Shown piece after piece: positions 1-64,000 of a DNA stretch of 64,000 nucleotides. Both the position numbers and the translations under genes were made by a program. The stretch spans positions 2,542,001 to 2,606,000 of the forward strand of contig CP134604.1 in the NCBI GenBank assembly GCA_021555105.2, in the 5' to 3' direction. Under the pieces are notes generated by a model. The model ran no database searches and was not told where the DNA came from. It worked only from the letters and a program-made list of their open reading frames with translations. Position 1 is the first letter of the stretch, and each line of letters begins with the position of its first letter. Source of the stretch: Thalassospiraceae bacterium LMO-JJ14. Lineage in GTDB: Bacteria; Pseudomonadota; Alphaproteobacteria; Rhodospirillales; Casp-alpha2.

Positions 1-2
1 GG

Positions 3-905
3 CGTCTGGTCAAGCGCTGGGGCGTCGGTCTGGTTGTGTCCGAGATGATCGCCTCGAAGGCGATGATCCACGCCGCCAAGAAAACCATGAAAATGGCCAC
101 CCACTGCGCCGATGAGCATCCGATGTCGGTTCAGCTTGCGGGTTGCGAACCGGACGTAATGGCCGAAGCCGCACGCCTGAATGAAGCCCGCGGCGCGGCG
201 CTGATCGACATCAACATGGGCTGCCCGGTCAAGAAAGTCACCAACGGCGATGCAGGCTCGGCGCTGATGCGCGATCTGGTGCATGCCGGCAGGCTTCTGG
301 AAGCCACGGTCAAGGCCGTGGACATCCCGGTGACGCTGAAAATGCGCACCGGCTGGGACGACAATTCACGCAACGCCCCCGAGCTGGCCCGGATTGCCGA
401 GGAAAGCGGGATCAAGGCGCTTGCCGTGCATGGCCGCACACGTTGCCAGTTTTACAAGGGACACGCCGACTGGGGCTTCATTCGCGGTGTCAAGGAAGCG
501 GTCAGTCTGCCGGTCTTCTGCAATGGCGATATCAATACCGTAGAAGACGCCGAACAGGCGCTGGCGCAGTCCGGGGCCGACGGGGTTCTGATCGGCCGCG
601 GCACGTACGGGCGTCCGTGGTTCCCCGCACAGGTCCAGCATTATCTGGAAAACAGGGGCGAACTGGCGGAACCGCCGCTCGACGAGCAGTTGCATACCGT
701 TCTCACACATTATGACGATATCCTGGAACATTACGGCATCAATGCCGGGGTGCGCATCGCCAGGAAGCATATCGGCTGGTATTCCAAGGGCTTGCGGGAT
801 TCCGCTGATTTCCGGGCGCAAATAAATCAAATGACCGAACCGGATGCCGTCCGTAGCCGTATCCGCGATTTCTATCATTCTAATCTTGACCAGCTTGCCG
901 CGTAA
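3..905 (+). CDS. dusB: tRNA-dihydrouridine synthase DusB, 5'-truncated
   Basis: Flavoenzyme that reduces specific uridines in the tRNA D-loop, using FMN and NADPH. The reading frame is open to the window edge: the first visible residues ([15 protein letters not shown]) match the region just after the Dus N-terminus, so roughly 20-30 residues lie outside. Visible family marks are the [10 protein letters not shown] motif with the catalytic Cys, the KMRTGW segment, the AVHGRTR motif and the [10 protein letters not shown] phosphate-binding loop. A GTG at 36 could be mistaken for the start, but conserved sequence precedes it. ntrB starts one base after the stop, the classic nifR3-ntrB arrangement of alphaproteobacteria. 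Confidence 0.95.
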
Positions 906-906
906 T

Positions 907-2040
907 ATGGCAGAACAAACTACTGCGCTTGCCAAAAAAGTACCTCGCGGCAGCATTGATGCCGATGCGGTTCTGAACTCTTTGGCGAGTACCGTCATCG
1001 TCGTCGACGCCGAGAATAACATCTGCCGCGTCAACCAGGCGGCAGAGCAGCTTTTCCGGGGCAGCGCCACGTACCTGCAGGGCCAATCCATCGATAACAT
1101 GATACCTGCTGACAGCCCGATTTTGGCGTTGGTCAATCAGGCGCGGCGGTTCCGCAGTGTCGTTGCCGAATACGACGTGACCCTGGAAAGCCCAAGGATC
1201 GGTTCGCACGCCGTCGATGTGCAGGTTTCATGCATCCTCGAAGATCCGGGCGCTGTCGCCATCGTCATTCAGCTCCGTTCCATCGCCGAAAAGATCAATC
1301 ACCAACTCAATCATATGGGGGCCGCGCGCTCCGTCACCGCCATGGCGGCCATGCTGGCGCATGAGGTAAAAAACCCGCTCAGCGGTATCCGTGGCGCCGC
1401 GCAGCTGCTTGAGCAATCCGCCGACGAGGAAGATAAAAAGCTGACGACCCTGATTTGTGACGAAGCGGACCGCATCGTCGGACTGGTCGATCGCATGGAG
1501 GTTTTCTCGGACCGCGTGCCGCTGCAACGCGAGGCCGTCAACATTCATAAGGTTCTGGACCGCGTCCAGCGCCTCGCGGAAACGGGTTTCGGCAAGCATG
1601 TGCGTTTTCACAATCAGTTCGACCCATCCCTGCCGCCGGTCTGGGGCAATCACGACCAGCTCGTGCAGGTATTCCTCAATCTCGTCAAGAATGCCGCCGA
1701 AGCCGTCGGCAGTGTCGGCGGCGAAATCACCCTCGGTTCCGCTTACAGCCAGGGCGTACGGTTTGCATTGCCGGGACTGGAAAACAGGGTACATCTGCCG
1801 CTGACGGTCTGGGTCCGCGATAACGGCCCCGGCATCCCCGATGACATGAAACGCTATATGTTCGATGCTTTTGTCACCACGAAGCCGAAAGGCAGCGGTC
1901 TGGGGCTTGCACTGGTTGCCAAGATTATTGGCGATCACGGCGGGGTAATCGAATTCGACAGCATTCCGGGGCGGACCGTTTTCAGGATCATGCTGCCGAT
2001 GTTCAAAGCAGAGAGTAAGGATGAGGAAGTAGATGTCTGA
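907..2040 (+). CDS. ntrB: Nitrogen regulation sensor histidine kinase NtrB (GlnL)
   Basis: Cytoplasmic kinase/phosphatase that sets the phosphorylation state of NtrC in response to PII. An N-terminal PAS domain (about residues 20-125) precedes the HisKA box [13 protein letters not shown] with His152 as phospho-acceptor and a GHKL ATPase domain (N box LVKNAAEA, G boxes DNGPGIP and GSGLGLALV). No membrane segment is seen. The ATG at 907 is chosen because it follows the dusB stop directly; an in-frame ATG at 844 lies inside dusB and would add non-family sequence. The 3' end overlaps ntrC by 8 bases, which suggests translational coupling. Confidence 0.96.
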
Positions 2041-3487
2041 GAACGCAACGATCCTCGTCGCCGATGATGACGACAGCATCCGCACAGTGGTGACGCAGGC
2101 GCTGTCACGTGCCGGGTATGAAGTCCGCTCGACGGGCAATGCCTCGACACTTTGGCAATGGGTTGAAAACGGGGATGGTGATCTGGTCATCACGGATGTC
2201 GTGATGCCGGACGAAAACGGCCTGGATCTGGTTCCGAAAATCCGGCGCATCCGGCCGAACCTGCGCATCGTTGTCATGAGCGCGCAAAACACCCTGCTGA
2301 CCGCCGTCAAAGCCACCGAACGCGGCGCTTTCGAATACCTGCCCAAGCCTTTCGATCTCAAGGAACTGGTATCCGTCGTGCGGCGCGGCCTTGAGGCGCG
2401 CTCCAAGGACCACGGCCTCAGTAGCAGCCGGGCAACGCAAGCAGAAGTGGAAGAAGCCCTGCCGTTGATCGGGCGCTCACCGGCAATGCAGGAAATCTAT
2501 CGCACGCTGGCGCGGCTGATGCCGACCGACCTGACAGTGATGATCACAGGCGAGTCCGGCACCGGCAAGGAACTCGTCGCCCGCGCCTTGCATGACTACG
2601 GCAAGCGCAAGGGCAAACCGTTCGTCGCCGTCAATGTCGCCGCGATACCGCGCGATCTGATCGAAAGTGAGCTTTTCGGCCATGAAAAAGGCTCGTTCAC
2701 CGGCGCCGTCAACCGCTCAACAGGGCGCTTCGAGCAGGCCAACGGCGGGACCCTGTTTCTCGATGAAATCGGCGACATGCCGATGGAAGCGCAAACCCGG
2801 CTTTTACGCGTACTGCAGGAAGGTGAATACACCACTGTCGGCGGGCGCACCGCAATCAAGTCGAATGTTCGCGTCGTCGCCGCCACGCACCACGACCTCA
2901 AGCGCCTGATCCGCCGCGGACTGTTCCGCGAAGATCTGTACTTCAGGCTGAACGTCGTGCCGATCCGTCTGCCGCCGCTGCGCGAGCGGGCCGAGGATAT
3001 TCCCGAACTGGTCAGGCATTTCCTTGGACGTGCCGCCAACGAGGGATTGCCGTGGAAAATCATCGAGCCCGATGCGCTTGAGCTTCTGCAGCAGCACGCT
3101 TGGCCCGGCAACGTCCGCGAGCTGGAAAACATGATGCAGCGCCTTGCTGCACTGTATTCGGAAGAAGTAATCGACGCCGAAATTATCAACACCGAACTGC
3201 ATGACGGGCAGGGGCAGACGGAAAAAACCGTTACCCAAAGCGGAGGTCTCGCCGATGCGGTCGATGCGCACATGAAAAATTACTTCAGTGCCCATGACGG
3301 TGTCTTGCCGGCAGCCGGGCTTTATGGCCGGGTCCTCAGGGAAGTCGAACGCCCGCTGATCATGCAGACCTTGCAGGTGACACGCGGCAATCAGGTCAAG
3401 GCATCGGAAGTGCTGGGGCTGAACCGAAACACACTGCGCAAGAAAATCCGCGAACTGGGTATTCCAATCATCAAGGGGTCCGAATGA
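2033..3487 (+). CDS. ntrC: Nitrogen regulator NtrC (sigma-54 activator)
   Basis: Response regulator that activates sigma-54 promoters under nitrogen limitation. The receiver domain carries Asp55 ([10 protein letters not shown]). The AAA+ domain has Walker A GESGTGKE and the sigma-54 contact loop as GSFTGA, a mild variant of GAFTGA. The C-terminus is a Fis-type helix-turn-helix ([17 protein letters not shown]). At 484 residues it has the usual family length. It overlaps ntrB by 8 bases and ntrY by 4 (ATGA), so ntrB-ntrC-ntrY probably form one transcript. The sigma-54 promoter found upstream of glnB in this window is a likely target. Confidence 0.96.
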
Positions 3488-5730
3488 GCGGGGCTGAAAC
3501 CAGCAGAATACGCGGCTGGCTTTCGAACAGCAGCCTGCAACGCCGGTTTGCGTTTCTTCTGGCCATCGCCGCCGTTGCTTCCGGAATTGCGACGGTTGCC
3601 CTGATGACCGATACCGCTGCCGTGCGCGAACGTGTCGAGGAACTGCGCTGGCTTCTGACCATCGACGGTATCCTGCTTCTGCTTTTGAGCATTGTCGTCG
3701 GCAAGCGGGTCATCACGTTATGGGTTGCGCGCCACCGCGGCCGCGCCGGGGCAGGGCTTCAGGGCCGGCTTGTCATGCTGTTCGCGCTGATTGCCGTGAC
3801 ACCGGCGTTGCTTGTCGCCGTTTTTTCATACCTGTTTTTGAATTTCGGTCTCGAGGCGTGGTTCAATGACCGCGTGTCGGGGGCGCTCAGGGAATCCGTC
3901 GGTGTCACCGATGCCTACCTGAAAGAGCACCGCGAAAATATTGCCAATCAGGCTTACAGCGTCGCCTATGTCCTCAATCAGAATGCACCGACGCTGATCC
4001 GCAATCCCTGGGAATTCAACCGCGTCCTGACCGCAAACGCGACACTTCGTGAACTTCCCGAGGCTGTCGTCATTGACCGGCTCGGCAATGCCATGGCGCG
4101 GTCCGACTTCGCATTGTCGACGGTGATCGAGGAAATTCCGCCTGGCGCATTCGAGAAGGCCGACAAGGGCGAGGTCACGCTCTTGGGTTCCGAAAAGGTC
4201 GACAAGGTGCGGGCGCTGGTAAAGCTCAACCGCTTCGTCGATGCCTATCTTCTGGTCGAGCGCTTTGTCGACCCGCGAGTCTTGCAGCACATCTCAGCCA
4301 TCCGCCAGGCATTTGATGAATACAAGCAGTTGGAAGCCACGCGTAGCGGCGTACAAATCAGTTTCGTGCTGATTTATACCATTGCCGTGTTCATTCTTAT
4401 TCTGTCCGCGATATGGACCGGCATGACGGTTTCCGCGCAGCTCGCCGAGCCGATCACCGATCTGATCGATGCCGCCGACAAGGTATCGAAGGGGGACCTG
4501 TCCGCACGCGTCAATGCAACCGACGCCAAGGATGAAATCGCCGTGCTCAGTCACGCCTTCAACAACATGACGGGGCGGATAGATTCCCAGCAACAGGGCT
4601 TGATCGCCGCCAACATTGAACTCGATGAACGCCGTCATTTTACCGAAACCGTGCTTGCGGGGGTTTCCGCCGGCGTTGTCGGCCTGGACGCCGACACACG
4701 GATAAACCTTCCGAACCGGTCCGCGTCCAATCTGCTGGGAATGAATCTGGATGATCATATCGGTCAGAAACTGGCCGATGTGATTCCCGAACTGAACGAT
4801 CTCGTGTTGCTGTCGAAGGCCCGCACGGACCGGCTGCAACAGGCGGAAATCACCATCAGGCAGGGAAGCGAGCACAAAACGTTTCTGGTCCGCGTTGCTG
4901 CCGAACGCCTCGAAGGGAGCGTCGTCGGCTATGTCGTGACCTTCGATGACGTCACCGAACTGTTATCGGCGCAACGCAAGGCGGCCTGGGCCGATGTCGC
5001 GCGGCGTATCGCCCACGAAATCAAGAACCCCCTGACACCGATCCAGCTTTCAGCGGAACGGTTGAACCGCAAATACCTGAAGGAAATCACCAGCGACAAG
5101 GAAACCTTCCAGAAGTGCACCGAAACGATCATCCGTCAGGTTGCCGACATCGGCCGCATGGTCGACGAGTTTTCGTCGTTCGCCCGGATGCCGCAGCCGG
5201 ACATTAAAATGGAAAACCTGTCGGAGCTTTGCCGTCAGGCCGTGTTCCTGGAACGAAACCGCGACAACAATATCCGTTTCGATCTTCATCTCCCGGACGA
5301 GGATGTCAGGGTCCCCTGTGATTCCCGTCAGGTTGCGCGTGTGCTTACCAATGTGCTCAAGAACAGCGCCGAATCAATCCAGGGTGCACGTGAAGAAGGC
5401 GCCGAGGGTGTCGAGGGACTGGTAACCCTCAGTGTTGAGGCGGATAACGACGATCGCATGGTTGTCGTGAAGGTAAGCGATGATGGCCGTGGGCTTCCGG
5501 CGGAAGACCGCGACCGCCTGACGGAACCCTATGTCACGACCCGCGAGAAGGGGACTGGACTTGGCCTCGCCATCGTGAAAAAAATCATGGAAGAGCATGG
5601 GGGTTCGCTTAACCTGACGGATCGCTCACCACGCGGCGCTGAAGTGTCCTTGAGTTTCCCCAGGCAGGATTCCGGGACCGATACCGAGAGCCAATCAACC
5701 GCCGGCACGTCATCCGTACCGGCAAGTTAA
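3484..5730 (+). CDS. ntrY: Membrane sensor histidine kinase NtrY
   Basis: Inner-membrane sensor kinase paired with NtrX, linked in alphaproteobacteria to nitrogen and redox control. The N-terminus holds several hydrophobic segments (about residues 20-45, 55-75 and 95-120, and another near 290-315), enclosing a periplasmic region. A HAMP linker, a PAS-like domain, a HisKA box ([17 protein letters not shown], His511) and a GHKL ATPase domain ([18 protein letters not shown]) follow. At 748 residues it is of normal size. The start overlaps the ntrC stop by 4 bases. The extreme C-terminus is Ser/Thr-rich and low in complexity. Confidence 0.95.
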
Positions 5731-5763
5731 AATAATTACAGGACCGGCAAGCAACATAGTCCG

Positions 5764-7143
5764 ATGGCTAAAGAAATTCTTATCGTCGACGACGAACGCG
5801 ATATCCGCACGCTTACCTCGGAGATTCTTCGTGACGAAGGCTTCGAAACTCGTGAAGCACGGGACTCGACATCTGCGCTGGAGGCGGTCAAGAACCGTGA
5901 GCCGGGTTTGGTGCTGCTTGATATCTGGCTGCAGGGCAGCCAACTCGACGGTATCGGCATCCTGAAGGAAATCAAAAGCCAGCACCCCGAAGTGCCGGTG
6001 TTGATGATGAGCGGACACGGCACGGTCGAAACTGCCGTGCAGGCCATCAAGTACGGTGCCTACGATTTTATCGAGAAGCCCTTTACCGCCGACCGGCTTT
6101 TGTTGCTGATCGAACGGGCCACCGAAGCCGCGCAGCTTCGCCGTGAAAACGCGGAACTCAGAATGCGGGCCGGGACCTCGCTTGATCTGCTTGGAAATTC
6201 CAGTGCCATCAAGGATGTGCGCCAGGCAGTCGACCGCGCCGCACCGACCAATTCCCGGATTATCATTTCCGGCCCACCGGGTGCCGGCAAGGAAGTCATC
6301 GCGCGTATGGTTCATGCACAATCGCGCCGTGCCGAAGGACCGTTTTGTGTCGTCAATTGCGCGGCGATGCATCCCGACCGCATGGAAACGGAACTGTTCG
6401 GCACCGAAGGGGATGCAGGCACCAGCCGCAAGATCGGCATGTTCGAGCGTGCGCACCAGGGCACGCTTTTACTGGATGAAATCGGCGACATGCCGCTCGA
6501 AACGCAGGGCAAGATCATTCGCGTCCTGCAGGAACAGATTTTCGAACGCGTTGGCGGCAACTCGCAGGTTCAGGTCGATGTCCGGGTTATCGCTTCGACC
6601 ACCAAGGATCTGACGGCTGAAATCAACGCAGGCAATTTGCGCGAAGATCTTTACTACCGGCTCAACGTCGTGCCGATCTACATACCGGCACTGCTCGAAA
6701 GGCGCGACGATATCCCCGTTTTGGCCCGGCATTTCATGAACAATGCGGCAAATGCCTCCGGACAGACGGCGCGCGGGTTCACGGATGATGCTCTGGCGGC
6801 ATTGCAGACCTATGGCTGGCCCGGCAACGTGCGCGAACTCAGGAACGTCGTTGAACGCTTGCTGATCATGGCGCCGGGCGATGCAGCGCAGCCGATCTCG
6901 GGGGCTATGCTGCCGCCCGAAATCATGGGCAACGCGCCCTCCGTCGATGTCGAACGCAATGCCGAAATCATGTCCTTGCCGTTACGCGATGCACGGGAAA
7001 TGTTCGAACGCGAGTATCTGCTTGCCCAGGTGGAGCGGTTTGGGGGTAACATCTCGCAGACCGCGCAATTCGTCGGCATGGAACGTTCGGCCTTGCACCG
7101 GAAATTGAAATCTCTCGGTGTCCGCGGTCAGGATAAGCAGTAA
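5764..7143 (+). CDS. ntrX: Response regulator NtrX
   Basis: Partner of NtrY. The receiver domain carries Asp53 (LVLLDIWLQG), and the AAA+ domain has Walker A GPPGAGKE. A C-terminal Fis-type helix-turn-helix (NISQTAQFVGMERSALHRKL) completes it. At the place where sigma-54 activators carry GAFTGA, this protein reads GTEGDAGTSRKIGMFE, so the contact loop is missing. This is typical of NtrX and argues that it works with another sigma factor or as a repressor. It lies 33 bases after ntrY, probably in the same operon. The 65-base gap to trkA shows no clear terminator. Confidence 0.94.
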   Translation: MAKEILIVDDERDIRTLTSEILRDEGFETREARDSTSALEAVKNREPGLVLLDIWLQGSQLDGIGILKEIKSQHPEVPVLMMSGHGTVETAVQAIKYGAYDFIEKPFTADRLLLLIERATEAAQLRRENAELRMRAGTSLDLLGNSSAIKDVRQAVDRAAPTNSRIIISGPPGAGKEVIARMVHAQSRRAEGPFCVVNCAAMHPDRMETELFGTEGDAGTSRKIGMFERAHQGTLLLDEIGDMPLETQGKIIRVLQEQIFERVGGNSQVQVDVRVIASTTKDLTAEINAGNLREDLYYRLNVVPIYIPALLERRDDIPVLARHFMNNAANASGQTARGFTDDALAALQTYGWPGNVRELRNVVERLLIMAPGDAAQPISGAMLPPEIMGNAPSVDVERNAEIMSLPLRDAREMFEREYLLAQVERFGGNISQTAQFVGMERSALHRKLKSLGVRGQDKQ

Positions 7144-7208
7144 GCTATTAGCAGTAAATTCGATCCAATGACGTATATTCGCAATTCAACGCAAGTTCAG
7201 GTTCGACC

Positions 7209-8585
7209 ATGAAAATCATCGTATGCGGCGCAGGCAAGGTCGGCTCGAATATCGCCCGGCATCTGGCTCTGGAAAACCATGACGTGACCATCGTCGATCA
7301 ATCGGAAAATCTGGTGCGCCAGATTTCCGATGCGCATGACGTCAACGGCGTTGTCGGACACGGCTCGCATCCGGACGTGCTGGAACGCGCAGGAATCGCC
7401 GACGCCGACCTTATCATCGCCGTCACGCTGGCCGATGAAACCAACATGGTCGCCTGTCAGGTGGCGCATTCACTGTTCGGCGTGCCGACCAAGATCGCGC
7501 GCATCCGCCACCAAAGTTATCTGCAGCCGATGTGGGCGAACATGTTCTCGCGCGACCACATGCCGATCGACGTCATCATTTCACCGGAGATAGAGGTGGC
7601 GCGCGCCGTGACCAGGCGCCTGGAAGTACCCGGCGCTTTCGAGATGATTCCGCTCGTCGACAACAAGGTGAAACTGCTCGGCGTGCGCTGCAAGGAAGAT
7701 TGCCCGCTGGTCAACACACCGCTCAGACAGCTTTCCAAGCTGTTCCCTGACCTCAATATCGTGATTGTCGGGCTGATCCGCGACGGCAAGCCGGTCGTCC
7801 CCAAAGGCGAAGACCAGATGCATGCCGGTGACGAAGTCTATTTCGTCGTCGACAGCGACCAGATCGACCGCGCCATGGCGGCCTTCGGTCACGAAGAGCG
7901 TGAGGCACGCTCGTTGCTGATTTTCGGCGGCGGCAATATCGGCATGTTCCTGGCCAAGGAACTTGAAGAAAACCACGACTGGGTTCGCGCCAAAATCATC
8001 GAATCCAACAAGGAACGCGCCGAGGCGATTGCCGGCGAATTGCAGAAAACCATTGTCATTCATGGCAGCGTCATCGATCAGGATATCCTGGAGGAGGCCA
8101 ACGTCGGCGGCACGGAGACCGTTGTCGCCGTGACCAACGACGATGAGACCAATATTCTCTCGAGCCTGCTGGCCAAAAAGTTTGGCTGCCGCCGCGTCCT
8201 GACGCTGGTCAACAATACGAGCTACGAGGATCTCGTCGGCTCGATCGGCATCGACGTCACGGTCAGTCCCCGCAACATCACGGTATCGAAAATCCTGCAA
8301 CACGTCCGGCGTGGGCGTATTCACTCCGTGCACACGCTCCGCGCGGACTTCGGCGAACTGATCGAGGCCGAAGCCCTGCAGACTTCGGAACTGGTCGGCA
8401 CGCCACTGCGCGATGCCAAACTGCCGCAAGGCGTTCTGATCGGTGCCATCGTGCGTGACGGTGCGACGATCTACCCAAGTGGCGATACGGTGATCGAAGC
8501 CGGTGACCGCGTCGTGCTGTTCGCCGCCGCCGACGTCATCCGCAAGGTTGAGAAAATGTTTTCGGTACAGCTTGAGTACTTCTGA
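7209..8585 (+). CDS. trkA: Trk system potassium uptake regulator TrkA
   Basis: Peripheral cytoplasmic subunit that binds NAD(H)/ATP and gates the TrkH/TrkG potassium channel. Two tandem RCK units are visible: a Rossmann motif at the N-terminus (GAGKVGSNIA) followed by a TrkA-C domain, then a second Rossmann motif (FGGGNIGMFLAKEL) with its own TrkA-C domain near the end. The 458-residue length is standard. trkA commonly follows ntrX in alphaproteobacteria. No trkH is present in the window, so the membrane partner must be encoded elsewhere. Confidence 0.95.
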   Translation: MKIIVCGAGKVGSNIARHLALENHDVTIVDQSENLVRQISDAHDVNGVVGHGSHPDVLERAGIADADLIIAVTLADETNMVACQVAHSLFGVPTKIARIRHQSYLQPMWANMFSRDHMPIDVIISPEIEVARAVTRRLEVPGAFEMIPLVDNKVKLLGVRCKEDCPLVNTPLRQLSKLFPDLNIVIVGLIRDGKPVVPKGEDQMHAGDEVYFVVDSDQIDRAMAAFGHEEREARSLLIFGGGNIGMFLAKELEENHDWVRAKIIESNKERAEAIAGELQKTIVIHGSVIDQDILEEANVGGTETVVAVTNDDETNILSSLLAKKFGCRRVLTLVNNTSYEDLVGSIGIDVTVSPRNITVSKILQHVRRGRIHSVHTLRADFGELIEAEALQTSELVGTPLRDAKLPQGVLIGAIVRDGATIYPSGDTVIEAGDRVVLFAAADVIRKVEKMFSVQLEYF

Positions 8586-8601
8586 TTGGACTCAGGCCGC
8601 A

Positions 8602-9252
8602 ATGACCACCAAACCCACAGCCATAATCTTTGATTGGGACAACACGCTGGTCGACAGCTGGCCGGTGATCCATGACGCGCTGAACACCACGTACCGTACG
8701 TTCGGGCTACCGGAATGGACGATTGAGCAAACCCGCACCAATGTCCGGGAATCCCTCCGCGACAGGTTCCCCAAAATTTTTGGCGACGAATGGGAAGCCG
8801 CTGCGGACGTGTTCTACAAACGCTATGACGAAATTCACGTCGACGCCATCAAACCGGCTGCCGGAGCCGTCGAAATGCTCGATATGCTACGCGACGCCGG
8901 GTTCTATCTGGGCGTCGTTTCCAATAAGCGGGGAGACTATCTGCGTGCCGAAGCCGAACATCTCGACTGGAACGGGCATTTTTCCGCGATTGTCGGCGCC
9001 ACCGACGCCGAACGCGACAAACCCGACTCGGCCCCGGTGCACATGGCCCTCGCACCCGGCGATCATGCACCCGGACCGCACGTCTGGTTTGTCGGCGATG
9101 CCGATATCGATCTGACATGCGCCGTCAATACCGGTTGCGTGCCGGTCCTGATCCGCGAAAACCCGCCCGGGAAGGACGAATTCCCGATCCACCCGCCGGT
9201 CCATTATTTCGCGAGTTGCCAACAGCTTTGCAATTTTCTGCAGACGATGTAA
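8602..9252 (+). CDS. HAD-superfamily hydrolase (phosphoglycolate phosphatase-like)
   Basis: Haloacid dehalogenase-type phosphatase of 216 residues. Motif I is IIFDWDNTLVDS (nucleophile and acid/base Asp pair), motif II the SNK of VVSNKRGDY, and motif IV the acidic pair in VGDADIDL. A helical cap domain lies between motifs I and II. The ATG at 8602 is preferred over in-frame starts inside trkA because the HAD motif should lie near the N-terminus. It sits 16 bases after trkA and before hfq. The substrate cannot be read from the sequence; Gph/PpaX-like small phosphate esters are the family default. Confidence 0.85.
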   Translation: MTTKPTAIIFDWDNTLVDSWPVIHDALNTTYRTFGLPEWTIEQTRTNVRESLRDRFPKIFGDEWEAAADVFYKRYDEIHVDAIKPAAGAVEMLDMLRDAGFYLGVVSNKRGDYLRAEAEHLDWNGHFSAIVGATDAERDKPDSAPVHMALAPGDHAPGPHVWFVGDADIDLTCAVNTGCVPVLIRENPPGKDEFPIHPPVHYFASCQQLCNFLQTM

Positions 9253-9346
9253 GCTCCTTCGCTTGTCTGAAATAATTCGCGCCTTATGGCCGAAAACAAC
9301 CTAAAATCCGCCGTTTTTGGCGGCTAAAAACAGGGGGAATAAAAGA

Positions 9347-9604
9347 ATGTCCGCGGATAAACCCCAAAATGTGCAGGACGTTTTTCTTAACTTCATTCGC
9401 AAGAACAAGACGCCAGTCACCGTTTTTCTGGTCAATGGCGTCAAGCTTCAGGGCATCGTCACCTGGTTCGACAACTTCTCGGTTCTGTTGAGAAGGGACG
9501 GACATACGCAGCTTGTCTACAAGCATGCGATTTCGACGATCATGCCATCGACGCCCGTTCAGTTGTTCGAGCCGGAAAAGGACGACGCTGCCGAGGATGC
9601 GTGA
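9347..9604 (+). CDS. hfq: RNA chaperone Hfq
   Basis: Sm-like hexameric RNA chaperone that mediates sRNA-mRNA pairing. The 85-residue protein has Sm1 ([20 protein letters not shown]) and the Sm2 core with the YKHAIS motif. The ATG at 9347 follows a strong GGGGG ribosome site; an in-frame upstream codon would add residues outside the family. A small stem (CCGCC-GTTTTT-GGCGG, about 9309-9322) lies just upstream of the ribosome site and could modulate translation, although this is only suggestive. The stop overlaps the hflX start (GTGA), the classic hfq-hflX coupling. Confidence 0.98.
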
Positions 9605-10980
9605 GTAAGCAAGGCGCAGGCGGCGGTATCGATCGGCGTCCGCATCGCGAACGCTGCATCGTCGTGCATCCGGAAGTCGGCGCCGACGAACCGGATGGCA
9701 GGGAACGCGAGGCCCGGCTTGAAGAAGCCGTCGGTCTTGCCATGGCCATTGACCTCGACATCGCGCACGCCGAAGCCTTCACGATCAAGCGGCCGAAGCC
9801 GTCGACACTGATCGGCGGCGGTGTCGTCGAGCGGATCAGTGACGTTCTGGATGAGCTTCATCACGCCGACGAGGAAGCACCGAAACCGGTGATTATCGTC
9901 GATGCGCAACTGACTCCGGTACAGCAACGCAACCTTGAACGCGCCTGGGAGGCCAAGGTACTCGACCGTACCGGGCTGATCCTGGAAATTTTCGGCGCGC
10001 GTGCGCGAACGCGTGAAGGCCGACTTCAGGTCGATCTGGCACAGCTAACCTACCAACTGGGGCGGCTGGTGCGGTCGTGGACCCACCTGGAGCGCCAGCG
10101 CGGCGGTGTCGGCTTCATGGGTGGCCCCGGCGAAACCCAGATCGAGACCGACCGGCGATTGATCCGCCAGCGCATCGACAAGCTCAAGAAGGATCTTGCC
10201 GACGTATCGCGAACCCGTGACCTGCATCGTTCGGCAAGGCGGCGCGTGCCGCATCCGGTGATCGCACTGGTGGGCTATACCAACGCCGGTAAGTCGACGC
10301 TTTTCAACAGGCTGACCGAAGCCGATGTAGTCGCGAAAGACCAGCTTTTCGCAACCTTGGATCCGACCATGCGCGGCCTGAAACTGCCAAGCGGCCGCGA
10401 CGCCATCATTTCCGATACCGTCGGTTTCGTGTCGAACCTGCCGCATGAACTTGTGCAGGCCTTTCACGCCACGCTGGAAGAGGTCATCGAAGCCGATGTC
10501 ATCGTCCACGTCCGCGATGTCGCCCACCCCGACACCGAAGCGCAGAAGGCCGATGTTTTAAAGGTCATGGCCGAGCTGCACGTGGTGCCTGCCGGCCCGG
10601 CCGCCAACGATGACGACGCGACGACGGCCAAACCGGTGCTCGAAGCGCTCAACAAGATCGATCTGCTGGACGACGAGCAGCGTGAATACGTTACCAACCG
10701 GGCGCGCTTCGGCAATCAGGCGGCCGTGCCGATCTCGGCCTGGACCGGGCAGGGGTGTGCGCAACTGCTGGATGTCGTCGACGATATTCTGACCCGCCAC
10801 TACCTGAGCCGCCACATCGCGCTGCCGTTCGAGAACGGCGCGGCACTGGCGTGGCTGTATGAGCGCGCCGAGGTGCTGTCCAGGGAAGATGACGAAGACG
10901 GTGTGCATCTGGAATTGCGTATCGCCCCGGATGTTGCCGCCAGATTCGAGCAAAAGTTCGATACACCGCTGCAGCCGTGA
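9601..10980 (+). CDS. hflX: GTPase HflX
   Basis: Ribosome-associated GTPase that splits stalled or heat-damaged 70S ribosomes. The N-terminal HflX domain includes the Gly-rich segment [15 protein letters not shown] and the coiled linker. The G domain follows, with the P-loop GYTNAGKST (about residue 225), DTVGF (G3) and NKID (G4). At 459 residues it is full length. The start codon is GTG, inside the hfq stop, and is supported by this 4-base overlap. The stop is followed after about 70 bases by the palindrome preceding the next small gene. Confidence 0.96.
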
Positions 10981-11051
10981 TGACGGCGCGGGCACATGCA
11001 CACTTGTCAATTTTTGCCGTGACCCGACCGCCCCGGCACCATACAAGGATG

Positions 11052-11067
11052 CCTCTACTAGTAGAGG
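11052..11067. promoter_or_regulatory. Perfect 16-bp palindrome overlapping a ribosome binding site
   Basis: The sequence CCTCTACTAGTAGAGG is its own reverse complement. It ends 8 bases before the ATG of the small gene at 11076 and shares bases with that gene's GAGGAGGGG ribosome site. It could be a DNA operator, plausibly autoregulatory because the following protein looks like a ribbon-helix-helix protein, or an RNA stem hiding the ribosome site. The core TCTA-N4-TAGA recurs at 33168, 35584 and 48851. Confidence 0.6.
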
Positions 11068-11075
11068 AGGGGCAA

Positions 11076-11345
11076 ATGGCGACACGTGAAGCCCAGCACA
11101 AATGGCGGCTGACCAATCGCTATGTGAAGCGCCAGCTCAATGTCATGGCGCGCGAGCACATTCACCGCAGGCTCGACGAGTTTGCCGCAAAATTCAGCCT
11201 GCGCGGCAAGGGCGAGGCCGTGACATTTTCAACGTTCGTGACCCACGCCCTGATGCAACGCAGCGAATTTTCCGACGAGGCGCGCAAGATTCTCGAAGAC
11301 GCCGCCGCCGCCTATCACCGCGACAGGGACTTGTATATCAACTGA
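11076..11345 (+). CDS. Small basic protein, possible ribbon-helix-helix DNA-binding protein
   Basis: An 89-residue protein that I do not recognise by name. A short strand (KRQLNVMA) followed by two predicted helices (HIHRRLDEFAAKFSLR and FSTFVTHALMQRS) fits the ribbon-helix-helix layout. Basic residues flank the strand, and no metal site or membrane segment is seen. The ATG at 11076 follows GGAGGGG; upstream in-frame starts overlap the hflX end. The stop TGA shares a base with the ATG of the next gene, so the two are coupled. The palindrome at its ribosome site suggests autoregulation. The fold is inferred from pattern only. Confidence 0.65.
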   Translation: MATREAQHKWRLTNRYVKRQLNVMAREHIHRRLDEFAAKFSLRGKGEAVTFSTFVTHALMQRSEFSDEARKILEDAAAAYHRDRDLYIN

Positions 11346-12196
11346 TGAAACGTGTTCTCGACCAACCTGAGAAAGTCCTCGATATCATGCGCGGGGTTGC
11401 CGACGCGGAAATCATGCCGCGCTTCAAGACCCTTGAGGCGCATGAAATTTCCGAGAAAAAACCCGGCGATCTTGTAACCATTGCCGACAAGGAATCCGAA
11501 GCCGCCCTGACCCGGTATCTGCAGAGCCTGCTGCCCGGCAGTGTCGTGATCGGCGAGGAGGGGCATCATGCCGACCCGGCGACGTTGAACGCGCTTGGCG
11601 ACCCGGGGCCGGTGTGGATCGTCGACCCGGTCGACGGCACCTATAATTTCGCGCACGGCAAATCGCCGTTTACGGTGATCGTCGCACTGGCCGAAGACGG
11701 TGAAACAAAAGCCGGCTGGATTATCGATCCGGTACGTGGCGATGCGGTTTGGGCCATTCCGGGCAGCGGTGCCATGCAACAGGACGCTGCGGGAAAATCC
11801 ACGGTAATTCACCGGCCGGAACGGACCTACGAAGCATCGACCATGACCAGCGGCCCGAAGCTGCGCTCCCGGCTGGCACGTGCCGCCGCCGAGCTGAGGA
11901 CACCGTTACCCAACCTGATAGACCGTTACCGCTGTGCCGGGCGTGAATACATGGACATCATCACCGGAAAGATCGATCTGACGCGATACGGCGGCATCCT
12001 GAAACCCTGGGACCATGCCGCGGGAGCGATGATCGTCGGCGAGGCCGGGGGGCAGGCCCGGGGCATACTCAGCAACGAGCCTTACCGATTGACGGCATCG
12101 CTCGGCACGCAGTCGATCGGCGTCGTCGGCGACGGCGCGAACTGGGCGGCATTCCGCAATCTCGTCAAACGTGCCGACGAACTGGCAAATCTCTAA
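11345..12196 (+). CDS. Inositol monophosphatase family protein
   Basis: Mg-dependent sugar/inositol phosphatase of the IMPase/FIG superfamily, 283 residues. The metal-binding motifs are all visible: GEEGH (about residue 67), WIVDPVDGTYNF and WDHAAGAMIVGEAGG near the C-terminus. It is coupled to the preceding small gene by a one-base overlap and ends tail-to-tail with the minus-strand glycosyltransferase gene, sharing bases at 12193-12196. The nearby sugar genes make a role in sugar-phosphate dephosphorylation possible, but the substrate (inositol, histidinol or another phosphate) is not determined. Confidence 0.9.
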   Translation: MKRVLDQPEKVLDIMRGVADAEIMPRFKTLEAHEISEKKPGDLVTIADKESEAALTRYLQSLLPGSVVIGEEGHHADPATLNALGDPGPVWIVDPVDGTYNFAHGKSPFTVIVALAEDGETKAGWIIDPVRGDAVWAIPGSGAMQQDAAGKSTVIHRPERTYEASTMTSGPKLRSRLARAAAELRTPLPNLIDRYRCAGREYMDIITGKIDLTRYGGILKPWDHAAGAMIVGEAGGQARGILSNEPYRLTASLGTQSIGVVGDGANWAAFRNLVKRADELANL

Positions 12197-13149
12197 TCGA
12201 GATTGACGGTGTCTTTGATGATGTAGTGCGGCCGGCCGCGGACATCGCGGTAAATGCGTGCGATATACAGCCCGAGAATCCCCATCCCACACATCAGACC
12301 GCCCCAGAGCGTCAGGATAAAAAAGACCCAGCCGGCGACGCTGCACGCCCAGCCGAAAAGCGCTGCCAGTCCCGTCAGGACAAGGCCGCCCAGCCCCAGT
12401 GCCGCTCCGGCCAGACCGGCATAAAGGACCAAATAAAGCGGATACATCGAAAACGACGTCAGGCCGTCGACGAATGCCTTCACCGGTCCGCGCGAAAACA
12501 CACCCGGGAAATGCGATTCTCCGGCCGCACGCGGAGCGCGCCGGTAACGGACTTCGGCGCGCTCGAAGCCGACCCACTGCGTCAGACCGCGCAGATACGG
12601 CTGCGCTTCGGGTAGTTTCAGCAACTCATCCACCGCGCGGCGCGATAACAGGCGGAAATCCCCGGCCTCGATCGGCATATCGATTTCCGACAGGGAATTG
12701 ATAATCCGGTATGCAACACCCGTCGCCCACAAACGGAACGCCGTTTCACCATCTCGGCTCAGACGGCGCGTATAAACCAGATCCGCGCCTTCGCGCCATT
12801 TTTCGATCAGCTCCGGAATGACTTCGGGCGGATCCTGAAGATCCGTATCCATATAAACGACAGCGTCGCCGGTGCTGTGCTTCATCCCTGCCAGCACGCA
12901 CTCACCGACACCGAAATTGCGCGACATGTTGATGATTTTGATGGCTTTATCCGATTTCGCCCGTGCCATCAGGATATCCAGCGAGGAATCCAGCGAGTTG
13001 TCGTTGACGAAAATCATTTCATACGGGCAGCCCACGCCCTTGAACATAGCCGAGACACGGTCGATCAGTTCTTCAAGCACTTCGGCTTCGTTACGAAACG
13101 AAAAGACGACGGATATTTTGCTTTTATTGCCGCGCGCGTCAGTAGCCAT
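12193..13149 (-). CDS. Family 2 glycosyltransferase with C-terminal membrane helices (polyprenyl-phosphate type)
   Basis: A 318-residue GT-A glycosyltransferase resembling DPM1/GtrB enzymes, which move a sugar from a nucleotide to polyprenyl phosphate on the cytoplasmic membrane face. The N-terminal domain carries VVFSFRNEAEVL, the VNDNSLDSS loop and the metal-binding YMDTDLQDPPEV. Two hydrophobic segments lie at about residues 235-260 and 268-295. It is the last gene of a minus-strand sugar cluster and could prime or load a modified sugar made by its neighbours. The exact donor is unknown. Confidence 0.88.
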   Translation of the reverse strand: MATDARGNKSKISVVFSFRNEAEVLEELIDRVSAMFKGVGCPYEMIFVNDNSLDSSLDILMARAKSDKAIKIINMSRNFGVGECVLAGMKHSTGDAVVYMDTDLQDPPEVIPELIEKWREGADLVYTRRLSRDGETAFRLWATGVAYRIINSLSEIDMPIEAGDFRLLSRRAVDELLKLPEAQPYLRGLTQWVGFERAEVRYRRAPRAAGESHFPGVFSRGPVKAFVDGLTSFSMYPLYLVLYAGLAGAALGLGGLVLTGLAALFGWACSVAGWVFFILTLWGGLMCGMGILGLYIARIYRDVRGRPHYIIKDTVNLD

Positions 13150-13221
13150 GGGTCCCCCGGAAAATGTTGGCCCAATATCCGCCTGAAAAGCAAAGTGTCA
13201 AGGGTTGCAGCGCAGGTGCGA

Positions 13222-14226
13222 TCAGGCGAATTCCAGGCCGTCCGGCTCATAAACGACGATCTTGGAGCCGACATTATCGATGGCGATCTTGACGGATACC
13301 AGATCCTTGAGCGCTTCGCGCACCGCCGGCTGCTTGCCGGGCTCGACGATAAACAGCATGAAGCCGCCGCCACCGGCGCCAAGCAGCTTGCCGCCCGATG
13401 CACCGGCACCGACCGCGGCGTCAAATATCTCGTCGACAAGCGGCGTCGAGACGCCATCCGCAAGCTCGCGTTTCAACTGCCAGGACTGCTGCAAAAGATC
13501 ACCGAGATCGCGGATCGGGCGGTTAGCGTCCTGCAGGATCGCCTGCGCCTCATCGACCATCTGCATCATGGTCGAGAGCTGCTTTTCCCTGGCATCGATA
13601 TTCTGAATCTGTTTTTCCGCCATCACGGGCGCAAGCCGCGACAGGCCGGTAAACACAAGCATCAGATGGTCTTGCAGGTCATCGCGGCGCTCGCGTCTGA
13701 CCATCGCCGGCTGCACATCAAACTCGCCGGTTTTCAGGAAATCAATTCGGTTCAGCCCACCATAGGCCGCCCAGATCTGATCCTGACAGCCGACCTGTTC
13801 CTTGATGACATCATGCTCGATGCGGATCGCTTCGCGGGCCAGATACCGCTTCGAGAGCATTTTGCCGTCAAACGCCGCGAGCGCATTGGTCAGGCCGACC
13901 GTGAACGACGAGCTCGAACCCAGGCCGGAACGCGCCGGCAGATCGCCATCGTGGTGGATTTCGACACCTTCGCCGGGCTGATGCTCGCTAAGCACGCCCT
14001 TGACCGCCGGATGCTTGATCTCATCGATGGTCTTTACGTTCTCAACGACCGAATAGACGATCCGGTGCTTGTGCTCGAAAAACGGCGGCAGACGGCGGAC
14101 AGATATGTAGCAGTACTTGTCGATGGCGAAACCGAGCACGGCACCGCCATGCTTTTCGTACCATTTGGGGTAGTCCGTGCCGCCGCCGAAAAGCGACACC
14201 CGGAACGGCGTACGGCTGATGATCAT
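13222..14226 (-). CDS. GHMP-family sugar kinase (HddA-like)
   Basis: A 334-residue kinase of the GHMP superfamily, closest in pattern to D-glycero-D-manno-heptose 7-phosphate kinase. The N-terminal motif SRTPFRVSLFGGGTDYP, the ATP loop PARSGLGSSSSF and the C-terminal GGKLLGAGGGGFML are present. It overlaps the upstream nucleotidyltransferase by 4 bases, so the pair likely performs successive 1-phosphorylation and nucleotidyl activation of a sugar phosphate. gmhA and gmhB homologues are not in the window, so heptose as substrate is a family-based guess. Confidence 0.85.
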   Translation of the reverse strand: MIISRTPFRVSLFGGGTDYPKWYEKHGGAVLGFAIDKYCYISVRRLPPFFEHKHRIVYSVVENVKTIDEIKHPAVKGVLSEHQPGEGVEIHHDGDLPARSGLGSSSSFTVGLTNALAAFDGKMLSKRYLAREAIRIEHDVIKEQVGCQDQIWAAYGGLNRIDFLKTGEFDVQPAMVRRERRDDLQDHLMLVFTGLSRLAPVMAEKQIQNIDAREKQLSTMMQMVDEAQAILQDANRPIRDLGDLLQQSWQLKRELADGVSTPLVDEIFDAAVGAGASGGKLLGAGGGGFMLFIVEPGKQPAVREALKDLVSVKIAIDNVGSKIVVYEPDGLEFA

Positions 14227-14972
14227 ATTTTCCCCTCGTCGGTGGCACTTTCACCGATAACTTTGGCCGCCTGCAGCAGGCTTTCGGGCGTGCCGATATC
14301 GATAAAAGGTACGTTACCGGCATCATAAGCGGCAAGCGTTGAGGCGGGAAGTGACTGAAATACATCGCGTTCCAGCGACGGACCGTCCGTGTTTGCAACG
14401 ATTTCCCACATATCGCGGGCGAACGCATACACGCCCGCATTGATCAGCCCCGGTCCGGCATCGGGATTTTTTTCCTGGAAGCTGCGAATCCTTCCCTGGC
14501 CGTCGACCTCGATCTGCCCGAAACGTCCGGCATCGTCGACGCGAACGCAGAGCAGGGAGGCGGGAGCGTGCGCGTCCACATGTGCCTGCACAAAAGCACC
14601 GAGATCGGCACCAATCCAGCTATCGCCATTCATCACAATAGACGTATCCGACTTCACCTGCGGACGGACCAGCCGAAGCGCTCCGGCAGTGCCGAGCGGC
14701 TTGTCCTCGATGACGCTCTCGACGGCAAGGCCGGTGCGGGGGTGCGCACGGACATAATCGACAATGCGCGCGGCCTGATGCCCGAGGCTCAGGATGATGC
14801 GCGTGGCCCCGAAACCCTGCAGCCAGTCCAACAGATAATCGAGGTAGGTGCGCGTGCCGATCGGCGCCAGCAGCTTCGGCACATCGCCCAGCACCGGCTG
14901 GATGCGTGTGCCGAGACCGCCGGCGAGGACGACGATGTCAGTGTTGGAGAGGGCGTCAGACATCAAACTCAC
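14223..14972 (-). CDS. Sugar-1-phosphate nucleotidyltransferase (HddC-like)
   Basis: A 249-residue nucleotidyltransferase of the NTP_transferase fold. It has the nucleotide-binding signature VVLAGGLGTRIQPVLGDVPK, the sugar/metal-binding MNGDSWIG, and IDIGTPESLLQA near the C-terminus. It resembles HddC, which makes GDP-D-glycero-D-manno-heptose, and lacks the left-handed helix extension of GlmU/GlgC types. Its stop overlaps the GHMP kinase start. GDP rather than CDP or dTDP activation is inferred from HddC resemblance and from the GDP-sugar (ColD-type) enzyme nearby. Confidence 0.85.
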   Translation of the reverse strand: MSLMSDALSNTDIVVLAGGLGTRIQPVLGDVPKLLAPIGTRTYLDYLLDWLQGFGATRIILSLGHQAARIVDYVRAHPRTGLAVESVIEDKPLGTAGALRLVRPQVKSDTSIVMNGDSWIGADLGAFVQAHVDAHAPASLLCVRVDDAGRFGQIEVDGQGRIRSFQEKNPDAGPGLINAGVYAFARDMWEIVANTDGPSLERDVFQSLPASTLAAYDAGNVPFIDIGTPESLLQAAKVIGESATDEGKI

Positions 14973-14973
14973 T

Positions 14974-15101
14974 CGTCATCCCGGGCGACGCCGGACGTTT
15001 TCCGGGGGAGATCCGGGACCCATTTCGCCGCGAGCGTCATTTCGCGTCCATGGTCGTGTTGCCGGTGTTTCGATGGGTCCCGGCTCAAGGCCGGGATGAC
15101 G
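14974..15101. repeat. Dispersed palindromic repeat (CGTCATCCCGG type)
   Basis: The 128-base element fills the gap between two cluster genes. Its ends are inverted: CGTCATCCCGG at the left and CCGGGATGACG at the right, with further short GGGACCC/GGGTCCC pieces inside. Related elements lie at 16667, 38355 and 40114. It encodes no protein and looks like a REP/RPE-type intergenic repeat. Confidence 0.75.
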
Positions 15102-15117
15102 AGAGTGGGCACAAACC

Positions 15118-16620
15118 TCACTCCGCGGCCTCCAGTTCCTCGACCAAACGGCGTTTCAGGCGGTGTTCGGCCATTTCCTCGATATGTTTGCGGGTATCCC
15201 AGCCGAACTGCTGCGTCACCATATCGAGGTAACGCTTGCCTTCGAAATAGTCGTGAAACGCCAGATCGCGGAAGCGCAGCACTTCAGCCGCCGAGACTTT
15301 CTCGGTCGGCAACGGGCGGCAGTCATAGCTGTGCTGCGAATAACCGGCCCAGCTTTCCGGCAAAGGCCAGTCGTTCTGGATCGCCATCGCGTACAACGGC
15401 GAACCGGGGTAAGCCATCGCCGAATAGAAATTGGCATATTCGCAATTGAGTTCGAGCGCCAGATCCAGCGTCGCCTGCATGCTTTCCATGTCGTCATCGG
15501 GCAGACCGAAGATGAAATTGCCCGCCACCTTGATGCCGGCGCTCTGGATCATCCGCACGATGCCTTTGATTTCGTCCTGATCGAAGGCCTTGTCAGCGCC
15601 GTCTCGCACCAGATCGGAGCCGGATTCGATGCCCAGCGCCAGCCACTGGAATCCAGCCTTGCGCAGCTTTTCAAGCATCTGCGGCTTGACGGTATCGACA
15701 CGCGCGTAAGCCCAGATATTCAGATCGTCGATGCCGCGCTCGATAATGCCGTCGCACACCGCCATCACGTGGCGTTCGTTGAGCACGAACATCTCATCGA
15801 TGATCTTGAAGGTTTTGACGCCGTATTTTTCCCGCAGCATGGCGATTTCCTCGACCACCTTCTCGGGTTTGCGCATGCGGTAGCGGTTGATATCGAACGG
15901 CGCATTGATGCAGCAGAACACACACTTGAACGGACAGCCGAGCGAGGTATAGATCGACGCATACGGCATGCGGTTTTCCAGCTCGCCGAAGCATTGCCAG
16001 TTGTGCGCCCGGTATTTGTCCATCGGCAGCAGGTCCCAGACATCGCCGTGCAATTCGGTGTCCAGGTCCTTGATCAGCGGCGCCGGCGGATTGATTGTGA
16101 ATTCACCGTCCTTCATCCAGACCAGACCCGGCACGTCCGAAAGGGCTTCCGGTGTCGATCCGGCGTCGATGGCGGCCAGAAGACCGGTCACCGTTTCCGG
16201 CCCTTCACCCTTGCAGGCATATTCCGCCGCTTCCTCGTTCAGCGTCTGTTCGGGCAGCGCCGAGACATGCCCGCCGACAAAGATAACCGGAATATCCGGG
16301 GTTATGTCCTTGATCGCGCGCGTGGTCTCGCCGGCGGCGACCATCTGCTGCGTCGATGCCGACGGCTGATGGCCGAACACAATCATCGCCACCAGCTTCG
16401 GGTTCAGCTCGGCGATGCGCCCGGCAACGCTTTCCGTGCCCATGCCTTCGGCTTCGGAATCCAGGATGACGATTTCGTGGCCCTTGTCGCGCACATAGCC
16501 ACCGATCAGGCGGCACCACAGCGGCGGTTCGATCGCCGTCAGTTCGTTACCGAGCTGCTGGTAGATTCGCTCACGCCCACCGGGATTGACGAGCACCAGA
16601 TCGGGTCGGGTCGTTGTCAT
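15118..16620 (-). CDS. B12-binding-domain radical SAM protein
   Basis: A 500-residue class B-type radical SAM enzyme. The N-terminal domain (residues 1-150) has the cobalamin-binding Rossmann look (GHEIVILDSEAEG, VIFVGGHVSA) without the DxHxxG base-on motif, as in many family members. The SAM-cluster motif is Cys229-x3-Cys233-x2-Cys236 (CPFKCVFC), followed by the GIESGSD segment. It lies inside the sugar cluster between the nucleotidyltransferase and epimerase genes. It may methylate or rearrange a sugar or lipid at an unactivated carbon. No substrate can be named from sequence. Confidence 0.88.
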   Translation of the reverse strand: MTTTRPDLVLVNPGGRERIYQQLGNELTAIEPPLWCRLIGGYVRDKGHEIVILDSEAEGMGTESVAGRIAELNPKLVAMIVFGHQPSASTQQMVAAGETTRAIKDITPDIPVIFVGGHVSALPEQTLNEEAAEYACKGEGPETVTGLLAAIDAGSTPEALSDVPGLVWMKDGEFTINPPAPLIKDLDTELHGDVWDLLPMDKYRAHNWQCFGELENRMPYASIYTSLGCPFKCVFCCINAPFDINRYRMRKPEKVVEEIAMLREKYGVKTFKIIDEMFVLNERHVMAVCDGIIERGIDDLNIWAYARVDTVKPQMLEKLRKAGFQWLALGIESGSDLVRDGADKAFDQDEIKGIVRMIQSAGIKVAGNFIFGLPDDDMESMQATLDLALELNCEYANFYSAMAYPGSPLYAMAIQNDWPLPESWAGYSQHSYDCRPLPTEKVSAAEVLRFRDLAFHDYFEGKRYLDMVTQQFGWDTRKHIEEMAEHRLKRRLVEELEAAE

Positions 16621-16666
16621 GCGTTTTCCGTTTAAGTTAGTGATTCTGCGCGTTTATAGCACTTAA

Positions 16667-16742
16667 CGTCATCCCCGCGAAAGCGGGGACCCAGTTGGGC
16701 ATCACCGGGACTTACCAGGTTCCCGCTTTCGCGGGAATGACG
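16667..16742. repeat. Dispersed palindromic repeat (CGTCATCCCCGCGAAAGCGGGG type)
   Basis: The element begins CGTCATCCCCGCGAAAGCGG and ends with the inverted form CCGCTTTCGCGGGAATGACG. Each end can itself fold as a short hairpin. It belongs to the same broad intergenic repeat group as 14974-15101 and 40114-40212 and fills most of the gap between the epimerase and radical SAM genes. Confidence 0.8.
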
Positions 16743-16753
16743 AAGTTTGTTTT

Positions 16754-17698
16754 TCAGACGTTCCCGTACAGGCTGTTGCGGATCATGCGGTAGCCCTTGA
16801 TCAGTTCCTTGATCCCGTCGTCGAGCGAATACGCGGGCATGAAGCCGGTCTTCTCTATTTTCTCGTTCGATACGATGTAATCGCGTTTGTCCGGGTCTTC
16901 GCCGATCGGCGCTTCCATGAACACGAAGCTGGGAATGTGCTCGTGGATTTTCTCGCACAACTCGCGTTTCGACAGGTTGGCGTCCGACAGGCCGACGTTA
17001 TAAGGCTCGTTCTTCATGCTCTCGAAATTCTCAAGCCCATGCAGGAACGCACGCGCGACATCGCGGATATGGATATAGTTGCGCTTGAAGTCGGCTTCGA
17101 ACAGGACAACGGCGCGGTCGTGAACGGCGCGGTAGACGAAATCATTGACCAGCAGGTCAAGCCGGAAGCGGGGCGCCATACCGAACACGGTGGCAAGGCG
17201 GAAGCTGATTGCGTTGCCGCGTTCGAGCGCCGCCGCCTCGGCCTCGACCTTGGTCGTGCCGTACAGTGATATCGGCCGGAGCGGAGTCTCTTCCGTGCAG
17301 AATTTTCCTTTTTCACCAATGCCATAACCGGAATTGGTAATCGGCATAAGGATACGCTGATCCTTCGACAGCAGCTTCAGCATCATGATCACCGCGTCGC
17401 GGTTGATGGTCTCGGTACCGATCTGATCGTTATTGCAGAGCGGGGCCCCGACCAGCGCCGCCAGCGGGATCACCACGTCGGCGTCCTTGACCAAACCCTT
17501 GATCAGGCCTTCGTCGCGGGCATCGCCGCGCACCACGTCGAAATCCGGGTTGGCGCAGACATGGGCGAGGGGGTTCTGCTTGAACATGAAATTATCGAGC
17601 ACCGTGACCTTGTGCCCCGCGTCCAGAAACGCCGGCACCATGATGGAACCCAGATATCCGGCGCCGCCGGTGACCACGATGTGCAGTTTTTCGCTCAT
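16754..17698 (-). CDS. NAD(P)-dependent epimerase/dehydratase (extended SDR)
   Basis: A 314-residue extended short-chain dehydrogenase acting on nucleotide sugars. The cofactor loop is VVTGGAGYLGSIM and the active site tyrosine sits in LYGTTK. The usual catalytic Ser/Thr lies in the ITNSGYGIG segment. The subfamily is not the canonical GalE, RmlB or GMD, judged by the unusual MFKQNPLAHVC region after the first strands. It sits between the DegT-type and radical SAM genes on the same strand. A 4-reduction, epimerisation or 4,6-dehydration role in the same sugar pathway is inferred. Confidence 0.87.
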   Translation of the reverse strand: MSEKLHIVVTGGAGYLGSIMVPAFLDAGHKVTVLDNFMFKQNPLAHVCANPDFDVVRGDARDEGLIKGLVKDADVVIPLAALVGAPLCNNDQIGTETINRDAVIMMLKLLSKDQRILMPITNSGYGIGEKGKFCTEETPLRPISLYGTTKVEAEAAALERGNAISFRLATVFGMAPRFRLDLLVNDFVYRAVHDRAVVLFEADFKRNYIHIRDVARAFLHGLENFESMKNEPYNVGLSDANLSKRELCEKIHEHIPSFVFMEAPIGEDPDKRDYIVSNEKIEKTGFMPAYSLDDGIKELIKGYRMIRNSLYGNV

Positions 17699-17717
17699 GC
17701 TTTCGTCTCTCTCCCAT

Positions 17718-17818
17718 CGTCATCCTGAACAAGGCCCATCGGACCGTGATACAGGATCCATAAATTCACACGCCGGCACTTGCCCCGATATAGGCCCTGA
17801 ATCGCGTTCAGGGCGACG
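17718..17818. repeat. Intergenic repeat region with CATCCTGAA/TTCAGG inverted pieces
   Basis: The gap between two minus-strand cluster genes starts with CGTCATCCTGAACAAGG and ends with the self-complementary CCCTGAATCGCGTTCAGGG followed by CGACG. It resembles the CGTCATCC repeat group and the hairpin at 61063-61083. No coding sequence is seen. Confidence 0.6.
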
Positions 17819-17835
17819 GTGATGTTTTTCTCCGC

Positions 17836-19011
17836 TTAAGCCGGCTGCGCGGCTTCGTCCAATACCTCATGGAGCTTTCTGATTTGCGGCGTCAGATCGT
17901 GCGGGTGGTTGCCGCAGAAAAAGCCGTTGTCATGTGCGATATTGGCATTGGCGACCTCGCCAACGGTTTCATAGTCGTAAAACTCGGTCACATCGTGGCG
18001 CAGAATGCAGCCGCCGGTAATGATTCGATACCCGATATCCGCAGCCTCAAGCGCCCTGAACACGCGTTCGCGGTCAATATTCATCGCCGGATTGAGAATG
18101 ATCGGGAAGCAAAAACTGGAATGAACGCCGTTTTCACGCTGGATAATGAAACGCTCGTCCGGCCCAAGGAGTTCGGTCAAAAGCGCCAGGTTCTTGCGGC
18201 GTTGCGCCGTAAATCCGGGCATTTTCTTGAGCTGCTCGCGGCCAATGGCGCCTGACATTTCCGTCGGCCGCACGTTGTAGCCCGGCAGAATGAAGCGGTA
18301 AGCCTCGAAGAAGTCATCGCTGCGGCCTTCAAAGACCGGAGAATCCTTGGGCAGATCACGCGTCCAGCCGTGCGCCCGAAGTGCCCGCATCAGATGATAC
18401 GTTTCCAGGTCGTTCGTCAGGATCATGCCGCCTTCCATCGTCGCGATATGGTGCGAGAAGAAGAAGCTGAACGTGTTCACATCGCCGAACGTGCCTGCTT
18501 TTTTGCCGTTCAACTCGGCATCCAGGCTCTCGCAATTGTCTTCCATGAAGACAAGGCCGTGTTTATCGCAAAACGCACGCATCACATCCAGATCGCAGGG
18601 ATTGCCGAGGATGGACACAGCAACCAGCATTTTCGTGTTCGGCGTGAGCGCGTCTTCGAGCTGCGCGACATCCATGTTGAGGGTATCAAGATCGATATCG
18701 ACGATCTTCATCTTGAGACCGTACTGCTGCAGCGGATGATAGGTCGTGGCCCACGAAACGGCCGGAACAATCACTTCATCTCCGCGCTTTAACTTATTGT
18801 TTTTCTTAAAAAACTGCGCAGCAACGGCAATCAGGTTCGCGCTCGACCCCGAGTTCACCATGACGCCGTAATTCATGCCGTGATAGGCGGCGAACTCTTC
18901 CTCGAACGCCTGAACATTGGCGCCCATGGTGTACATATCGCCATCGATCACACGCTGGATCGCGGCAATTTCCTCATCGGCCCAGCTCGACGCCGCCAGC
19001 GGATAGAACAT
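17836..19011 (-). CDS. DegT/DnrJ-fold PLP/PMP enzyme with Lys-to-His change: ColD-type sugar 3-dehydratase
   Basis: A 391-residue aminotransferase-fold enzyme. The motif MVNSGSSANL binds the cofactor phosphate and MEDNCES holds the pyridine-contacting Asp. Where aminotransferases of this family have the Schiff-base Lys, it reads FSFFFSHHIATMEGG, with His at 187 and 188. ColD (GDP-4-keto-6-deoxymannose 3-dehydratase) uses His188 at this position, and the RfbH/E1 group shares the change, so C3 deoxygenation rather than transamination is expected. The gene lies 8 bases after the ThDP enzyme gene. A nucleotide-linked 3-deoxy-4-keto sugar is the likely product. Confidence 0.85.
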   Translation of the reverse strand: MFYPLAASSWADEEIAAIQRVIDGDMYTMGANVQAFEEEFAAYHGMNYGVMVNSGSSANLIAVAAQFFKKNNKLKRGDEVIVPAVSWATTYHPLQQYGLKMKIVDIDLDTLNMDVAQLEDALTPNTKMLVAVSILGNPCDLDVMRAFCDKHGLVFMEDNCESLDAELNGKKAGTFGDVNTFSFFFSHHIATMEGGMILTNDLETYHLMRALRAHGWTRDLPKDSPVFEGRSDDFFEAYRFILPGYNVRPTEMSGAIGREQLKKMPGFTAQRRKNLALLTELLGPDERFIIQRENGVHSSFCFPIILNPAMNIDRERVFRALEAADIGYRIITGGCILRHDVTEFYDYETVGEVANANIAHDNGFFCGNHPHDLTPQIRKLHEVLDEAAQPA

Positions 19012-19019
19012 AGGGGCGT

Positions 19020-20909
19020 TTACTCCATGGTCCGGGTGCCTTCGGTACCCGGCTTGTCCGAATTCGGGTTGACGATGTCCGGCATGGCCGGGGTTTCCCA
19101 GCCTTCGATCGGCTCGATGAACATGTTGGCGCGGAATTCATCGCGCGGCAGGTACGGATACATGTCCTCGACCGGTGTCGACCAGCCGAAGATGCGCGGC
19201 TCATAGGTGTGATATTCGTGCATGTTGACATCGCATACGGCCGGGCCGTCAAACGCCATCACCGTATCGATCATTGTGTCGATTTCGGCATTCCTGGAGA
19301 TTTCGAAGGTCTGCACATCGAACCCCTTGGCGACATTGACGAAGTTCGGCGGGTTATAACCGACCGGACCGCAAGCTTCGCAGCGGCCCTGGAAGTTGGT
19401 TTCCTGGAACGCCTTGGTGATGCCGTAGATATGGTTGTTGAGGATGAACGTCTTCACTTTCATCCCGTAGTTTTTCATGGTCTGCAGTTCCTGAATGTTC
19501 AGGATCATACCGCCGTCACCGATGATGGCGATGACGTTGCGGTCCGGGTCTGCCATCCACGCGCCCATGGCGCCGCACATGGAAAAGCCCATCGGTGCAT
19601 TGCCGTTGTTGGTCAGGTACTGCTCGCCGAACTTGGTCTCGAAGGCATGCGCGACGACCACGGACGTGCCGCCCAAATCGCACACCAGAATGTCGTTGCC
19701 GCCCATTTTTTCGGACAGGCGGCGCATGAAGGCATAGGGATGCACATATTCCTGGCCCTCGAACTGGTAAGCACCGTCCTTGAACATTTCCGGGCGCACC
19801 GGATCGTACTTGATACGCCATTCACGGCACTGCGCATTCCACTTTTCGTGGGTCGGCAGGTTGCCGGCGGCGCGCTCTTCCTTGAGACGCTTCAAAAGCC
19901 GCTGGCAGAAATCCCGTACATCGCAAAGGATGTTCACATCGAACGGCACCTGTTGCAGACGCGGCTGCAGCAAAGCCTTGTCCAGATCGACGACGTATTT
20001 TTTCGCCTCGCGGGCAAAGGTGTGGATGTTGCCGCCGGTGATACGCCCGGAAATCCTGGATCCGATCCCCATCAGAAGATCCGAGTTCTGAATGCCGAAA
20101 TTGCGTCCGGCACCGCCGTAAGTCCCGATCCGCCCGCCGTAATACTCGAAATCGGAGGTGATGATATCCAGCCCGTTCCACGTGGGGTAGGCGGGGACCA
20201 TCGCCACTTCGGCGATTTCACGAACCAGATCGACCGCATTGCCGATCCGCGCGCCGCCGCCGACGATAAACGTCGGGCGCTCGGCCTTTTTCAGGTCTTC
20301 GATATACTGCTCGACCTGCTGGTCGACGACATCGGTGGCATAATGCACCCGCGCCGCGTCGGCATCGAAACCGAACAGTTCGTCGGGATTGATCTCGGCT
20401 TTCTGGATATCGATCGGAATATCGATCACACACGGCCCCGGACGGCCTTCCTCGGCCATGAAGAAGGCTTTCTCCATTTCGAAACGGATGTCCTTGGGAT
20501 CGGTAATCATCACCGCATGCTTGGTAATCGTCTCGACGATCGACACCACATCGGTTTCCTGGAAACCGACCTGACGCACCGACGGGTCGGGACGCATGAA
20601 CTGCGAATTGATGTTGCCGGTGATGAAGATACACGGCACCGATTCGTAGAAACAGTTGGCTATCGGGTTGAGCAGGTTGAGCGCACCCGGCCCGCTGGTG
20701 GCGATGGCTGCGCCCGGCACACCTTTTACGCGGCCGTAGCACTCGGCGGCAAAACCGGCGCCCTGCTCGTGCATGGTCGCCACATATTCGGTTTTTTCGG
20801 CGCGGGTAAAGGCGTCGATCAGGTGGCCATTGGCCGATCCGTAAAGAACGAAAACCTTGTCGATCCCGCGATCGCCCAGAAAATCGATGACGTAGTCAGC
20901 TAGCTTCAT
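19020..20909 (-). CDS. Thiamine-diphosphate-dependent enzyme (acetolactate-synthase-like)
   Basis: A 629-residue ThDP enzyme of the acetohydroxyacid synthase/pyruvate decarboxylase family. The N-terminal Pyr domain has the catalytic Glu48 (ATMHEQGAGFAAECYGR), a central domain follows, and the PP domain has the GDGGMILNIQELQ...NN ThDP/Mg motif. It diverges from housekeeping IlvB (for example VLYGSANGHLIDAF near the start, and a long C-terminal extension after residue 570). Encoded just upstream of the ColD-type enzyme, it may attach a two-carbon unit to the keto-sugar as YerE does in yersiniose synthesis. This link is inference; an ordinary keto-acid ligase or decarboxylase is the alternative. 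Confidence 0.85.
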   Translation of the reverse strand: MKLADYVIDFLGDRGIDKVFVLYGSANGHLIDAFTRAEKTEYVATMHEQGAGFAAECYGRVKGVPGAAIATSGPGALNLLNPIANCFYESVPCIFITGNINSQFMRPDPSVRQVGFQETDVVSIVETITKHAVMITDPKDIRFEMEKAFFMAEEGRPGPCVIDIPIDIQKAEINPDELFGFDADAARVHYATDVVDQQVEQYIEDLKKAERPTFIVGGGARIGNAVDLVREIAEVAMVPAYPTWNGLDIITSDFEYYGGRIGTYGGAGRNFGIQNSDLLMGIGSRISGRITGGNIHTFAREAKKYVVDLDKALLQPRLQQVPFDVNILCDVRDFCQRLLKRLKEERAAGNLPTHEKWNAQCREWRIKYDPVRPEMFKDGAYQFEGQEYVHPYAFMRRLSEKMGGNDILVCDLGGTSVVVAHAFETKFGEQYLTNNGNAPMGFSMCGAMGAWMADPDRNVIAIIGDGGMILNIQELQTMKNYGMKVKTFILNNHIYGITKAFQETNFQGRCEACGPVGYNPPNFVNVAKGFDVQTFEISRNAEIDTMIDTVMAFDGPAVCDVNMHEYHTYEPRIFGWSTPVEDMYPYLPRDEFRANMFIEPIEGWETPAMPDIVNPNSDKPGTEGTRTME

Positions 20910-21094
20910 AAACCGTCGTCCCCATTATTGGATTTCGCTTACGGCTCATGCTCGGTCTTCGATCATTGCACGCATGCGGAAATGTACCTTCAGGATTGCC
21001 GGGGCGTATACAACATTCACCCCTTCTGGCCAAGGTCTAATCGCCTTCTAAGTCGCGGAAATGCTCAACTTGAGGCCTGTATTGCCGTTCGCGT

Positions 21095-22570
21095 TCAGCT
21101 TCTTTTGCGGCAGCGGTAAATATCGAAGTATTCGCGGCTTTCCGTTTTCTCAAAGGCTGCGTTAAACGAATCACGGAACGGCTGTCCATAGACGTCTTTG
21201 CCGTAATAACCGATCCAGGCATATGGCTGTTCTCCTGCGGGGATAAGCCAAATATCCGTCGCGCATCTCTCGATCATATCCAGCGTTGCCTGTGTGATCT
21301 CGATCCCCCAGACAGTGGTGTCAATGAGGATCGAGGTATCGAGGGAATAAGGATGCCCGCCGAAAACCAGCCGCGTCCGTTGAAAGGTGCGGCGATAACT
21401 CTCGTTGCTATCACCGATGCCGATTTCGATCGTTTTGTCCGCATAGGCTGCGGCGATGCTTTCGATTTCAGCGCTGACCGCGCCAGCCTCATCCCAGTTC
21501 AGGTTGCGCACAAACCGCTTTTCCGCGGGCAGGGCAATCACACTCAAAACCACACAGACGATCACAGCCGTCACCATGGCGGACGGCTTGGCAGAAAGGT
21601 GGTGCAGCCCACGCGCGGCAAGATCGAAAGCCACAGCGGCAAACGGCAGCAAATAATACATCCCGGCACCGGGCTTTTGAGCTGGGTACAACACCGCTGT
21701 CAGCGCCAGCAAGAACCCGGTCAGCAAAATGACCGTATCACGACGCTCGCCGGCGGGCAGTCCGCGCCATGCCCATCCGACAAAGAGCAAAGCCGGCAAC
21801 ACGTAGAATCCTGCATATCGAAGAACCTTGATCAGCCCGTCCATTGAGTTCGGCTTGTCCGCCATCAGGCCGACCAGATCGAGCATGTACTGCAGTTCGA
21901 ATGCCGGAGTCAGAAAAGGCAGCGCAGTTATGCAGATCGCAACAACGACACTCACGATGCAGGCCATAATCCCGTCGCGGAACAGCATCAACAGACCGAA
22001 AGGCAGGAAGTAGATTGCTGCGAAGACCTTGAGGCCCATGGCAATGCCGATCATCACGCCGAACCCGACGGCCCGGATCCAACGCCCACGAACAGACGCA
22101 TTATTGAGCCACGTCCCCAGTGCCACACAGAGCATCATGAACGTCTCCGGGCGATCCCAGATACTGGCCGGCAGGTTCACAACAACAATCGCAGCCATAC
22201 AGGCGATCGTGAACGCCGCGACAGCAAGGCCACGGCGTGCCTGCGCCACGCCACTGACGGCAATGGTGAAGATCAGCGCGACAATCCCCGATGCCTTGCC
22301 GATGGCGACGGAGGCGCCAAGTACTGAAAACACTGCCGCATGGATCAGATAAAGGTAGGGCCCGTATAGGTTTGTGATCCGCGCGGCATCATTGATCGGC
22401 AGGTATATCGGGTGCCCGTCCAGCAAGCGCCATGCAAGTGCAACGATATTCGGCTCACCCGTGTCGACATATCCCGGATAAAGCAGATACGCCGTTCCAA
22501 GCGCGAGAATGTTCAGTGCGGCAAAAAGACCGACGGCAATCAGTGCATACTGGGCGGCGCGGCTTACCAT
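21095..22570 (-). CDS. Multi-spanning membrane protein, GT-C glycosyltransferase-like
   Basis: A 491-residue integral membrane protein with about ten hydrophobic segments and a soluble C-terminal part (from about residue 400). The first periplasmic loop carries acidic residues (GYVDTGEPN), as in GT39/GT87-type GT-C transferases that use polyprenyl-phosphate sugars. The ATG at 22570 is chosen because it gives an N-terminal membrane anchor and a 7-base spacing from the FkbM gene; a longer frame would run into that gene. It could attach sugars in the periplasm using a donor made by the GT2 enzyme at 12193. No precise family is recognised. Confidence 0.7.
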   Translation of the reverse strand: MVSRAAQYALIAVGLFAALNILALGTAYLLYPGYVDTGEPNIVALAWRLLDGHPIYLPINDAARITNLYGPYLYLIHAAVFSVLGASVAIGKASGIVALIFTIAVSGVAQARRGLAVAAFTIACMAAIVVVNLPASIWDRPETFMMLCVALGTWLNNASVRGRWIRAVGFGVMIGIAMGLKVFAAIYFLPFGLLMLFRDGIMACIVSVVVAICITALPFLTPAFELQYMLDLVGLMADKPNSMDGLIKVLRYAGFYVLPALLFVGWAWRGLPAGERRDTVILLTGFLLALTAVLYPAQKPGAGMYYLLPFAAVAFDLAARGLHHLSAKPSAMVTAVIVCVVLSVIALPAEKRFVRNLNWDEAGAVSAEIESIAAAYADKTIEIGIGDSNESYRRTFQRTRLVFGGHPYSLDTSILIDTTVWGIEITQATLDMIERCATDIWLIPAGEQPYAWIGYYGKDVYGQPFRDSFNAAFEKTESREYFDIYRCRKRS

Positions 22571-22577
22571 CACTGTC

Positions 22578-23630
22578 TTAACCGGCTTCCAGGACCGTAA
22601 AACGATCCTCCTTGAGATCGGCGACGCGATCTTTATGACAGGCAAATACATTCATCTGTTGCGACAGCATGAAGCGCTGTTCGCTGGCAAACGGGACGAT
22701 GGCAAGGCGGCAGTTGGCATCCGGTGTTTTTGTGCCGATATCGGGGAACACCACCGGCCCCTCGTCGGTCATAACCCGCCAGCAGGGCTGATAGAGGGCA
22801 TACCCGGCATCTTCGAGAAACTTAAGGGCCCGTAGTGTACGCATCGGTTTGGCGGGGGTCAGCCAGCTTTCAACGATGATGAAGGGTTTGCTCTCCGACA
22901 GCATACGCGATGCGCCTGAAAGCGCTTCATACTCATGATCCTCGACATCCATCTTGATGACGTCGGGCCGTGCATCCAGATCGTCCAGGCGCTGCATCGG
23001 AACCTCAATACGTCCGGCGCCTTCGCGCCCGACGCCGCTGCCGGCAATACGATTAAGCCCTGTTTCCTTGTCGTGGATCGCCATCTCGGCGGTGCCGACT
23101 TGCGATGACAGCGCGATGCCGTGCACGGTGATACGGTCCTGCAGACCGAAACCGCCGATCAGCCCCTCAAGATCGGCGCGGGTCACCGGCGCCGGCTCAA
23201 AGCTGTGTATCGCGCCTTCATAGCCCGCCAGCGCAGCGGCATAGAAAGTGAAGTATCCCCAGTTGGCGCCGATATCGAAGAACGTCCGCTTGCCCCGCAA
23301 CAGCGAGGAGAGCAGGGCAGAGACATCCGGCTCGTAACCCGAGGCTTCATTTTCGAAATAGAGACTGCCGAAATGCGGGTGGCGGGCATCGAAGCGGGCC
23401 TGTCGCTCACCCGATGCGGTCGACAATGACACCACCCCCTGACCACCCAGTTTCAGGACATCCTGCGCGAAATCATAAGCGAGCCGCACCGGCTTTTTGC
23501 ACAATCGCTTGTTCCAGCGCTTGGCATAGGTGTGATGCGCGGCGCGGGCCAGTTTCGCGATCAAGGGCAACTCGGATGCCTTGAAGGGCTTCGCCGGCAA
23601 TGCCGGGGCAATCAGGGTTTCTGTTTCCAT
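22578..23630 (-). CDS. FkbM-family SAM-dependent methyltransferase
   Basis: About 350 residues with a class I methyltransferase fold of the FkbM type, usually O-methylating sugars or polyketides. Visible motifs are TFFDIGANWGYFTFYAAAL (SAM motif I), SFEPAPVTRADL (motif II) and the FkbM hallmark DVIKMDVEDHEYEAL. The ATG at 23630 is chosen; TTG or GTG codons 27-30 bases upstream would extend it slightly. It precedes the GT-C-like gene by 7 bases, so both likely form one unit. A sugar O-methylation role fits the glycan locus. Confidence 0.85.
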   Translation of the reverse strand: METETLIAPALPAKPFKASELPLIAKLARAAHHTYAKRWNKRLCKKPVRLAYDFAQDVLKLGGQGVVSLSTASGERQARFDARHPHFGSLYFENEASGYEPDVSALLSSLLRGKRTFFDIGANWGYFTFYAAALAGYEGAIHSFEPAPVTRADLEGLIGGFGLQDRITVHGIALSSQVGTAEMAIHDKETGLNRIAGSGVGREGAGRIEVPMQRLDDLDARPDVIKMDVEDHEYEALSGASRMLSESKPFIIVESWLTPAKPMRTLRALKFLEDAGYALYQPCWRVMTDEGPVVFPDIGTKTPDANCRLAIVPFASEQRFMLSQQMNVFACHKDRVADLKEDRFTVLEAG

Positions 23631-23792
23631 AAGGGTTTGTCCAACATCGGCATTCACCAATCAAGCCTTACCGTCGCATTGTGCTTCTTGTTGTGTTGCT
23701 CGTTGTCTTGCTTGGGCTTTCCTGCTTTCCGCGTGTATGGTTCACTCGAATTTCAAAAGCCGTGCCGGACAGGCACAACCGGGACCTATGTC

Positions 23793-24476
23793 ATGTCGGT
23801 TTTTTACGAATCTTACGGCGCCGCCAAGAACTACACGACGCCAACGCTCAACCGGAAGCACATCGCGCGCTTCGACGCCGAGGTCTGGCAACCGGCCAGC
23901 CTGAAACCCGACATGCGCTGTTTGGAAATCGGCTGCGGCACAGGGCATTTTCTCAGTTACCTGCACCACAAGGGGATTGATGATCTGAAGGCCATCGATC
24001 TCGATCAATCGCTGTCGGACGTCATTCCAGGCACCGTGCGCGACAAGTTCGAGGCCGTGGACGTCTGGGCATATCTTGAGAAAGCCGACGACAGGCAAAT
24101 GTTCGAGCGCATCTTCCTGTTCGACGTGCTTGAACATTTCGTGCCGGAAGACGGCTACAGGCTTTTGACCGGCCTGTCCGGACGGCTCACTCCCGGCGGC
24201 GCGATTATCCTCAAGATGCCGAACGCGTCGTCCCCCTGGGGCTTGCAGTTCCAGTACGGCGATCTGACGCATCTGGCGGCTTATACACCGGACAGCATCC
24301 GCCAGATGGCGGTTGCCTGCGGTCTTGCGTGCAGCGCCTGCTGGCCGCACCTTCTCGGCAGCCGCAGCCGGCAAAGGCTCGACCGTATGCTGCAGGCGCT
24401 CTTGAACCGGGTTTGTGCGACGCCGCCGGAAATCTGGGAAGGCAACTTCTATGCCCGGCTCGATAAGCCTGCATAA
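23793..24476 (+). CDS. Class I SAM-dependent methyltransferase
   Basis: A 227-residue methyltransferase (Methyltransf_23/11 type). Motif I is CLEIGCGTGHFLSYL, an acidic motif II follows (AIDLDQS), and IFLFDVLEHFVPEDG is the post-motif characteristic of this group. It is transcribed divergently from the FkbM gene. The ATG at 23793 places motif I about 45 residues from the start, as usual; the frame continues further upstream without family sequence. It is probably another decorating enzyme of the glycan locus. The substrate is unknown. Confidence 0.85.
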   Translation: MSVFYESYGAAKNYTTPTLNRKHIARFDAEVWQPASLKPDMRCLEIGCGTGHFLSYLHHKGIDDLKAIDLDQSLSDVIPGTVRDKFEAVDVWAYLEKADDRQMFERIFLFDVLEHFVPEDGYRLLTGLSGRLTPGGAIILKMPNASSPWGLQFQYGDLTHLAAYTPDSIRQMAVACGLACSACWPHLLGSRSRQRLDRMLQALLNRVCATPPEIWEGNFYARLDKPA

Positions 24477-24584
24477 TCGCAATGGTCCTTGGCGGATCAG
24501 AGGGGTTGGCAGGGCAAGGGGGCAATCCCTATATTCCCCCTAATAAATCATCATTTTTCACACATTTTCCGGGGGATTTAAAAA

Positions 24585-25451
24585 ATGGCAAAAGCAGCAT
24601 TTATCGGTCTTGGCGTCATGGGTTATCCGATGGCCGGCCACTTGCAGAAAAACGGCCATGACGTCACTGTTTACAACCGTACCGCCGCGAAGGCCAAAAA
24701 GTGGGCCAAGGAATACGGCGGCAAGGCGGCCAAGACCCCGGCCGAGGCCGCCAAGGGCGCTGATTTCGTGTTCTCGTGTGTCGGGAATGACGACGACCTG
24801 CGATCGGTCGTTTACGGTAAGGACGGTATTCTCGCGGGCATGAAAAAGGGCGCGACCTATTGCGACCACACGACGGCGTCCGCGATCGTTGCCCGTGAAA
24901 TCGACGCCGAGTGTAAAAAGAAGGGCATTCAGTTCCTCGATGGCCCGGTGTCGGGCGGCCAGGCCGGCGCCGAGAACGGCAAACTCACGGTCATGGTCGG
25001 CGGCATGAAGAAAACCTTCACCGCCGCCAAACCGGTCATCGACAGCTACGCCGTCGCCGTCACGCTGATGGGCAAGGCCGGTTCCGGCCAGATCACCAAG
25101 ATGGTCAATCAGGTCTGCATCGCCGGTCTGCTGCAGGGCCTGTCCGAGGGTCTCGCTTTTGCGCAGAAGTCGGGCCTCGATGCCAAACTGGTCGTCGACT
25201 GTATCTCCAAGGGTGCCGCAGGTTCGTGGCAGATGGAAAATCGCGGCTACACCATGGCCGATGACAAGTTCGATTTCGGTTTCGCCGTCGAATGGATGCG
25301 CAAGGATCTCGGCATTGCGCTCGAAGAATCCAAGAACAACGGTGCGTCGCTGCCGGTTACGGCGCTGGTCGACCAGTTCTATGGCGAAGTCGTCGAGATG
25401 GGTGGCAAGCGCTGGGATACGTCGAGCCTGCTGCGCCGCCTGACGAAGTAA
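24585..25451 (+). CDS. NAD(P)-dependent beta-hydroxyacid dehydrogenase (HIBADH/GarR family)
   Basis: A 288-residue oxidoreductase. The N-terminal Rossmann motif is FIGLGVMGYPMAGHL, the substrate-binding loop DGPVSGGQAGAENG matches the family signature, and the catalytic Lys lies in GQITKMVNQ. Members oxidise 3-hydroxyisobutyrate or reduce tartronate semialdehyde or glyoxylate/succinic semialdehyde; sequence alone does not tell which. A good GGGGG ribosome site lies upstream. The gene stands alone, convergent with the lipoprotein gene at 25511. A paralogue is present at 49303. Confidence 0.9.
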   Translation: MAKAAFIGLGVMGYPMAGHLQKNGHDVTVYNRTAAKAKKWAKEYGGKAAKTPAEAAKGADFVFSCVGNDDDLRSVVYGKDGILAGMKKGATYCDHTTASAIVAREIDAECKKKGIQFLDGPVSGGQAGAENGKLTVMVGGMKKTFTAAKPVIDSYAVAVTLMGKAGSGQITKMVNQVCIAGLLQGLSEGLAFAQKSGLDAKLVVDCISKGAAGSWQMENRGYTMADDKFDFGFAVEWMRKDLGIALEESKNNGASLPVTALVDQFYGEVVEMGGKRWDTSSLLRRLTK

Positions 25452-25475
25452 CCGCCTGATACCCCCCACGCAAGA

Positions 25476-25502
25476 CCTCTCTCCCTTGAAAGGGGGAGAG
25501 GG
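25476..25502. repeat. CCTCTCTCCC/GGGGGAGAGG inverted repeat between convergent genes
   Basis: A short inverted repeat (CCTCTCTCCC-TTGAAA-GGGGGAGAGG) between convergent genes. It belongs to the same CCCTCTCCC-type repeat family as 27807-27888 and 32396-32511 and may act as a bidirectional transcription barrier, though it lacks a T-run. Confidence 0.6.
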
Positions 25503-25510
25503 GACGCGTC

Positions 25511-26161
25511 TCAGGACTGCGGCGGGTGCGCCTGAATCTTGAGGAGCGGCGTCGGCGCCAGCAGGTTCGGAATTTTCCAGGTATAGAGCTTGTAGTTCGG
25601 CCCCTTGGAACTGAACGGCTTGACCGTGGTCGCGTTATGGCTGATGACGCGGGCATCCGTAAACACCCGCAGTTCGCCCGAACTGTCCAGTCCGGAAGCG
25701 CGCAGCCGGTCCTTGATATCGCGTTTCAAAGACTTGCCGAGCATGGCGATCTGCCCGGTGTTCTTGTTGTAGCTGAGGCCGAGGATGTATTCGTTGCGGC
25801 GGAAGAACGTCATCGTCTTCGCCTGCAGCAAATCGCCCGCGCGCTTATACGTGATATGGAAGTGGCCCTTTTCGTAGTACTTGAACTCCGATACCGCCGA
25901 ATCCCGGGTGAAATCATCCTTGATCTGCGAAACCTGAACCAGTTCCTCCTCGCGGTCGATCTTGTTGTCTTTCAGGTCCTGATAAAGCTCAACCTTGGCC
26001 AGGTAACCGTCGAAGATGAAATCGTAATAGCCGGTCCGGCTGATATCGATCTCGGCGTCGAAACGGATCGGCATGTAGCAACTGCTCAGCACGAACACCA
26101 TGGCGCAGGCGGCGAGAGCCTTAAGCGGGCGGCGGATGGTATTTTTCGAGAATCTGTTCAT
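25511..26161 (-). CDS. Putative lipoprotein of unknown function
   Basis: A 216-residue secreted protein. The N-terminus MNRFSKNTIRRPLKALAACA leads into a hydrophobic run ending in the lipobox LSSC, so lipid attachment is likely. The mature part is mixed alpha/beta with many charged residues and contains no motif I recognise. The ATG at 26161 is chosen so that the signal peptide is N-terminal; upstream in-frame starts would add unrelated residues. It is transcribed alone, downstream of an intergenic repeat that separates it from the multicopper oxidase gene. Confidence 0.75.
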   Translation of the reverse strand: MNRFSKNTIRRPLKALAACAMVFVLSSCYMPIRFDAEIDISRTGYYDFIFDGYLAKVELYQDLKDNKIDREEELVQVSQIKDDFTRDSAVSEFKYYEKGHFHITYKRAGDLLQAKTMTFFRRNEYILGLSYNKNTGQIAMLGKSLKRDIKDRLRASGLDSSGELRVFTDARVISHNATTVKPFSSKGPNYKLYTWKIPNLLAPTPLLKIQAHPPQS

Positions 26162-26215
26162 GCGCGGATGATAGATCGCCATCCCAACCCCGTCACCCCA
26201 AACCTGACTGGGGTC

Positions 26216-26299
26216 CATGCTTCGAGACGCTACGCTCCTCAGCATGAGGTATAGCATTCCTCATCCTGAGGAGGCCTGTAAGGCCGTCTCGAAGGATGC
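26216..26299. repeat. Dispersed repeat (CTCATCCTGAGGAGGC...GTCTCGAAGGATG type)
   Basis: The element contains CTTCGAGACG near its left end and CGTCTCGAAGGATG at its right, with the internal self-complementary pair CTCAGCATGAGG and CCTCATCCTGAGG. This CCTCATCCTGAGGAG type is a familiar intergenic repeat of alphaproteobacteria. No coding content is seen. Confidence 0.8.
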
Positions 26300-26305
26300 G
26301 AGACC

Positions 26306-27721
26306 TTATGCAACATCAATCCACGTCCCCATCCCGGCCATATGATGTTCCAGCATATGGCAGTGAAACAGCCATTTACCCGGATTATCGGCGACGAAGG
26401 CGAACCGCACTTTCTCGCCAACCTCGACGATCTCCGTATCGCGCCAGGGTGCACCGCTGACAGGCTTGCCGTTGCGCTCGATCACCTTGAAATGATGACC
26501 ATGCAGGTGCATCGCATGCGGCCAGCGGGTGTCGTTGATCATGTTGACGCTCAGCGTTCTGCCCTTGGCGACGCGAACCAGCGGCGTATCCGTCCGCCCG
26601 GCGACACCGTTCAAGGCCCAGCCCTGACCTTTTTCAAGCGCCAGGGTGCGCATGTCGAACATCTGCCCCTGATAGCGCGCGCCGGTCATGGCGCCCATGG
26701 CGCCGCCTTCCATCAGCAGTTCGGCATGTTGCGCGTTGGCGATGTCCGGCGTTTGTGCGGCGAGGGGATTGGCCGGCAGGACCAGCGGCCCGGAAAGCGG
26801 CTGTTCGCGCACCGCAGCCCCTTGAATGACGAAGCCGGCCGCAATGATCGGCTCGCCGACAGAAACCTCGAGAATATCCAGCGTCGTTCCCGGCGCCGTC
26901 GGGATATCGACGATCAGGTCTGCGCGTTGCGCCGGCCCCAGTTCCAGGGCTTCCTTGAGCGGCTCAGGGTCTTCCAGCGGCTGCCCGTCAACGGCTACGA
27001 CCCAGGGATTGAGGCCCGGAAACGCAAACGCCATGATCCGCGCGTTGGCGGCGGAAATCAGCCGCAGCCGGACCCGCGCACCGGGGCGGACGGTAAATGA
27101 CGGTTTGGTGTCGCCGTTGACGGTCAACCAGTTACCGAGCCGGCCGCCATGCATGGCGTCATGCAGATTGCCGAAGTTCTCAATAATTGCGCCGTTCTCA
27201 TCGAGACGCCAGTCATCGGCCAGGAAGACAAGATCGTGATCGATGGCGAGCGGCTCGTCCTCCTCGACGATCAGCGCGCCATACAGACCGCGCCCGACCT
27301 GTTCCCACGACTTGTGGTGCGAATGATACCAATACGTGCCGGCATCCGGCGATGTGAAGCGGTAATCGAAGCTTTCGCCCGGACCGACAGGGGACTGGGT
27401 GAAGCCTGAAACACCGTCCATGGCATTTTCAATACGGATACCGTGCCAGTGCACCGATGTCGGCTCCGCAAGGCCGTTCTCGAGCCGCAGATGCACCGGC
27501 TTTGCGCGCGGAATTCGGATCAGCGGCCCGGGGCTTTGCCCGCCGAAGCTCCAGACCGGCGTCGCCGGTTTGTCCGCACCCATCAGTTTCGCCTGCGCCG
27601 GGGCGGCCTTCAGGATATGCCCGGGTGCGTCTTCGGCGCGCAGCACGGACGGCAACAGGGGGGCCACCAGCGGCGACAGGGCGAGGGCGCCCGTCAGGCC
27701 AAGGAAATCGCGTCTTTGCAT
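26306..27721 (-). CDS. Tat-exported multicopper oxidase (laccase-like)
   Basis: A 471-residue periplasmic multicopper oxidase with three cupredoxin domains. The N-terminus MQRRDFLGLTGALALSP is a twin-arginine signal with the RRDFLG core. All four copper motifs are visible: HWHG, HSHH, HAMHLHGHHF and HCHMLEHHMAGM (type 1 Cys and axial Met included). The ATG at 27721 puts the twin arginine at residues 3-4. Family members oxidise phenols or cuprous ions, as CueO, CumA and laccases do. No copper exporter gene is adjacent, so copper resistance is only one possibility. Confidence 0.92.
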   Translation of the reverse strand: MQRRDFLGLTGALALSPLVAPLLPSVLRAEDAPGHILKAAPAQAKLMGADKPATPVWSFGGQSPGPLIRIPRAKPVHLRLENGLAEPTSVHWHGIRIENAMDGVSGFTQSPVGPGESFDYRFTSPDAGTYWYHSHHKSWEQVGRGLYGALIVEEDEPLAIDHDLVFLADDWRLDENGAIIENFGNLHDAMHGGRLGNWLTVNGDTKPSFTVRPGARVRLRLISAANARIMAFAFPGLNPWVVAVDGQPLEDPEPLKEALELGPAQRADLIVDIPTAPGTTLDILEVSVGEPIIAAGFVIQGAAVREQPLSGPLVLPANPLAAQTPDIANAQHAELLMEGGAMGAMTGARYQGQMFDMRTLALEKGQGWALNGVAGRTDTPLVRVAKGRTLSVNMINDTRWPHAMHLHGHHFKVIERNGKPVSGAPWRDTEIVEVGEKVRFAFVADNPGKWLFHCHMLEHHMAGMGTWIDVA

Positions 27722-27806
27722 GGGATGTCCGCTCCGTTCATTTCTCGGCACTTTGAAGCTGCCAGTCACTGGAAGGTCAAGAATTACCGGATTCGCCTCT
27801 ACCTGT

Positions 27807-27888
27807 CCCTCTCCCAAGGGAGAGGGAACTCACGGACCAATCCCCCTCTCCCTCGGGAGAGGGTGGCGCTAAGCGCCGGGAGAGGGGT
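27807..27888. repeat. CCCTCTCCC-GGGAGAGGG repeat cluster
   Basis: Two hairpin units: CCCTCTCCCAAGGGAGAGGG at 27807-27826, and CCCTCTCCCTCGGGAGAGGG within 27844-27863, which is followed by GGCGCTAAGCGCC and GGGAGAGGGG. The element reaches the stop codon of the minus-strand flavodoxin-fold gene. It is a second copy of the repeat family seen at 32396-32511. Confidence 0.75.
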
Positions 27889-28592
27889 CATTTAATCGGC
27901 TGAAACCGGTCGTCGAAATCGTTCAGGTCCGGCATTTCCAGCAGCGGCTGCGTCTCCAGATTGCGGACATAGTCCGCCAGGTCCGTCAGCATCCGGTTGC
28001 GCGCCTCGTCGGATACATACGGCACATGCCAGGCAATGAACGGCTGGTGCACGTCCAGGCCCACATAACCCAGCGACCCCTGAAAGAAATGCTTCATCAT
28101 CCCATCGACCAGCGGGCCGTGGATCGCACCGGGACCGAACATGTGCTCGCGCCCGCCAAGGCCGAACGCGGCGAACGCACGCTTCCCCTTGAGCCCGCCT
28201 TCGGCGTAGATGCGCTTGCCGCCATAGAACGGGCCGGAAACGAAGACCCGCTCGATCCAGCCCTTGAGGATCGCCGGCGTGCCGAACCACTGCAGCGGGA
28301 ATGTGAAGGCCAGCACATCGGCGGCCATGACGCGGCTGATTTCCTCGGCGATATCCGGGGCGAGGGTGCCTTGCTGCCAGTTATGCCGCTGTTCCAGCGC
28401 ATAGGTCAGATGATCCGGGTCGCGGCGCTCGGTAAAATCGTCGGCCGACAGCACCGGATTGAAGTTCATCGCATAAAGATCGGAAAGGGTGACGGTGTGC
28501 CCCTCGGCGATGCACGTCTCCATGATGGTGTCGCGCATGGCGGCAGTGAAGGATTTCGGTTCCGGATGCGCGTGGACGAGATGGAGATGCAT
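27888..28592 (-). CDS. Flavodoxin-fold NAD(P)H quinone oxidoreductase
   Basis: A 234-residue FMN/FAD-dependent reductase of the NQO/KefF/MdaB type, giving two-electron quinone or azo reduction in the cytoplasm. It starts with the typical strand and phosphate loop LHLVHAHPEPKSFTAAM. The flavin-contacting segment FTFPLQWFGTPAILKGWIER is highly characteristic, followed by the usual KGKRAFAAFGLGG region. It is transcribed divergently from the CoA-transferase operon, so a shared regulatory region is possible. No potassium efflux gene is adjacent. Confidence 0.88.
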   Translation of the reverse strand: MHLHLVHAHPEPKSFTAAMRDTIMETCIAEGHTVTLSDLYAMNFNPVLSADDFTERRDPDHLTYALEQRHNWQQGTLAPDIAEEISRVMAADVLAFTFPLQWFGTPAILKGWIERVFVSGPFYGGKRIYAEGGLKGKRAFAAFGLGGREHMFGPGAIHGPLVDGMMKHFFQGSLGYVGLDVHQPFIAWHVPYVSDEARNRMLTDLADYVRNLETQPLLEMPDLNDFDDRFQPIK

Positions 28593-28715
28593 GCCAACGA
28601 CTAAGCGCGACAGTCAGCCAGCGGTCAAGTCTTGAAAGGCCGGGAAGTTTTGCCGTGATGACCTTGATTAGCCCCGGATTATCCGCACAAATGACGGACG
28701 GAGGAAAAACGTTCA

Positions 28716-29918
28716 ATGCCTGAAGTCAAGAAACCGCTCAGCGGTGTCCGCGTACTGGACATCGCCAGTTTTATCGCCGCGCCGTTCGCCGCCACCATCA
28801 TGAGCGAATTCGGCGCCGAGGTGATCAAGATCGAACAACCCGGGCAAGGCGACCCGTGGCGGCGCTATGGCACCAAGACGGCGCTCGACGACTGCACGCT
28901 GGCGTGGCTGACCGAGGCCCGCAACAAACGCTCCATCTCGCTCAATCTCCGTGAGCCGCGGGGTGGCGAACTGTTAAAGCAGCTCGTCAAGGACGCCGAC
29001 GTGGTGTGCGAGAACTTCCGTCCCGGCACGCTGGAAAAGTGGGGGCTGGGCTGGGACGTATTGCGCGAAATCAATCCCGGCCTCGTTTTGCTGCGCGTGT
29101 CCGGCTACGGCCAGACCGGGCCTTACAGGGACCGCCCCGGGTTCGCGCGCATCGCGCACGCTTATGGCGGGCTGACGTATCTGTCCGGCCTGCCCGGCGA
29201 AACGCCGGTGACGCCCGGCTCGACGTCGCTCGGCGATTATATGACCGGCATGTACGGCTGTATCGGCATCATGATGGCGCTCCGGCATCGCGACGCCACG
29301 GGCCAGGGCCAGGTGGTCGACTGCGCGCTTTACGAAAGTATCTTCCGTGCGCTGGACGAAATCGCGCCGCGCTACGCCGTCGACGGCTTCGTCCGCGAGG
29401 CCGAAGGCACCGGCACCGTGAACGCCTGTCCGCATGGCCATTTCCCGGCCGGCGACGGCAAGTTCCTGGCCATCGCGTGCACCACCAGCAAGATGTTCGA
29501 GCGTCTGACGATCGCCATGCAACGACCTGATTTGTTTGAGAGATTTGGCGATCAGGCTAAGCGTCTCGAGGACCGAAAGATTGTCTTGGCCGAGGTCGAG
29601 GCATGGACCAGATCCATGCCCCGCGACGAGGTCATTCGCGTCTGCACGGAAAACGACGTCCCGGCGGGAGCCATCAATTCCATCGCCGATATCTTCGCCG
29701 ACCCGCATTTCAAGGAACGCGGCACGCTGATGAGCGTCGAGGTGCCGGGCGTCGGCCCCGTCGTCGTGCCAGCCGCGCTGCCCCGGCTGTCGGAAACGCC
29801 GGGCGAAGTGAAAACGCTCGGCCCCACCCTCGGCGAAGCCAACGATATGGTCTACGGCGAATGGCTGGGCCTCAGCGACGTCGAAATTGCACAACTGACA
29901 AAGGACGGCGTCATCTGA
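28716..29918 (+). CDS. CaiB/BaiF-family CoA-transferase (class III)
   Basis: A 400-residue class III CoA-transferase, moving CoA between carboxylic acids through an aspartyl-CoA thioester. The N-terminus (GVRVLDIASFIAAPFAATIM) and the FGAEVIKIEQP motif are family signatures; the catalytic Asp lies in SLGDYMTGMYG. A GGAGG ribosome site precedes the ATG. It begins an apparent three-gene operon with a CitE-like lyase (16 bases downstream) and an AbfD/HpaB-like protein. The operon logic is activation of an acid, then dehydration or isomerisation, then C-C cleavage. The substrate is unknown. Confidence 0.9.
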   Translation: MPEVKKPLSGVRVLDIASFIAAPFAATIMSEFGAEVIKIEQPGQGDPWRRYGTKTALDDCTLAWLTEARNKRSISLNLREPRGGELLKQLVKDADVVCENFRPGTLEKWGLGWDVLREINPGLVLLRVSGYGQTGPYRDRPGFARIAHAYGGLTYLSGLPGETPVTPGSTSLGDYMTGMYGCIGIMMALRHRDATGQGQVVDCALYESIFRALDEIAPRYAVDGFVREAEGTGTVNACPHGHFPAGDGKFLAIACTTSKMFERLTIAMQRPDLFERFGDQAKRLEDRKIVLAEVEAWTRSMPRDEVIRVCTENDVPAGAINSIADIFADPHFKERGTLMSVEVPGVGPVVVPAALPRLSETPGEVKTLGPTLGEANDMVYGEWLGLSDVEIAQLTKDGVI

Positions 29919-29934
29919 CGGCGATACGAAATTC

Positions 29935-30819
29935 ATGAGAGAACACGCGCACCGCACCTATCTGTTCACCCCCGGCAACCACCCGAGACGCGTCGAAAAG
30001 GCGCTCGGACTGGATACCGATGTCGTGATACTCGATCTGGAAGACGCCGTTGCCGTCGCCGAAAAGGTGAAAACCCGCGACATCGTTCGCGAAACCCTGA
30101 CCCAGCCCCGCGACGTCGCCGCCTTTGTGCGCGTCAACGCCTATGACACGCCGTTCTGCTATGGCGATATCTGCGCCGTCGTCTGCCCGGAACTGGACGG
30201 TATCATGCTGCCGAAGCTGGAAAGCGTCGAAGACCTGAAATCCGTCGAATGGCTGATCGAAAACCTTGAGCGCGAACAGGGCATGCAGCCCGGCGCCATC
30301 GACCTGTTGCCGATCATCGAAACCGCGAAGGGCGCGGCCAACCTGCGCGAGATCGTGCTTTGCGGCTCCCGCGTCAAACGCCTTGCGTTCGGCGCCGGGG
30401 ACTATACCCGCGATCTCGGCATGGACTGGACGATGACCGAGGAAGAGTTGCTGCCGATCCGTTCGGAAATGGTGCTGGCGTCGCGCCTCGGCGGACTGGA
30501 GCCGCCCATCGACACCGTCTACATCCACATCAAGGAACAAGACCTGTTCGCCCAATCGTGCGAAACCGTCCGCGCGCTCGGCTTTCAGGGCAAGATGTGC
30601 ATCCACCCCGACCAGATCGGCCCGGCCAACACGGCCTTCGCACCGACCGCCGAAAGCATCGCGTGGTCGGAAAAGATCGTTGCCGCCTTTGCCGAGGCCG
30701 AGGCCGCTGGCGTCGCCTCGATCCAGGTCGACGGCTATTTTGTCGACTACCCGATTGTCGAAAAGGCACAGCGCACCGTCGATCTGGCGGACACGCTGCG
30801 CAAACTCGGAAAAATCTGA
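29935..30819 (+). CDS. HpcH/HpaI aldolase/citrate lyase beta-like protein
   Basis: A 294-residue CitE-superfamily lyase, a TIM barrel that cleaves or forms 3-hydroxyacyl-CoA or acyl-ACP thioesters with a divalent metal. Family marks are YLFTPGNHPRRVEKA, ILDLEDAV, the RVNAYDT arginine and PIIETAKGAANL. The C-terminus carries GKMCIHPDQI. No citrate lyase alpha or gamma subunit is present, so it is a stand-alone malyl-CoA/citramalyl-CoA-type enzyme. It sits between the CoA-transferase and the AbfD-like gene with short spacing, so the three are likely co-transcribed. Confidence 0.88.
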   Translation: MREHAHRTYLFTPGNHPRRVEKALGLDTDVVILDLEDAVAVAEKVKTRDIVRETLTQPRDVAAFVRVNAYDTPFCYGDICAVVCPELDGIMLPKLESVEDLKSVEWLIENLEREQGMQPGAIDLLPIIETAKGAANLREIVLCGSRVKRLAFGAGDYTRDLGMDWTMTEEELLPIRSEMVLASRLGGLEPPIDTVYIHIKEQDLFAQSCETVRALGFQGKMCIHPDQIGPANTAFAPTAESIAWSEKIVAAFAEAEAAGVASIQVDGYFVDYPIVEKAQRTVDLADTLRKLGKI

Positions 30820-30832
30820 GAGGAACCGTCCC

Positions 30833-32386
30833 ATGATCAGCTCGCTCGCCGAATACCGTGACAGCCTGCGCCCGTTCAAGCCGCGCGTCTTCCTTGACGG
30901 CCGCCGGATTGACAGCGTCGCCGACGAGCCGCTTTTGCAGCCCGGCATCAACGCCATCGGCGTGACGTACGATATGGCGTCCGATCCCGAACTGGCGCCC
31001 TTGATGAAGGCGGTCGAGCAGGAAACAGGCAAGACCGTCGACCGCATGACGCAGATCGACCGCACACCGGACGATCTTTTAGCGAAGCTGGAAGCGGTCC
31101 GCATCATGTGCCGGGAATCCGGCTGTTCGCAACGTTACCTGGTGCACGACGCCTTCAACGGCCTGTATCAGGCGACAAAGAAATGCGATGCGACACAGGG
31201 AACGAACTATTTCGAGCGCTTCCGCGACTTCATGATCGAAACCCAGGAAAACGGCTACAACTACGCCATCGCCATGACCGATGCGAAGGGCGACCGTTCG
31301 AAAAAACCGCACCAGCAGGCCAACGCCGACACCTATGTCCACGTGGTCGAGGAACTCGCCGACGGCATCGTCATTTCCGGCACCAAGGCGATTGTCACCT
31401 CCGCGCCCTATGTGCACGGCTTCATGGTCATGCCGTGCCGCGCCATGACGCCCGAAGACAAGGCCTTTGCCGTCTGCGGTATCGTGCCGGTCGATGCCGA
31501 GGGCGTCACCATCGTCTGCCGCCCGTCGGGCCGCCCCGGCGAGGATGCGGCGGTGTTTTCCAAGCGCTATGGGCAGACCACGGGCGTCGTCATCTTCGAC
31601 AAAGTCTTCATCCCGCATGATCGCGTGTTCCTGAACGGCGAGACGGCGCATTCCGAGGACATCACCAAGAACTACGCGACGCACCACCGCCAGTCGTGCA
31701 TCGCGGCGCGCGCCGGGTTCGGCGATCTGCTGATCGGGGCAGGCGCCTTGATGATCGAGGCCAACGGCCTTGATCCCGAACGTCACAGCCATTTGCGCGA
31801 CGACATGGTGGAACTGATCAAGATCGTCGAAGGGTTCTTCGCGACCGGCGTCGCGGCCTCGATCTATGGCCAAAAGGACGGGTCCGGCAACATCATGCCG
31901 GAGCCGGTATTTTCCAACATCGGAAAGCTTCTGATGGCGACGCAGATCTATGACATGCACCGCCTGGCGCACACCGTGTCTGGCGGGCTTATCGTCGCGC
32001 TGCCGGGCCCGGACGAGGATCATAACCCTGAGACCGCCGGCACGCTCTCTGAAGTCCTACAGGCCAACCCGAACATCCCCGCCAGCCAGCGGCTGCAGAC
32101 GGCGCGGCTGATCGAGGATCTGACGGCGACACATCAGGGCGGCTGGTATTCGGTGATCTCGCTGCACGGCGGCGGCTCGCCGGAAGCCATGAAGCGCGAA
32201 ATCTGGCGCAACTATCCGATCGGCGAAAAGAAAGAGATCGTCCAGCAACTGATGGACCGCGACCTGGCCGAACGCACGGATGGAAAAGCCCCGGGCCGCC
32301 AGCCCGGGCGCTGCTGCACCATCGGCTGCCGGGTCCCGGATTTCCTTTTGGACGGCGAGATCACGAAGAAATCGGCGGCGGAGTAG
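30833..32386 (+). CDS. 4-hydroxybutyryl-CoA dehydratase/4-HPA hydroxylase-family protein lacking two Fe-S ligands
   Basis: A 517-residue flavoprotein of the HpaB/AbfD family (acyl-CoA dehydrogenase fold). It follows AbfD closely through MTDAKGDR, DKVFIPHDRVFL, HHRQS and SLHGGGSPEAMKREI. From memory, AbfD ligates its [4Fe-4S] cluster with Cys99, Cys103, His292 and Cys299. Here Cys98 and His285 align, but the other two positions are Tyr102 and Ala292, so a standard cluster is unlikely. The ATG at 30833 follows a GAGAGGAA ribosome site. The last ~35 residues (Cys/Arg/Pro-rich) look like an added tail. Activity is uncertain: isomerase, hydroxylase or altered dehydratase. Confidence 0.8.
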   Translation: MISSLAEYRDSLRPFKPRVFLDGRRIDSVADEPLLQPGINAIGVTYDMASDPELAPLMKAVEQETGKTVDRMTQIDRTPDDLLAKLEAVRIMCRESGCSQRYLVHDAFNGLYQATKKCDATQGTNYFERFRDFMIETQENGYNYAIAMTDAKGDRSKKPHQQANADTYVHVVEELADGIVISGTKAIVTSAPYVHGFMVMPCRAMTPEDKAFAVCGIVPVDAEGVTIVCRPSGRPGEDAAVFSKRYGQTTGVVIFDKVFIPHDRVFLNGETAHSEDITKNYATHHRQSCIAARAGFGDLLIGAGALMIEANGLDPERHSHLRDDMVELIKIVEGFFATGVAASIYGQKDGSGNIMPEPVFSNIGKLLMATQIYDMHRLAHTVSGGLIVALPGPDEDHNPETAGTLSEVLQANPNIPASQRLQTARLIEDLTATHQGGWYSVISLHGGGSPEAMKREIWRNYPIGEKKEIVQQLMDRDLAERTDGKAPGRQPGRCCTIGCRVPDFLLDGEITKKSAAE

Positions 32387-32395
32387 GGACACCCC

Positions 32396-32511
32396 GCTCC
32401 CGGCGCTGCGCGCCACCCTCTCCCCAGGGAGAGGGGGATCACCGCATACTTACCCTCTCCCTGGGGAGAGGGAGGGACCCGTGAGCGATAGCGAACGGGA
32501 GGGAGAGGGGT
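32396..32511. repeat. CCCTCTCCC-type repeat cluster downstream of the acyl-CoA operon
   Basis: Two hairpins (CCCTCTCCCCAGGGAGAGGG, then CCCTCTCCCTGGGGAGAGGG) are followed by GGGAGGGAGAGGGG. The element lies exactly between convergent genes (the AbfD-like gene and the TPMT-like gene) and may serve as a transcription barrier. Same family as 27807-27888 and 25476-25502. Confidence 0.75.
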
Positions 32512-33150
32512 CTATTTCCCCCGCAACAACCAAACCGTTTCATGCGCCGCGACCTCACCCTTGAGGCCCTGCGGGATGACCTTGCGGCGCACCAGTTCGA
32601 TCTCGTAGTCGGCGGCGTAATGCGCGCGGACCTCGTCCTCGTGCACGTTGAACGGCGGGCCGTCCATGTCCGACTGGTCGTATTCGAAGGTGATCAGCAT
32701 CTGCCGGGCGTGTCGGGTGATCGCCGCCAGGTGCGCTGTGTAGCGCGTGCGCATGTCGGCCGGGAAGGCAACCAGCGCGGCGCGGTCATAGACGGCATCG
32801 ACGGGGCCGAGAATATCCTGCGTCAGCGCGAAGAAATCGCCGACGTAGATATCGATATCCGGCGCGCTGTAGTGCTTGAAGGGACCGGCGTCGTTAACGT
32901 CGGGGGCCACGCCCAGTTCCTCGAACAGCTGGATGATGGCCTTTTCCACCAGCTCGACGCCGACGACGCGGTAGCCCTTGATCAATAGCCGCGCGATATC
33001 GCCGGTCTTGCCGCACAGCGGCAGGAAATAACGCGAACCTTCCGCAAGCTCGATGGCATCGAAATGCCGCGCCAGCAGCTTGTTGCCGTCCTTTTCATGA
33101 AAGCCGATCTGATCGTTTTTCCAGCGATCAAGCCAGAAGTCGTGTTCCAT
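32512..33150 (-). CDS. TPMT-family SAM-dependent methyltransferase
   Basis: A 212-residue thiopurine S-methyltransferase-like enzyme. The N-terminus FWLDRWKNDQIGFHE is the family hallmark, followed by motif I FLPLCGKTGDIARL and the acidic GVELVEKAI. Bacterial members methylate sulfur, selenium or tellurium species. It is the downstream gene of the cupin gene (35-base gap) on the same strand, with a TCTA-N4-TAGA palindrome between them. In vivo substrate unknown. Confidence 0.9.
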   Translation of the reverse strand: MEHDFWLDRWKNDQIGFHEKDGNKLLARHFDAIELAEGSRYFLPLCGKTGDIARLLIKGYRVVGVELVEKAIIQLFEELGVAPDVNDAGPFKHYSAPDIDIYVGDFFALTQDILGPVDAVYDRAALVAFPADMRTRYTAHLAAITRHARQMLITFEYDQSDMDGPPFNVHEDEVRAHYAADYEIELVRRKVIPQGLKGEVAAHETVWLLRGK

Positions 33151-33167
33151 GTAATATCACCCTGTTA

Positions 33168-33179
33168 TCTACTCGTAGA
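33168..33179. promoter_or_regulatory. TCTA-N4-TAGA palindrome upstream of TPMT-like gene
   Basis: TCTACTCGTAGA lies 18 bases upstream of the TPMT-like ATG and is preceded by CTGTTA, giving the 11-mer CTGTTATCTAC that recurs at 33605 and 35578. It is one of four palindromes with this core in the window. An operator role is inferred. Confidence 0.45.
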
Positions 33180-33185
33180 AACCCG

Positions 33186-33578
33186 TCAATCCATCGGCTT
33201 CGGCGTGAAGTCGGGGGCGGCCTGATCGCCGATCGGCAGGTAGTCGTAGGCGCCCGGTCCCTGAATATTGAGAAAACGTATCACGGCATCGGTCGGATTG
33301 TGCACCAGATGCGCGCGACGGGCAGGGACGGTATGCGTCTCGCCGACGCCGATCCGCGTCACCGTTTCCGGCATCTTTTCATGAATGTCGATGCTACCGG
33401 CGATGGGATAGAAGATATCGGCGTTTTCAGGGTGCGCATGCCACGGCACGCATTCACCGGGCTTCAGCGTCAGCTCGATGACGCGCAGCGCCGGCGTTTC
33501 CGCCACCACGTCGACATTGGCGACCTCGAACTTGTTCTGCCATGGACGAATGTCGGGTTGCTTATCAAGGTCTGTCAT
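33186..33578 (-). CDS. Cupin-domain protein
   Basis: A 130-residue single-domain cupin (small beta-barrel). Motif 1 includes the metal-binding histidines in PWHAHPENADIFYPIAGS with a Glu replaced by Asp, and motif 2 contains the HTVPARRAHLVHNP histidines. The N-terminus (WQNKFEVANVDV) is not special. Such proteins may be dioxygenases, isomerases or ligand-binding proteins; no substrate can be assigned. It precedes the TPMT-like gene on the same strand and was probably joined to mazG upstream before the IS1595 insertion. Confidence 0.82.
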   Translation of the reverse strand: MTDLDKQPDIRPWQNKFEVANVDVVAETPALRVIELTLKPGECVPWHAHPENADIFYPIAGSIDIHEKMPETVTRIGVGETHTVPARRAHLVHNPTDAVIRFLNIQGPGAYDYLPIGDQAAPDFTPKPMD

Positions 33579-33620
33579 CTGAATGCCTTTGTCTGTGCCA
33601 GAGGCTGTTATCTACAGGGG

Positions 33621-33628
33621 CTGTTATC
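33621..33628. repeat. Left 8-bp target site duplication of the IS (CTGTTATC)
   Basis: CTGTTATC directly precedes the left terminal inverted repeat; the same 8 bases directly follow the right end (35578-35585). Eight bases is the duplication length known for the IS1595 family. The target motif is part of a locally repeated CTGTTATCTAC sequence. Confidence 0.85.
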
Positions 33629-33671
33629 CGGGTTTATCCCCTAGAAACAAGTATAGACTTGGATGATCTAG

Positions 33672-34685
33672 ATGTACTACGGTCTTAATACAGTGCGATA
33701 CGAAATATTTGGGGATGTTCCGTTGCGCCTAAATGAAGACCTGCGAAATGCTGTCGCCTTTTTGGGCTACGTGACTTATGAGTCAGACAAACAAACGGTC
33801 TTCCATCCGGGCGGGACTGGCTTTTTCCTATGGTATGACAATGTCACGTATCTGGTGACAGCTCGCCATGTTGCCGAGTCAATTGAGCCGCCATTTGCTT
33901 TGCGCGCAAGTGATCGAGATGGAAATCCAATCCTAATTAACGATATTGATCATGCTGGCTGGTTTTACCATACAGACCCAAATGTGGATTTGGCAGTGGT
34001 TGTTGGTGTTCCTGACGGAGCGATGAGTATTTCTGGCGATACCCTGCTAACAAGAGCTTTGGCAGTAGAGCGAAACGTTGGGGTGGGTGATGAGGCGTAT
34101 ATCGTCGGCCTATACAGGCTGTTGCGCGGGAAAAACAGAAATCGCCCTATTGTTCATTCTGGTGCTGTCGCAATGATGCCGAATGATGAGCCAATTCCTC
34201 AGAGAGACCGCCGTACAGGCAAGGTTAAGGATGTTCATTGCTATTTAATTGAGGCCCAAACCCTTGAGGGGTTAAGTGGGTCTCCCGTCTTTATTCGCCA
34301 TGTTTGGAAGATGCCCGAAGCCGGGAATAGACAAACTGGTATGTTGCTTGGGGATGCGTTTTTAGCAGGAGTGTGGTCTGGGGCTTGGGACGCCCCTCCA
34401 GGCGAGGTATTAAGCTTAGAGCGGCCAGAGGCTAAGCGGGTACCGGTTGGGATGGGTCTCGCTGTTTCATCTTTTCATTTAATTGAGTTATTGGAGCAGC
34501 CGGAAGTGATCGAACACCGAAAACGAAGATTGGCGGAGGGTCTTACGGCAAATCAGGACGTTGATATTCAGCGTCCCGAGCGACAGGAACCTCGTACCAA
34601 GGCCGATAACCCACAACACAAAGAGGATTTCAATCGTCTGCTAAACGCGGCAGCGTCAGACCGTAAAGAAGGCTCTGAAACATAA
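33672..34685 (+). CDS. Trypsin-like serine protease domain protein (IS cargo gene)
   Basis: A 337-residue protein with the chymotrypsin/HtrA-type triad pattern: His66 in YLVTARHVAE, Asp106 in NVDLAVVVG and Ser202 in EGLSGSPVF. Thus the protease fold spans about residues 25-290. The last ~50 residues are charged and probably disordered. No signal peptide is seen, so a cytoplasmic role is expected. Codon use is AT-richer than neighbours. It lies inside the IS1595 element, upstream end near the left inverted repeat, and its 3' end overlaps the opposite transposase gene by 56 bases. Physiological role unknown; defence or host-interference cargo is one idea. Confidence 0.8.
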   Translation: MYYGLNTVRYEIFGDVPLRLNEDLRNAVAFLGYVTYESDKQTVFHPGGTGFFLWYDNVTYLVTARHVAESIEPPFALRASDRDGNPILINDIDHAGWFYHTDPNVDLAVVVGVPDGAMSISGDTLLTRALAVERNVGVGDEAYIVGLYRLLRGKNRNRPIVHSGAVAMMPNDEPIPQRDRRTGKVKDVHCYLIEAQTLEGLSGSPVFIRHVWKMPEAGNRQTGMLLGDAFLAGVWSGAWDAPPGEVLSLERPEAKRVPVGMGLAVSSFHLIELLEQPEVIEHRKRRLAEGLTANQDVDIQRPERQEPRTKADNPQHKEDFNRLLNAAASDRKEGSET

Positions 34686-35505
34686 GCTCTGGTTCTTTCC
34701 GCAGGTTATAGCGGAAGGAAAACTCGGAAATGTATTTCCACATATGTTTGCGGCTGACGTGAATATGGGTGCCCTTAATCCCCCGTTTGATCTGGCCCCA
34801 GAAGTTCTCAATCGTGTTTGTGTGATGCTCACCTTTAACCCACTGCTTAGCTGAGTGGTTCACCGATCCGTGACGATAGCCGAGTTCCTTTAGGGAATCA
34901 TAAGCGCGCCATTTATCGGTGCTGACCGTGCTACCGCGCACCACGTTCATGCAGATATGTGGATGGAGGGTGCCTTGGGCGGCATTGGGCACGGGTCCAG
35001 CGCGTACGCTGCCGTCACGTTGGACCATACCAAATACGGTGGTTTTATTGGTAGGCCCGGCGAATTTGCCGCGCTTCTGTTTGCCGCCGACAAATGTTTC
35101 GTCCATCTCGATGTGACCGGAAAGTGGCTCGTGATCGTCGGATTGAGCCATAAGCTTGCGGAGTTCGTGAGCCATGCGCCATGCGGTTTTGTATGTCACA
35201 CCTAACTGGCGCTGCAATTCCTTGGCGGCAACACCGTTACGGCTGGCAGTAAACAGATACATGGCGAAAAACCACTTCTGTAGCGATGTGCGGGACTTCT
35301 CAAACGGGGTACCCGCGCACGGATAGATGTGATGCCCGCAAGACTGACAAGCATACGCGCGGCGCTTGGTGATCCGATGAAACTTGGTAGCCTTCTCACA
35401 GTTCGGGCAAATGGACTCGTGACCGTGGCGAAGCTCCATGATCCTATCGAGACAGGCTTCATCGGTCGGGTATTCTGTGACGAAGTCTTGAAACGTGTAA
35501 CGCAT
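34630..35505 (-). CDS. IS1595-family transposase (ISXO2-like)
   Basis: A 291-residue transposase. An N-terminal zinc ribbon (Cys33, Cys36, Cys53, Cys56: CPNC and CQSC) precedes a helix-turn-helix region (ELQRQLGVTYKTAWRMAHEL). The DDE-type catalytic core has Asp135 (IEMDETFVGGK), Asp197 (STDKWRAYD) and Glu233 (TNTIENFWGQIKRG), typical of the DDE_Tnp_ISXO2 domain. The frame is intact. The start ATG lies 72 bases inside the right end of the element. Confidence 0.95.
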   Translation of the reverse strand: MRYTFQDFVTEYPTDEACLDRIMELRHGHESICPNCEKATKFHRITKRRAYACQSCGHHIYPCAGTPFEKSRTSLQKWFFAMYLFTASRNGVAAKELQRQLGVTYKTAWRMAHELRKLMAQSDDHEPLSGHIEMDETFVGGKQKRGKFAGPTNKTTVFGMVQRDGSVRAGPVPNAAQGTLHPHICMNVVRGSTVSTDKWRAYDSLKELGYRHGSVNHSAKQWVKGEHHTNTIENFWGQIKRGIKGTHIHVSRKHMWKYISEFSFRYNLRKEPELMFQSLLYGLTLPRLADD

Positions 35506-35577
35506 CGGTTTATCCCCTTACTTGCTACTAGGGAAAGTATGCCATAATGCGTACTTGCTGTAAAGGGATAAACCCGG

Positions 35578-35601
35578 CTGTTATCTACTAATAGATAACA
35601 G
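35578..35601. promoter_or_regulatory. Palindrome CTGTTATCTA-CTAA-TAGATAACAG at the IS insertion point
   Basis: Ten-base perfect arms with a four-base centre lie 5 bases after the mazG stop (minus strand). Its first 8 bases are the right target duplication of the IS. Before insertion this palindrome stood between mazG and the cupin gene beside another CTGTTATCTAC copy. A hairpin at the mazG 3' end or an operator for the cupin gene are both possible. No T-run follows. Confidence 0.55.
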
Positions 35602-35606
35602 AAGGG

Positions 35607-36452
35607 CTATTTCGGGGCAGGGTCGGTGGCCTTGGCCTTGACCCACAGTGCTTCGAGCTGATCGATATCCATGTCCTTGAGGGAGGCACCGTCACGCGCC
35701 GCGGTGGCCTCGACGACGCGGAAGCGGCGTTCGAACTTGGAGATTGTGCGCCGGAGCGCAGTTTCCGGGTCGGCGCCCAGCTTGCGGGCGAGGTTGACAC
35801 AGGTGAACAGCAGATCGCCCAGTTCATCCTCGAGCCGGTCCGCGACCTTGGCAGGATCGCCGCCGTCGTCCAGCACCTCGCGAACCTCGTCCAGTTCCTC
35901 GCGCACCTTGTCGAATACGGGTGCCGGGGTCGGCCAGTCGAAGCCGACCCGGGCCGCGCGCTTTTGCAGTTTCTCGGCCCGCATCAGGGCAGGGAGGCCG
36001 CGTGCCACATCGTCCAGCACCGAGGGGATGCGTCCCTCGGCTTCGGCCTTATCCGCACGCTCGGCGGCTTTCTGATCCTCCCAGGCTTTTGTCTGCGCAT
36101 CGGCATCGGCAACGGAGGCACCGGCGAACACATGCGGGTGGCGCACGACCATCTTTTCCGAGATCCCGTGCACCACATCGGCATAGTCGAAGTGACCGGC
36201 CTCGGCCGCCATTTGCGCATGAAAAACGACCTGTAAAAGCAGATCGCCGAGCTCGCCCTTGAGGGCTTGCATGTCGCCTTGTTCGATGGCGTCGGCAACC
36301 TCGTAGGCTTCCTCGATGGTGTACGGCGCGATCGAGGCGAAGTTCTGTTCGACGTCCCACGGGCAACCGCCATCCGGATCGCGAAGCTTCGCCATGATGC
36401 GCAGCAGGTCGTCGGTGGTATCGGTCGGCCAGGTGCTTTTCGGCTTCGTCAT
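35607..36452 (-). CDS. mazG: Nucleoside triphosphate pyrophosphohydrolase MazG
   Basis: A 281-residue MazG, which hydrolyses NTPs to NMP and pyrophosphate and helps cleanse pools and tune stress responses. Two MazG domains are visible. The N-terminal one has GGCPWDVEQNF and the ExxE12-28ExxD helix pattern (EEAYEVADAI, GELGDLLLQ). The C-terminal one repeats it (EELDEVREVL, EDELGDLLFTCVNLARKLG). The ATG at 36452 is preferred over an upstream TTG. The AT-rich stretch 36474-36635 upstream is its likely promoter region. Confidence 0.93.
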   Translation of the reverse strand: MTKPKSTWPTDTTDDLLRIMAKLRDPDGGCPWDVEQNFASIAPYTIEEAYEVADAIEQGDMQALKGELGDLLLQVVFHAQMAAEAGHFDYADVVHGISEKMVVRHPHVFAGASVADADAQTKAWEDQKAAERADKAEAEGRIPSVLDDVARGLPALMRAEKLQKRAARVGFDWPTPAPVFDKVREELDEVREVLDDGGDPAKVADRLEDELGDLLFTCVNLARKLGADPETALRRTISKFERRFRVVEATAARDGASLKDMDIDQLEALWVKAKATDPAPK

Positions 36453-36473
36453 CGTGTCGTCCAACTCGTTCAA

Positions 36474-36635
36474 TTCAGCTTCAATCCGGGGGGAGCCCCC
36501 ATATTCGTATCCATAAAAGTCGCATAATGTATATTATGGAAAATTATGATAGTTATATATATAACAATGACTTAGTAGATTTACGCATAACGTTATCGAG
36601 CATGGATAAAAATAAAAAATCGTTGCTGATGCGCC
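36474..36635. other. AT-rich intergenic region with palindromes upstream of mazG
   Basis: A sharply AT-rich stretch in a GC-rich neighbourhood. It contains the perfect palindrome GTTATATATATAAC (36552-36565), the imperfect pair CATAAT-GTAT-ATTATG (36523-36538) and a GGGGGGAGCCCCC hairpin-like piece (about 36489-36500). It most likely holds the mazG promoter on the minus strand. No convincing gene is seen; an open frame beginning near 36527 on the plus strand runs antisense into the next gene. Confidence 0.5.
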
Positions 36636-37460
36636 TCAGTCGGAGATCGAAACCTCTCCCCCGCGCGCGGCAACATCGAGCGTCATACCATCGAAAGCCG
36701 GCACGACATGATCGGGCAAATAGCGTTTCAATTCATCGTAATCGATATCCGGACTGAGGTGCGTCAGGATCGCCCTTTTCGGTTTCACACGTGAAATCCA
36801 CTCCAATGCCAGATCGACATGCGCATGCGTCCAATGCTTTTCCCATCGAAATACGCCGATAATCCAGACGTCCAAATGCGCCGCCGCGAGACGCTCCAGC
36901 ACGTCGTCGGACAGTGCCTTCACATCGGTCGAATAAACGCAGCCGTCGAACTTAAACCCGACCGTCCTGGAATATCCGTGATCCTGTAGAAACGTTCCGA
37001 CCGGCACACCCAATACGTCCAGATCGTCGCCCGGCACGAATTCCGTCATGTCGAGCACCGGACGGATATAGACACCGTTGAAATCGTCCGGCAGCGGTTT
37101 CAGCGTGTATCCGAAACACTGCTTTATATGGGCGTGCGTCTCCATATTGGCGAACACAGGCAACGGACGCCTGATCGCCTTGTTGACGCCCCTGAGGTCG
37201 TCGATGCCGTTCAAATGGTCCGCATGCGCGTGCGTGAACAGCACCGCATCGATGTCGCTGACGCCGACGCGCAGCAATTGCTGGCGCAGATCGGGCGACG
37301 TATCCACCAACACCCGCTTGCCGGACGTTTCCACAAGGATCGACTGCCTGAGCCGGTTATTCTTCGGGTTATCAGGGTTACAGCGGCCCCAGCCGATGCC
37401 GATCCCAGGAACGCCGCTGGAGGAGCCGGAGCCGAGAAAGCTGATCTTCGTCGCCGTCAT
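36636..37460 (-). CDS. MBL-fold metallo-hydrolase (PhnP-like)
   Basis: A 274-residue metallo-beta-lactamase-fold phosphodiesterase. The N-terminal LGSGSSSGVPGIG, the HxHxDH metal motif in LFTHAHADHLNGIDDLRG, and the late ILTHLSPDIDYDEL are visible. It resembles PhnP cyclic phosphodiesterases, but no phn genes are nearby. It follows tatD by 4 bases on the same strand, an arrangement common in alphaproteobacteria (holB-metG-tatD-MBL). The ATG at 37460 gives the standard N-terminus. Confidence 0.9.
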   Translation of the reverse strand: MTATKISFLGSGSSSGVPGIGIGWGRCNPDNPKNNRLRQSILVETSGKRVLVDTSPDLRQQLLRVGVSDIDAVLFTHAHADHLNGIDDLRGVNKAIRRPLPVFANMETHAHIKQCFGYTLKPLPDDFNGVYIRPVLDMTEFVPGDDLDVLGVPVGTFLQDHGYSRTVGFKFDGCVYSTDVKALSDDVLERLAAAHLDVWIIGVFRWEKHWTHAHVDLALEWISRVKPKRAILTHLSPDIDYDELKRYLPDHVVPAFDGMTLDVAARGGEVSISD

Positions 37461-37464
37461 ACGC

Positions 37465-38298
37465 TCATGCCGCCCGGGCGTCGATGGCGGCGCCGGCCTT
37501 GGCGAACAGGCGCTTGAAATTGGCGGTCGTCGTGGCGGCGATCTCGGCCGCGTTGATACCCCGTATTTCGGCGATTTTCTGCGCCGTGAAGGCGGTAAAG
37601 GCCGGTTCGTTACGCTTGCCGCGCCTGGGCACCGGCGCCAGATAGGGGCTGTCGGTTTCAACCAGGATACGATCGGCGGGCACGGTTTTGGCGACGTCGC
37701 GCAGCGCGTCGGCTTTCTTGAACGTTACGATGCCGGAAAACGAGATATACAGCCCGATTGCGACCATCCGTTCGGCCAGCTCCTGACTGGCGCTGAAGCA
37801 GTGTATCAGGCCCGGAAAAGCCCCTTTCGCGTGCTCTTCCTCGAGAATCCGGATGGTATCGGTGTCGGCGTCGCGGGTGTGCACGATCAGCGGCAGGCCG
37901 GTTTCACGGGCCGCCGCGATGTGTGTGCGGAACTGCCGCTCCTGCACGTCTCTGGGGCTGTGCTCGTAATAGAAATCCAGCCCGGTTTCGCCGATACCGA
38001 CGACCTTCTGGTGCTGCGCCAGTTCGACCAGCTCGGCGGTCGAGACTTCGGCTTCGGTACCGGCCTCGTGCGGGTGGATGCCGACCGTGCAAAAGACGTT
38101 CTCGAAGCGCTCGGCAACGGCGAGGACGCGCGGAAACCGGCTCAGGTGCGTCGAGATCGTCACCATGTGCGAAATGCCGGCACGCCCGGCACGCGCCACC
38201 ACGTCATCCAGCTCATCGCCGAAATCCGGAAAATCCAGATGGCAGTGGCTGTCGATCAGCGGCGCATCGAAAACGGGTGGTTGCCTGGACTCTGTCAT
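37465..38298 (-). CDS. tatD: TatD-family metal-dependent hydrolase/deoxyribonuclease
   Basis: A 277-residue TIM-barrel hydrolase of the TatD/YcfH group with 3'-5' exonuclease-type activity. Metal ligands are visible in LIDSHCHLDFPDF, in GIGETGLDFYYEHSP, in LIVHTRDADTDT and in ILVETDSPYLAPVPRRGKR. The ATG at 38298 follows a clear AGGAGA ribosome site; upstream in-frame ATGs lack one. It lies in the metG-tatD-MBL series. Confidence 0.93.
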   Translation of the reverse strand: MTESRQPPVFDAPLIDSHCHLDFPDFGDELDDVVARAGRAGISHMVTISTHLSRFPRVLAVAERFENVFCTVGIHPHEAGTEAEVSTAELVELAQHQKVVGIGETGLDFYYEHSPRDVQERQFRTHIAAARETGLPLIVHTRDADTDTIRILEEEHAKGAFPGLIHCFSASQELAERMVAIGLYISFSGIVTFKKADALRDVAKTVPADRILVETDSPYLAPVPRRGKRNEPAFTAFTAQKIAEIRGINAAEIAATTTANFKRLFAKAGAAIDARAA

Positions 38299-38354
38299 GC
38301 GTTCTCCTTGGGCGGACATGTTGGCCAAGCAGGTCATGGAGTCAAGGAAACCAG

Positions 38355-38460
38355 CGTCACCCCGGCGCAGGCCGGGGTCCAGAAACGTGGATATGATGCG
38401 ATGCGGCGTGAAATCCCGCTTTGCGGCGCTGGATTCCGGCTTTCGCCTGAACGACGGGCT
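38355..38460. repeat. Dispersed repeat (CGTCACCCCGGCGCAGGCCGGGG type)
   Basis: Begins CGTCACCCCGGCGCAGGCCG and later contains CTGGATTCCGGC; the same two blocks occur in order at 40114-40212. It occupies most of the gap between tatD and metG. The CCCCGGCGCAGGCCGGGG core is a hairpin. Confidence 0.75.
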
Positions 38461-38484
38461 TTAAGAAGCAGCAGACGTTGAGAG

Positions 38485-40032
38485 CTACTCTTCGTCGACG
38501 AAGCGGGGGAAAACCCCTTCCGGCTTGGGCAGGGTCGAACCGGGGACGAGCGCCCCGCCCTCGCCCAGTGCGGCAAATGTGCGGGCATCGGCGGCAACGC
38601 CAAGTTGATCGAGCATCCTCGACATGGTGTCCGGCATCACCGGCTGGCACAGGATCGCCAGATGCCGGATCGTTTCAACCAGCACGTAGAGCACGGTGGC
38701 CATGCGCGCAGGGTCTTCCTTGCGCAGCTTCCACGGCGCCTGACGGTCGACATAGCCGTTGGCGGCGCGGATCACGGTCCAGATCGCCTCCAGCGCATGA
38801 TTGAAGCCCTGGCGGTCTATCTGCGCACGGACCACCTCAAGAAGCCCCCTGGCGGCGCCGAGAAGCTCCATATCGTCGGCGTCGAAGGCACCGGGTTCCG
38901 GCACCTGTGCGTCGCAGTTCTTGGCCACCATCGACAGCACGCGTTGCGCCAGATTGCCGAAATCGTTGGCCAGCTCGCCGTTCATGCGGTTGACCATGGC
39001 CTGGTGCGAGAAATCGCCGTCGTTGCCGAACGGCACCTCGCGCAGCATGAAATAGCGCACCTGATCCAGGCCGTACTTGTTGGCCAGATCGATCGGATCG
39101 ATGACGTTGCCGAGCGACTTCGAGATCTTCTGGCCTTCGTTGGTCCACCAGCCGTGCGCGAAGACGCGTTTCGGCGGCGCGAGACCGGCAGCCATCAGGA
39201 ACGCCGGCCAGTAGACGGCATGAAAGCGCAGGATGTCCTTGCCGACCATGTGCAGGTCGGCGGGCCAGTATTTCGCGTAATCGCCGGTTTCCGTTTCCGG
39301 ATAGCCGACGGCGGTGATGTAGTTGGTCAGCGCATCGAGCCACACATACATGATATGTGCCTCGTCGCCCGGCACCGGCACGCCCCAGTTGAACGTGGTG
39401 CGCGAGATCGACAGATCGTTGAGGCCGCCCTTGACGAAGCTCATGACCTCATTGCGGCGGCTTTCCGGCAGAATGAAATCGGGGTTGGCTTCGTACAGAG
39501 CCAAAAGCCGGTCGCCCCACGCCGACAGCTTGAAGAAATAGCTGGGCTCCTCGACCCACTCGACCTCGGCGCCCGAGGGTGCGATGCGTTTGCCGTCAGC
39601 GTTCTTGGTCAGCTCGTCCTCGGCGTAGAACGCCTCGTCACGGACCGCGTACCAGCCGCCGTAGTTGTCGAGATAGATATCCCCCGCCTCTTCCAGCTTC
39701 TTCCAGATCGCCTGACACGACTTGATGTGCCGGTCCTCGGTGGTGCGGATGAAGTCGTCGTTGCTGAAGTTCATGAAGGCCGCCAGATCGCGGAAATTCT
39801 GCGACACCTTGTCGGTGAAGGCCTGCGGATCGATACCCGCCGCCTGCGCCGATTTTTCGACCTTCTGGCCGTGCTCGTCGGTGCCGGTCAGGAACCGTAC
39901 GTCAAAGCCGTCCAGCCGCTTGAAGCGCGCCAGCACGTCGCACGCCAGCGTCGTATACGCATGGCCGATGTGCGGCGCATCGTTGACGTAATAGATCGGC
40001 GTCGTGACGTAATAGGTCGGCTTCTCGGACAT
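38485..40032 (-). CDS. metG: Methionine--tRNA ligase
   Basis: A 515-residue class I aminoacyl-tRNA synthetase charging initiator and elongator tRNA-Met. HIGH appears as HIGHAYTTL, and the KMSKS loop as KISKSLGN. The domain start YYVTTPIYYVNDAPHIGHAY is the MetG signature. It lacks the C-terminal tRNA-binding dimer domain found in longer bacterial MetG forms, as is usual for alphaproteobacteria. Located between tatD and holB. Confidence 0.97.
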   Translation of the reverse strand: MSEKPTYYVTTPIYYVNDAPHIGHAYTTLACDVLARFKRLDGFDVRFLTGTDEHGQKVEKSAQAAGIDPQAFTDKVSQNFRDLAAFMNFSNDDFIRTTEDRHIKSCQAIWKKLEEAGDIYLDNYGGWYAVRDEAFYAEDELTKNADGKRIAPSGAEVEWVEEPSYFFKLSAWGDRLLALYEANPDFILPESRRNEVMSFVKGGLNDLSISRTTFNWGVPVPGDEAHIMYVWLDALTNYITAVGYPETETGDYAKYWPADLHMVGKDILRFHAVYWPAFLMAAGLAPPKRVFAHGWWTNEGQKISKSLGNVIDPIDLANKYGLDQVRYFMLREVPFGNDGDFSHQAMVNRMNGELANDFGNLAQRVLSMVAKNCDAQVPEPGAFDADDMELLGAARGLLEVVRAQIDRQGFNHALEAIWTVIRAANGYVDRQAPWKLRKEDPARMATVLYVLVETIRHLAILCQPVMPDTMSRMLDQLGVAADARTFAALGEGGALVPGSTLPKPEGVFPRFVDEE

Positions 40033-40113
40033 CGGGTTTCCTTCAAGAAATTCGCGCCATTAGGTACGGCGCGGGGCGCGGTGGGTCAAGGAATACGGAT
40101 GACCAACCGCCAT

Positions 40114-40212
40114 CGTCACCCCGGCGCAGGCCGGGGCCCAGGGCAGCAGGCAGAATATTACCCTGTAAAACTCTGACTTGCGCTCTGGATTCCGGCATGC
40201 GCCGGAATGACG
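40114..40212. repeat. Dispersed repeat (CGTCACCCCGG...CCGGAATGACG)
   Basis: The element starts CGTCACCCCGGCGCAGGCCG and ends GCGCCGGAATGACG, so its termini are inverted relative to each other. It sits between holB and metG and parallels 38355-38460. Confidence 0.8.
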
Positions 40213-40229
40213 GCGATATGGATTGGGTA

Positions 40230-41351
40230 CTAAGCCAGCGACAGGAACAGCGACAGGATGACCTGCTTGCGGTCGAGGTTCAGCGGATCGGCGCTGCGGA
40301 TCATGCTTTCCGCCTGGTCGAGACGCGCCAGCCAGACCGGCAGGATCGACGTTGCCGCCGCACGCTCGGCAATTTCACGCTCTTCGGCGCTCAGGCTGTC
40401 ATCGCCCTCGGCGCCACGCGACGACGCCAGCACGACTCTGGAAAGCCACCAACGGAACAGCTCGATTCCGGAATAATAGGCATCGTCATCGCCGGATTTG
40501 GACAGCTTCGTGGCCAACGCCTGCACCGCGGCACCATCCAGATTGGGGAGTGACGCGAAGATATTAACCACATCCCGGTAAATTTCCAGCCCGCCGCCCG
40601 CCGCCAGCGACATGGCGCGGCCGATACTGCCTTCCGCCAGCCGTGCCAGTTCGTGCGCGTCGGCGGCATTTACTTCCGGCATGTGCCGGGTCATCAGCTC
40701 GCCGACCTGTTCCGCCGACAACGGTTTCATGGCCAGCGTGCGGCAGCGCGACCGCGTCGTCGGCAGCAGCCTGCCCGGGTTATGGCTGATCATGATGATG
40801 ACGCAGTGTGCCGGCGGTTCTTCGAGGATTTTCAGAAACGCGTTCTCGGACGAGCGGTTCATCAGCTCGGCGCCGTCGACGATGATCACCTTGTAGCCAC
40901 CTTCGCTGGACGTCAGGTGCGCGAAATCGATGGCGGCGCGCACATCCTCGACCCTGATCTGCGTCGACAGCTTGCCCTTGTCGTTGAGCTTGCGTTCGAC
41001 GGTCATCAGATCGCCGTGACCGCCGGCGGCGACACGGTGAAAGATCGGCCGCGCCGGATCGACATACAGGCTTTGAGGCAACTCAGCCGGGATGTCGTCG
41101 TCGGCGAACAGCCCGCCCGCCGCCGATGCGGCATTCGGTTGGTGCGTGAACAGATAGCGGGCAAAACGGAACGCCAGTGTCGCCTTGCCGATGCCCTTCG
41201 GGCCCGTGAGCAGCCACGCATGCGGCAGCCTGCCCCCGGATGCGGCGTCCAGCAGGACATGCTCGGCATCCTCGTGACCGATCAGGTCCGCGGTATGACG
41301 CGGCCCCTCCTCGATGTCGGTGTCCAGAACCGGCGCAGCCTTGGCATTCAT
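40230..41351 (-). CDS. holB: DNA polymerase III subunit delta'
   Basis: A 373-residue clamp-loader subunit. The AAA+ domain has the P-loop region LLTGPKGIGKATLAFRFARY, the sensor-like KVIIVDGAELMNRSSENAFL and ILEEPPAHCVIIM, and the SRC motif in TTRSRCRTL. It is encoded just after tmk (17-base gap) as in most alphaproteobacteria. Part of the tmk-holB-metG-tatD housekeeping series. Confidence 0.95.
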   Translation of the reverse strand: MNAKAAPVLDTDIEEGPRHTADLIGHEDAEHVLLDAASGGRLPHAWLLTGPKGIGKATLAFRFARYLFTHQPNAASAAGGLFADDDIPAELPQSLYVDPARPIFHRVAAGGHGDLMTVERKLNDKGKLSTQIRVEDVRAAIDFAHLTSSEGGYKVIIVDGAELMNRSSENAFLKILEEPPAHCVIIMISHNPGRLLPTTRSRCRTLAMKPLSAEQVGELMTRHMPEVNAADAHELARLAEGSIGRAMSLAAGGGLEIYRDVVNIFASLPNLDGAAVQALATKLSKSGDDDAYYSGIELFRWWLSRVVLASSRGAEGDDSLSAEEREIAERAAATSILPVWLARLDQAESMIRSADPLNLDRKQVILSLFLSLA

Positions 41352-41368
41352 GGCAGCGATACCCCCAA

Positions 41369-42019
41369 TTAAACGCCCAACGACAAACCGAACTTTTCCG
41401 CGACGGCGGTACGGATATTCGCGGCAACGATATCGATGTCCGTCGCCGCATCGATCACCCGGCAGCGTAGCGGTTCGGCCGCGGCTATTTCAAGAAACCC
41501 TTCGCGAAGCCGGTGGTGAAATTCCAGATCCATGCGCTCGTAGCGATCCTCGGCGCTGTCCTGCTCGCTCAGACGCTTTCCTGAACGTTTCAGCCCCTGT
41601 TCCGTTTCAAGATCGAGCACCAGTGTCAGGTCGGGCTTGAAATCGCCCAGCACCGCCGCATGCACGGCGGCAATCCGCGCCGGATCGATACCGCCGCCAT
41701 ATCCCTGATAGGCCATGGTGGAGTCCGAAAAACGGTCCGATATCACCCAATCGCCGCGTTCAAGCGCGGGGCGGATAACCTGAGTGACGTGCATGTCGCG
41801 CGCGGCGTAATTCAACAGCACTTCCGCCATCGGCGTCCAACGCTCGACCGCACCGGAAACGAGAAGATTGCGGATTTCCTCGGCGGCCGGCGCACCGCCC
41901 GGCTCACGGGTCGTGATGACGTTAATTCCCGATGCCCTGAGCGCATCTGCGAGCATCGACACCTGGGTCGACTTGCCGCCCCCTTCGCCCCCCTCGAAGG
42001 TGATGAAACTGCCCGTCAT
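41369..42019 (-). CDS. tmk: Thymidylate kinase
   Basis: A 216-residue dTMP kinase forming dTDP. The P-loop is FEGGEGGGKSTQ, the DR(Y/F) motif is ISDRFSDSTMAYQGYG, and the LID region has the Arg/Ser-rich segment KRLSEQDSAEDRYERM. The ATG at 42019 gives the standard N-terminus; upstream in-frame starts lie in the dac gene end. Located between a D,D-carboxypeptidase gene and holB, the usual alphaproteobacterial order. Confidence 0.96.
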   Translation of the reverse strand: MTGSFITFEGGEGGGKSTQVSMLADALRASGINVITTREPGGAPAAEEIRNLLVSGAVERWTPMAEVLLNYAARDMHVTQVIRPALERGDWVISDRFSDSTMAYQGYGGGIDPARIAAVHAAVLGDFKPDLTLVLDLETEQGLKRSGKRLSEQDSAEDRYERMDLEFHHRLREGFLEIAAAEPLRCRVIDAATDIDIVAANIRTAVAEKFGLSLGV

Positions 42020-42029
42020 CGAAGTGCAC

Positions 42030-43214
42030 TCAACCGCTCTCACCCCATAGCAGGAATTCCAGTGCCGCCCCGAGGCGACCGAACATGCCGAGTTGCCCGA
42101 CATCCTGCCCGGCCAGAAGCGGCGCTTCGATGGTTTCGAAATCGGGGGCCTCGACCGTCAGCGTGCCGATTTTCTGGCCCGCCGCGATCGGTGCCGGGAT
42201 CGGCGACGAATAACGCACCGTCACCTTCATGGCGCGGCGCGCTTTCTTGGTCATGGTGATGTGAATATCGCGGTCGATCTTCATTTCGACGCTCGGCAGC
42301 GTGCCCAGCCAGAGCGGTGCGATCTCGACGGTATCGCCGGCCCGGAACAGGGCGTAATTGCCGAATTCGCGAAAGCCCCAATCCAAAAGCCTGGCGGTTT
42401 CCGTGGCCCGGTCCCTGTTGCTTTCCAATCCGTTGACGACGGTAATCAGACGCCGCTCACCCTGCTTCGCCGTGCCGGTCAGGCCATACCCGGCAACCGA
42501 TGTATGCCCGGTTTTCATACCGTCCGCGCCGGCATAGCCATACAGCAGCGGATTGCGATTGGACTGGCGGATTTCGTTATAGGTGAATTCACGTTCCGAA
42601 TAGTAATGAAAGAATTCGGGGAAATCGTTGATCGTGCGTTTTGCCAGGATCGCCAGATCGTGTGCCGTGGTGCGGTGTTCGGGATTCGGCCAGCCGGTTG
42701 CATTGGCGAAATTCGAATTCATCATGCCGATTTCGTGCGCCTTGTCGGTCATGCGCCGCGCGAAGGCTTCCTCGGAACCGGCGAGATTTTCGGCAACGAC
42801 GATGCAGGCGTCGTTACCCGACTGCACGATGATGCCGCGGATCAGGTCTTCGACCTTCACTTCCGAATTGGGTGGCAGAAACATCGTCGAGGAGCCGCTC
42901 TTGGCGCCACCGGTACGCCACGCGTTCTCGGATACACGGAACTTGTCCTCGAGCGAAACACGACCGTCCTTGATGCTCTCGAACAGCATGTAGACGGTCA
43001 TCATCTTGCTCATTGAGGCCGGCGGCATGCTGACGTCGGCATTCTTGTTGAGAAGTACCGTATCGGTCTGCGGGTCGAGAACGATCGCTTCGCGGGCTTT
43101 GGTTTCAATGCTTTCGGCGAGAAGGTCGCCGGGGATTGCCGTAACCGTTGCGGCGGCGGCGAACAGCGCAAGAGCCGCGATCGCCTTTCGGGTATTGTAT
43201 TTTAAAATCTGCAT
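42030..43214 (-). CDS. D-alanyl-D-alanine carboxypeptidase (PBP5/6 family)
   Basis: A 394-residue S11-family peptidase that trims the terminal D-Ala of peptidoglycan stem peptides in the periplasm. The signal peptide covers about residues 1-34. The active-site motifs are SMSK (Ser67, Lys70), SGN in IVQSGNDACIV and KTG in DGMKTGHT. A C-terminal beta domain (PBP5_C) follows, with a short hydrophobic/amphipathic tail for membrane binding (FGRLGAALEFLLWG). It lies between rlpA and tmk. Confidence 0.94.
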   Translation of the reverse strand: MQILKYNTRKAIAALALFAAAATVTAIPGDLLAESIETKAREAIVLDPQTDTVLLNKNADVSMPPASMSKMMTVYMLFESIKDGRVSLEDKFRVSENAWRTGGAKSGSSTMFLPPNSEVKVEDLIRGIIVQSGNDACIVVAENLAGSEEAFARRMTDKAHEIGMMNSNFANATGWPNPEHRTTAHDLAILAKRTINDFPEFFHYYSEREFTYNEIRQSNRNPLLYGYAGADGMKTGHTSVAGYGLTGTAKQGERRLITVVNGLESNRDRATETARLLDWGFREFGNYALFRAGDTVEIAPLWLGTLPSVEMKIDRDIHITMTKKARRAMKVTVRYSSPIPAPIAAGQKIGTLTVEAPDFETIEAPLLAGQDVGQLGMFGRLGAALEFLLWGESG

Positions 43215-43256
43215 GTCTCCATACTAGGCGTCGAATTTTGTCGATTTCGTGACGGA

Positions 43257-44270
43257 TCAATCAACGATGATGCGGGCATCCGGATAGCCCGTGCCGATGA
43301 CCTGCGCCAACGTCGCATCGGCCTGATGCACATCGCTCAAGGGGCCGATCCTGACACGGTAAAGGTCGCGTCCGTTGATCAGAACCTGATCAAGGAACAC
43401 CTTGCCGAGCGGGCTTAAGCGCGCGCGTACCTTGTTGGCATTGTCAAACAAGCCGAAAGCCCCGGCCTGGACATAGATCGATGTCGGTCTGACCGGCTCT
43501 TGGCGGAGTGCGGCATCCGGGTTCGAATTCAGCGCTGCCGTTTCCGATGGTGCCGTGGTGTTCGGGATCGTACCGGTCGGGTTCAGCGGATCGTTCGAGG
43601 CGACCAGAACCGGCTGCGGTTGCGCGGTCACGCTGGGTGAGGCTTCGGCGCCGGACGGTGCAGGCAGGGCTTCCGCACTGACACTCGCTTTCGGCATTTT
43701 ATCGACGGTAATCGGCGAGCCGACACGGGCAAGATTGTCCCGGTTCTGCAGACGCGCCGCGACGGCCTGGGACTGGTCGGCGAGAATCTGCACGCGGACC
43801 CGCGCCGTCCCCTGATTCTGGAAGCCGAGAAGCTGCGCGCCCCGGCGCGAGATATCGATAATACGGCCCTTGGCGAACGGACCGCGGTCATTCACCTTGA
43901 GCACCAGCGAGCGGCCGTTTTCAAGGTTGGTGACACGCACGAAGCTCGGCATCGGCAAGGTCCGGTGCGCCGCCGTCAGCGCATTCATGTCGTAATCCTC
44001 GCCGTTGGCCGTCAGCTTGCCGTGAAACGCGGCCCCATACCAAGAAGCGATGCCGGTTTCGTCGTATTCGTAATCTTCGGCGGGATGGTACCAGATGCCG
44101 TCGATCTGATAGGGATTGCCGACCTTGTAGGTCCCCTCGCCCGGCGGCGGCGTGTCGGTGCGGGAAACGCGTTTCGCGGTGTGAATCAGAAACTCCGTTT
44201 CGGCGCAACCGGTCAGAAGCAGCATAAGCGCGCTCAACGAAGCGAGTATGCGTAAACGCGATGCCATCAT
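43257..44270 (-). CDS. rlpA: Septal ring lytic transglycosylase RlpA-like lipoprotein with SPOR domain
   Basis: Outer-membrane lipoprotein of 337 residues. Lipobox LLTGC follows a short hydrophobic signal. The double-psi beta-barrel domain contains ASWYGAAFHGKLTANGEDYD and the catalytic-type segment VLKVNDRGPFAKGRIID. A Pro/Ala-rich linker leads to a C-terminal SPOR domain (YVQAGAFGLFDNANKV) that binds denuded glycan at the septum. One of two adjacent ATGs (44270 or 44267) is the start; they follow a GAGG ribosome site. Confidence 0.93.
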   Translation of the reverse strand: MMASRLRILASLSALMLLLTGCAETEFLIHTAKRVSRTDTPPPGEGTYKVGNPYQIDGIWYHPAEDYEYDETGIASWYGAAFHGKLTANGEDYDMNALTAAHRTLPMPSFVRVTNLENGRSLVLKVNDRGPFAKGRIIDISRRGAQLLGFQNQGTARVRVQILADQSQAVAARLQNRDNLARVGSPITVDKMPKASVSAEALPAPSGAEASPSVTAQPQPVLVASNDPLNPTGTIPNTTAPSETAALNSNPDAALRQEPVRPTSIYVQAGAFGLFDNANKVRARLSPLGKVFLDQVLINGRDLYRVRIGPLSDVHQADATLAQVIGTGYPDARIIVD

Positions 44271-44400
44271 CCTCGTGAAAACTCCACCCTGGTTCCTGTT
44301 CCCGGCGGCACCATGCCGACCACTCCATGTTGGCATATTTTGCCCCTGAATTACATTATCTTGTGTCACAAATTACCATGAACCTCAACGATGCGTTTCG

Positions 44401-45606
44401 TTATTTCGCCGCCGTCCGCAGTCTTTCCAGCAGCCCGAAAGTCGGATGCGCATCCGCCGGCAGGTTCACGCTTTTCTGGAAATCCCGGATCGCTTTTCTG
44501 GTCATCGGCCCGGCGCGGCCATCGATGCCGCCGGTATTGAAGCCGATCTTCGTCAACAACCGCTGCATTTCCGAAATATCGGCAAAGCGCAGCATATGGG
44601 CGTCGGCCGGTTTCTTGACGCTAAGAGCGGGCAGACCGATGAACCGGTCGGCCAGATGACCGACGGCGACGGCATACAGCTGTGACGAGTTCCAGCGCAT
44701 GATGGTGCGGAAATTGCTGTAAACCAGGAACACGGGCCCCGCGGCCCCGGCCGGCAGCAGAAGCGATGCCTCGATATCCGCGGCCGGCAGGTTCCCGCCA
44801 TCGACCCTGCGCACGCCGAGTTTCTGCCATTCGGCCAGTTTTTTCCGCGCCTGCAGACCGCCCAGCGAGAGATCGAAATCCTTCGGCAAGCGAACTTCCC
44901 TGCCCCACGTGTAATCCGGATTCCAGCCCACGCTTTTCAGGTAATTAGCGGCGGAGGCAAAGGCATCCGGCAGGCTGTTCCAAAGATCGCGCCGCCCGTC
45001 GCCGTCCTGATCGACGGCATAAGCCTCGAACGTCGTCGGGATGAACTGCATGTTGCCCATCGCCCCGGCCCAAGACGACTTCACGTCGACCGGCACATCA
45101 CCGAGCCCGACCAGACGGACAGCCGACATCAACTGTGTCTTGAAGAAATCGGCGCGGCGCGCATCGTGCGCCAGCGTGGCGACCGCGCTGAGCATGTGAA
45201 AAGCGCCGAAATTCCGTCCGAAATCCGTTTCCACGCCCCAAAAGGCGACGAGAAACCGCGGCGGCACGCCGTACTTTTTCTCAACCTCGGCCAGCAGTTT
45301 GGCATGCTTCTTCAAAAGCGCCTTGCCGGTCTCGATACGCTTGTCGGGAACGTAGATTTCCATATAGCGCCAGAGCGTCAGCATGAATTCCGGCTGGCGG
45401 CGGTCCAGTTCCAGAACCCGGGGGATCGGCGTCACCGACCCCAGTGCCTGATCCAGCACACTGTCGGCGATACCCGATTTCGCCGCTTCACTTCTGAAAC
45501 CCTTGAGCCAATCCAGAAACGGTTCCGACGTTTCCGCCCGGGCAGGCGGTGCAACGATAAAAACCGTTGCCGCCAGAAGTGCATAAAGGGTGCGCGAAAA
45601 AGTCAT
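44401..45606 (-). CDS. Lytic murein transglycosylase (MltB-like, with peptidoglycan-binding domain)
   Basis: A 401-residue secreted transglycosylase. A signal peptide ends near APPARA. The SLT_2/MltB domain carries the catalytic Glu in LVAFWGVETDFGRNFG, and SWAGAMGNMQFIPTTF plus DQDGDGRRDLWNSLPDA are typical. A C-terminal PG_binding_1 domain (MQRLLTKIGFNTGGIDG..TRKAIRDFQ) follows. The ATG overlaps the upstream YdcF-like gene stop by 4 bases (ATGA), so the two are translationally coupled. Confidence 0.94.
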   Translation of the reverse strand: MTFSRTLYALLAATVFIVAPPARAETSEPFLDWLKGFRSEAAKSGIADSVLDQALGSVTPIPRVLELDRRQPEFMLTLWRYMEIYVPDKRIETGKALLKKHAKLLAEVEKKYGVPPRFLVAFWGVETDFGRNFGAFHMLSAVATLAHDARRADFFKTQLMSAVRLVGLGDVPVDVKSSWAGAMGNMQFIPTTFEAYAVDQDGDGRRDLWNSLPDAFASAANYLKSVGWNPDYTWGREVRLPKDFDLSLGGLQARKKLAEWQKLGVRRVDGGNLPAADIEASLLLPAGAAGPVFLVYSNFRTIMRWNSSQLYAVAVGHLADRFIGLPALSVKKPADAHMLRFADISEMQRLLTKIGFNTGGIDGRAGPMTRKAIRDFQKSVNLPADAHPTFGLLERLRTAAK

Positions 45607-46418
45607 TGAGCCTCCGATGCTCGGGGTTTCGGGAATGCGGCGCTGTTCTTGCCGGTCAGCCAATAGCCGATCAAGCCGAGCCATTCATGGCCCGCCAGGG
45701 ACATGCGCCCCAGTCCGGATGTGAAATCCATGGGTGAAGGGAAGGAAATATCCGGATCGGCATTGAAGTCGACCGGGTATGGAATCATTTCCCATCCGAC
45801 GCGGCGAAATGCACCGACCGAACGGGGTATGTGAAAGGCCGAGGTGACGAGAATCCAGGTCTCGCCGGTTTTCGGCGCCGCCATTTCCATCGTGAATTTG
45901 GCATTCTCCCAGGTGTTCCGGGCTTCGCGTTCCAGTTCCAGCCTGCTTTTGGGTACCCCCAGGGCTTCGTAGAGACCGGCAACATAATCTGCTTCGCGAA
46001 TGTCCCGATTGGTGAGGGTTGCCGCACCGCCGCTGTAGATCAAACGCGCATTCGGGTGAGTCTGGGCCAGGGCTGCGGAAACGGTAATCCTCTCGACCGC
46101 CCCGCCGATGACGGCCCGATCCCTTGCCTTCGACATCACAGGGTTCACAACGCCGCCAAGGACAACGATGCCATCGATATGTGCCGGCAGGGATTTCGGT
46201 GCGGGGAAACGGTCTTCCAATGATTGCAGCATGTAGCCGCCAAGCGGCACGAATGTAACCGTCAACGCGAACACGACGGCCAGCCAGACGAAGCTCTTCC
46301 CCAACCTCGAGAAACGGGTTGCGGACAGCAATAGCCCCAGCAACAGAACCAGCAGGAACGCATTGCCGGGGTTGGCAAAAAACCAGAATATCTTGGACAG
46401 GTAAAAGAACATTGCCAC
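45603..46418 (-). CDS. YdcF/ElyC-family DUF218 membrane protein
   Basis: A 271-residue inner-membrane protein with two N-terminal hydrophobic segments (about residues 5-30 and 38-60) and a periplasmic DUF218 domain. Domain signatures are IDGIVVLGGVVNP, RLIYSGGAATL, LELEREARNTWENA and LVTSAFHIPRSV. ElyC-type members affect cell-envelope glycan assembly, possibly undecaprenyl-phosphate recycling. The coupling to the MltB-like gene downstream supports a cell-wall role. Confidence 0.88.
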   Translation of the reverse strand: MAMFFYLSKIFWFFANPGNAFLLVLLLGLLLSATRFSRLGKSFVWLAVVFALTVTFVPLGGYMLQSLEDRFPAPKSLPAHIDGIVVLGGVVNPVMSKARDRAVIGGAVERITVSAALAQTHPNARLIYSGGAATLTNRDIREADYVAGLYEALGVPKSRLELEREARNTWENAKFTMEMAAPKTGETWILVTSAFHIPRSVGAFRRVGWEMIPYPVDFNADPDISFPSPMDFTSGLGRMSLAGHEWLGLIGYWLTGKNSAAFPKPRASEAQ

Positions 46419-46659
46419 TTCCCTTGGTGTTGCTTAACCCGCGCCGGGTTCGGCGGCAATGTTGACCGCAGGCAGCGCCATCCTCTCCCTGCCGATCAAT
46501 ATTAGGTCATCGGTTTAATAAATTGATAACAATCGATTTTATTTGATTTCGTCAGGCCGAAAGATGGCCGGTATCCGGCGCCCGGCAACGTTTGAACGGC
46601 ACACGGCCCAGCGCACGCCCGCGTTGCGGCGTTTCGATTCGTAGCGTGAAAGTGTCGGA

Positions 46660-47460
46660 TCAGCGGGGCGTGGTCGCCAGATCGGGCCCCTGCTCGTCCG
46701 CCAGGGTCGGGAAGTCGGCATCGTTTGCGATACCGTTGTTGACCACGTATTCGCGATGCTGCTCATAGGCTTCACGCTCGGCAACATAAGGATCCAGGGA
46801 CGTACTGCCGACGGCATTGATATCGTCCTGGTATTTCGAATACGTCACGCCGCTGTCGGCGGCATGCACGGCCAGCGGCAGCGGACTTGCAAAACCGGTC
46901 AGGATATCGCCGGTGGCATCGCGAAGATTGCTCGGCCCCAAAAGCGGCAGAACGATATGCGGACCGGGCTTGACCCCGTTCGTCGCCATCGCCTGCCCCA
47001 TGTCTTCGCGGCGTTGTTCCATGCCCATACCCGTTGCCGGGTCGTTGATCCCGCCAAGTCCAATGGTGGAATTGATGATGAAGCGATTGGTTGCCGTCTT
47101 GGCGTTTTCGTTATCGCCCTGAAGAAGGGAACTGACCGCTGTCACCGGCTCCGACAGGTTCGAAAAGATATTGGATATCGAATTCTGCATCGGCTCTGGG
47201 GTGACCGCCTGATAGCCGTCGACCAGCGGATCGACAACCGCGCCACGCAGCACGCGGTTAAATCCCGAGGTGACACGGTTGACGCCTTCAAAGGGGTCTT
47301 TTTCGGCCTCGGTGGTTTCCTGGCGCGCATTCGGACTTTCCGGAACGGCGCCGTCAGCGGATACGCGCGCCGCATAACTGCCCGCAAGCACGCCTGAAAG
47401 TACAACGGCCATACAGCCGCGCACCAAATAACCTTGTTTTTTCAGATCATTACAAGCCAT
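46660..47460 (-). CDS. mlaA: MlaA/VacJ-family phospholipid transport protein
   Basis: A 266-residue MlaA homologue, the outer-membrane component that removes mislocalised phospholipids. The core segments DPFEGVNRVTSGFNRVL, NRFIINSTIGLGGINDPA, PHIVLPLLGPSNLRDATG and DPYVAEREAYEQHREYV are characteristic. The N-terminus has a hydrophobic export signal, but no lipobox Cys follows it; the only Cys residues lie before the hydrophobic core. An ordinary signal peptide is therefore expected. The other mla genes are not in the window. Confidence 0.88.
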   Translation of the reverse strand: MACNDLKKQGYLVRGCMAVVLSGVLAGSYAARVSADGAVPESPNARQETTEAEKDPFEGVNRVTSGFNRVLRGAVVDPLVDGYQAVTPEPMQNSISNIFSNLSEPVTAVSSLLQGDNENAKTATNRFIINSTIGLGGINDPATGMGMEQRREDMGQAMATNGVKPGPHIVLPLLGPSNLRDATGDILTGFASPLPLAVHAADSGVTYSKYQDDINAVGSTSLDPYVAEREAYEQHREYVVNNGIANDADFPTLADEQGPDLATTPR

Positions 47461-47724
47461 GTCACCGACCACCATCCCTGTTTTGATTCCTGGCTGCAAG
47501 CGCCAAGCGCCGAATCGTTAACATTAATTGCGGCGAATCTATCACGAACCCAGAAAATGCGCAGTAAAAACCCTCACATCGGCGATCAGGGATTCCCGCT
47601 GTGCGGATATTCATAAAAGGCCGATAAAGCAGTTTTAAATGCCAGCTTCGCCCTTGCCGTTCGCCCTGCTGCAGCGCTAAAGTCCGCGCCTTCGACACAG
47701 ACCCCTGCGGTCTGCACGGCACCA

Positions 47725-47814
47725 GGTGGGGTGGCAGAGTGGTCGAATGCGGCGGTCTTGAAAACCGTTGTGCGTGAGAGCGTACCGTGGGTTCGAATCC
47801 CACCCCCACCGCCA
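47725..47814 (+). tRNA. tRNA-Ser (anticodon TGA)
   Basis: The 90-base sequence folds as a class II tRNA: acceptor GGTGGGG/CCCCACC, D arm, anticodon loop with TGA in TCTTGAAAA, a long variable arm (TGCGTGAGAGCGTA), T arm GTGGG-TTCGAAT-CCCAC, discriminator G and an encoded CCA (47812-47814). The long variable arm confirms serine. No integrase gene or attachment repeat follows it. Confidence 0.97.
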
Positions 47815-47934
47815 GTTTCCTGCACGTGCTGCCTTCTTGTGATGCTGAAAACCCCTATTGTTTTACCGGGTTCGCATACAGGCCAAGAAATTTAACCTTG
47901 TCTGTAAACCGCTTATATCAACAATGAAGCAAGC

Positions 47935-48777
47935 ATGGGGCGCACTCCAATGATTGGCACTGTTCTCGATAGAATAATTTCCCGGTTTGTCCGGCTTCGG
48001 CATGGCCGGAGCGGCGCGCTGTGGGGAGATCGGTTTTTTCACTTCCATGGAGAACCGATGTTCTTGCGTTGTGACGCAGAAGGCGCGGGTGTGGTCGATC
48101 TGGACCCCGGCATTTATGAATTTAGGCAGGACCGGCATTTCTACAGGGCCACGTTCCAGACCGTGCATCATGGCGTTGCCACCGCGCACAGTACGGCTTA
48201 TCTCGATGCCCCCGAATTTGTCGCAGCGTTCGACCGTGGGCTTGCGCTCTATCCGTCCGGCGAGAGCGAGCGGCAAAACCTTGCCCTCAAGGTCTACACC
48301 ACCGCCAGCCTGGCGAAACAGGCGCCGAAAGGCGACTTTATCGAGGTCGGCGTTTCGTGGGGCGTCTTCGCCCGCACGATCCTTGACTATGCCAAGCCCG
48401 AGAGGTTTTTCCTCGTTGATGCGTGGGAGGGCCTTTATGACGATGGGGAGGCCTGTGTTGATTATTGCAGCGACATTGACTTTATCCGACGATCCTTTCC
48501 CGATGCGGTCCCGGTGCAGGGCATGGCCCCGGAAATCCTCGACACCATCGATGGCGAATTTGCGTTCGTTCACCTGGAACTCGATTACGGCGGAGACATG
48601 GAAATCGCGTGCCTCGAAGCCCTCGTTCCGCGATGCGTTCCGGGGGCGATTATCATCATTGAAAACGCCTATTCTTCCCAAAGCAGTTATGGACAGAATC
48701 TCGATTTGGCGGCCAAAGCGCTCGGCGTGACGATCACCGGCACCGCGCAGGGTCAGGGCATCATTATCATTCATTGA
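47935..48777 (+). CDS. TylF/macrocin-O-methyltransferase-like protein
   Basis: A 280-residue protein whose C-terminal half (from about residue 115) resembles TylF-type SAM-dependent sugar O-methyltransferases: GDFIEVGVSWGVFARTILD, FFLVDAWEGLYDD, and FAFVHLELDYGGDMEIACL with the acidic metal-binding residues. The N-terminal 100 residues are not recognised. The start is either ATG 47935 or ATG 47950. A run of nine C bases follows the stop. It is a single-gene unit; no sugar substrate can be assigned. Confidence 0.75.
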   Translation: MGRTPMIGTVLDRIISRFVRLRHGRSGALWGDRFFHFHGEPMFLRCDAEGAGVVDLDPGIYEFRQDRHFYRATFQTVHHGVATAHSTAYLDAPEFVAAFDRGLALYPSGESERQNLALKVYTTASLAKQAPKGDFIEVGVSWGVFARTILDYAKPERFFLVDAWEGLYDDGEACVDYCSDIDFIRRSFPDAVPVQGMAPEILDTIDGEFAFVHLELDYGGDMEIACLEALVPRCVPGAIIIIENAYSSQSSYGQNLDLAAKALGVTITGTAQGQGIIIIH

Positions 48778-48850
48778 TACCCCCCCCCGCTTTCAACGAC
48801 CCTATCAAGCCGGTGACGGCCCCGCATAATGATGCTGTATGGAAATACGC

Positions 48851-48862
48851 TCTATCAGTAGA
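48851..48862. promoter_or_regulatory. TCTA-N4-TAGA palindrome upstream of the 106-residue protein gene
   Basis: TCTATCAGTAGA lies 41 bases before the ATG at 48904. It shares the TCTA-N4-TAGA form with the sites at 11054, 33168 and 35584. An operator role is only inferred. Confidence 0.35.
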
Positions 48863-48903
48863 ATAGTGCGTTGCATCCGTTTCAGCATCGGGGATCGAAC
48901 ATC

Positions 48904-49224
48904 ATGAGCAAGGCACGCGACATCAACCACGCACGCATGGAAATGCAGCAGGAACTACGGAACATCAACCGTGAAGTCATTCACGGTCTGGTCCCCGAAC
49001 TCGGTCTCAGCAAGCTCAAACCTCTGTTCAATCTGGTCGCGAAGGCACGCGGCCTTTACATCAAGAAACTCATCGAGATTTCCTCCAGCACCGGCGACCT
49101 GCCGAGCGAAGCGCAGCTCAAGGAACTGTCGCTGCTCAGGCGCTCCTACGAAGAGCTGCTCAGTGGCGGACACATGATCGAAACAGCGATCGAGCGCGGC
49201 TATATCGACGTCGACGGCAAATAA
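48904..49224 (+). CDS. Small helical protein of unknown function
   Basis: A 106-residue, charged, almost wholly helical protein; I do not recognise the family. The sequence reads as two long helices (QQELRNINREVIHGLVPELG and NLVAKARGLYIKKLIEISS) and a C-terminal helical pair (KELSLLRRSYEELLSGGHM). No signal peptide, Cys pair or membrane segment is seen. The ATG at 48904 is preferred because the residues upstream look non-coding. It is transcribed alone, 78 bases before the oxidoreductase gene. Confidence 0.75.
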   Translation: MSKARDINHARMEMQQELRNINREVIHGLVPELGLSKLKPLFNLVAKARGLYIKKLIEISSSTGDLPSEAQLKELSLLRRSYEELLSGGHMIETAIERGYIDVDGK

Positions 49225-49302
49225 GCTGCTGCTTGGACTTGGAAAGTTCTTCCCTGCGGCGCTAATGTGTCCACCGACGCATTCCAGGGGGGATCATCTG
49301 AA

Positions 49303-50217
49303 ATGACTACCAGCGAAGCCGTGCTGCACCGCGCGGCCTTTATCGGGCTTGGCGTGATGGGCGAGCCGATGTGCCGCAACCTGACCGACAAGCGCGCAGC
49401 CGTCGGGTTGCGTGACGTCGTTGCTTTCGACCTGCGCGATGCACCACTGCAGAGAGTGTCCGAGCGCGGCGCCGTTATCGCCGCATCGGCTGCCGAGGCA
49501 GCAGATAATGCCGATATCGTTTTCGTGTCGCTGCCGGGCGGCAAAGAGGTCGAGGATATCCTGATCGGGTCCGGCGGGCTTCTGGACGCCATGCAGGCGG
49601 GCGCGATTTTCGTCGATTGCTCGACATCCCCCGTCACGCTGAGCCGTGAACTTGCGGAAAAAGCCCGGGCCAAAGGCATAGCCTATGCCGACGCCCCGGT
49701 GGCCAGGACCCGCCAGGCCGCCGAACAGGGCACGCTTGCGATCATGGTCGGCGCCGATGATGGCACCTTCAACCGGATTGAGCCGCTGTTGAACTGTTTC
49801 GCCTCGGACGTGCTGCATTGCGGCGGCATCGGCAACGGCCAGATGGTGAAAATCCTCAATAACATGATCCTGTTCGAGACCGTGACCGCGCTTTCGGAAG
49901 CCCTGAGCATCGCGCGCCGCGCCGGCATGGACGGCGAGGTGCTGTTCAAGGCGTTGCAGAGCGGTTCGGGCGACAGCTTCGCGCTCCGCAATCACGGTAT
50001 GAAGGCGCTGCTGGCGGACAACTTCCCGGAACAGGCGTTCTCGACACGCTACGCCGCCAAGGATCTGTCCTATGCGCTTGAACTTGCCGAACAGGTCGGC
50101 CTGACCCTGCCGGGCGCCGAGACCGTCCGCAGCCTGTTTGAGCAATCCGATGCGGCCGGGTTCGGCGACAATTACTGGCCGGCCCTGATCAACGTCATCG
50201 ACCAACCCAGGGAATAA
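49303..50217 (+). CDS. NAD(P)-dependent beta-hydroxyacid dehydrogenase (HIBADH family)
   Basis: A 304-residue paralogue of the enzyme at 24585. Rossmann motif FIGLGVMGEPMCRNL, substrate loop ADAPVARTRQAAEQG (with ARTRQA in place of the usual SGG), and catalytic Lys in GNGQMVKILNNM. The substrate loop deviates from the standard, so a different hydroxyacid is likely. ATG 49303 follows GGGGGG. The SDR gene starts 6 bases after its stop, so the two probably act in one pathway. Confidence 0.88.
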   Translation: MTTSEAVLHRAAFIGLGVMGEPMCRNLTDKRAAVGLRDVVAFDLRDAPLQRVSERGAVIAASAAEAADNADIVFVSLPGGKEVEDILIGSGGLLDAMQAGAIFVDCSTSPVTLSRELAEKARAKGIAYADAPVARTRQAAEQGTLAIMVGADDGTFNRIEPLLNCFASDVLHCGGIGNGQMVKILNNMILFETVTALSEALSIARRAGMDGEVLFKALQSGSGDSFALRNHGMKALLADNFPEQAFSTRYAAKDLSYALELAEQVGLTLPGAETVRSLFEQSDAAGFGDNYWPALINVIDQPRE

Positions 50218-50223
50218 CCGAGA

Positions 50224-51006
50224 ATGCTCACCGGAAAGACCGCCCTGATCACGGGCGCCAGCCTGGGTATCGGCTATACGGTATCGGAAAAACTGGCATC
50301 GCTCGGCTGTAACGTCGTCATGAACGGCATCGAGGACGCGGCGGAAATCGCTCCGAAAGCCGAGGCGCTGGCCAATGCGCACGGTGTCGGTGCCGTTTAC
50401 GAGACCTGCGACGTCGGCGACGGCGCAGCGCTGGACGATCATATCGGCCGCGCGATCGCGCGCTTCGGCGGTATCGACATCGTCGTCAACAACGCCGTGA
50501 CGCGTGTTTTCGGCCTCATCGAAGATACAAACCCGGCAGACTGGGAATACGCCATTTCGGTCAACCTCAACGCCGCTTTCCGCACCACGCATCATGCCCT
50601 GCCCGGCATGAAACAGCGCGGCTGGGGCCGGATCATCAACATGTCGTCGATCTATGGGACGATCGGTGCGGTCGGGCGCGCCAGTTACGTCACGTCGAAG
50701 ACGGCGCTGATCGGCCTGACCCGGGCCACGGCGCTGGAAGTCGCCGAGCAAGAAATCACCTGCAACGCCGTCGCACCGGGCGCGGTGCGCGCCGCGCATG
50801 CAGACAAGTCGATACGCACACTGATGGAAACGAAAAACATCGACGAGGACGAGGCCGTCAGGCAGTTCCTCGACGGCAAGCAGCCGTCAGGCCGCTTCGC
50901 GTCTCAGGAGAGCGTCGCCGAGATGGTCGCTTTCCTGTGCAGTCCCGCCGGGCGTGACATCAACGGCGCGGTTCTGCCGATCGACAATGCATGGTCGGCG
51001 AGCTGA
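50224..51006 (+). CDS. Short-chain dehydrogenase/reductase
   Basis: A 260-residue classical SDR. The cofactor motif is LITGASLGIGYTV, the NNA strand is VVNNAVTRV, the catalytic Ser lies in INMSSIYG and the YxxxK motif is SYVTSKTAL. Overall it resembles 3-hydroxybutyrate dehydrogenase/BdhA types, with the NAVAPGAVRAAH segment. It is coupled to the HIBADH-like gene (6-base gap). The substrate remains open. Confidence 0.9.
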   Translation: MLTGKTALITGASLGIGYTVSEKLASLGCNVVMNGIEDAAEIAPKAEALANAHGVGAVYETCDVGDGAALDDHIGRAIARFGGIDIVVNNAVTRVFGLIEDTNPADWEYAISVNLNAAFRTTHHALPGMKQRGWGRIINMSSIYGTIGAVGRASYVTSKTALIGLTRATALEVAEQEITCNAVAPGAVRAAHADKSIRTLMETKNIDEDEAVRQFLDGKQPSGRFASQESVAEMVAFLCSPAGRDINGAVLPIDNAWSAS

Positions 51007-51020
51007 CGCCACCACGACGT

Positions 51021-52082
51021 TCAGACGAACGGCACGTGTGCGGGATCCAGGGAAAGCACCTCGTGCAGGGCTTCGTTCTTGGTGTGCGCCACGCAATGAT
51101 GGCGGCAATTTGTCTGTGGATTCAGATCTCGCATCCGCTGCCTCATTTCATCGGAATACCATAACTCGGCAAAGCTCTGTTCGGCGATCGATCCCAGCCA
51201 GCCGCTTTTGGTATAGGCCTTGTCCTGACACGTATACACCGCGGCATCGGCCCCGATGACAGTCAGAAACTGCAGAAACGGGCAGGTGTCATAGGACTTG
51301 TCGAAGCGCTCTTCCATCTGGTGGTAGTGATTGACGATGCTGAAATTTGCCGTGTCGAGCTTCTGGGCACGTTCGATCTGCTCGGGTACCACGTCGGCCA
51401 GCTTCGCATGATAGACATTGTTGTCATGCACATTATTGGAAATCACGGCGGCGGATATTTTTACGTGCGCAACGCCGATGTCGCGCAACTGCCGGCATAC
51501 GTCCGCGATGTGGCGGCAATTATTCTCATCGACGATAAAGCTCACGCCCAGTACGCAACGGCTGCCCCGCTTTGCAAAGTTGCGCAGGTTTTCCATCAGG
51601 GCGGTGAAAGCCCCTTCCCTGATACTGCGGCTTTTCGCGTAACTCGCATCATCCCAGGCATCCAGAGATACCCGTAACCATGTTCCGTAGGTGGCGAATG
51701 CATCCGCCATTTTGCCTTTCAGATTTGAGCCGTTGGTCAGGCTGGCGACTTGCACCCCGCCTTCCGCCAGATCCCGAATCCGCTCCGGTAAGGATTTGTA
51801 CAGCAAAGGTTCCCCGCCGCCGGAAAACGTCACCGCTTTCACTCCCATGGCGACGAGGTCAGCCGTAATTTCACGCATTTTTTCGTCGGGGATGCGGTCT
51901 TCGAGGTCCATATCCTCGCCAAGCGCCAGATCGTCCGCACGATAGGCACAATACCAGCAGGCGTGATTGCAACGATTGATCGGCTTGATGCGGACATGCA
52001 CGGGGGCAATGACACGACCTTCGCGCAATGCCGCGATATGATCTGCGAAATGCAGGAACTTGTTTGGACTGTAAACTTGCAT
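51021..52082 (-). CDS. Radical SAM protein with SPASM-like C-terminus
   Basis: A 353-residue radical SAM enzyme. The cluster motif is CNHACWYC (Cys-x3-Cys-x2-Cys) after the N-terminal strand VHVRIKPINR, followed by FSGGGEPLLYKS. The C-terminal part has several spaced cysteines (TCPFLQF, YTCQDKAYT, NCRHHC) with the GSIAEQSFAELW phrase typical of SPASM/twitch domains that bind auxiliary clusters. It is convergent with the SDR gene and has a 202-base divergent region to the Lys-rich gene. It may modify a peptide or sugar, but no precursor peptide is apparent nearby. Confidence 0.87.
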   Translation of the reverse strand: MQVYSPNKFLHFADHIAALREGRVIAPVHVRIKPINRCNHACWYCAYRADDLALGEDMDLEDRIPDEKMREITADLVAMGVKAVTFSGGGEPLLYKSLPERIRDLAEGGVQVASLTNGSNLKGKMADAFATYGTWLRVSLDAWDDASYAKSRSIREGAFTALMENLRNFAKRGSRCVLGVSFIVDENNCRHIADVCRQLRDIGVAHVKISAAVISNNVHDNNVYHAKLADVVPEQIERAQKLDTANFSIVNHYHQMEERFDKSYDTCPFLQFLTVIGADAAVYTCQDKAYTKSGWLGSIAEQSFAELWYSDEMRQRMRDLNPQTNCRHHCVAHTKNEALHEVLSLDPAHVPFV

Positions 52083-52284
52083 GCGGCGCTATAAAACACC
52101 TCATCGGGATTGCTGTGAATGATCTGGATCAATCGTATTAGGGTCAGGACCCTACAGCTTCTTTCGGGCAATACCGGTATATTGCGGTAAATACGATCTG
52201 TACGCAGGCCGAAATCGGCAGCACCATCGGCGAATGAAAAACGGCCTTCATGCCGAATAACCGAAACCCGTCAGGAGTGATCTG

Positions 52285-52650
52285 ATGCTGAAAAAATACC
52301 TGTCTTCCCTTTCTATCGCTGTGGCGCTCGGCTTCTTTGCCGCATGGATGCCGGTGCATACCGCGCAAGACGGCATATCCGTTTCCTATGCCGCCGCGCA
52401 TGCCGACGGTGAAAAGAAAAAAGGCGAGAAAGAAAAGAAGGAAAAGAAGGAAAAGAAAGAGAAAAGCAAAAAGGACGATGACGACAAGTCGTGCACCCAG
52501 GACAAGCCTTGCAACGACGACAATGAAAACCGCAAGGATGACGACAAGCGCAAGGACGGCGAGCGCGACAAGAAAGACAAAAACAAAAAGGACAAGTCCG
52601 AAAAGGGAAAGAAGGACAAGGGCGACAAGGGTAAGAAGAAAAAGAGCTGA
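52285..52650 (+). CDS. Secreted lysine/aspartate/glutamate-rich low-complexity protein
   Basis: A 121-residue protein. A signal peptide (about residues 1-40; LGFFAAWMPVHTA, then SYAAAHA as a likely cleavage area) precedes a mature part made almost wholly of Lys, Glu and Asp, with the short Cys pair SCTQDKPCNDD. Segments such as KEKKEKKEKKEKSKKDDDDK show internal repeats. The highly charged mature part is probably disordered and could bind metals, polyanions or murein. It has a clear ribosome site (AGGAG) and stands alone. No known family. Confidence 0.75.
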   Translation: MLKKYLSSLSIAVALGFFAAWMPVHTAQDGISVSYAAAHADGEKKKGEKEKKEKKEKKEKSKKDDDDKSCTQDKPCNDDNENRKDDDKRKDGERDKKDKNKKDKSEKGKKDKGDKGKKKKS

Positions 52651-52676
52651 TCCGCGTCCCGCGTTCCCGCATCGCA

Positions 52677-52704
52677 CGGCGATAAGCAACCCGGCTTATC
52701 GCCG
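52677..52704. terminator. 11-bp hairpin between convergent genes
   Basis: CGGCGATAAGC-aacccg-GCTTATCGCCG forms a perfect 11-base stem in the 78-base gap between convergent genes (Lys-rich protein and PrpD-family protein). No T-run follows on either strand, so it is a probable barrier rather than a textbook terminator. Confidence 0.55.
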
Positions 52705-52728
52705 GGCGGGCGGGCACGCCTTAGCCCT

Positions 52729-54087
52729 TCAGGGCCGCGCCAGCGCCATTATTTCCCCAACATCATCCGCCCGATCCAAAGACCATATGCGCCCGATCAG
52801 TTCCGGCGCGCGCGGGCAGTCCGGCGCATATTCACCGGCAAGTTCCGTAAATTTCGTTTCGATTTCCGCATCGCTCAACGGTCGGGCATCGGTGCCGCGT
52901 GCGCCATCGATGGAAAATTCGTGCGCCGCGCCGTCCACGGTTTCGGCGACCATGTGCACACCGGCGACATCGATTTCACCATCGTCTTTCATATGCACCT
53001 TTTCACGGAAAGCCAGCACGCGGGGATCGTTGACCGTCTCGTCCGTGAACTGCCCCAGTCCCGCCTTGCCGAAGATCAGCGTCGCCGCGACCGCGTGCTG
53101 CGCCGAGACCTGCGCCTCGCGTCCCGTCGTCACACCCGGCCGGTCGGCGCGCTGGCGCAGCAACGGATGCCCGAACAACGTGATCCGGGTGATGTCTTCG
53201 ATGGCGATGCCGCTTTGCAGAAGTTCCATGCAGGCATCGATGACGGAAAACAGCACCACGCCGCCGGGATACGGCTTGTGAATGTTGCGCAGCACTTCCC
53301 AGCGTTTGCCGAGTCCTTCCGTGATTTCCCTGAATTCCGGGCTGTCGCAGGTCACATGCAGGAAACCGCGCGGTCCTTCGAGCGGACGGGGCGGACCGTC
53401 GAGGCCCCGTTCCGCCAGCAACGCGGCCAGCAGTCCGCCGCGCGCCGCACCGCCTACGCCGATACTTTTGGCCATGAAGCCCAGTGTCTCGACCAGGCCC
53501 GACGATTGCGCCGATGCCGCACCGAGCGCGCAGTTGAGCTTTTCCGCATTCAGCCCCAGCACCTTGCCCGCCGCCAGCGCCGCACCGAACACACCACAGG
53601 TCGCCGTGATGTGCCAGCCGCGGGCATAGTGGCCGGGCGATACCGCATTGCCGATCCGACATGCCGCCTCGATCCCCAACGCCAACGCCAGAATGAAATC
53701 GGCGCCGGAAATTTTCTGCCGTTCCGCCAGCGCCAGCAACGCCGGCGCCACCGGGGCGGTCGGATGGATGACGGTGCGGATATGCGTGTCGTCGAAATCG
53801 TGCACGTTGCCCGCCGCGCCGTTGACGAACGCCGCCGTCAACGGATCGGTGGTTTCGGTGCGCCCGATCAGCGTCGCATTTCCCGAACCTTTGAATTCAT
53901 CGAGCACCGCAACCGAGTGATCCAGCGCGACATCATGCGCGCCGGCAAAGGCGGTGGCGAAATAGTTCAGTAAAGAGCGCCGGGTATTGTGGCGCGCGTC
54001 TTCGGGCAGATCGTCCCACGTTGCGTTGGACACGAAACGGCACAGGGTTTCGGACACGGCAGGGACGTTGGAATTGCTGGCGGGCAT
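52729..54087 (-). CDS. MmgE/PrpD-family protein
   Basis: A 452-residue protein of the 2-methylcitrate dehydratase/cis-aconitate decarboxylase/immune-responsive gene 1 fold. Typical segments are NTRRSLLNYFATAFAG, AAFVNGAAGNVHDFDDTHI, GYHARG-like HYARGWHITATCGVFGAALA and KPYPGGVVLFSVID. No prpB or prpC is adjacent, so involvement in the methylcitrate cycle is not supported by context. The substrate is unknown. Confidence 0.88.
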   Translation of the reverse strand: MPASNSNVPAVSETLCRFVSNATWDDLPEDARHNTRRSLLNYFATAFAGAHDVALDHSVAVLDEFKGSGNATLIGRTETTDPLTAAFVNGAAGNVHDFDDTHIRTVIHPTAPVAPALLALAERQKISGADFILALALGIEAACRIGNAVSPGHYARGWHITATCGVFGAALAAGKVLGLNAEKLNCALGAASAQSSGLVETLGFMAKSIGVGGAARGGLLAALLAERGLDGPPRPLEGPRGFLHVTCDSPEFREITEGLGKRWEVLRNIHKPYPGGVVLFSVIDACMELLQSGIAIEDITRITLFGHPLLRQRADRPGVTTGREAQVSAQHAVAATLIFGKAGLGQFTDETVNDPRVLAFREKVHMKDDGEIDVAGVHMVAETVDGAAHEFSIDGARGTDARPLSDAEIETKFTELAGEYAPDCPRAPELIGRIWSLDRADDVGEIMALARP

Positions 54088-54171
54088 GCATGGAACCTTC
54101 GTTGCGCGGTAGTCCTGAGACTATCGGCAGGAACCATCACTGGCAACGCGGGAGATACCCCTCACCCGGCG

Positions 54172-54849
54172 CTAGTCCACATTCTTGTCGAAGTATGCCA
54201 GCCGTCCGGCAATGAACACGGCACCAAGCGCGCCGACAAACTGAGCGATGATAAAGAACGGCGCGTCCACGGGCTGGATGCCTGAGAACGTATCCGTCAT
54301 GGCGCGCGCAATGGTCACGGCGGGATTGGCAAAGCTGGTCGATGCCGTGAACCAGTACGCCGCGGTGATATAAAGGCCGACCATCCACGCCACGCTGTCC
54401 GGGCGGTGCCTGATCGCGCCGAAAATCGTCAGCACCAGACCGAATGTGGCGACGGCTTCGGAAAACATCTGCGCCGGGCCGCTGCGGATCTTCGTCGAGA
54501 GCTGGAATATCTGTTCCTCGAACATGATATGCGCGACCAGCATGCCGGTGATGGCGCCCGCGTCCTGCACGATGATGTAGACCAGCGCATGGCTTTTTTC
54601 GATTTCGCGCCGCATCATGAAAGCAAGCGTCACGGCGGGGTTGAAATGCGCCCCCGACATCGGACCGAAGGCGCTGATCAACACCACGAGCATGGCGCCG
54701 GTGGCAAGCGTGTTGCCCAAAAGCGCGACGGCGTCGTTCCCGCCGGCCAACCGTTCGGCCATGATCCCCGATCCGATAACCGTCGCCAGAAGGCCGGCCG
54801 TGCCGATGTATTCCGACAGCAGCCGGCGTTGAAAAGGATGTATGCTCAT
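54172..54849 (-). CDS. Aquaporin/aquaglyceroporin (MIP family), ars-operon type
   Basis: A 225-residue MIP channel with six predicted membrane helices and both NPA boxes (HFNPAVTLAF and FANPAVTIARAM). It is encoded 16 bases downstream of arsC and arsR on the same strand. In Sinorhizobium meliloti an aquaglyceroporin (AqpS) in the ars operon lets arsenite out after ArsC reduces arsenate; the same role is inferred here. No ArsB or Acr3 pump gene is present in the window. Confidence 0.9.
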   Translation of the reverse strand: MSIHPFQRRLLSEYIGTAGLLATVIGSGIMAERLAGGNDAVALLGNTLATGAMLVVLISAFGPMSGAHFNPAVTLAFMMRREIEKSHALVYIIVQDAGAITGMLVAHIMFEEQIFQLSTKIRSGPAQMFSEAVATFGLVLTIFGAIRHRPDSVAWMVGLYITAAYWFTASTSFANPAVTIARAMTDTFSGIQPVDAPFFIIAQFVGALGAVFIAGRLAYFDKNVD

Positions 54850-54865
54850 TCCGTTTTCTTTCGGT

Positions 54866-55387
54866 TCATGCCGTGTCGGGAAAACTCTGGCCGATCTCGT
54901 TCAGGTGCGCCTGCAGGCTCAGCTTGTCGATCGACGAAAGCGGCAGGTTCACGAAGATCGAAATCCGGTTCGACATGAAACGATAAGTCTCGGCAAAAGC
55001 GAGCCGCTTTTCCGCCTCGTTGCCTTCCGCCGACGCCGGATCCGGCACGCCCCAGTGCGCGGTCATCGGCTGGCCCGGCCAAATGGGGCAGACTTCGTTC
55101 GACGCGTTATCGCAGACCGTAAAGACGAAATCCATTTTCGGTGCACCCGGCTTGGCAAATTCGTCCCAGCTTTTGGAGCGCAACTCGTCCACCGGATGGT
55201 TGTTGTTCGCGAGCAGGTCGAGCGCATACGGGTGTACCTTGCCGGTCGGCATGCTGCCTGCGGAATAGGCCCTGAAACGTCCCTGCCCTTCGCGGTTCAG
55301 GATTGCCTCGGCCAGGATTGAGCGCGCCGAGTTCCCGGTACACAGAAACAGCACGTTCTTGACGTCTCGGCTTTCGGTTTTCGCCAT
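54866..55387 (-). CDS. arsC: Arsenate reductase ArsC (LMW-phosphatase type)
   Basis: A 173-residue cytoplasmic arsenate reductase of the low-molecular-weight tyrosine phosphatase fold. The nucleophile loop is FLCTGNSARSI (Cys16-x5-Arg22), and the two further redox cysteines lie in VCDNASNEVCPIW (Cys92 and Cys100), consistent with thioredoxin-type ArsC. The DPAS Asp acts as general acid. The ATG at 55387 overlaps the arsR stop by one base, confirming coupling, and follows AGGAGAT. It reduces arsenate to arsenite for exit through the aquaporin. Confidence 0.93.
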   Translation of the reverse strand: MAKTESRDVKNVLFLCTGNSARSILAEAILNREGQGRFRAYSAGSMPTGKVHPYALDLLANNNHPVDELRSKSWDEFAKPGAPKMDFVFTVCDNASNEVCPIWPGQPMTAHWGVPDPASAEGNEAEKRLAFAETYRFMSNRISIFVNLPLSSIDKLSLQAHLNEIGQSFPDTA

Positions 55388-55737
55388 CACGATATCTCCT
55401 CGAGTTTCTTGTTCGACTTGCCGCCGTCCATCAGATCGGCGCAGATCTCCGGATGTCCGGCGCAGCATTCTTCCGTCAGGAATCCGAGCAGCCCCCGCAT
55501 CACCGGGAAATTCACGGCATAGCGGATATGCCGCCCGTCGCGCTCGGAATAAAGGACGCCGGACTTCTCCAGCGTGCTCAGGTGAAACGACATGCGGGTC
55601 GGCTGGATGCCCAGCGCCTCGGCGATGCGTCCGGACGGCAGGCCGTCCTTACCCGAGCGCAGCACAAGCCGGAATGCCGCCAACCGATCGGCATGGGCAA
55701 GCGCGCTCAACGCGGCGATGGCATTGTCATTCTTCAT
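55387..55737 (-). CDS. arsR: ArsR-family metalloregulator
   Basis: A 116-residue winged-helix repressor. The recognition region is LGIQPTRMSFHLSTLEKSGV with the wing SERDGRHIRYAVN. A C-terminal cluster EECCAGHPEIC supplies three cysteines suitable for As(III) binding, placed differently from the E. coli type (helix 3 site). It is first gene of arsR-arsC-aqp, so it likely represses the operon until arsenite binds. Promoter sequences should lie at 55738-55808, an AT-rich gap. Confidence 0.92.
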   Translation of the reverse strand: MKNDNAIAALSALAHADRLAAFRLVLRSGKDGLPSGRIAEALGIQPTRMSFHLSTLEKSGVLYSERDGRHIRYAVNFPVMRGLLGFLTEECCAGHPEICADLMDGGKSNKKLEEIS

Positions 55738-55808
55738 ACAACATTACAAAAATACTTGTAGTATTTATGCAAATGAAAAATTTATGACGCTCAGGCAATC
55801 CGCCGCGT

Positions 55809-56615
55809 TTACTCGGGAATCGGCGCGTCCGGCTGAACCCCGGCCGTAAGGTCGACGCCGGGCACCGACAGGCGGCCGGTCGCAATCCGCAGAACCCACC
55901 CCGGCATCACGGGGATGGATTTCATCACAAATCCTCTGGCCAGTGACGCCCGCCCCATGATTTTTGCCCCCGCATGCAGACGCAAAAGCTGGGCGAAGGC
56001 TTCCGCCGCGGCGCTGATTTCGGCGTCGGTCCATACTTCGATCGCGAACGGTCCGAGCCGTTTCGCCGGTTTCGGTATCAGCCAGTCGACGGCGCGCCCG
56101 CCTGTGTGGTCTTCCCTGAAGGCGCGTTCATGCCTGCCGGTGAACAGCGCGGCCGTGCGGCGCATGGCGTCGAGGTTTTCCGCGTCATCGAGATCGCGTA
56201 GATCGAGCACAAGACGCCCTGTCGCAGCCCCCTGCCCGGCCGCATCGCCAACGGCCCCGGCAATGGCCCCGGCAATGGCTTTGGCATCGAAACGCGCCGG
56301 GACGATGAACAGTGTCCCCTTCATGTCGTTGACGACACGGTGCAGCGCCGGCCGAGCCTTCCAGCCGCGGGTTTTAAGGCCTTCGCCGGTATCGGGCAGC
56401 AGTTCGGCGCCGGGGCCGATGCGGTCCTTGAGGAACCTTGCGACGCAAAGCGGATCGGTATCGCAGGCATGCCTGAGGACGCTGGCCGGCGGAACGTCAT
56501 GACCGGCAGCCGCGACCTGGGCGGCGATATCGGCGATGTCATCCGCCGCCACCGGCATCGCGAGCGAAATCGCGAGCAACGGCAATACGACAGGCGTGAT
56601 CCATTTACGGGGCAT
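55809..56615 (-). CDS. Secreted protein with degenerate S41 (tail-specific protease-like) domain
   Basis: A 268-residue protein with an N-terminal signal peptide (LLAISLAMPVAADD). The middle and end match the layout of the C-terminal processing peptidase fold: RLVLDLRDLDDAE, then ISAAAEAFAQLLR where active members have a SASAAE-type Ser, and PGVDLTAGVQPDAPIPE at the end. The Lys expected after a GKG-type turn is not found (GRASLARGF). An inactive pseudo-enzyme is suggested, but the match is pattern-based. It is a single gene between arsR and the CbiX-type gene. Confidence 0.5.
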   Translation of the reverse strand: MPRKWITPVVLPLLAISLAMPVAADDIADIAAQVAAAGHDVPPASVLRHACDTDPLCVARFLKDRIGPGAELLPDTGEGLKTRGWKARPALHRVVNDMKGTLFIVPARFDAKAIAGAIAGAVGDAAGQGAATGRLVLDLRDLDDAENLDAMRRTAALFTGRHERAFREDHTGGRAVDWLIPKPAKRLGPFAIEVWTDAEISAAAEAFAQLLRLHAGAKIMGRASLARGFVMKSIPVMPGWVLRIATGRLSVPGVDLTAGVQPDAPIPE

Positions 56616-56821
56616 GACGGCTGAATTTACGTTCCCGGTCGTTAAAATTACGTGTCGATGCTTGTCTTTAATTTAGCAATAAAGACCGGCGGAAATATGT
56701 GCCGGCGGATTGCCGGCTTAACCTTGATCAACCATATGCAAAGATAAGCGTGTTCTATTAAATGTGAACCGTTGGCCCCTGCCATACGAATAAGTTCTGA
56801 ACGCATAACACCGGATGGCAT

Positions 56822-57595
56822 ATGACGACAACAGACACCGCCCTTTCGCCAGCATCCGCCGACCGCCATGACGCGGTGTCGGTGGTGCTGGCGGCGCACG
56901 GCTCGACACGGCGCCCGGATGCCAACGCCGTGGTCGCCAGGCATGCCGAATTGATGCGCCGGACCGGCCCTTTCCGAAACGTTTCCACGGCTTTTCTGAT
57001 GGGCAGCGGCGGATCTGCTGAGACTGCCCTGGCCGACACGGGGACTTCAACGGTACTGATCGTGCCATACATGATGTCCGACGGCTTCCTCGCCGAGGCG
57101 CTCTCCGGACAGATATCGAAGTCTCTGCACAAAGACGGCGCACAACCGAAAATCATCGTCACATTGCCGGTCGGCACCCACGAAGGGATCACGCAAATCG
57201 TCCGCCATGCCGGAGAACGCGCATTGATCCGTGCCGGTTTCGATGCCGGGTCATCGACATTGTTATTGGTCGCGCATGGCTCTAAAGGACGGCCCGAATC
57301 AAAAGTCAGCGCCCGGGTTCATGCTGACAGACTGCGCAACCAGGGCGGATTTGCGGCGGTCGAACTGGCGATGCTCGAAGAACCGCCGTTTCTTGATGAC
57401 AAGCTGGCGGCCATCAAGGGCCCGGTTGTGGTGGTCGGTCTGTTCGCCGCCCCCGGCGGGCATGCCGTCGATGACGTGAAGGCTGCGATCCGGCGTTCGG
57501 AAAACACCGAAATCACCGATGCCGGCCCGGTCGGCGTCGACCCGCGCATGGCCGAGATCGCCGTTTTGCGGGCACTCGGGGCGCTCAATCCCTGA
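56822..57595 (+). CDS. CbiX/SirB-family sirohydrochlorin chelatase
   Basis: A 257-residue chelatase-type protein with two tandem CbiX-like halves: VVLAAHGSTRRPDAN and LLLVAHGSKGRPESK each carry the metal-binding His, and VLIVPYMMSDGFLAEAL and VVVVGLFAAPGGHAVDDV the second site. Such proteins insert Co, Fe or Ni into sirohydrochlorin for cobalamin or siroheme. No other cob/cbi/cys genes are adjacent, and no cobalamin riboswitch is recognisable upstream, so the metal is unknown. Confidence 0.85.
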   Translation: MTTTDTALSPASADRHDAVSVVLAAHGSTRRPDANAVVARHAELMRRTGPFRNVSTAFLMGSGGSAETALADTGTSTVLIVPYMMSDGFLAEALSGQISKSLHKDGAQPKIIVTLPVGTHEGITQIVRHAGERALIRAGFDAGSSTLLLVAHGSKGRPESKVSARVHADRLRNQGGFAAVELAMLEEPPFLDDKLAAIKGPVVVVGLFAAPGGHAVDDVKAAIRRSENTEITDAGPVGVDPRMAEIAVLRALGALNP

Positions 57596-57631
57596 AATCC
57601 GTGAAATAGTCCGGGAATGGCCCGGAATTGA

Positions 57632-57661
57632 CAAAGGCCCCGACGATGCCGGGGCCTTGTC
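57632..57661. terminator. Bidirectional hairpin between convergent genes
   Basis: AAGGCCCCG-ACGATGC-CGGGGCCTT forms a GC-rich stem directly after the CbiX-type gene and before the end of the small zinc-ribbon gene on the other strand. The T-tracts on both sides are short (TTGT), so termination strength is uncertain. Confidence 0.6.
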
Positions 57662-57685
57662 TGTGCAAGTATTGTCTTGCGAAAT

Positions 57686-57856
57686 TTACGCTGCGGCACC
57701 TTCGCGCCACGCCGCCGTGCCCTTACAGGAAGGGCAAACACGCTCACCGTAATGATGAGACATGAAATTCTCACTGCACATCAGGCACTTGCGCTTTTTG
57801 TGCTGTTCGGGGCGGTCGGACGTCGGTTTTTTATTATCAGAGCTTCGAGAAGCCAT
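57686..57856 (-). CDS. Small zinc-ribbon protein
   Basis: A 56-residue basic protein. Two Cys pairs (CLMC and CPSC), spaced about 14 residues apart, form a four-Cys zinc ribbon; the N-terminal half is charged and probably disordered (SSDNKKPTSDRPEQHKKRK). Its start codon shares one base with the stop of the 62-residue gene (TAATG), so the two are translationally coupled. The function is unknown; RNA or ribosome association is a typical guess for such proteins. Confidence 0.8.
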   Translation of the reverse strand: MASRSSDNKKPTSDRPEQHKKRKCLMCSENFMSHHYGERVCPSCKGTAAWREGAAA

Positions 57857-58044
57857 TAGGCAGCCTCCTGGATTAAGTCTTCTCCAACCACTCCAGAGGT
57901 GCGGGCCATGATACGAGCGCTCAGGTTCAGGAGTTCCGCAGCTTCATCAAGACGGGCAGTATCTTCTGACGCACCTTGTATTTCGAGGGCAATCAGTTCG
58001 GACGCTTCGTCCGCAAGAAATTTTACCAAGTCCAAGCGTTGCAT
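57856..58044 (-). CDS. Small helical protein of unknown function
   Basis: A 62-residue acidic helical protein (LDLVKFLADEASELIALEIQ then LDEAAELLNLSARIMARTS). It has a good AAGGAG ribosome site. It is the first gene of a two-gene unit with the zinc-ribbon gene (TAATG overlap), facing away from glnB. No family is recognised. Confidence 0.72.
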   Translation of the reverse strand: MQRLDLVKFLADEASELIALEIQGASEDTARLDEAAELLNLSARIMARTSGVVGEDLIQEAA

Positions 58045-58885
<841 letters not shown>

Positions 58886-58962
58886 ACGCATCCCCGCATC
58901 CCGTCCCGCTCAACGGATAATCAGCTAAAACCACACCGAGTTAGGAAAGAAGGACTACAATA

Positions 58963-60384
58963 ATGGCAATGGATATCAAAACGCCGAACGATGTTCTGAA
59001 ATATATCAAGGATAATGAAATCGGGTATGTCGACCTGCGCTTCACCGACCCGCGCGGAAAATGGCAGCACCTGACGATGGTTTCCGACTTTGTCGAGGAA
59101 GAAACCTTCGAAGACGGCATCATGTTCGACGGCTCTTCGATTGCCGGCTGGAAAGCGATCAACGAATCCGACATGGCGCTGATCCCGGATGCTGAAACCG
59201 CCGTCATGGACCCGTTCTCGGCGCAACCGATGCTGATCCTGAACTGCGACATCATCGAGCCGACCAACGGCCAGCCCTATGAGCGCGACCCGCGCTCGGT
59301 CGCCAAGAAAGCAGAAGCCTATCTCGGTACCACCGGCATCGGCGACACCGCGTACTTCGGCGCCGAGCCCGAGTTCTTCATGTTCGACGACGTCCGCTAC
59401 AAGGTCGAGATGAACGAATGCTCGTTCGCTTTCTCGTCCGAGGAAGGCCCGTACGTCACCGGCGCGACGATGACCGACGGCAACCTCGCCCACCGTCCCG
59501 GTATCAAGGGCGGTTATTTCCCGGTACCGCCGGTCGACCAGGCCCATGACATCCGTGCCGAAATGGTTTCCGTGATGCTGGAAATGGGGCTGACCATGGA
59601 CAAGCACCACCACGAAGTCGCGCCGTCGCAGCACGAGCTGGGTATGGCCTTCTCGACCCTGGTGCGTGCCGCCGACAACGTGCAGATCTACAAATACGCC
59701 ACGCACATGGTCGCCGCGACCTACGGCAAAACGGCAACGTTCATGCCGAAGCCGGTTGCCGGCGACAACGGTTCGGGCATGCACACCCACCAGTCGATCT
59801 GGAAAGACGGCAAACCGACCTTTGCCGGTTCGGGTTACGCCGATCTGTCCGATACCTGCCTGCATTACATCGGCGGGATCATCAAGCATGCCAAGTCCAT
59901 CAACGCCTTTACCAACCCGTCGACGAACTCTTACAAGCGTCTGATCCCGGGCTTCGAAGCACCGGTGCTGCTGGCCTACTCGGCCCGCAACCGTTCCGCT
60001 TCGTGCCGTATTCCGTATTCGGGTTCGCCGAAAGGCAAACGTGTCGAAGTCCGCTTCCCGGACGCCGTCGCCAACCCGTATCTGGCATTCTCGGCGATGA
60101 TGATGGCCGGCCTTGACGGCATCCAGAACAAGATCCACCCGGGCGATGCCATGGACAAGGATCTGTACGACCTGCCGCCGGAAGAACTCGCCGAAGTGCC
60201 GACGGTGTGCGGCTCACTCCGCGAAGCGATGGAATCCCTTGATGCCGATCGTGACTTCCTGACCAAGGGTGACGTTTTCACCGACGATCAAATCAACGCG
60301 TACATGGACCTGAAGTGGGAAGAAATTTACGCTTTCGAACATGCGCCGCACCCGATCGAATTCAAGATGTACTACTCTTCCTAA
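58963..60384 (+). CDS. glnA: Glutamine synthetase type I
   Basis: A 473-residue dodecameric glutamine synthetase that makes glutamine from glutamate, ammonia and ATP. Beta-grasp motif [10 protein letters not shown], metal-binding EPEFFMFD, the catalytic [16 protein letters not shown] and [19 protein letters not shown] segments are present. Adenylylation Tyr lies in DLYDLPPEE (about residue 402). It follows glnB by 77 bases and is followed by a strong terminator at 60416. Confidence 0.98.
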
Positions 60385-60415
60385 CGCGGACCTGGAACTT
60401 CGGTTCCACCGTGGG

Positions 60416-60448
60416 GACCCCCGCCTGTCTAGGCGGGGGTCTTTTCTT
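60416..60448 (+). terminator. Rho-independent terminator after glnA
   Basis: GACCCCCGCC-TGTCTA-GGCGGGGGTC followed by TTTTCTTT: a ten-base GC-rich stem with a T-tract, 31 bases after the glnA stop. It closes the glnB-glnA unit. Confidence 0.93.
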
Positions 60449-60524
60449 TGCGCGGTACGGCAATCTGCGGCGGGATTGAACAGCGAAATACTCTGGAAAA
60501 CGCCGGCAATAGCTTCCATAAGTA

Positions 60525-60944
60525 ATGGTCATGACCGAGGATGCGACCGATCTGACGGCGGCGGATAACAGGCCGCACGCGTTTGAACTGCGTGACGACA
60601 ATCTCCGTCTGCTGTTTTCCGAAGCCGCGAAACGCGATCTCGGCGAACGTTTACGGTCCATTGAACTCGGTTTCACGGTGCTCTACGTATCGGTCCTGCT
60701 GGCCGTGACAGGGTGGGTCTTGCGGCTGCTCAGTGTCGAGCCGCAAACAGGCATTTCGATAATAGAATTATTGCTGAAGTTCGATGGCATGCAGAACTTC
60801 ATGATCAGCGTTGGCCTGCTGGTCGGCGGCATTTTGGCGGTACTCTCGCCGGTCGTCCTCACCATGCTTGTCATCGAGCGGCGCAACTGCCGTCGCGAAA
60901 TGAAGGATCTGAGTGCGCTGCTCAAACGCTATGGGCGTTTATAG
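60525..60944 (+). CDS. Small two-helix membrane protein
   Basis: A 139-residue (or 137 from ATG 60531) inner-membrane protein. Two hydrophobic segments are clear, VLYVSVLLAVTGWVLRLL and LLVGGILAVLSPVVLTMLVI, separated by a short loop, with charged N- and C-terminal cytoplasmic regions (ERRNCRREMKDLSALLKRYG). No family is recognised. It is transcribed alone after glnA. Confidence 0.7.
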   Translation: MVMTEDATDLTAADNRPHAFELRDDNLRLLFSEAAKRDLGERLRSIELGFTVLYVSVLLAVTGWVLRLLSVEPQTGISIIELLLKFDGMQNFMISVGLLVGGILAVLSPVVLTMLVIERRNCRREMKDLSALLKRYGRL

Positions 60945-61052
60945 TCCATAAACGCCCACATATCCGCCACCGTGCTCAGGTGCGGTATACGCCCATGAGC
61001 CTTCCGTCGCCTCAAACTCGATTTGGGGTCCATGATTTCAGGCAACACAGCT

Positions 61053-61083
61053 AAAAAAATGGATCCTGAATCAAGTTCAGGAT
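61053..61083 (-). terminator. Rho-independent terminator for the secreted protein gene on the minus strand
   Basis: On the minus strand, ATCCTGAA-CTTGA-TTCAGGAT is followed by CCATTTTTTT, an eight-base stem and T-run 23 bases beyond the stop of the gene at 61106-61489. The stem resembles the CCTGAA/TTCAGG repeat at 17718. Confidence 0.75.
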
Positions 61084-61105
61084 GACGGCGATCCGATGAT
61101 CACCG

Positions 61106-61489
61106 TCACTTTCTGGGCGGCAGCTTGACGGTGAATGTCCGCGTGCCGACGCCGGTGACGATGCAATAGGCACGGACCGTGACTTCGGTTGTGCCGATCG
61201 GCACCACGACCCGGCTCAGGCTGCGGGTAAACGGCTGTTCGTCGACATGCGGATGAAACAGCACCCGCTCGCCGACGACCTTGTTGTCCGGGGTCACGAT
61301 CTCCCACTTGTTGGCATAATGCTTCCAGCCTTCGTCGCGGTGCGCGACCGTGGCGTGAAAAGCATAAGTGCCGTCGGCATTCGCACTCACCGTAACGTCC
61401 AGAACCGACGGTTCGCTGGCGTGCGACGGCGGCGAAGTCAGCATCAATCCGAACGAGAAAAGCGCGGCAAGCGCAATATGGGACCGCAT
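61106..61489 (-). CDS. Secreted protein of unknown function (beta-rich)
   Basis: A 127-residue protein with an N-terminal signal peptide (RSHIALAALFSFGLMLTSPP; likely cleaved after SHA). The mature part is beta-strand-rich (VTVSANADGTYAFHATV, VVVPIGTTEVTVRAYC), like small immunoglobulin-type or CARDB-like domains. The ATG at 61489 follows a GGAGG ribosome site. Family not recognised. A terminator follows the gene on the minus strand. Confidence 0.72.
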   Translation of the reverse strand: MRSHIALAALFSFGLMLTSPPSHASEPSVLDVTVSANADGTYAFHATVAHRDEGWKHYANKWEIVTPDNKVVGERVLFHPHVDEQPFTRSLSRVVVPIGTTEVTVRAYCIVTGVGTRTFTVKLPPRK

Positions 61490-61678
61490 TGGACACCCTC
61501 CTGGCATAGCGTTTTCCCAAGCCTGAGCAAGGCAGCCCCGGAGATCAAGAGTAGGTTCGAACTTGCCCGATTATTTTACTTGATATTCTTATTTTGTTCT
61601 ACTAGTGTTCTTTTAATGTTCTTGTTTAGATAGATAACCAAGCCCCTGACTCGGGCGTTACATACGAAGGATATGATC

Positions 61679-61774
61679 ATGACCAAGTGGCACAATGCAG
61701 GCCGTTTCCTGAGCGAATTCCTGGCCCTCGGCACGCTGTTCGTTTCCGCCTACATCTCGATGATGTTGATCTGA
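61679..61774 (+). CDS. Small single-span membrane protein (31 residues)
   Basis: A short frame with a good AAGG ribosome site 8 bases upstream. It encodes MTKW followed by a hydrophobic helix (FLALGTLFVSAYISMMLI) covering most of the protein; an alternative ATG at 61673 adds two residues. It lies in a gap of about 380 bases between the divergent secreted-protein gene and the phospholipase-like gene. It may be a real small membrane protein, but length alone limits confidence. Confidence 0.5.
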   Translation: MTKWHNAGRFLSEFLALGTLFVSAYISMMLI

Positions 61775-61874
61775 GACGTTTTCCTATTCGCGCCAAGACT
61801 GATATGACAGTTGGCCAAAACTATTAATTGGTGTATCCTTTTTATTATGCACTTTATAATAAGGGGAGGCAAAG

Positions 61875-62816
61875 ATGCCCGGTGCTTTCGCTCACTTGAC
61901 GCTCGTCGACCAAATCACTTCGGGCGAATATCTGAATACCGCTGATATGCCGAGCGAAGCCAAGATTGCAGCGGCTGACTTTGCTGGCTTCGTCGATCTT
62001 GGTGCCGTAAGCCCAGACTATCCCTATTTGGCGCTACTGGATGGTGATCAAAAATATTGGGCTGACAATATGCACTACAACCGTACCGGAGAGATGATAC
62101 ACACGCTTATGAATAGCGTGGGTGCGCTTGATGGCGCTGCGCGCACCACAGCTCTTGCGTGGTGTATGGGGTTTGTTGCTCATGTGGTCACCGACATGAC
62201 GATCCACCCTGTTGTTGAACTAAAGGTCGGGCCGTACGAAGGAAATGAAAGCGCACACCGCATCTGCGAAATGCACCAGGACGTTTTTATTTTCCAACGT
62301 ATGAACATCGGAAGCCTAGGGCTTGCCGAGCACCTTGATAACGGTATTAAAAGATGCTCGTCGCCGGAAAACGACAACCTTTTGAATCCGATTATTCGCA
62401 ACGTATGGTCGTCCGCTTTAACGGATATTTACCCGCAGACCGCGGACGAATTCGGCGCGCCACGAATTGATCTTTGGCACGAATGGTTTGTTCGGGCTGT
62501 CGATAAAGTTGCGACCGAAGGCGGTGTCCTCGGACTAATTCCTCTTGCTCGCCACGTTGCGCAGGATGCTGGTATTGTCTACCCGCCCGCCGATGAAATC
62601 GATACCGATGAATACATTGCGGCTCTCGCCACTCCTGAAGGCCCGATGGACTATTCGGATATTTTTGATAAGGCCATACACAATGTGCTGGAGGCATGGC
62701 GCATTGTCGGCAATCACGTCATTCACGGCGATGTAGCCGGCAGCGAAATCTTTACTGAATGGAATCTCGACACCGGACGCGATGGTAATGGCGAGCTTGT
62801 CTATTGGCAGGCATAG
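61875..62816 (+). CDS. Zinc-dependent phospholipase C-like protein
   Basis: A 313-residue protein with the zinc-dependent phospholipase C (PF00882-type) helical layout: the N-terminal PGAFAHLTL, then LGAVSPDYPYLA, NMHYNRTGEMIH and AHVVTDMTIHPVV supply His/Asp metal ligands. No signal peptide is visible, so it may be cytoplasmic or exported by another route. Composition is AT-richer than neighbours, suggesting transfer. A lipoprotein gene follows 19 bases later and probably belongs to the same unit. Substrate unknown. Confidence 0.78.
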   Translation: MPGAFAHLTLVDQITSGEYLNTADMPSEAKIAAADFAGFVDLGAVSPDYPYLALLDGDQKYWADNMHYNRTGEMIHTLMNSVGALDGAARTTALAWCMGFVAHVVTDMTIHPVVELKVGPYEGNESAHRICEMHQDVFIFQRMNIGSLGLAEHLDNGIKRCSSPENDNLLNPIIRNVWSSALTDIYPQTADEFGAPRIDLWHEWFVRAVDKVATEGGVLGLIPLARHVAQDAGIVYPPADEIDTDEYIAALATPEGPMDYSDIFDKAIHNVLEAWRIVGNHVIHGDVAGSEIFTEWNLDTGRDGNGELVYWQA

Positions 62817-62835
62817 AAAACTTGGAAATGGGCAA

Positions 62836-63255
62836 ATGAAACTGAAACAAAAAGTCTTGTTTTTAGCGCTATTGTTGCTGATTCCGCTGTCAGCCTGTGC
62901 CGGGAATGTCGATGAAGAAACGATGTATACCTTATCCGGGCATCTGAAAAAGGTTTCGAAGGCACTCAATTCAGCCGTCGTATTTAAAAATGCACCAGAA
63001 GCTCTTAGCGGTCCGGAACTGTTAGATTTTGCGACCCGCCACGATCCCGCACTGCTGACCCCGTTCAATGACTTCACAATCCGTGTCAATCGCACAGGAA
63101 AAGCTTCAGGCTTGCTCGTTTGCGATGCCAAGGGGGAGCAGGCTTATCTGGAGGACACCTCCTGTACTTCGGCCTTTGATTCTCACCTTTGGCGCGATAC
63201 TCCCAATGCCGCTTGCGAATTCCACCTTGATATTGTTGCTCTCTGCGGTAACTAG
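62836..63255 (+). CDS. Putative lipoprotein linked to the phospholipase-like gene
   Basis: A 139-residue exported lipoprotein: a short hydrophobic signal ends in the lipobox LSAC (Cys21). The mature part has Cys residues (LLVCDAKGEQ, DTSCTSAF, NAACEF, VALCGN) that could form two disulfides. No known family. ATG 62836 gives the signal peptide at the N-terminus. It follows the phospholipase-like gene by 19 bases and shares its AT-richer composition. Confidence 0.72.
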   Translation: MKLKQKVLFLALLLLIPLSACAGNVDEETMYTLSGHLKKVSKALNSAVVFKNAPEALSGPELLDFATRHDPALLTPFNDFTIRVNRTGKASGLLVCDAKGEQAYLEDTSCTSAFDSHLWRDTPNAACEFHLDIVALCGN

Positions 63256-63262
63256 CTGCGCT

Positions 63263-63688
63263 TTAATCCAGCGGCGGCACCTCGCGCTTGCCGCCGTCGG
63301 CATCGATGGCGACGAAGGTAAACGTCCCTTCCGTCACCTTGATGCGGTTTTCCGGTTTGCGGCCGCGCAGCACCCAGGCCGAAACCAGCACCGAAATCGA
63401 GGTCCGGCCGGTTCTGACGACCTCGGTGTAGCAGCACACCACATCGCCGACGAAAATCGGCCGGTGGAAGGTAAAGCCGTCGACGGCAACCGTTGCAACC
63501 CGGCCGTCGGCCCGGTTCCAGGCGGTAATGCCGCCGGCGATATCCATCTGCGCCATCACCCAGCCGCCGAAGATGTCGCCGGACGGGTTGGTATCGGCGG
63601 GCATCGCCAGGGTTCGGAGCGCGAGTTCGCCGCGCGGCTCTTCCTTGCTCGTTTCAGACGCCTTCTTCCGGGCTTTTTCTTCGCTCAT
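63263..63688 (-). CDS. Acyl-CoA thioesterase (YciA/hotdog type)
   Basis: A 141-residue hotdog-fold thioesterase that hydrolyses acyl-CoA. Key segments are LAMPADTNPSGDIFGGWVMA (with the catalytic Asn/Asp region), VAVDGFTFHRPIFVGDVVCC and KVTEGTFTFVAIDADG. The ATG at 63688 is used; a GTG 30 bases upstream is possible. It is convergent with the lipoprotein gene. Confidence 0.9.
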   Translation of the reverse strand: MSEEKARKKASETSKEEPRGELALRTLAMPADTNPSGDIFGGWVMAQMDIAGGITAWNRADGRVATVAVDGFTFHRPIFVGDVVCCYTEVVRTGRTSISVLVSAWVLRGRKPENRIKVTEGTFTFVAIDADGGKREVPPLD

Positions 63689-63871
63689 ATGCTGGTTTTC
63701 CTTGATCCGGGCGTACACGAATGGTTAACAAAATATATACAAGATATGGGTGTCGATAAAGCCAAGATATACCTTATCATCCTTGAAGCGGCCTTTGTTG
63801 GCGCGTAAGGTGAGCGCAGACCGGCGCTTTTGGCAGCGCTCAGGATTTGTCATTGCGGGCGGAGACTTGAG

Positions 63872-64000
63872 ATGGAACGTAGTGGTGATATGGGCGACCT
63901 TTTCGGTGGCGAAAGCACGGCACCGGACACTGCGGAAGGCGCCAGGTCCCCTGACAAGTCCCCTGCGAAGACCGCCAACAAGGCTGAGAAGGCCATGAGC
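63872..64000 (+). CDS. N-terminal fragment of an unidentified protein (cut by window end)
   Basis: The first 43 residues of a gene that runs past the window edge. The start MERSGDMGDLFGGES is followed by a hydrophilic Pro/Ala/Lys linker (SPDKSPAKTANKAEKAMS). Some alphaproteobacterial DNA topoisomerase IV ParE proteins begin with a similar DLF-type motif and linker, but the conserved GyrB/ParE core lies outside the window, so this is only a hint. Confidence 0.4.
   Translation, partial: MERSGDMGDLFGGESTAPDTAEGARSPDKSPAKTANKAEKAMS

Follow-up and report, generated by a model that had tools for sequence, protein, structure and literature searches.

The seven-gene run at positions 12193-20909 of the window (the whole analysed stretch of 64,000 nucleotides from contig CP134604.1 of Thalassospiraceae bacterium LMO-JJ14) probably encodes the biosynthesis and transfer of a GDP-linked heptose that is deoxygenated at C3 and carries a carbon branch at C4. 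From the ORF positions and family searches of the window, seven minus-strand ORFs were located exactly inside this interval, and all of them matched the families named in the preliminary description. Its reading of the run as a gene set for a deoxy or branched-chain nucleotide sugar was strongly supported by the co-occurrence of the genes, the clade of the ThDP enzyme, and the kinship of the SDR with PDB 6vo6. Two genes upstream of the run probably belong to the set, the GT-C-like gene being a likely member and the FkbM methyltransferase gene a possible one. The features were as follows.

12193-13149, minus strand: GtrB/ArnC-type GT2, 318 aa (PDB sll0501 (GtrB) and ArnC; NCBIfam PgfS)
13222-14226, minus strand: HddA-like heptose-phosphate GHMP kinase, 334 aa (best PDB match 3k85)
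14223-14972, minus strand: HddC-like sugar-1-phosphate guanylyltransferase, 249 aa (best PDB match 6jq8)
15118-16620, minus strand: B12-binding-domain radical SAM enzyme, 500 aa (Pfam B12-binding and Radical_SAM)
16754-17698, minus strand: Cj1427-type GDP-heptose C4-dehydrogenase (extended SDR), 314 aa (PDB 6vo6)
17836-19011, minus strand: ColD-type PLP/PMP-dependent C3-dehydratase, 391 aa (PDB ColD 2gms; catalytic His188)
19020-20909, minus strand: ThDP-dependent YerE-like enzyme, 629 aa (Pfam TPP_enzyme N/M/C, PDB, tree)
21095-22651, minus strand: probable GT-C membrane glycosyltransferase, 518 aa (locus context and weak fold matches)
22578-23660, minus strand: FkbM-family methyltransferase (PF05050, TIGR01444)

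The HddA-like kinase gene overlapped the HddC-like gene by 4 bases.

In the proposed pathway, C4 of the GDP-heptose would be oxidized by the Cj1427-type SDR, and the C3 hydroxyl would be removed by the ColD-type dehydratase to give GDP-D-glycero-3-deoxy-4-keto-heptose. The ThDP enzyme would decarboxylate a 2-oxo acid and join the resulting acyl unit to the ketone carbon C4, which would become a branched tertiary alcohol. Either this product or its branch may then be tailored by the B12 radical SAM enzyme, more likely by C-methylation than by diol dehydration. The GtrB-like GT2 would put the sugar onto polyprenyl phosphate, from which, in the periplasm, the GT-C protein would pass it on to a surface glycan or lipid. 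The first three steps, through C3 dehydration, were previously shown on GDP-heptose for homologs (PMC10680097); for YerE-like enzymes, branching at C4 of a CDP-hexose has been shown (PMC12247030). Direct support in this analysis came from gene identities, key residues, and co-conservation; we infer the joint operation of the steps here, the acyl donor, the radical SAM step, the transfer step, and the final structure.

In a sample of 398 genomes from the phylum, 17 contained the SDR ortholog and 14 the radical SAM ortholog, with both together in 13 (hypergeometric P ~4e-20); in the co-carrying genomes, they were mostly ~11 kb apart or less. Chance proximity of the genes was ruled out by this co-occurrence. 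Confinement of the genes to this strain had been set beforehand as an outcome speaking against a common pathway; they were found together far beyond LMO-JJ14.

The radical SAM protein contained a clear B12-binding domain (PF02310, 65 bits) together with PF04055, and its CX3CX2C cluster motif (Cys229/233/236, at 15913-15936) was invariant at C229, C233, and C236 in a 23-member alignment. AprD4, a diol dehydratase of aminoglycoside sugars, was the best match of this protein both among PDB sequences and in fold comparisons with its model (pLDDT 92): Z 30.6 (rmsd 3.0, 414 residues), against Z 26-27.5 for MgmA (27.5), CysS, OxsB (26.3), and TsrM (26.1). These matches would suit a different reading of this step only, namely deoxygenation of the heptose, whose C6-C7 side chain is a vicinal diol, by an AprD4-like radical 1,2-diol dehydratase in place of a B12-dependent C-methylation. 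We regard this as a tenable but rather doubtful alternative. Besides the B12-binding domain, three observations spoke against it: Foldseek placed TsrM level with AprD4, the NCBIfam AprD4 model gave just 75 bits versus 178 bits for BchE, and locus L037 contained a KedN5-type C-methylase, the window-type radical SAM enzyme not being found there. A function as a C-methylase is plausible and is favoured over diol dehydration. As a point against the proposed pathway, loci L139 and L142 possessed the other pathway steps without the window-type radical SAM protein. The protein resembled the AprD4/TsrM/OxsB/KedN5 class in its Rossmann-like B12-type domain and radical SAM barrel, but belonged to its own conserved family located beside ThDP genes.

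A GDP-heptose was indicated by the SDR, which matched PDB 6vo6 with 54.4% identity over 307 residues (5.2e-112), while the next PDB entry gave 1.5e-21. We take 6vo6 (titled 'putative sugar-nucleotide epimerase/dehydratase' in the PDB copy) to be Campylobacter Cj1427, the GDP-heptose C4-dehydrogenase. Based on the high identity and the clear gap to other SDRs, the enzyme is Cj1427-type by sequence, and its specific role is predicted to be C4 oxidation, a prerequisite of ColD-type dehydration. An enzyme of this type would oxidize GDP-D-glycero-manno-heptose and recycle NADH with 2-oxoglutarate. The best PDB match of the kinase was 3k85, D-glycero-D-manno-heptose 1-phosphate kinase (9.2e-38), and that of the nucleotidyltransferase was 6jq8, 'putative 6-deoxy-D-mannoheptose pathway protein' (3.9e-34). 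Because neither reached the NCBIfam equivalog cut-off (132 bits versus 600 for HddA, and 113 bits versus 300 for HddC), they are named only HddA/HddC-like. These scores would also agree with the same chemistry on a hexose, in which a generic kinase and guanylyltransferase accompany a colitose/yersiniose-like GDP-3-deoxy C4-branched hexose derived from GDP-mannose; the top NCBIfam match of the nucleotidyltransferase was mannose-1-phosphate guanylyltransferase (153 bits), and the substrate of ColD itself is a GDP-hexose. On the other hand, the closeness of the SDR to 6vo6 makes a hexose unlikely, as do the absence of a GDP-mannose 4,6-dehydratase equivalog among the genes of the run (Pfam, NCBIfam) and the GmhA or RfaE/HldE genes of several homologous clusters: GmhA was found inside L067, L072, and L138, and phage versions of the set carried an RfaE/HldE-type heptose kinase and adenylyltransferase. 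Elsewhere in the LMO-JJ14 genome, genes for GmhA and a GmhB-like protein were also present. We consider a GDP-heptose the probable substrate, and not a 6-deoxyhexose.

The ThDP protein retained the catalytic Glu48 (in HEQ) and the GDG...NN ThDP motif, and its best PDB match was JanthE, ahead of AHAS (8rph, 5.8e-97; structure in PMC12188165). In a tree that represented the characterised enzymes YerE, ErwE, and JanthE by JanthE alone, on a long branch, the orthogroup formed its own clade (100/100), nested in a clade (98/98) with JanthE and the E1(RfbH)-linked ThDP enzymes, while the other decarboxylase-type ThDP enzymes of the genome fell outside the latter. The identity of the orthogroup with the E1-linked enzymes was 31-35%. 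The protein groups with YerE-like C-branching enzymes and not with AHAS or other decarboxylases, and aldehyde-ketone coupling on a keto sugar is predicted. The preliminary description would have yielded to a ThDP enzyme or SDR from a clade of unrelated function; the former grouped with YerE-like enzymes (98/98), and the latter was close to 6vo6, presumably Cj1427.

The nearest NCBIfam models of the ThDP protein were acetolactate synthases (356 bits versus a cut-off of 538), which would suit an AHAS-like enzyme that provides some other portion of the glycan with a small acyloin- or acetolactate-type building block, while the sugar remains an unbranched 3-deoxy heptose. This appears highly improbable: a plain acetolactate synthase was disfavoured by the PDB ranking and by the tree, and the run was without a C4-reductase to finish an unbranched sugar. 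Furthermore, among loci in which no YerE-like ortholog was found, transketolase-type ThDP genes were present in L125-L129, L131, L133, L136, L138, and L139, and pyruvate-dehydrogenase-E1-type genes in L124 and L142 (by Pfam assignment on representatives), a replacement not expected for an acetolactate role. C-branching was therefore strongly supported by the exchange of the YerE-like enzyme for these types. Three groups of C-branching ThDP enzymes have been listed, and they are the same as the three types met in these loci (PMC12247030). As a point against the proposed pathway, no branch-ketone reductase (YerF counterpart) was detected in the run. The ThDP gene was genetically linked to a His-type PLP gene here and in 33 distinct loci.

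The PLP protein showed 49.7% identity with ColD (PDB 2gms, 1.6e-119). Position 188 of the protein, in FFSHHIATMEGG, was His (codon 18448-18450), aligned with His188 of ColD and occupying the place of the catalytic Lys found in aminotransferases of this fold. Since it possesses the catalytic His188 of ColD, the protein is a predicted ColD-type C3-dehydratase, with PMP/Glu-dependent 3-deoxygenation of a 4-keto sugar as its expected reaction. The catalytic His was also found in 33/33 distinct PLP genes near ThDP relatives. A transaminase producing a 4-amino heptose might be imagined from the DegT/DnrJ/EryC1/StrS aminotransferase family of the protein and from the Lys-type PLP gene of two loci with this SDR (L140 and L141), but this scarcely credible reading was ruled out by the ColD-like exchange of the catalytic Lys for His, seen here and in all examined loci with a ThDP link. 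L140 and L141 had no ThDP gene in the stretch, in favour of the branched-sugar reading.

With regard to transfer, the GT2 matched PDB sll0501 (GtrB) over residues 11-316 (4.4e-60), ArnC (4.1e-40), and NCBIfam PgfS (218 bits). As the similarity extends over the full length, C-terminal membrane part included, it is a predicted GtrB/ArnC-type polyprenyl-phosphate sugar synthase. The GT-C-like protein (21095-22651) had no Pfam match, and its model was of low confidence (pLDDT 56); the top eight fold matches of this model were all GT-C enzymes, including DPY19, AftA, PglB, and ArnT, and were weak (best E 0.007). As a probable GT-C glycosyltransferase, it would use the polyprenyl-phosphate sugar. 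Its gene lay upstream of that for the ThDP enzyme both in the window and in L034, L035, and L036; in L034 and L036, as in the window, an FkbM gene was located upstream of the GT-C gene. The pairing of a polyprenyl-phosphate sugar synthase (GT2) with a GT-C-like membrane protein within a single locus recalls the GtrB/GT-C and ArnC/ArnT pairs, but the sugar here is another one and the GT-C assignment is weak.

Each of these families is known, and C-branched nucleotide sugars are a known kind; the combination of seven genes looks undescribed in the open-access literature, as the preliminary description had supposed, and no description of a GDP-heptose C-branching pathway was found in the open-access papers searched. 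The capsule heptose pathways of Campylobacter jejuni (HddA/HddC/GmhA/GmhB, Cj1427, and the HS:5 C3-dehydratase; PMC10680097) share the GDP-heptose precursor, Cj1427-type C4 oxidation, and PLP-dependent C3 dehydration, and Cj1427 together with the C3-dehydratase produced GDP-D-glycero-3-deoxy-4-keto-heptose in vitro (PMC10680097). However, C. jejuni uses a C4-reductase to reduce the 4-keto group, whereas the window run has a ThDP enzyme and no C4-reductase, in addition to an extra B12 radical SAM enzyme; furthermore, the SDR and dehydratase pair of C. jejuni was a laboratory mix across serotypes (PMC10680097), while that of the window is native. The yersiniose/erwiniose-type pathways (YerE, ErwE, and JanthE; PMC12247030, PMC12188165) similarly combine a C3-dehydratase with a subsequent ThDP enzyme of the decarboxylase type, by which a 3-deoxy-4-keto nucleotide sugar is branched at C4, but employ CDP-6-deoxyhexoses and an E1 (RfbH)-type dehydratase instead of a ColD-type enzyme, which here probably acts on GDP-heptose. 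ColD of the colitose pathway is the closest characterised relative of the PLP protein, with the same catalytic His; in contrast, colitose carries no branch, being a 3,6-dideoxy hexose whose synthesis ends with ColC, and the window run is without GDP-mannose 4,6-dehydratase or ColC.

The conserved set was found in Nitrospira, Pelagibacteraceae, candidate phyla, and others, and marine T4-like phages carried a contiguous rSAM-ThDP-HddA-PLP(His)-SDR module (IMG/VR contigs only), with a PanB homolog in some phage-borne modules. In the phage record collection, the radical SAM protein had matches at only 26% and no close ThDP relative was present (best 31%), nor was one found in the plasmid collection at 1e-80. 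L126/L127 contained ThDP and radical SAM genes and an RmlC-like epimerase, with no PLP gene in the 20 kb covered; therefore, the module does not always include 3-deoxygenation. The SDR and PLP genes were missing from the run of G214 (L036) and were together on another contig. We lean toward the view that a 3-deoxy C4-branched heptose of at least nine carbons is the product of an undescribed, widely shared pathway, in which three unrelated ThDP types introduce the branch, a B12 radical SAM enzyme adds a further modification, and which is spread over several bacterial phyla and also carried by marine T4-like phages, some with a PanB homolog that would prepare a hydroxymethylated donor. If so, GDP-3-deoxy-4-keto-heptose, so far obtained by in vitro enzyme mixing, would have a natural home, a surface sugar would be predicted for Nitrospira, Pelagibacter relatives, and the like, a radical SAM family would be linked with the branching of nucleotide sugars, and new enzymes for the biocatalytic synthesis of tertiary alcohols would become available. 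From its occurrence in phages, it seems that viruses use the set to build or modify glycans of the host or the virion.

The preliminary description had placed seven ORFs on the minus strand of the window; all were located at those positions, and its family assignments stood in family profile searches. The run comprised the following features, in order of transcription:

Window 12193-20909, minus strand: whole run
Gene 1, minus strand: ThDP enzyme
Gene 2, minus strand: ColD-type PLP protein
Gene 3, minus strand: SDR
Gene 4, minus strand: B12 radical SAM enzyme
Gene 5, minus strand: HddC-like nucleotidyltransferase
Gene 6, minus strand: HddA-like kinase
Gene 7, minus strand: GT2

The window belongs to a one-contig genome (3.89 Mb), which also has genes for GmhA and a GmhB-like protein outside the run. 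By PDB matches, the kinase was closest to HddA-type and the nucleotidyltransferase to HddC-type proteins, both query proteins falling under strict NCBIfam cut-offs, and the GT2 was GtrB/ArnC-like by PDB sequence matches. Genes for a GT-C-like membrane protein and an FkbM methyltransferase lie upstream, and adjoin the run in close relatives too. Between the SDR and radical SAM genes, the intergenic gap contains an inverted repeat of 25 bases (window 16667-16742; 92% complementarity, 26-base spacer) that resembles a dispersed intergenic repeat.

The SDR had a single outstanding PDB relative, 6vo6 (5e-112; 54.4% identity), named there merely "putative sugar-nucleotide epimerase/dehydratase", which we take to be Cj1427 of Campylobacter jejuni. 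Cj1427 oxidizes C4 of GDP-D-glycero-manno-heptose with 2-oxoglutarate, and, together with a C3-dehydratase, gives GDP-D-glycero-3-deoxy-4-keto-heptose in vitro (PMC10680097). Since the PLP protein (49.7% identity with ColD) possesses the catalytic His188 of ColD in place of Lys, it was assigned as a putative 3-deoxygenase and not an aminotransferase; this His was kept in the PLP neighbour at 33/33 distinct loci, even at only ~30% identity to the window's protein. The sugar of the run, as judged from sequence, is probably a heptose: the clusters L067, L072, and L138, homologous to this run, include a gene for GmhA (sedoheptulose-7-phosphate isomerase), and RfaE/HldE-type heptose kinase and adenylyltransferase genes were found in phage versions of the cluster.

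The top PDB match of the ThDP protein was 8rph, JanthE, a YerE-like enzyme coupling 2-oxo acids to ketones (PMC12188165). In a tree that lacked YerE and ErwE and placed JanthE on a long branch, the window's orthogroup was monophyletic (100/100). It was nested in a 98/98 clade with JanthE and with ThDP proteins adjoining E1 (RfbH)-type dehydratases; the genome's other decarboxylase-type ThDP enzymes fell outside this clade. Four loci from the same order as the window (L149, L150, L156, and L159; one in the same genus) carried an E1-type dehydratase, YerE-like ThDP enzyme, and GT2, with a GT-C gene additionally in L149 and L150, and are apparently yersiniose-like CDP-sugar counterparts of the run.

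ThDP orthologs of cellular genomes (at least 53% identity) were found in Rhodospirillales relatives, many Nitrospira, Pelagibacteraceae, an acidobacterium, candidate phyla, and one archaeal bin; most of these loci also contained the SDR, HddA, HddC, PLP, and radical SAM neighbours, and some a partial set. One close relative without the SDR and PLP genes in its run had the pair together on another contig. Co-occurrence beyond this strain was also seen in 398 genomes drawn from Pseudomonadota: the SDR ortholog was present in 17, the radical SAM ortholog in 14, and both in 13 (P about 4e-20).

Among the drawn genomes, a search scoring few candidates per genome found the YerE-like ortholog only in the window's own. 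Ten loci (L125-L129, L131, L133, L136, L138, and L139) had split transketolase-type ThDP pairs; the ThDP enzyme was of the pyruvate-dehydrogenase-E1 type in L142 and, as a fusion, in L124. Pfam confirmed these types for representatives. L137 had just the transketolase pyrimidine-binding half, and no ThDP gene was found in the stretches examined of L135 and L143; the genome of L135 carried a transketolase pair on another contig (L134). C-branched sugar makers are known from three ThDP groups: decarboxylase, alpha-keto-acid-dehydrogenase, and transketolase types (PMC12247030). All His-type PLP loci of the draw had a ThDP gene (a half gene only in L137), whereas the two Lys-type loci had neither ThDP nor radical SAM genes (Fisher P 0.013, small sample). 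This replacement pattern, together with the His/Lys split, was regarded as the strongest evidence for C-branching. Loci L126 and L127 combined the SDR, a transketolase-type ThDP enzyme, radical SAM enzyme, and RmlC-like epimerase, with no PLP gene nearby, and their products are possibly branched heptoses retaining the 3-hydroxyl. In L140 and L141, where ThDP genes were missing, the same SDR and HddA accompanied a PLP gene of the Lys type, likely a 4-amino-heptose pathway.

The radical SAM model (pLDDT 92) matched AprD4 best by fold (Z 30.6), followed by MgmA, CysS, OxsB, and TsrM (Z 27.5-26), while Foldseek ranked TsrM and AprD4 equally. The similarity to AprD4 makes diol dehydration possible; methylation was favoured because of the clear B12 domain and the KedN5-type C-methylase at locus L037. 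In many Nitrospira loci, a second B12-type radical SAM gene directly follows the ThDP gene (e.g. L057:11910-13532), its nearest models being ApyD/HpnJ.

In the best-supported order of steps, composed entirely of predicted functions, GDP-heptose would be the starting sugar, to be oxidized at C4, dehydrated at C3, extended by an acyl unit at C4, tailored by the radical SAM enzyme, and finally loaded on polyprenyl phosphate and transferred. By analogy, the first three steps, up to C3 dehydration, would follow the established reactions of homologs; acyl addition by the ThDP enzyme we infer from family, context, and the replacement pattern. Genes beside the ThDP gene, for class I aminotransferases (in Nitrospira among other lineages) or PanB homologs (chiefly in phages), suggest a purpose-made 2-oxo acid donor in these lineages. 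ErwE prefers functionalised donors, e.g. 4-hydroxy-2-oxo acids (PMC12247030).

Every enzyme family, and the kind of product (C-branched nucleotide sugars), was already known, and the functional assignments of the run are predictions; no description was found in the open-access literature of the combination on GDP-heptose, the radical SAM partner, the three-type ThDP swap, or phage carriage.

In IMG/VR, a scan turned up ThDP relatives on 51 contigs, with identities of 48-60% for about 40. The module was observed on marine viral contigs L172-L210 (e.g. L177:8487-15815), several having radical SAM, ThDP, HddA, His-type PLP, and SDR genes in one stretch. Contig L177, whose genes for head proteins and recombination (major head protein, head maturation protease, UvsW-type helicase, and gp46/47-type nuclease) mark it as T4-like, has this stretch between the helicase and nuclease genes. 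That compact phage genomes keep these genes together independently supports a functional unit. In 35/51 viral contigs (L178-L187, L193-L197, L200-L202, and others; L211-L220), the ThDP gene has a homolog of PanB (ketopantoate hydroxymethyltransferase) close by, including contigs with a classical YerE-like ThDP enzyme and E1-type dehydratase; this homolog is a candidate donor-making enzyme for C-branching. Contig L074 (QCKN01000003.1; 130.6 kb) was deposited under Prochlorococcus as a single-cell genome. It encodes a UvsX-like recombinase, agrees with IMG/VR contig L178 in size and coordinates, and is probably a cyanophage.
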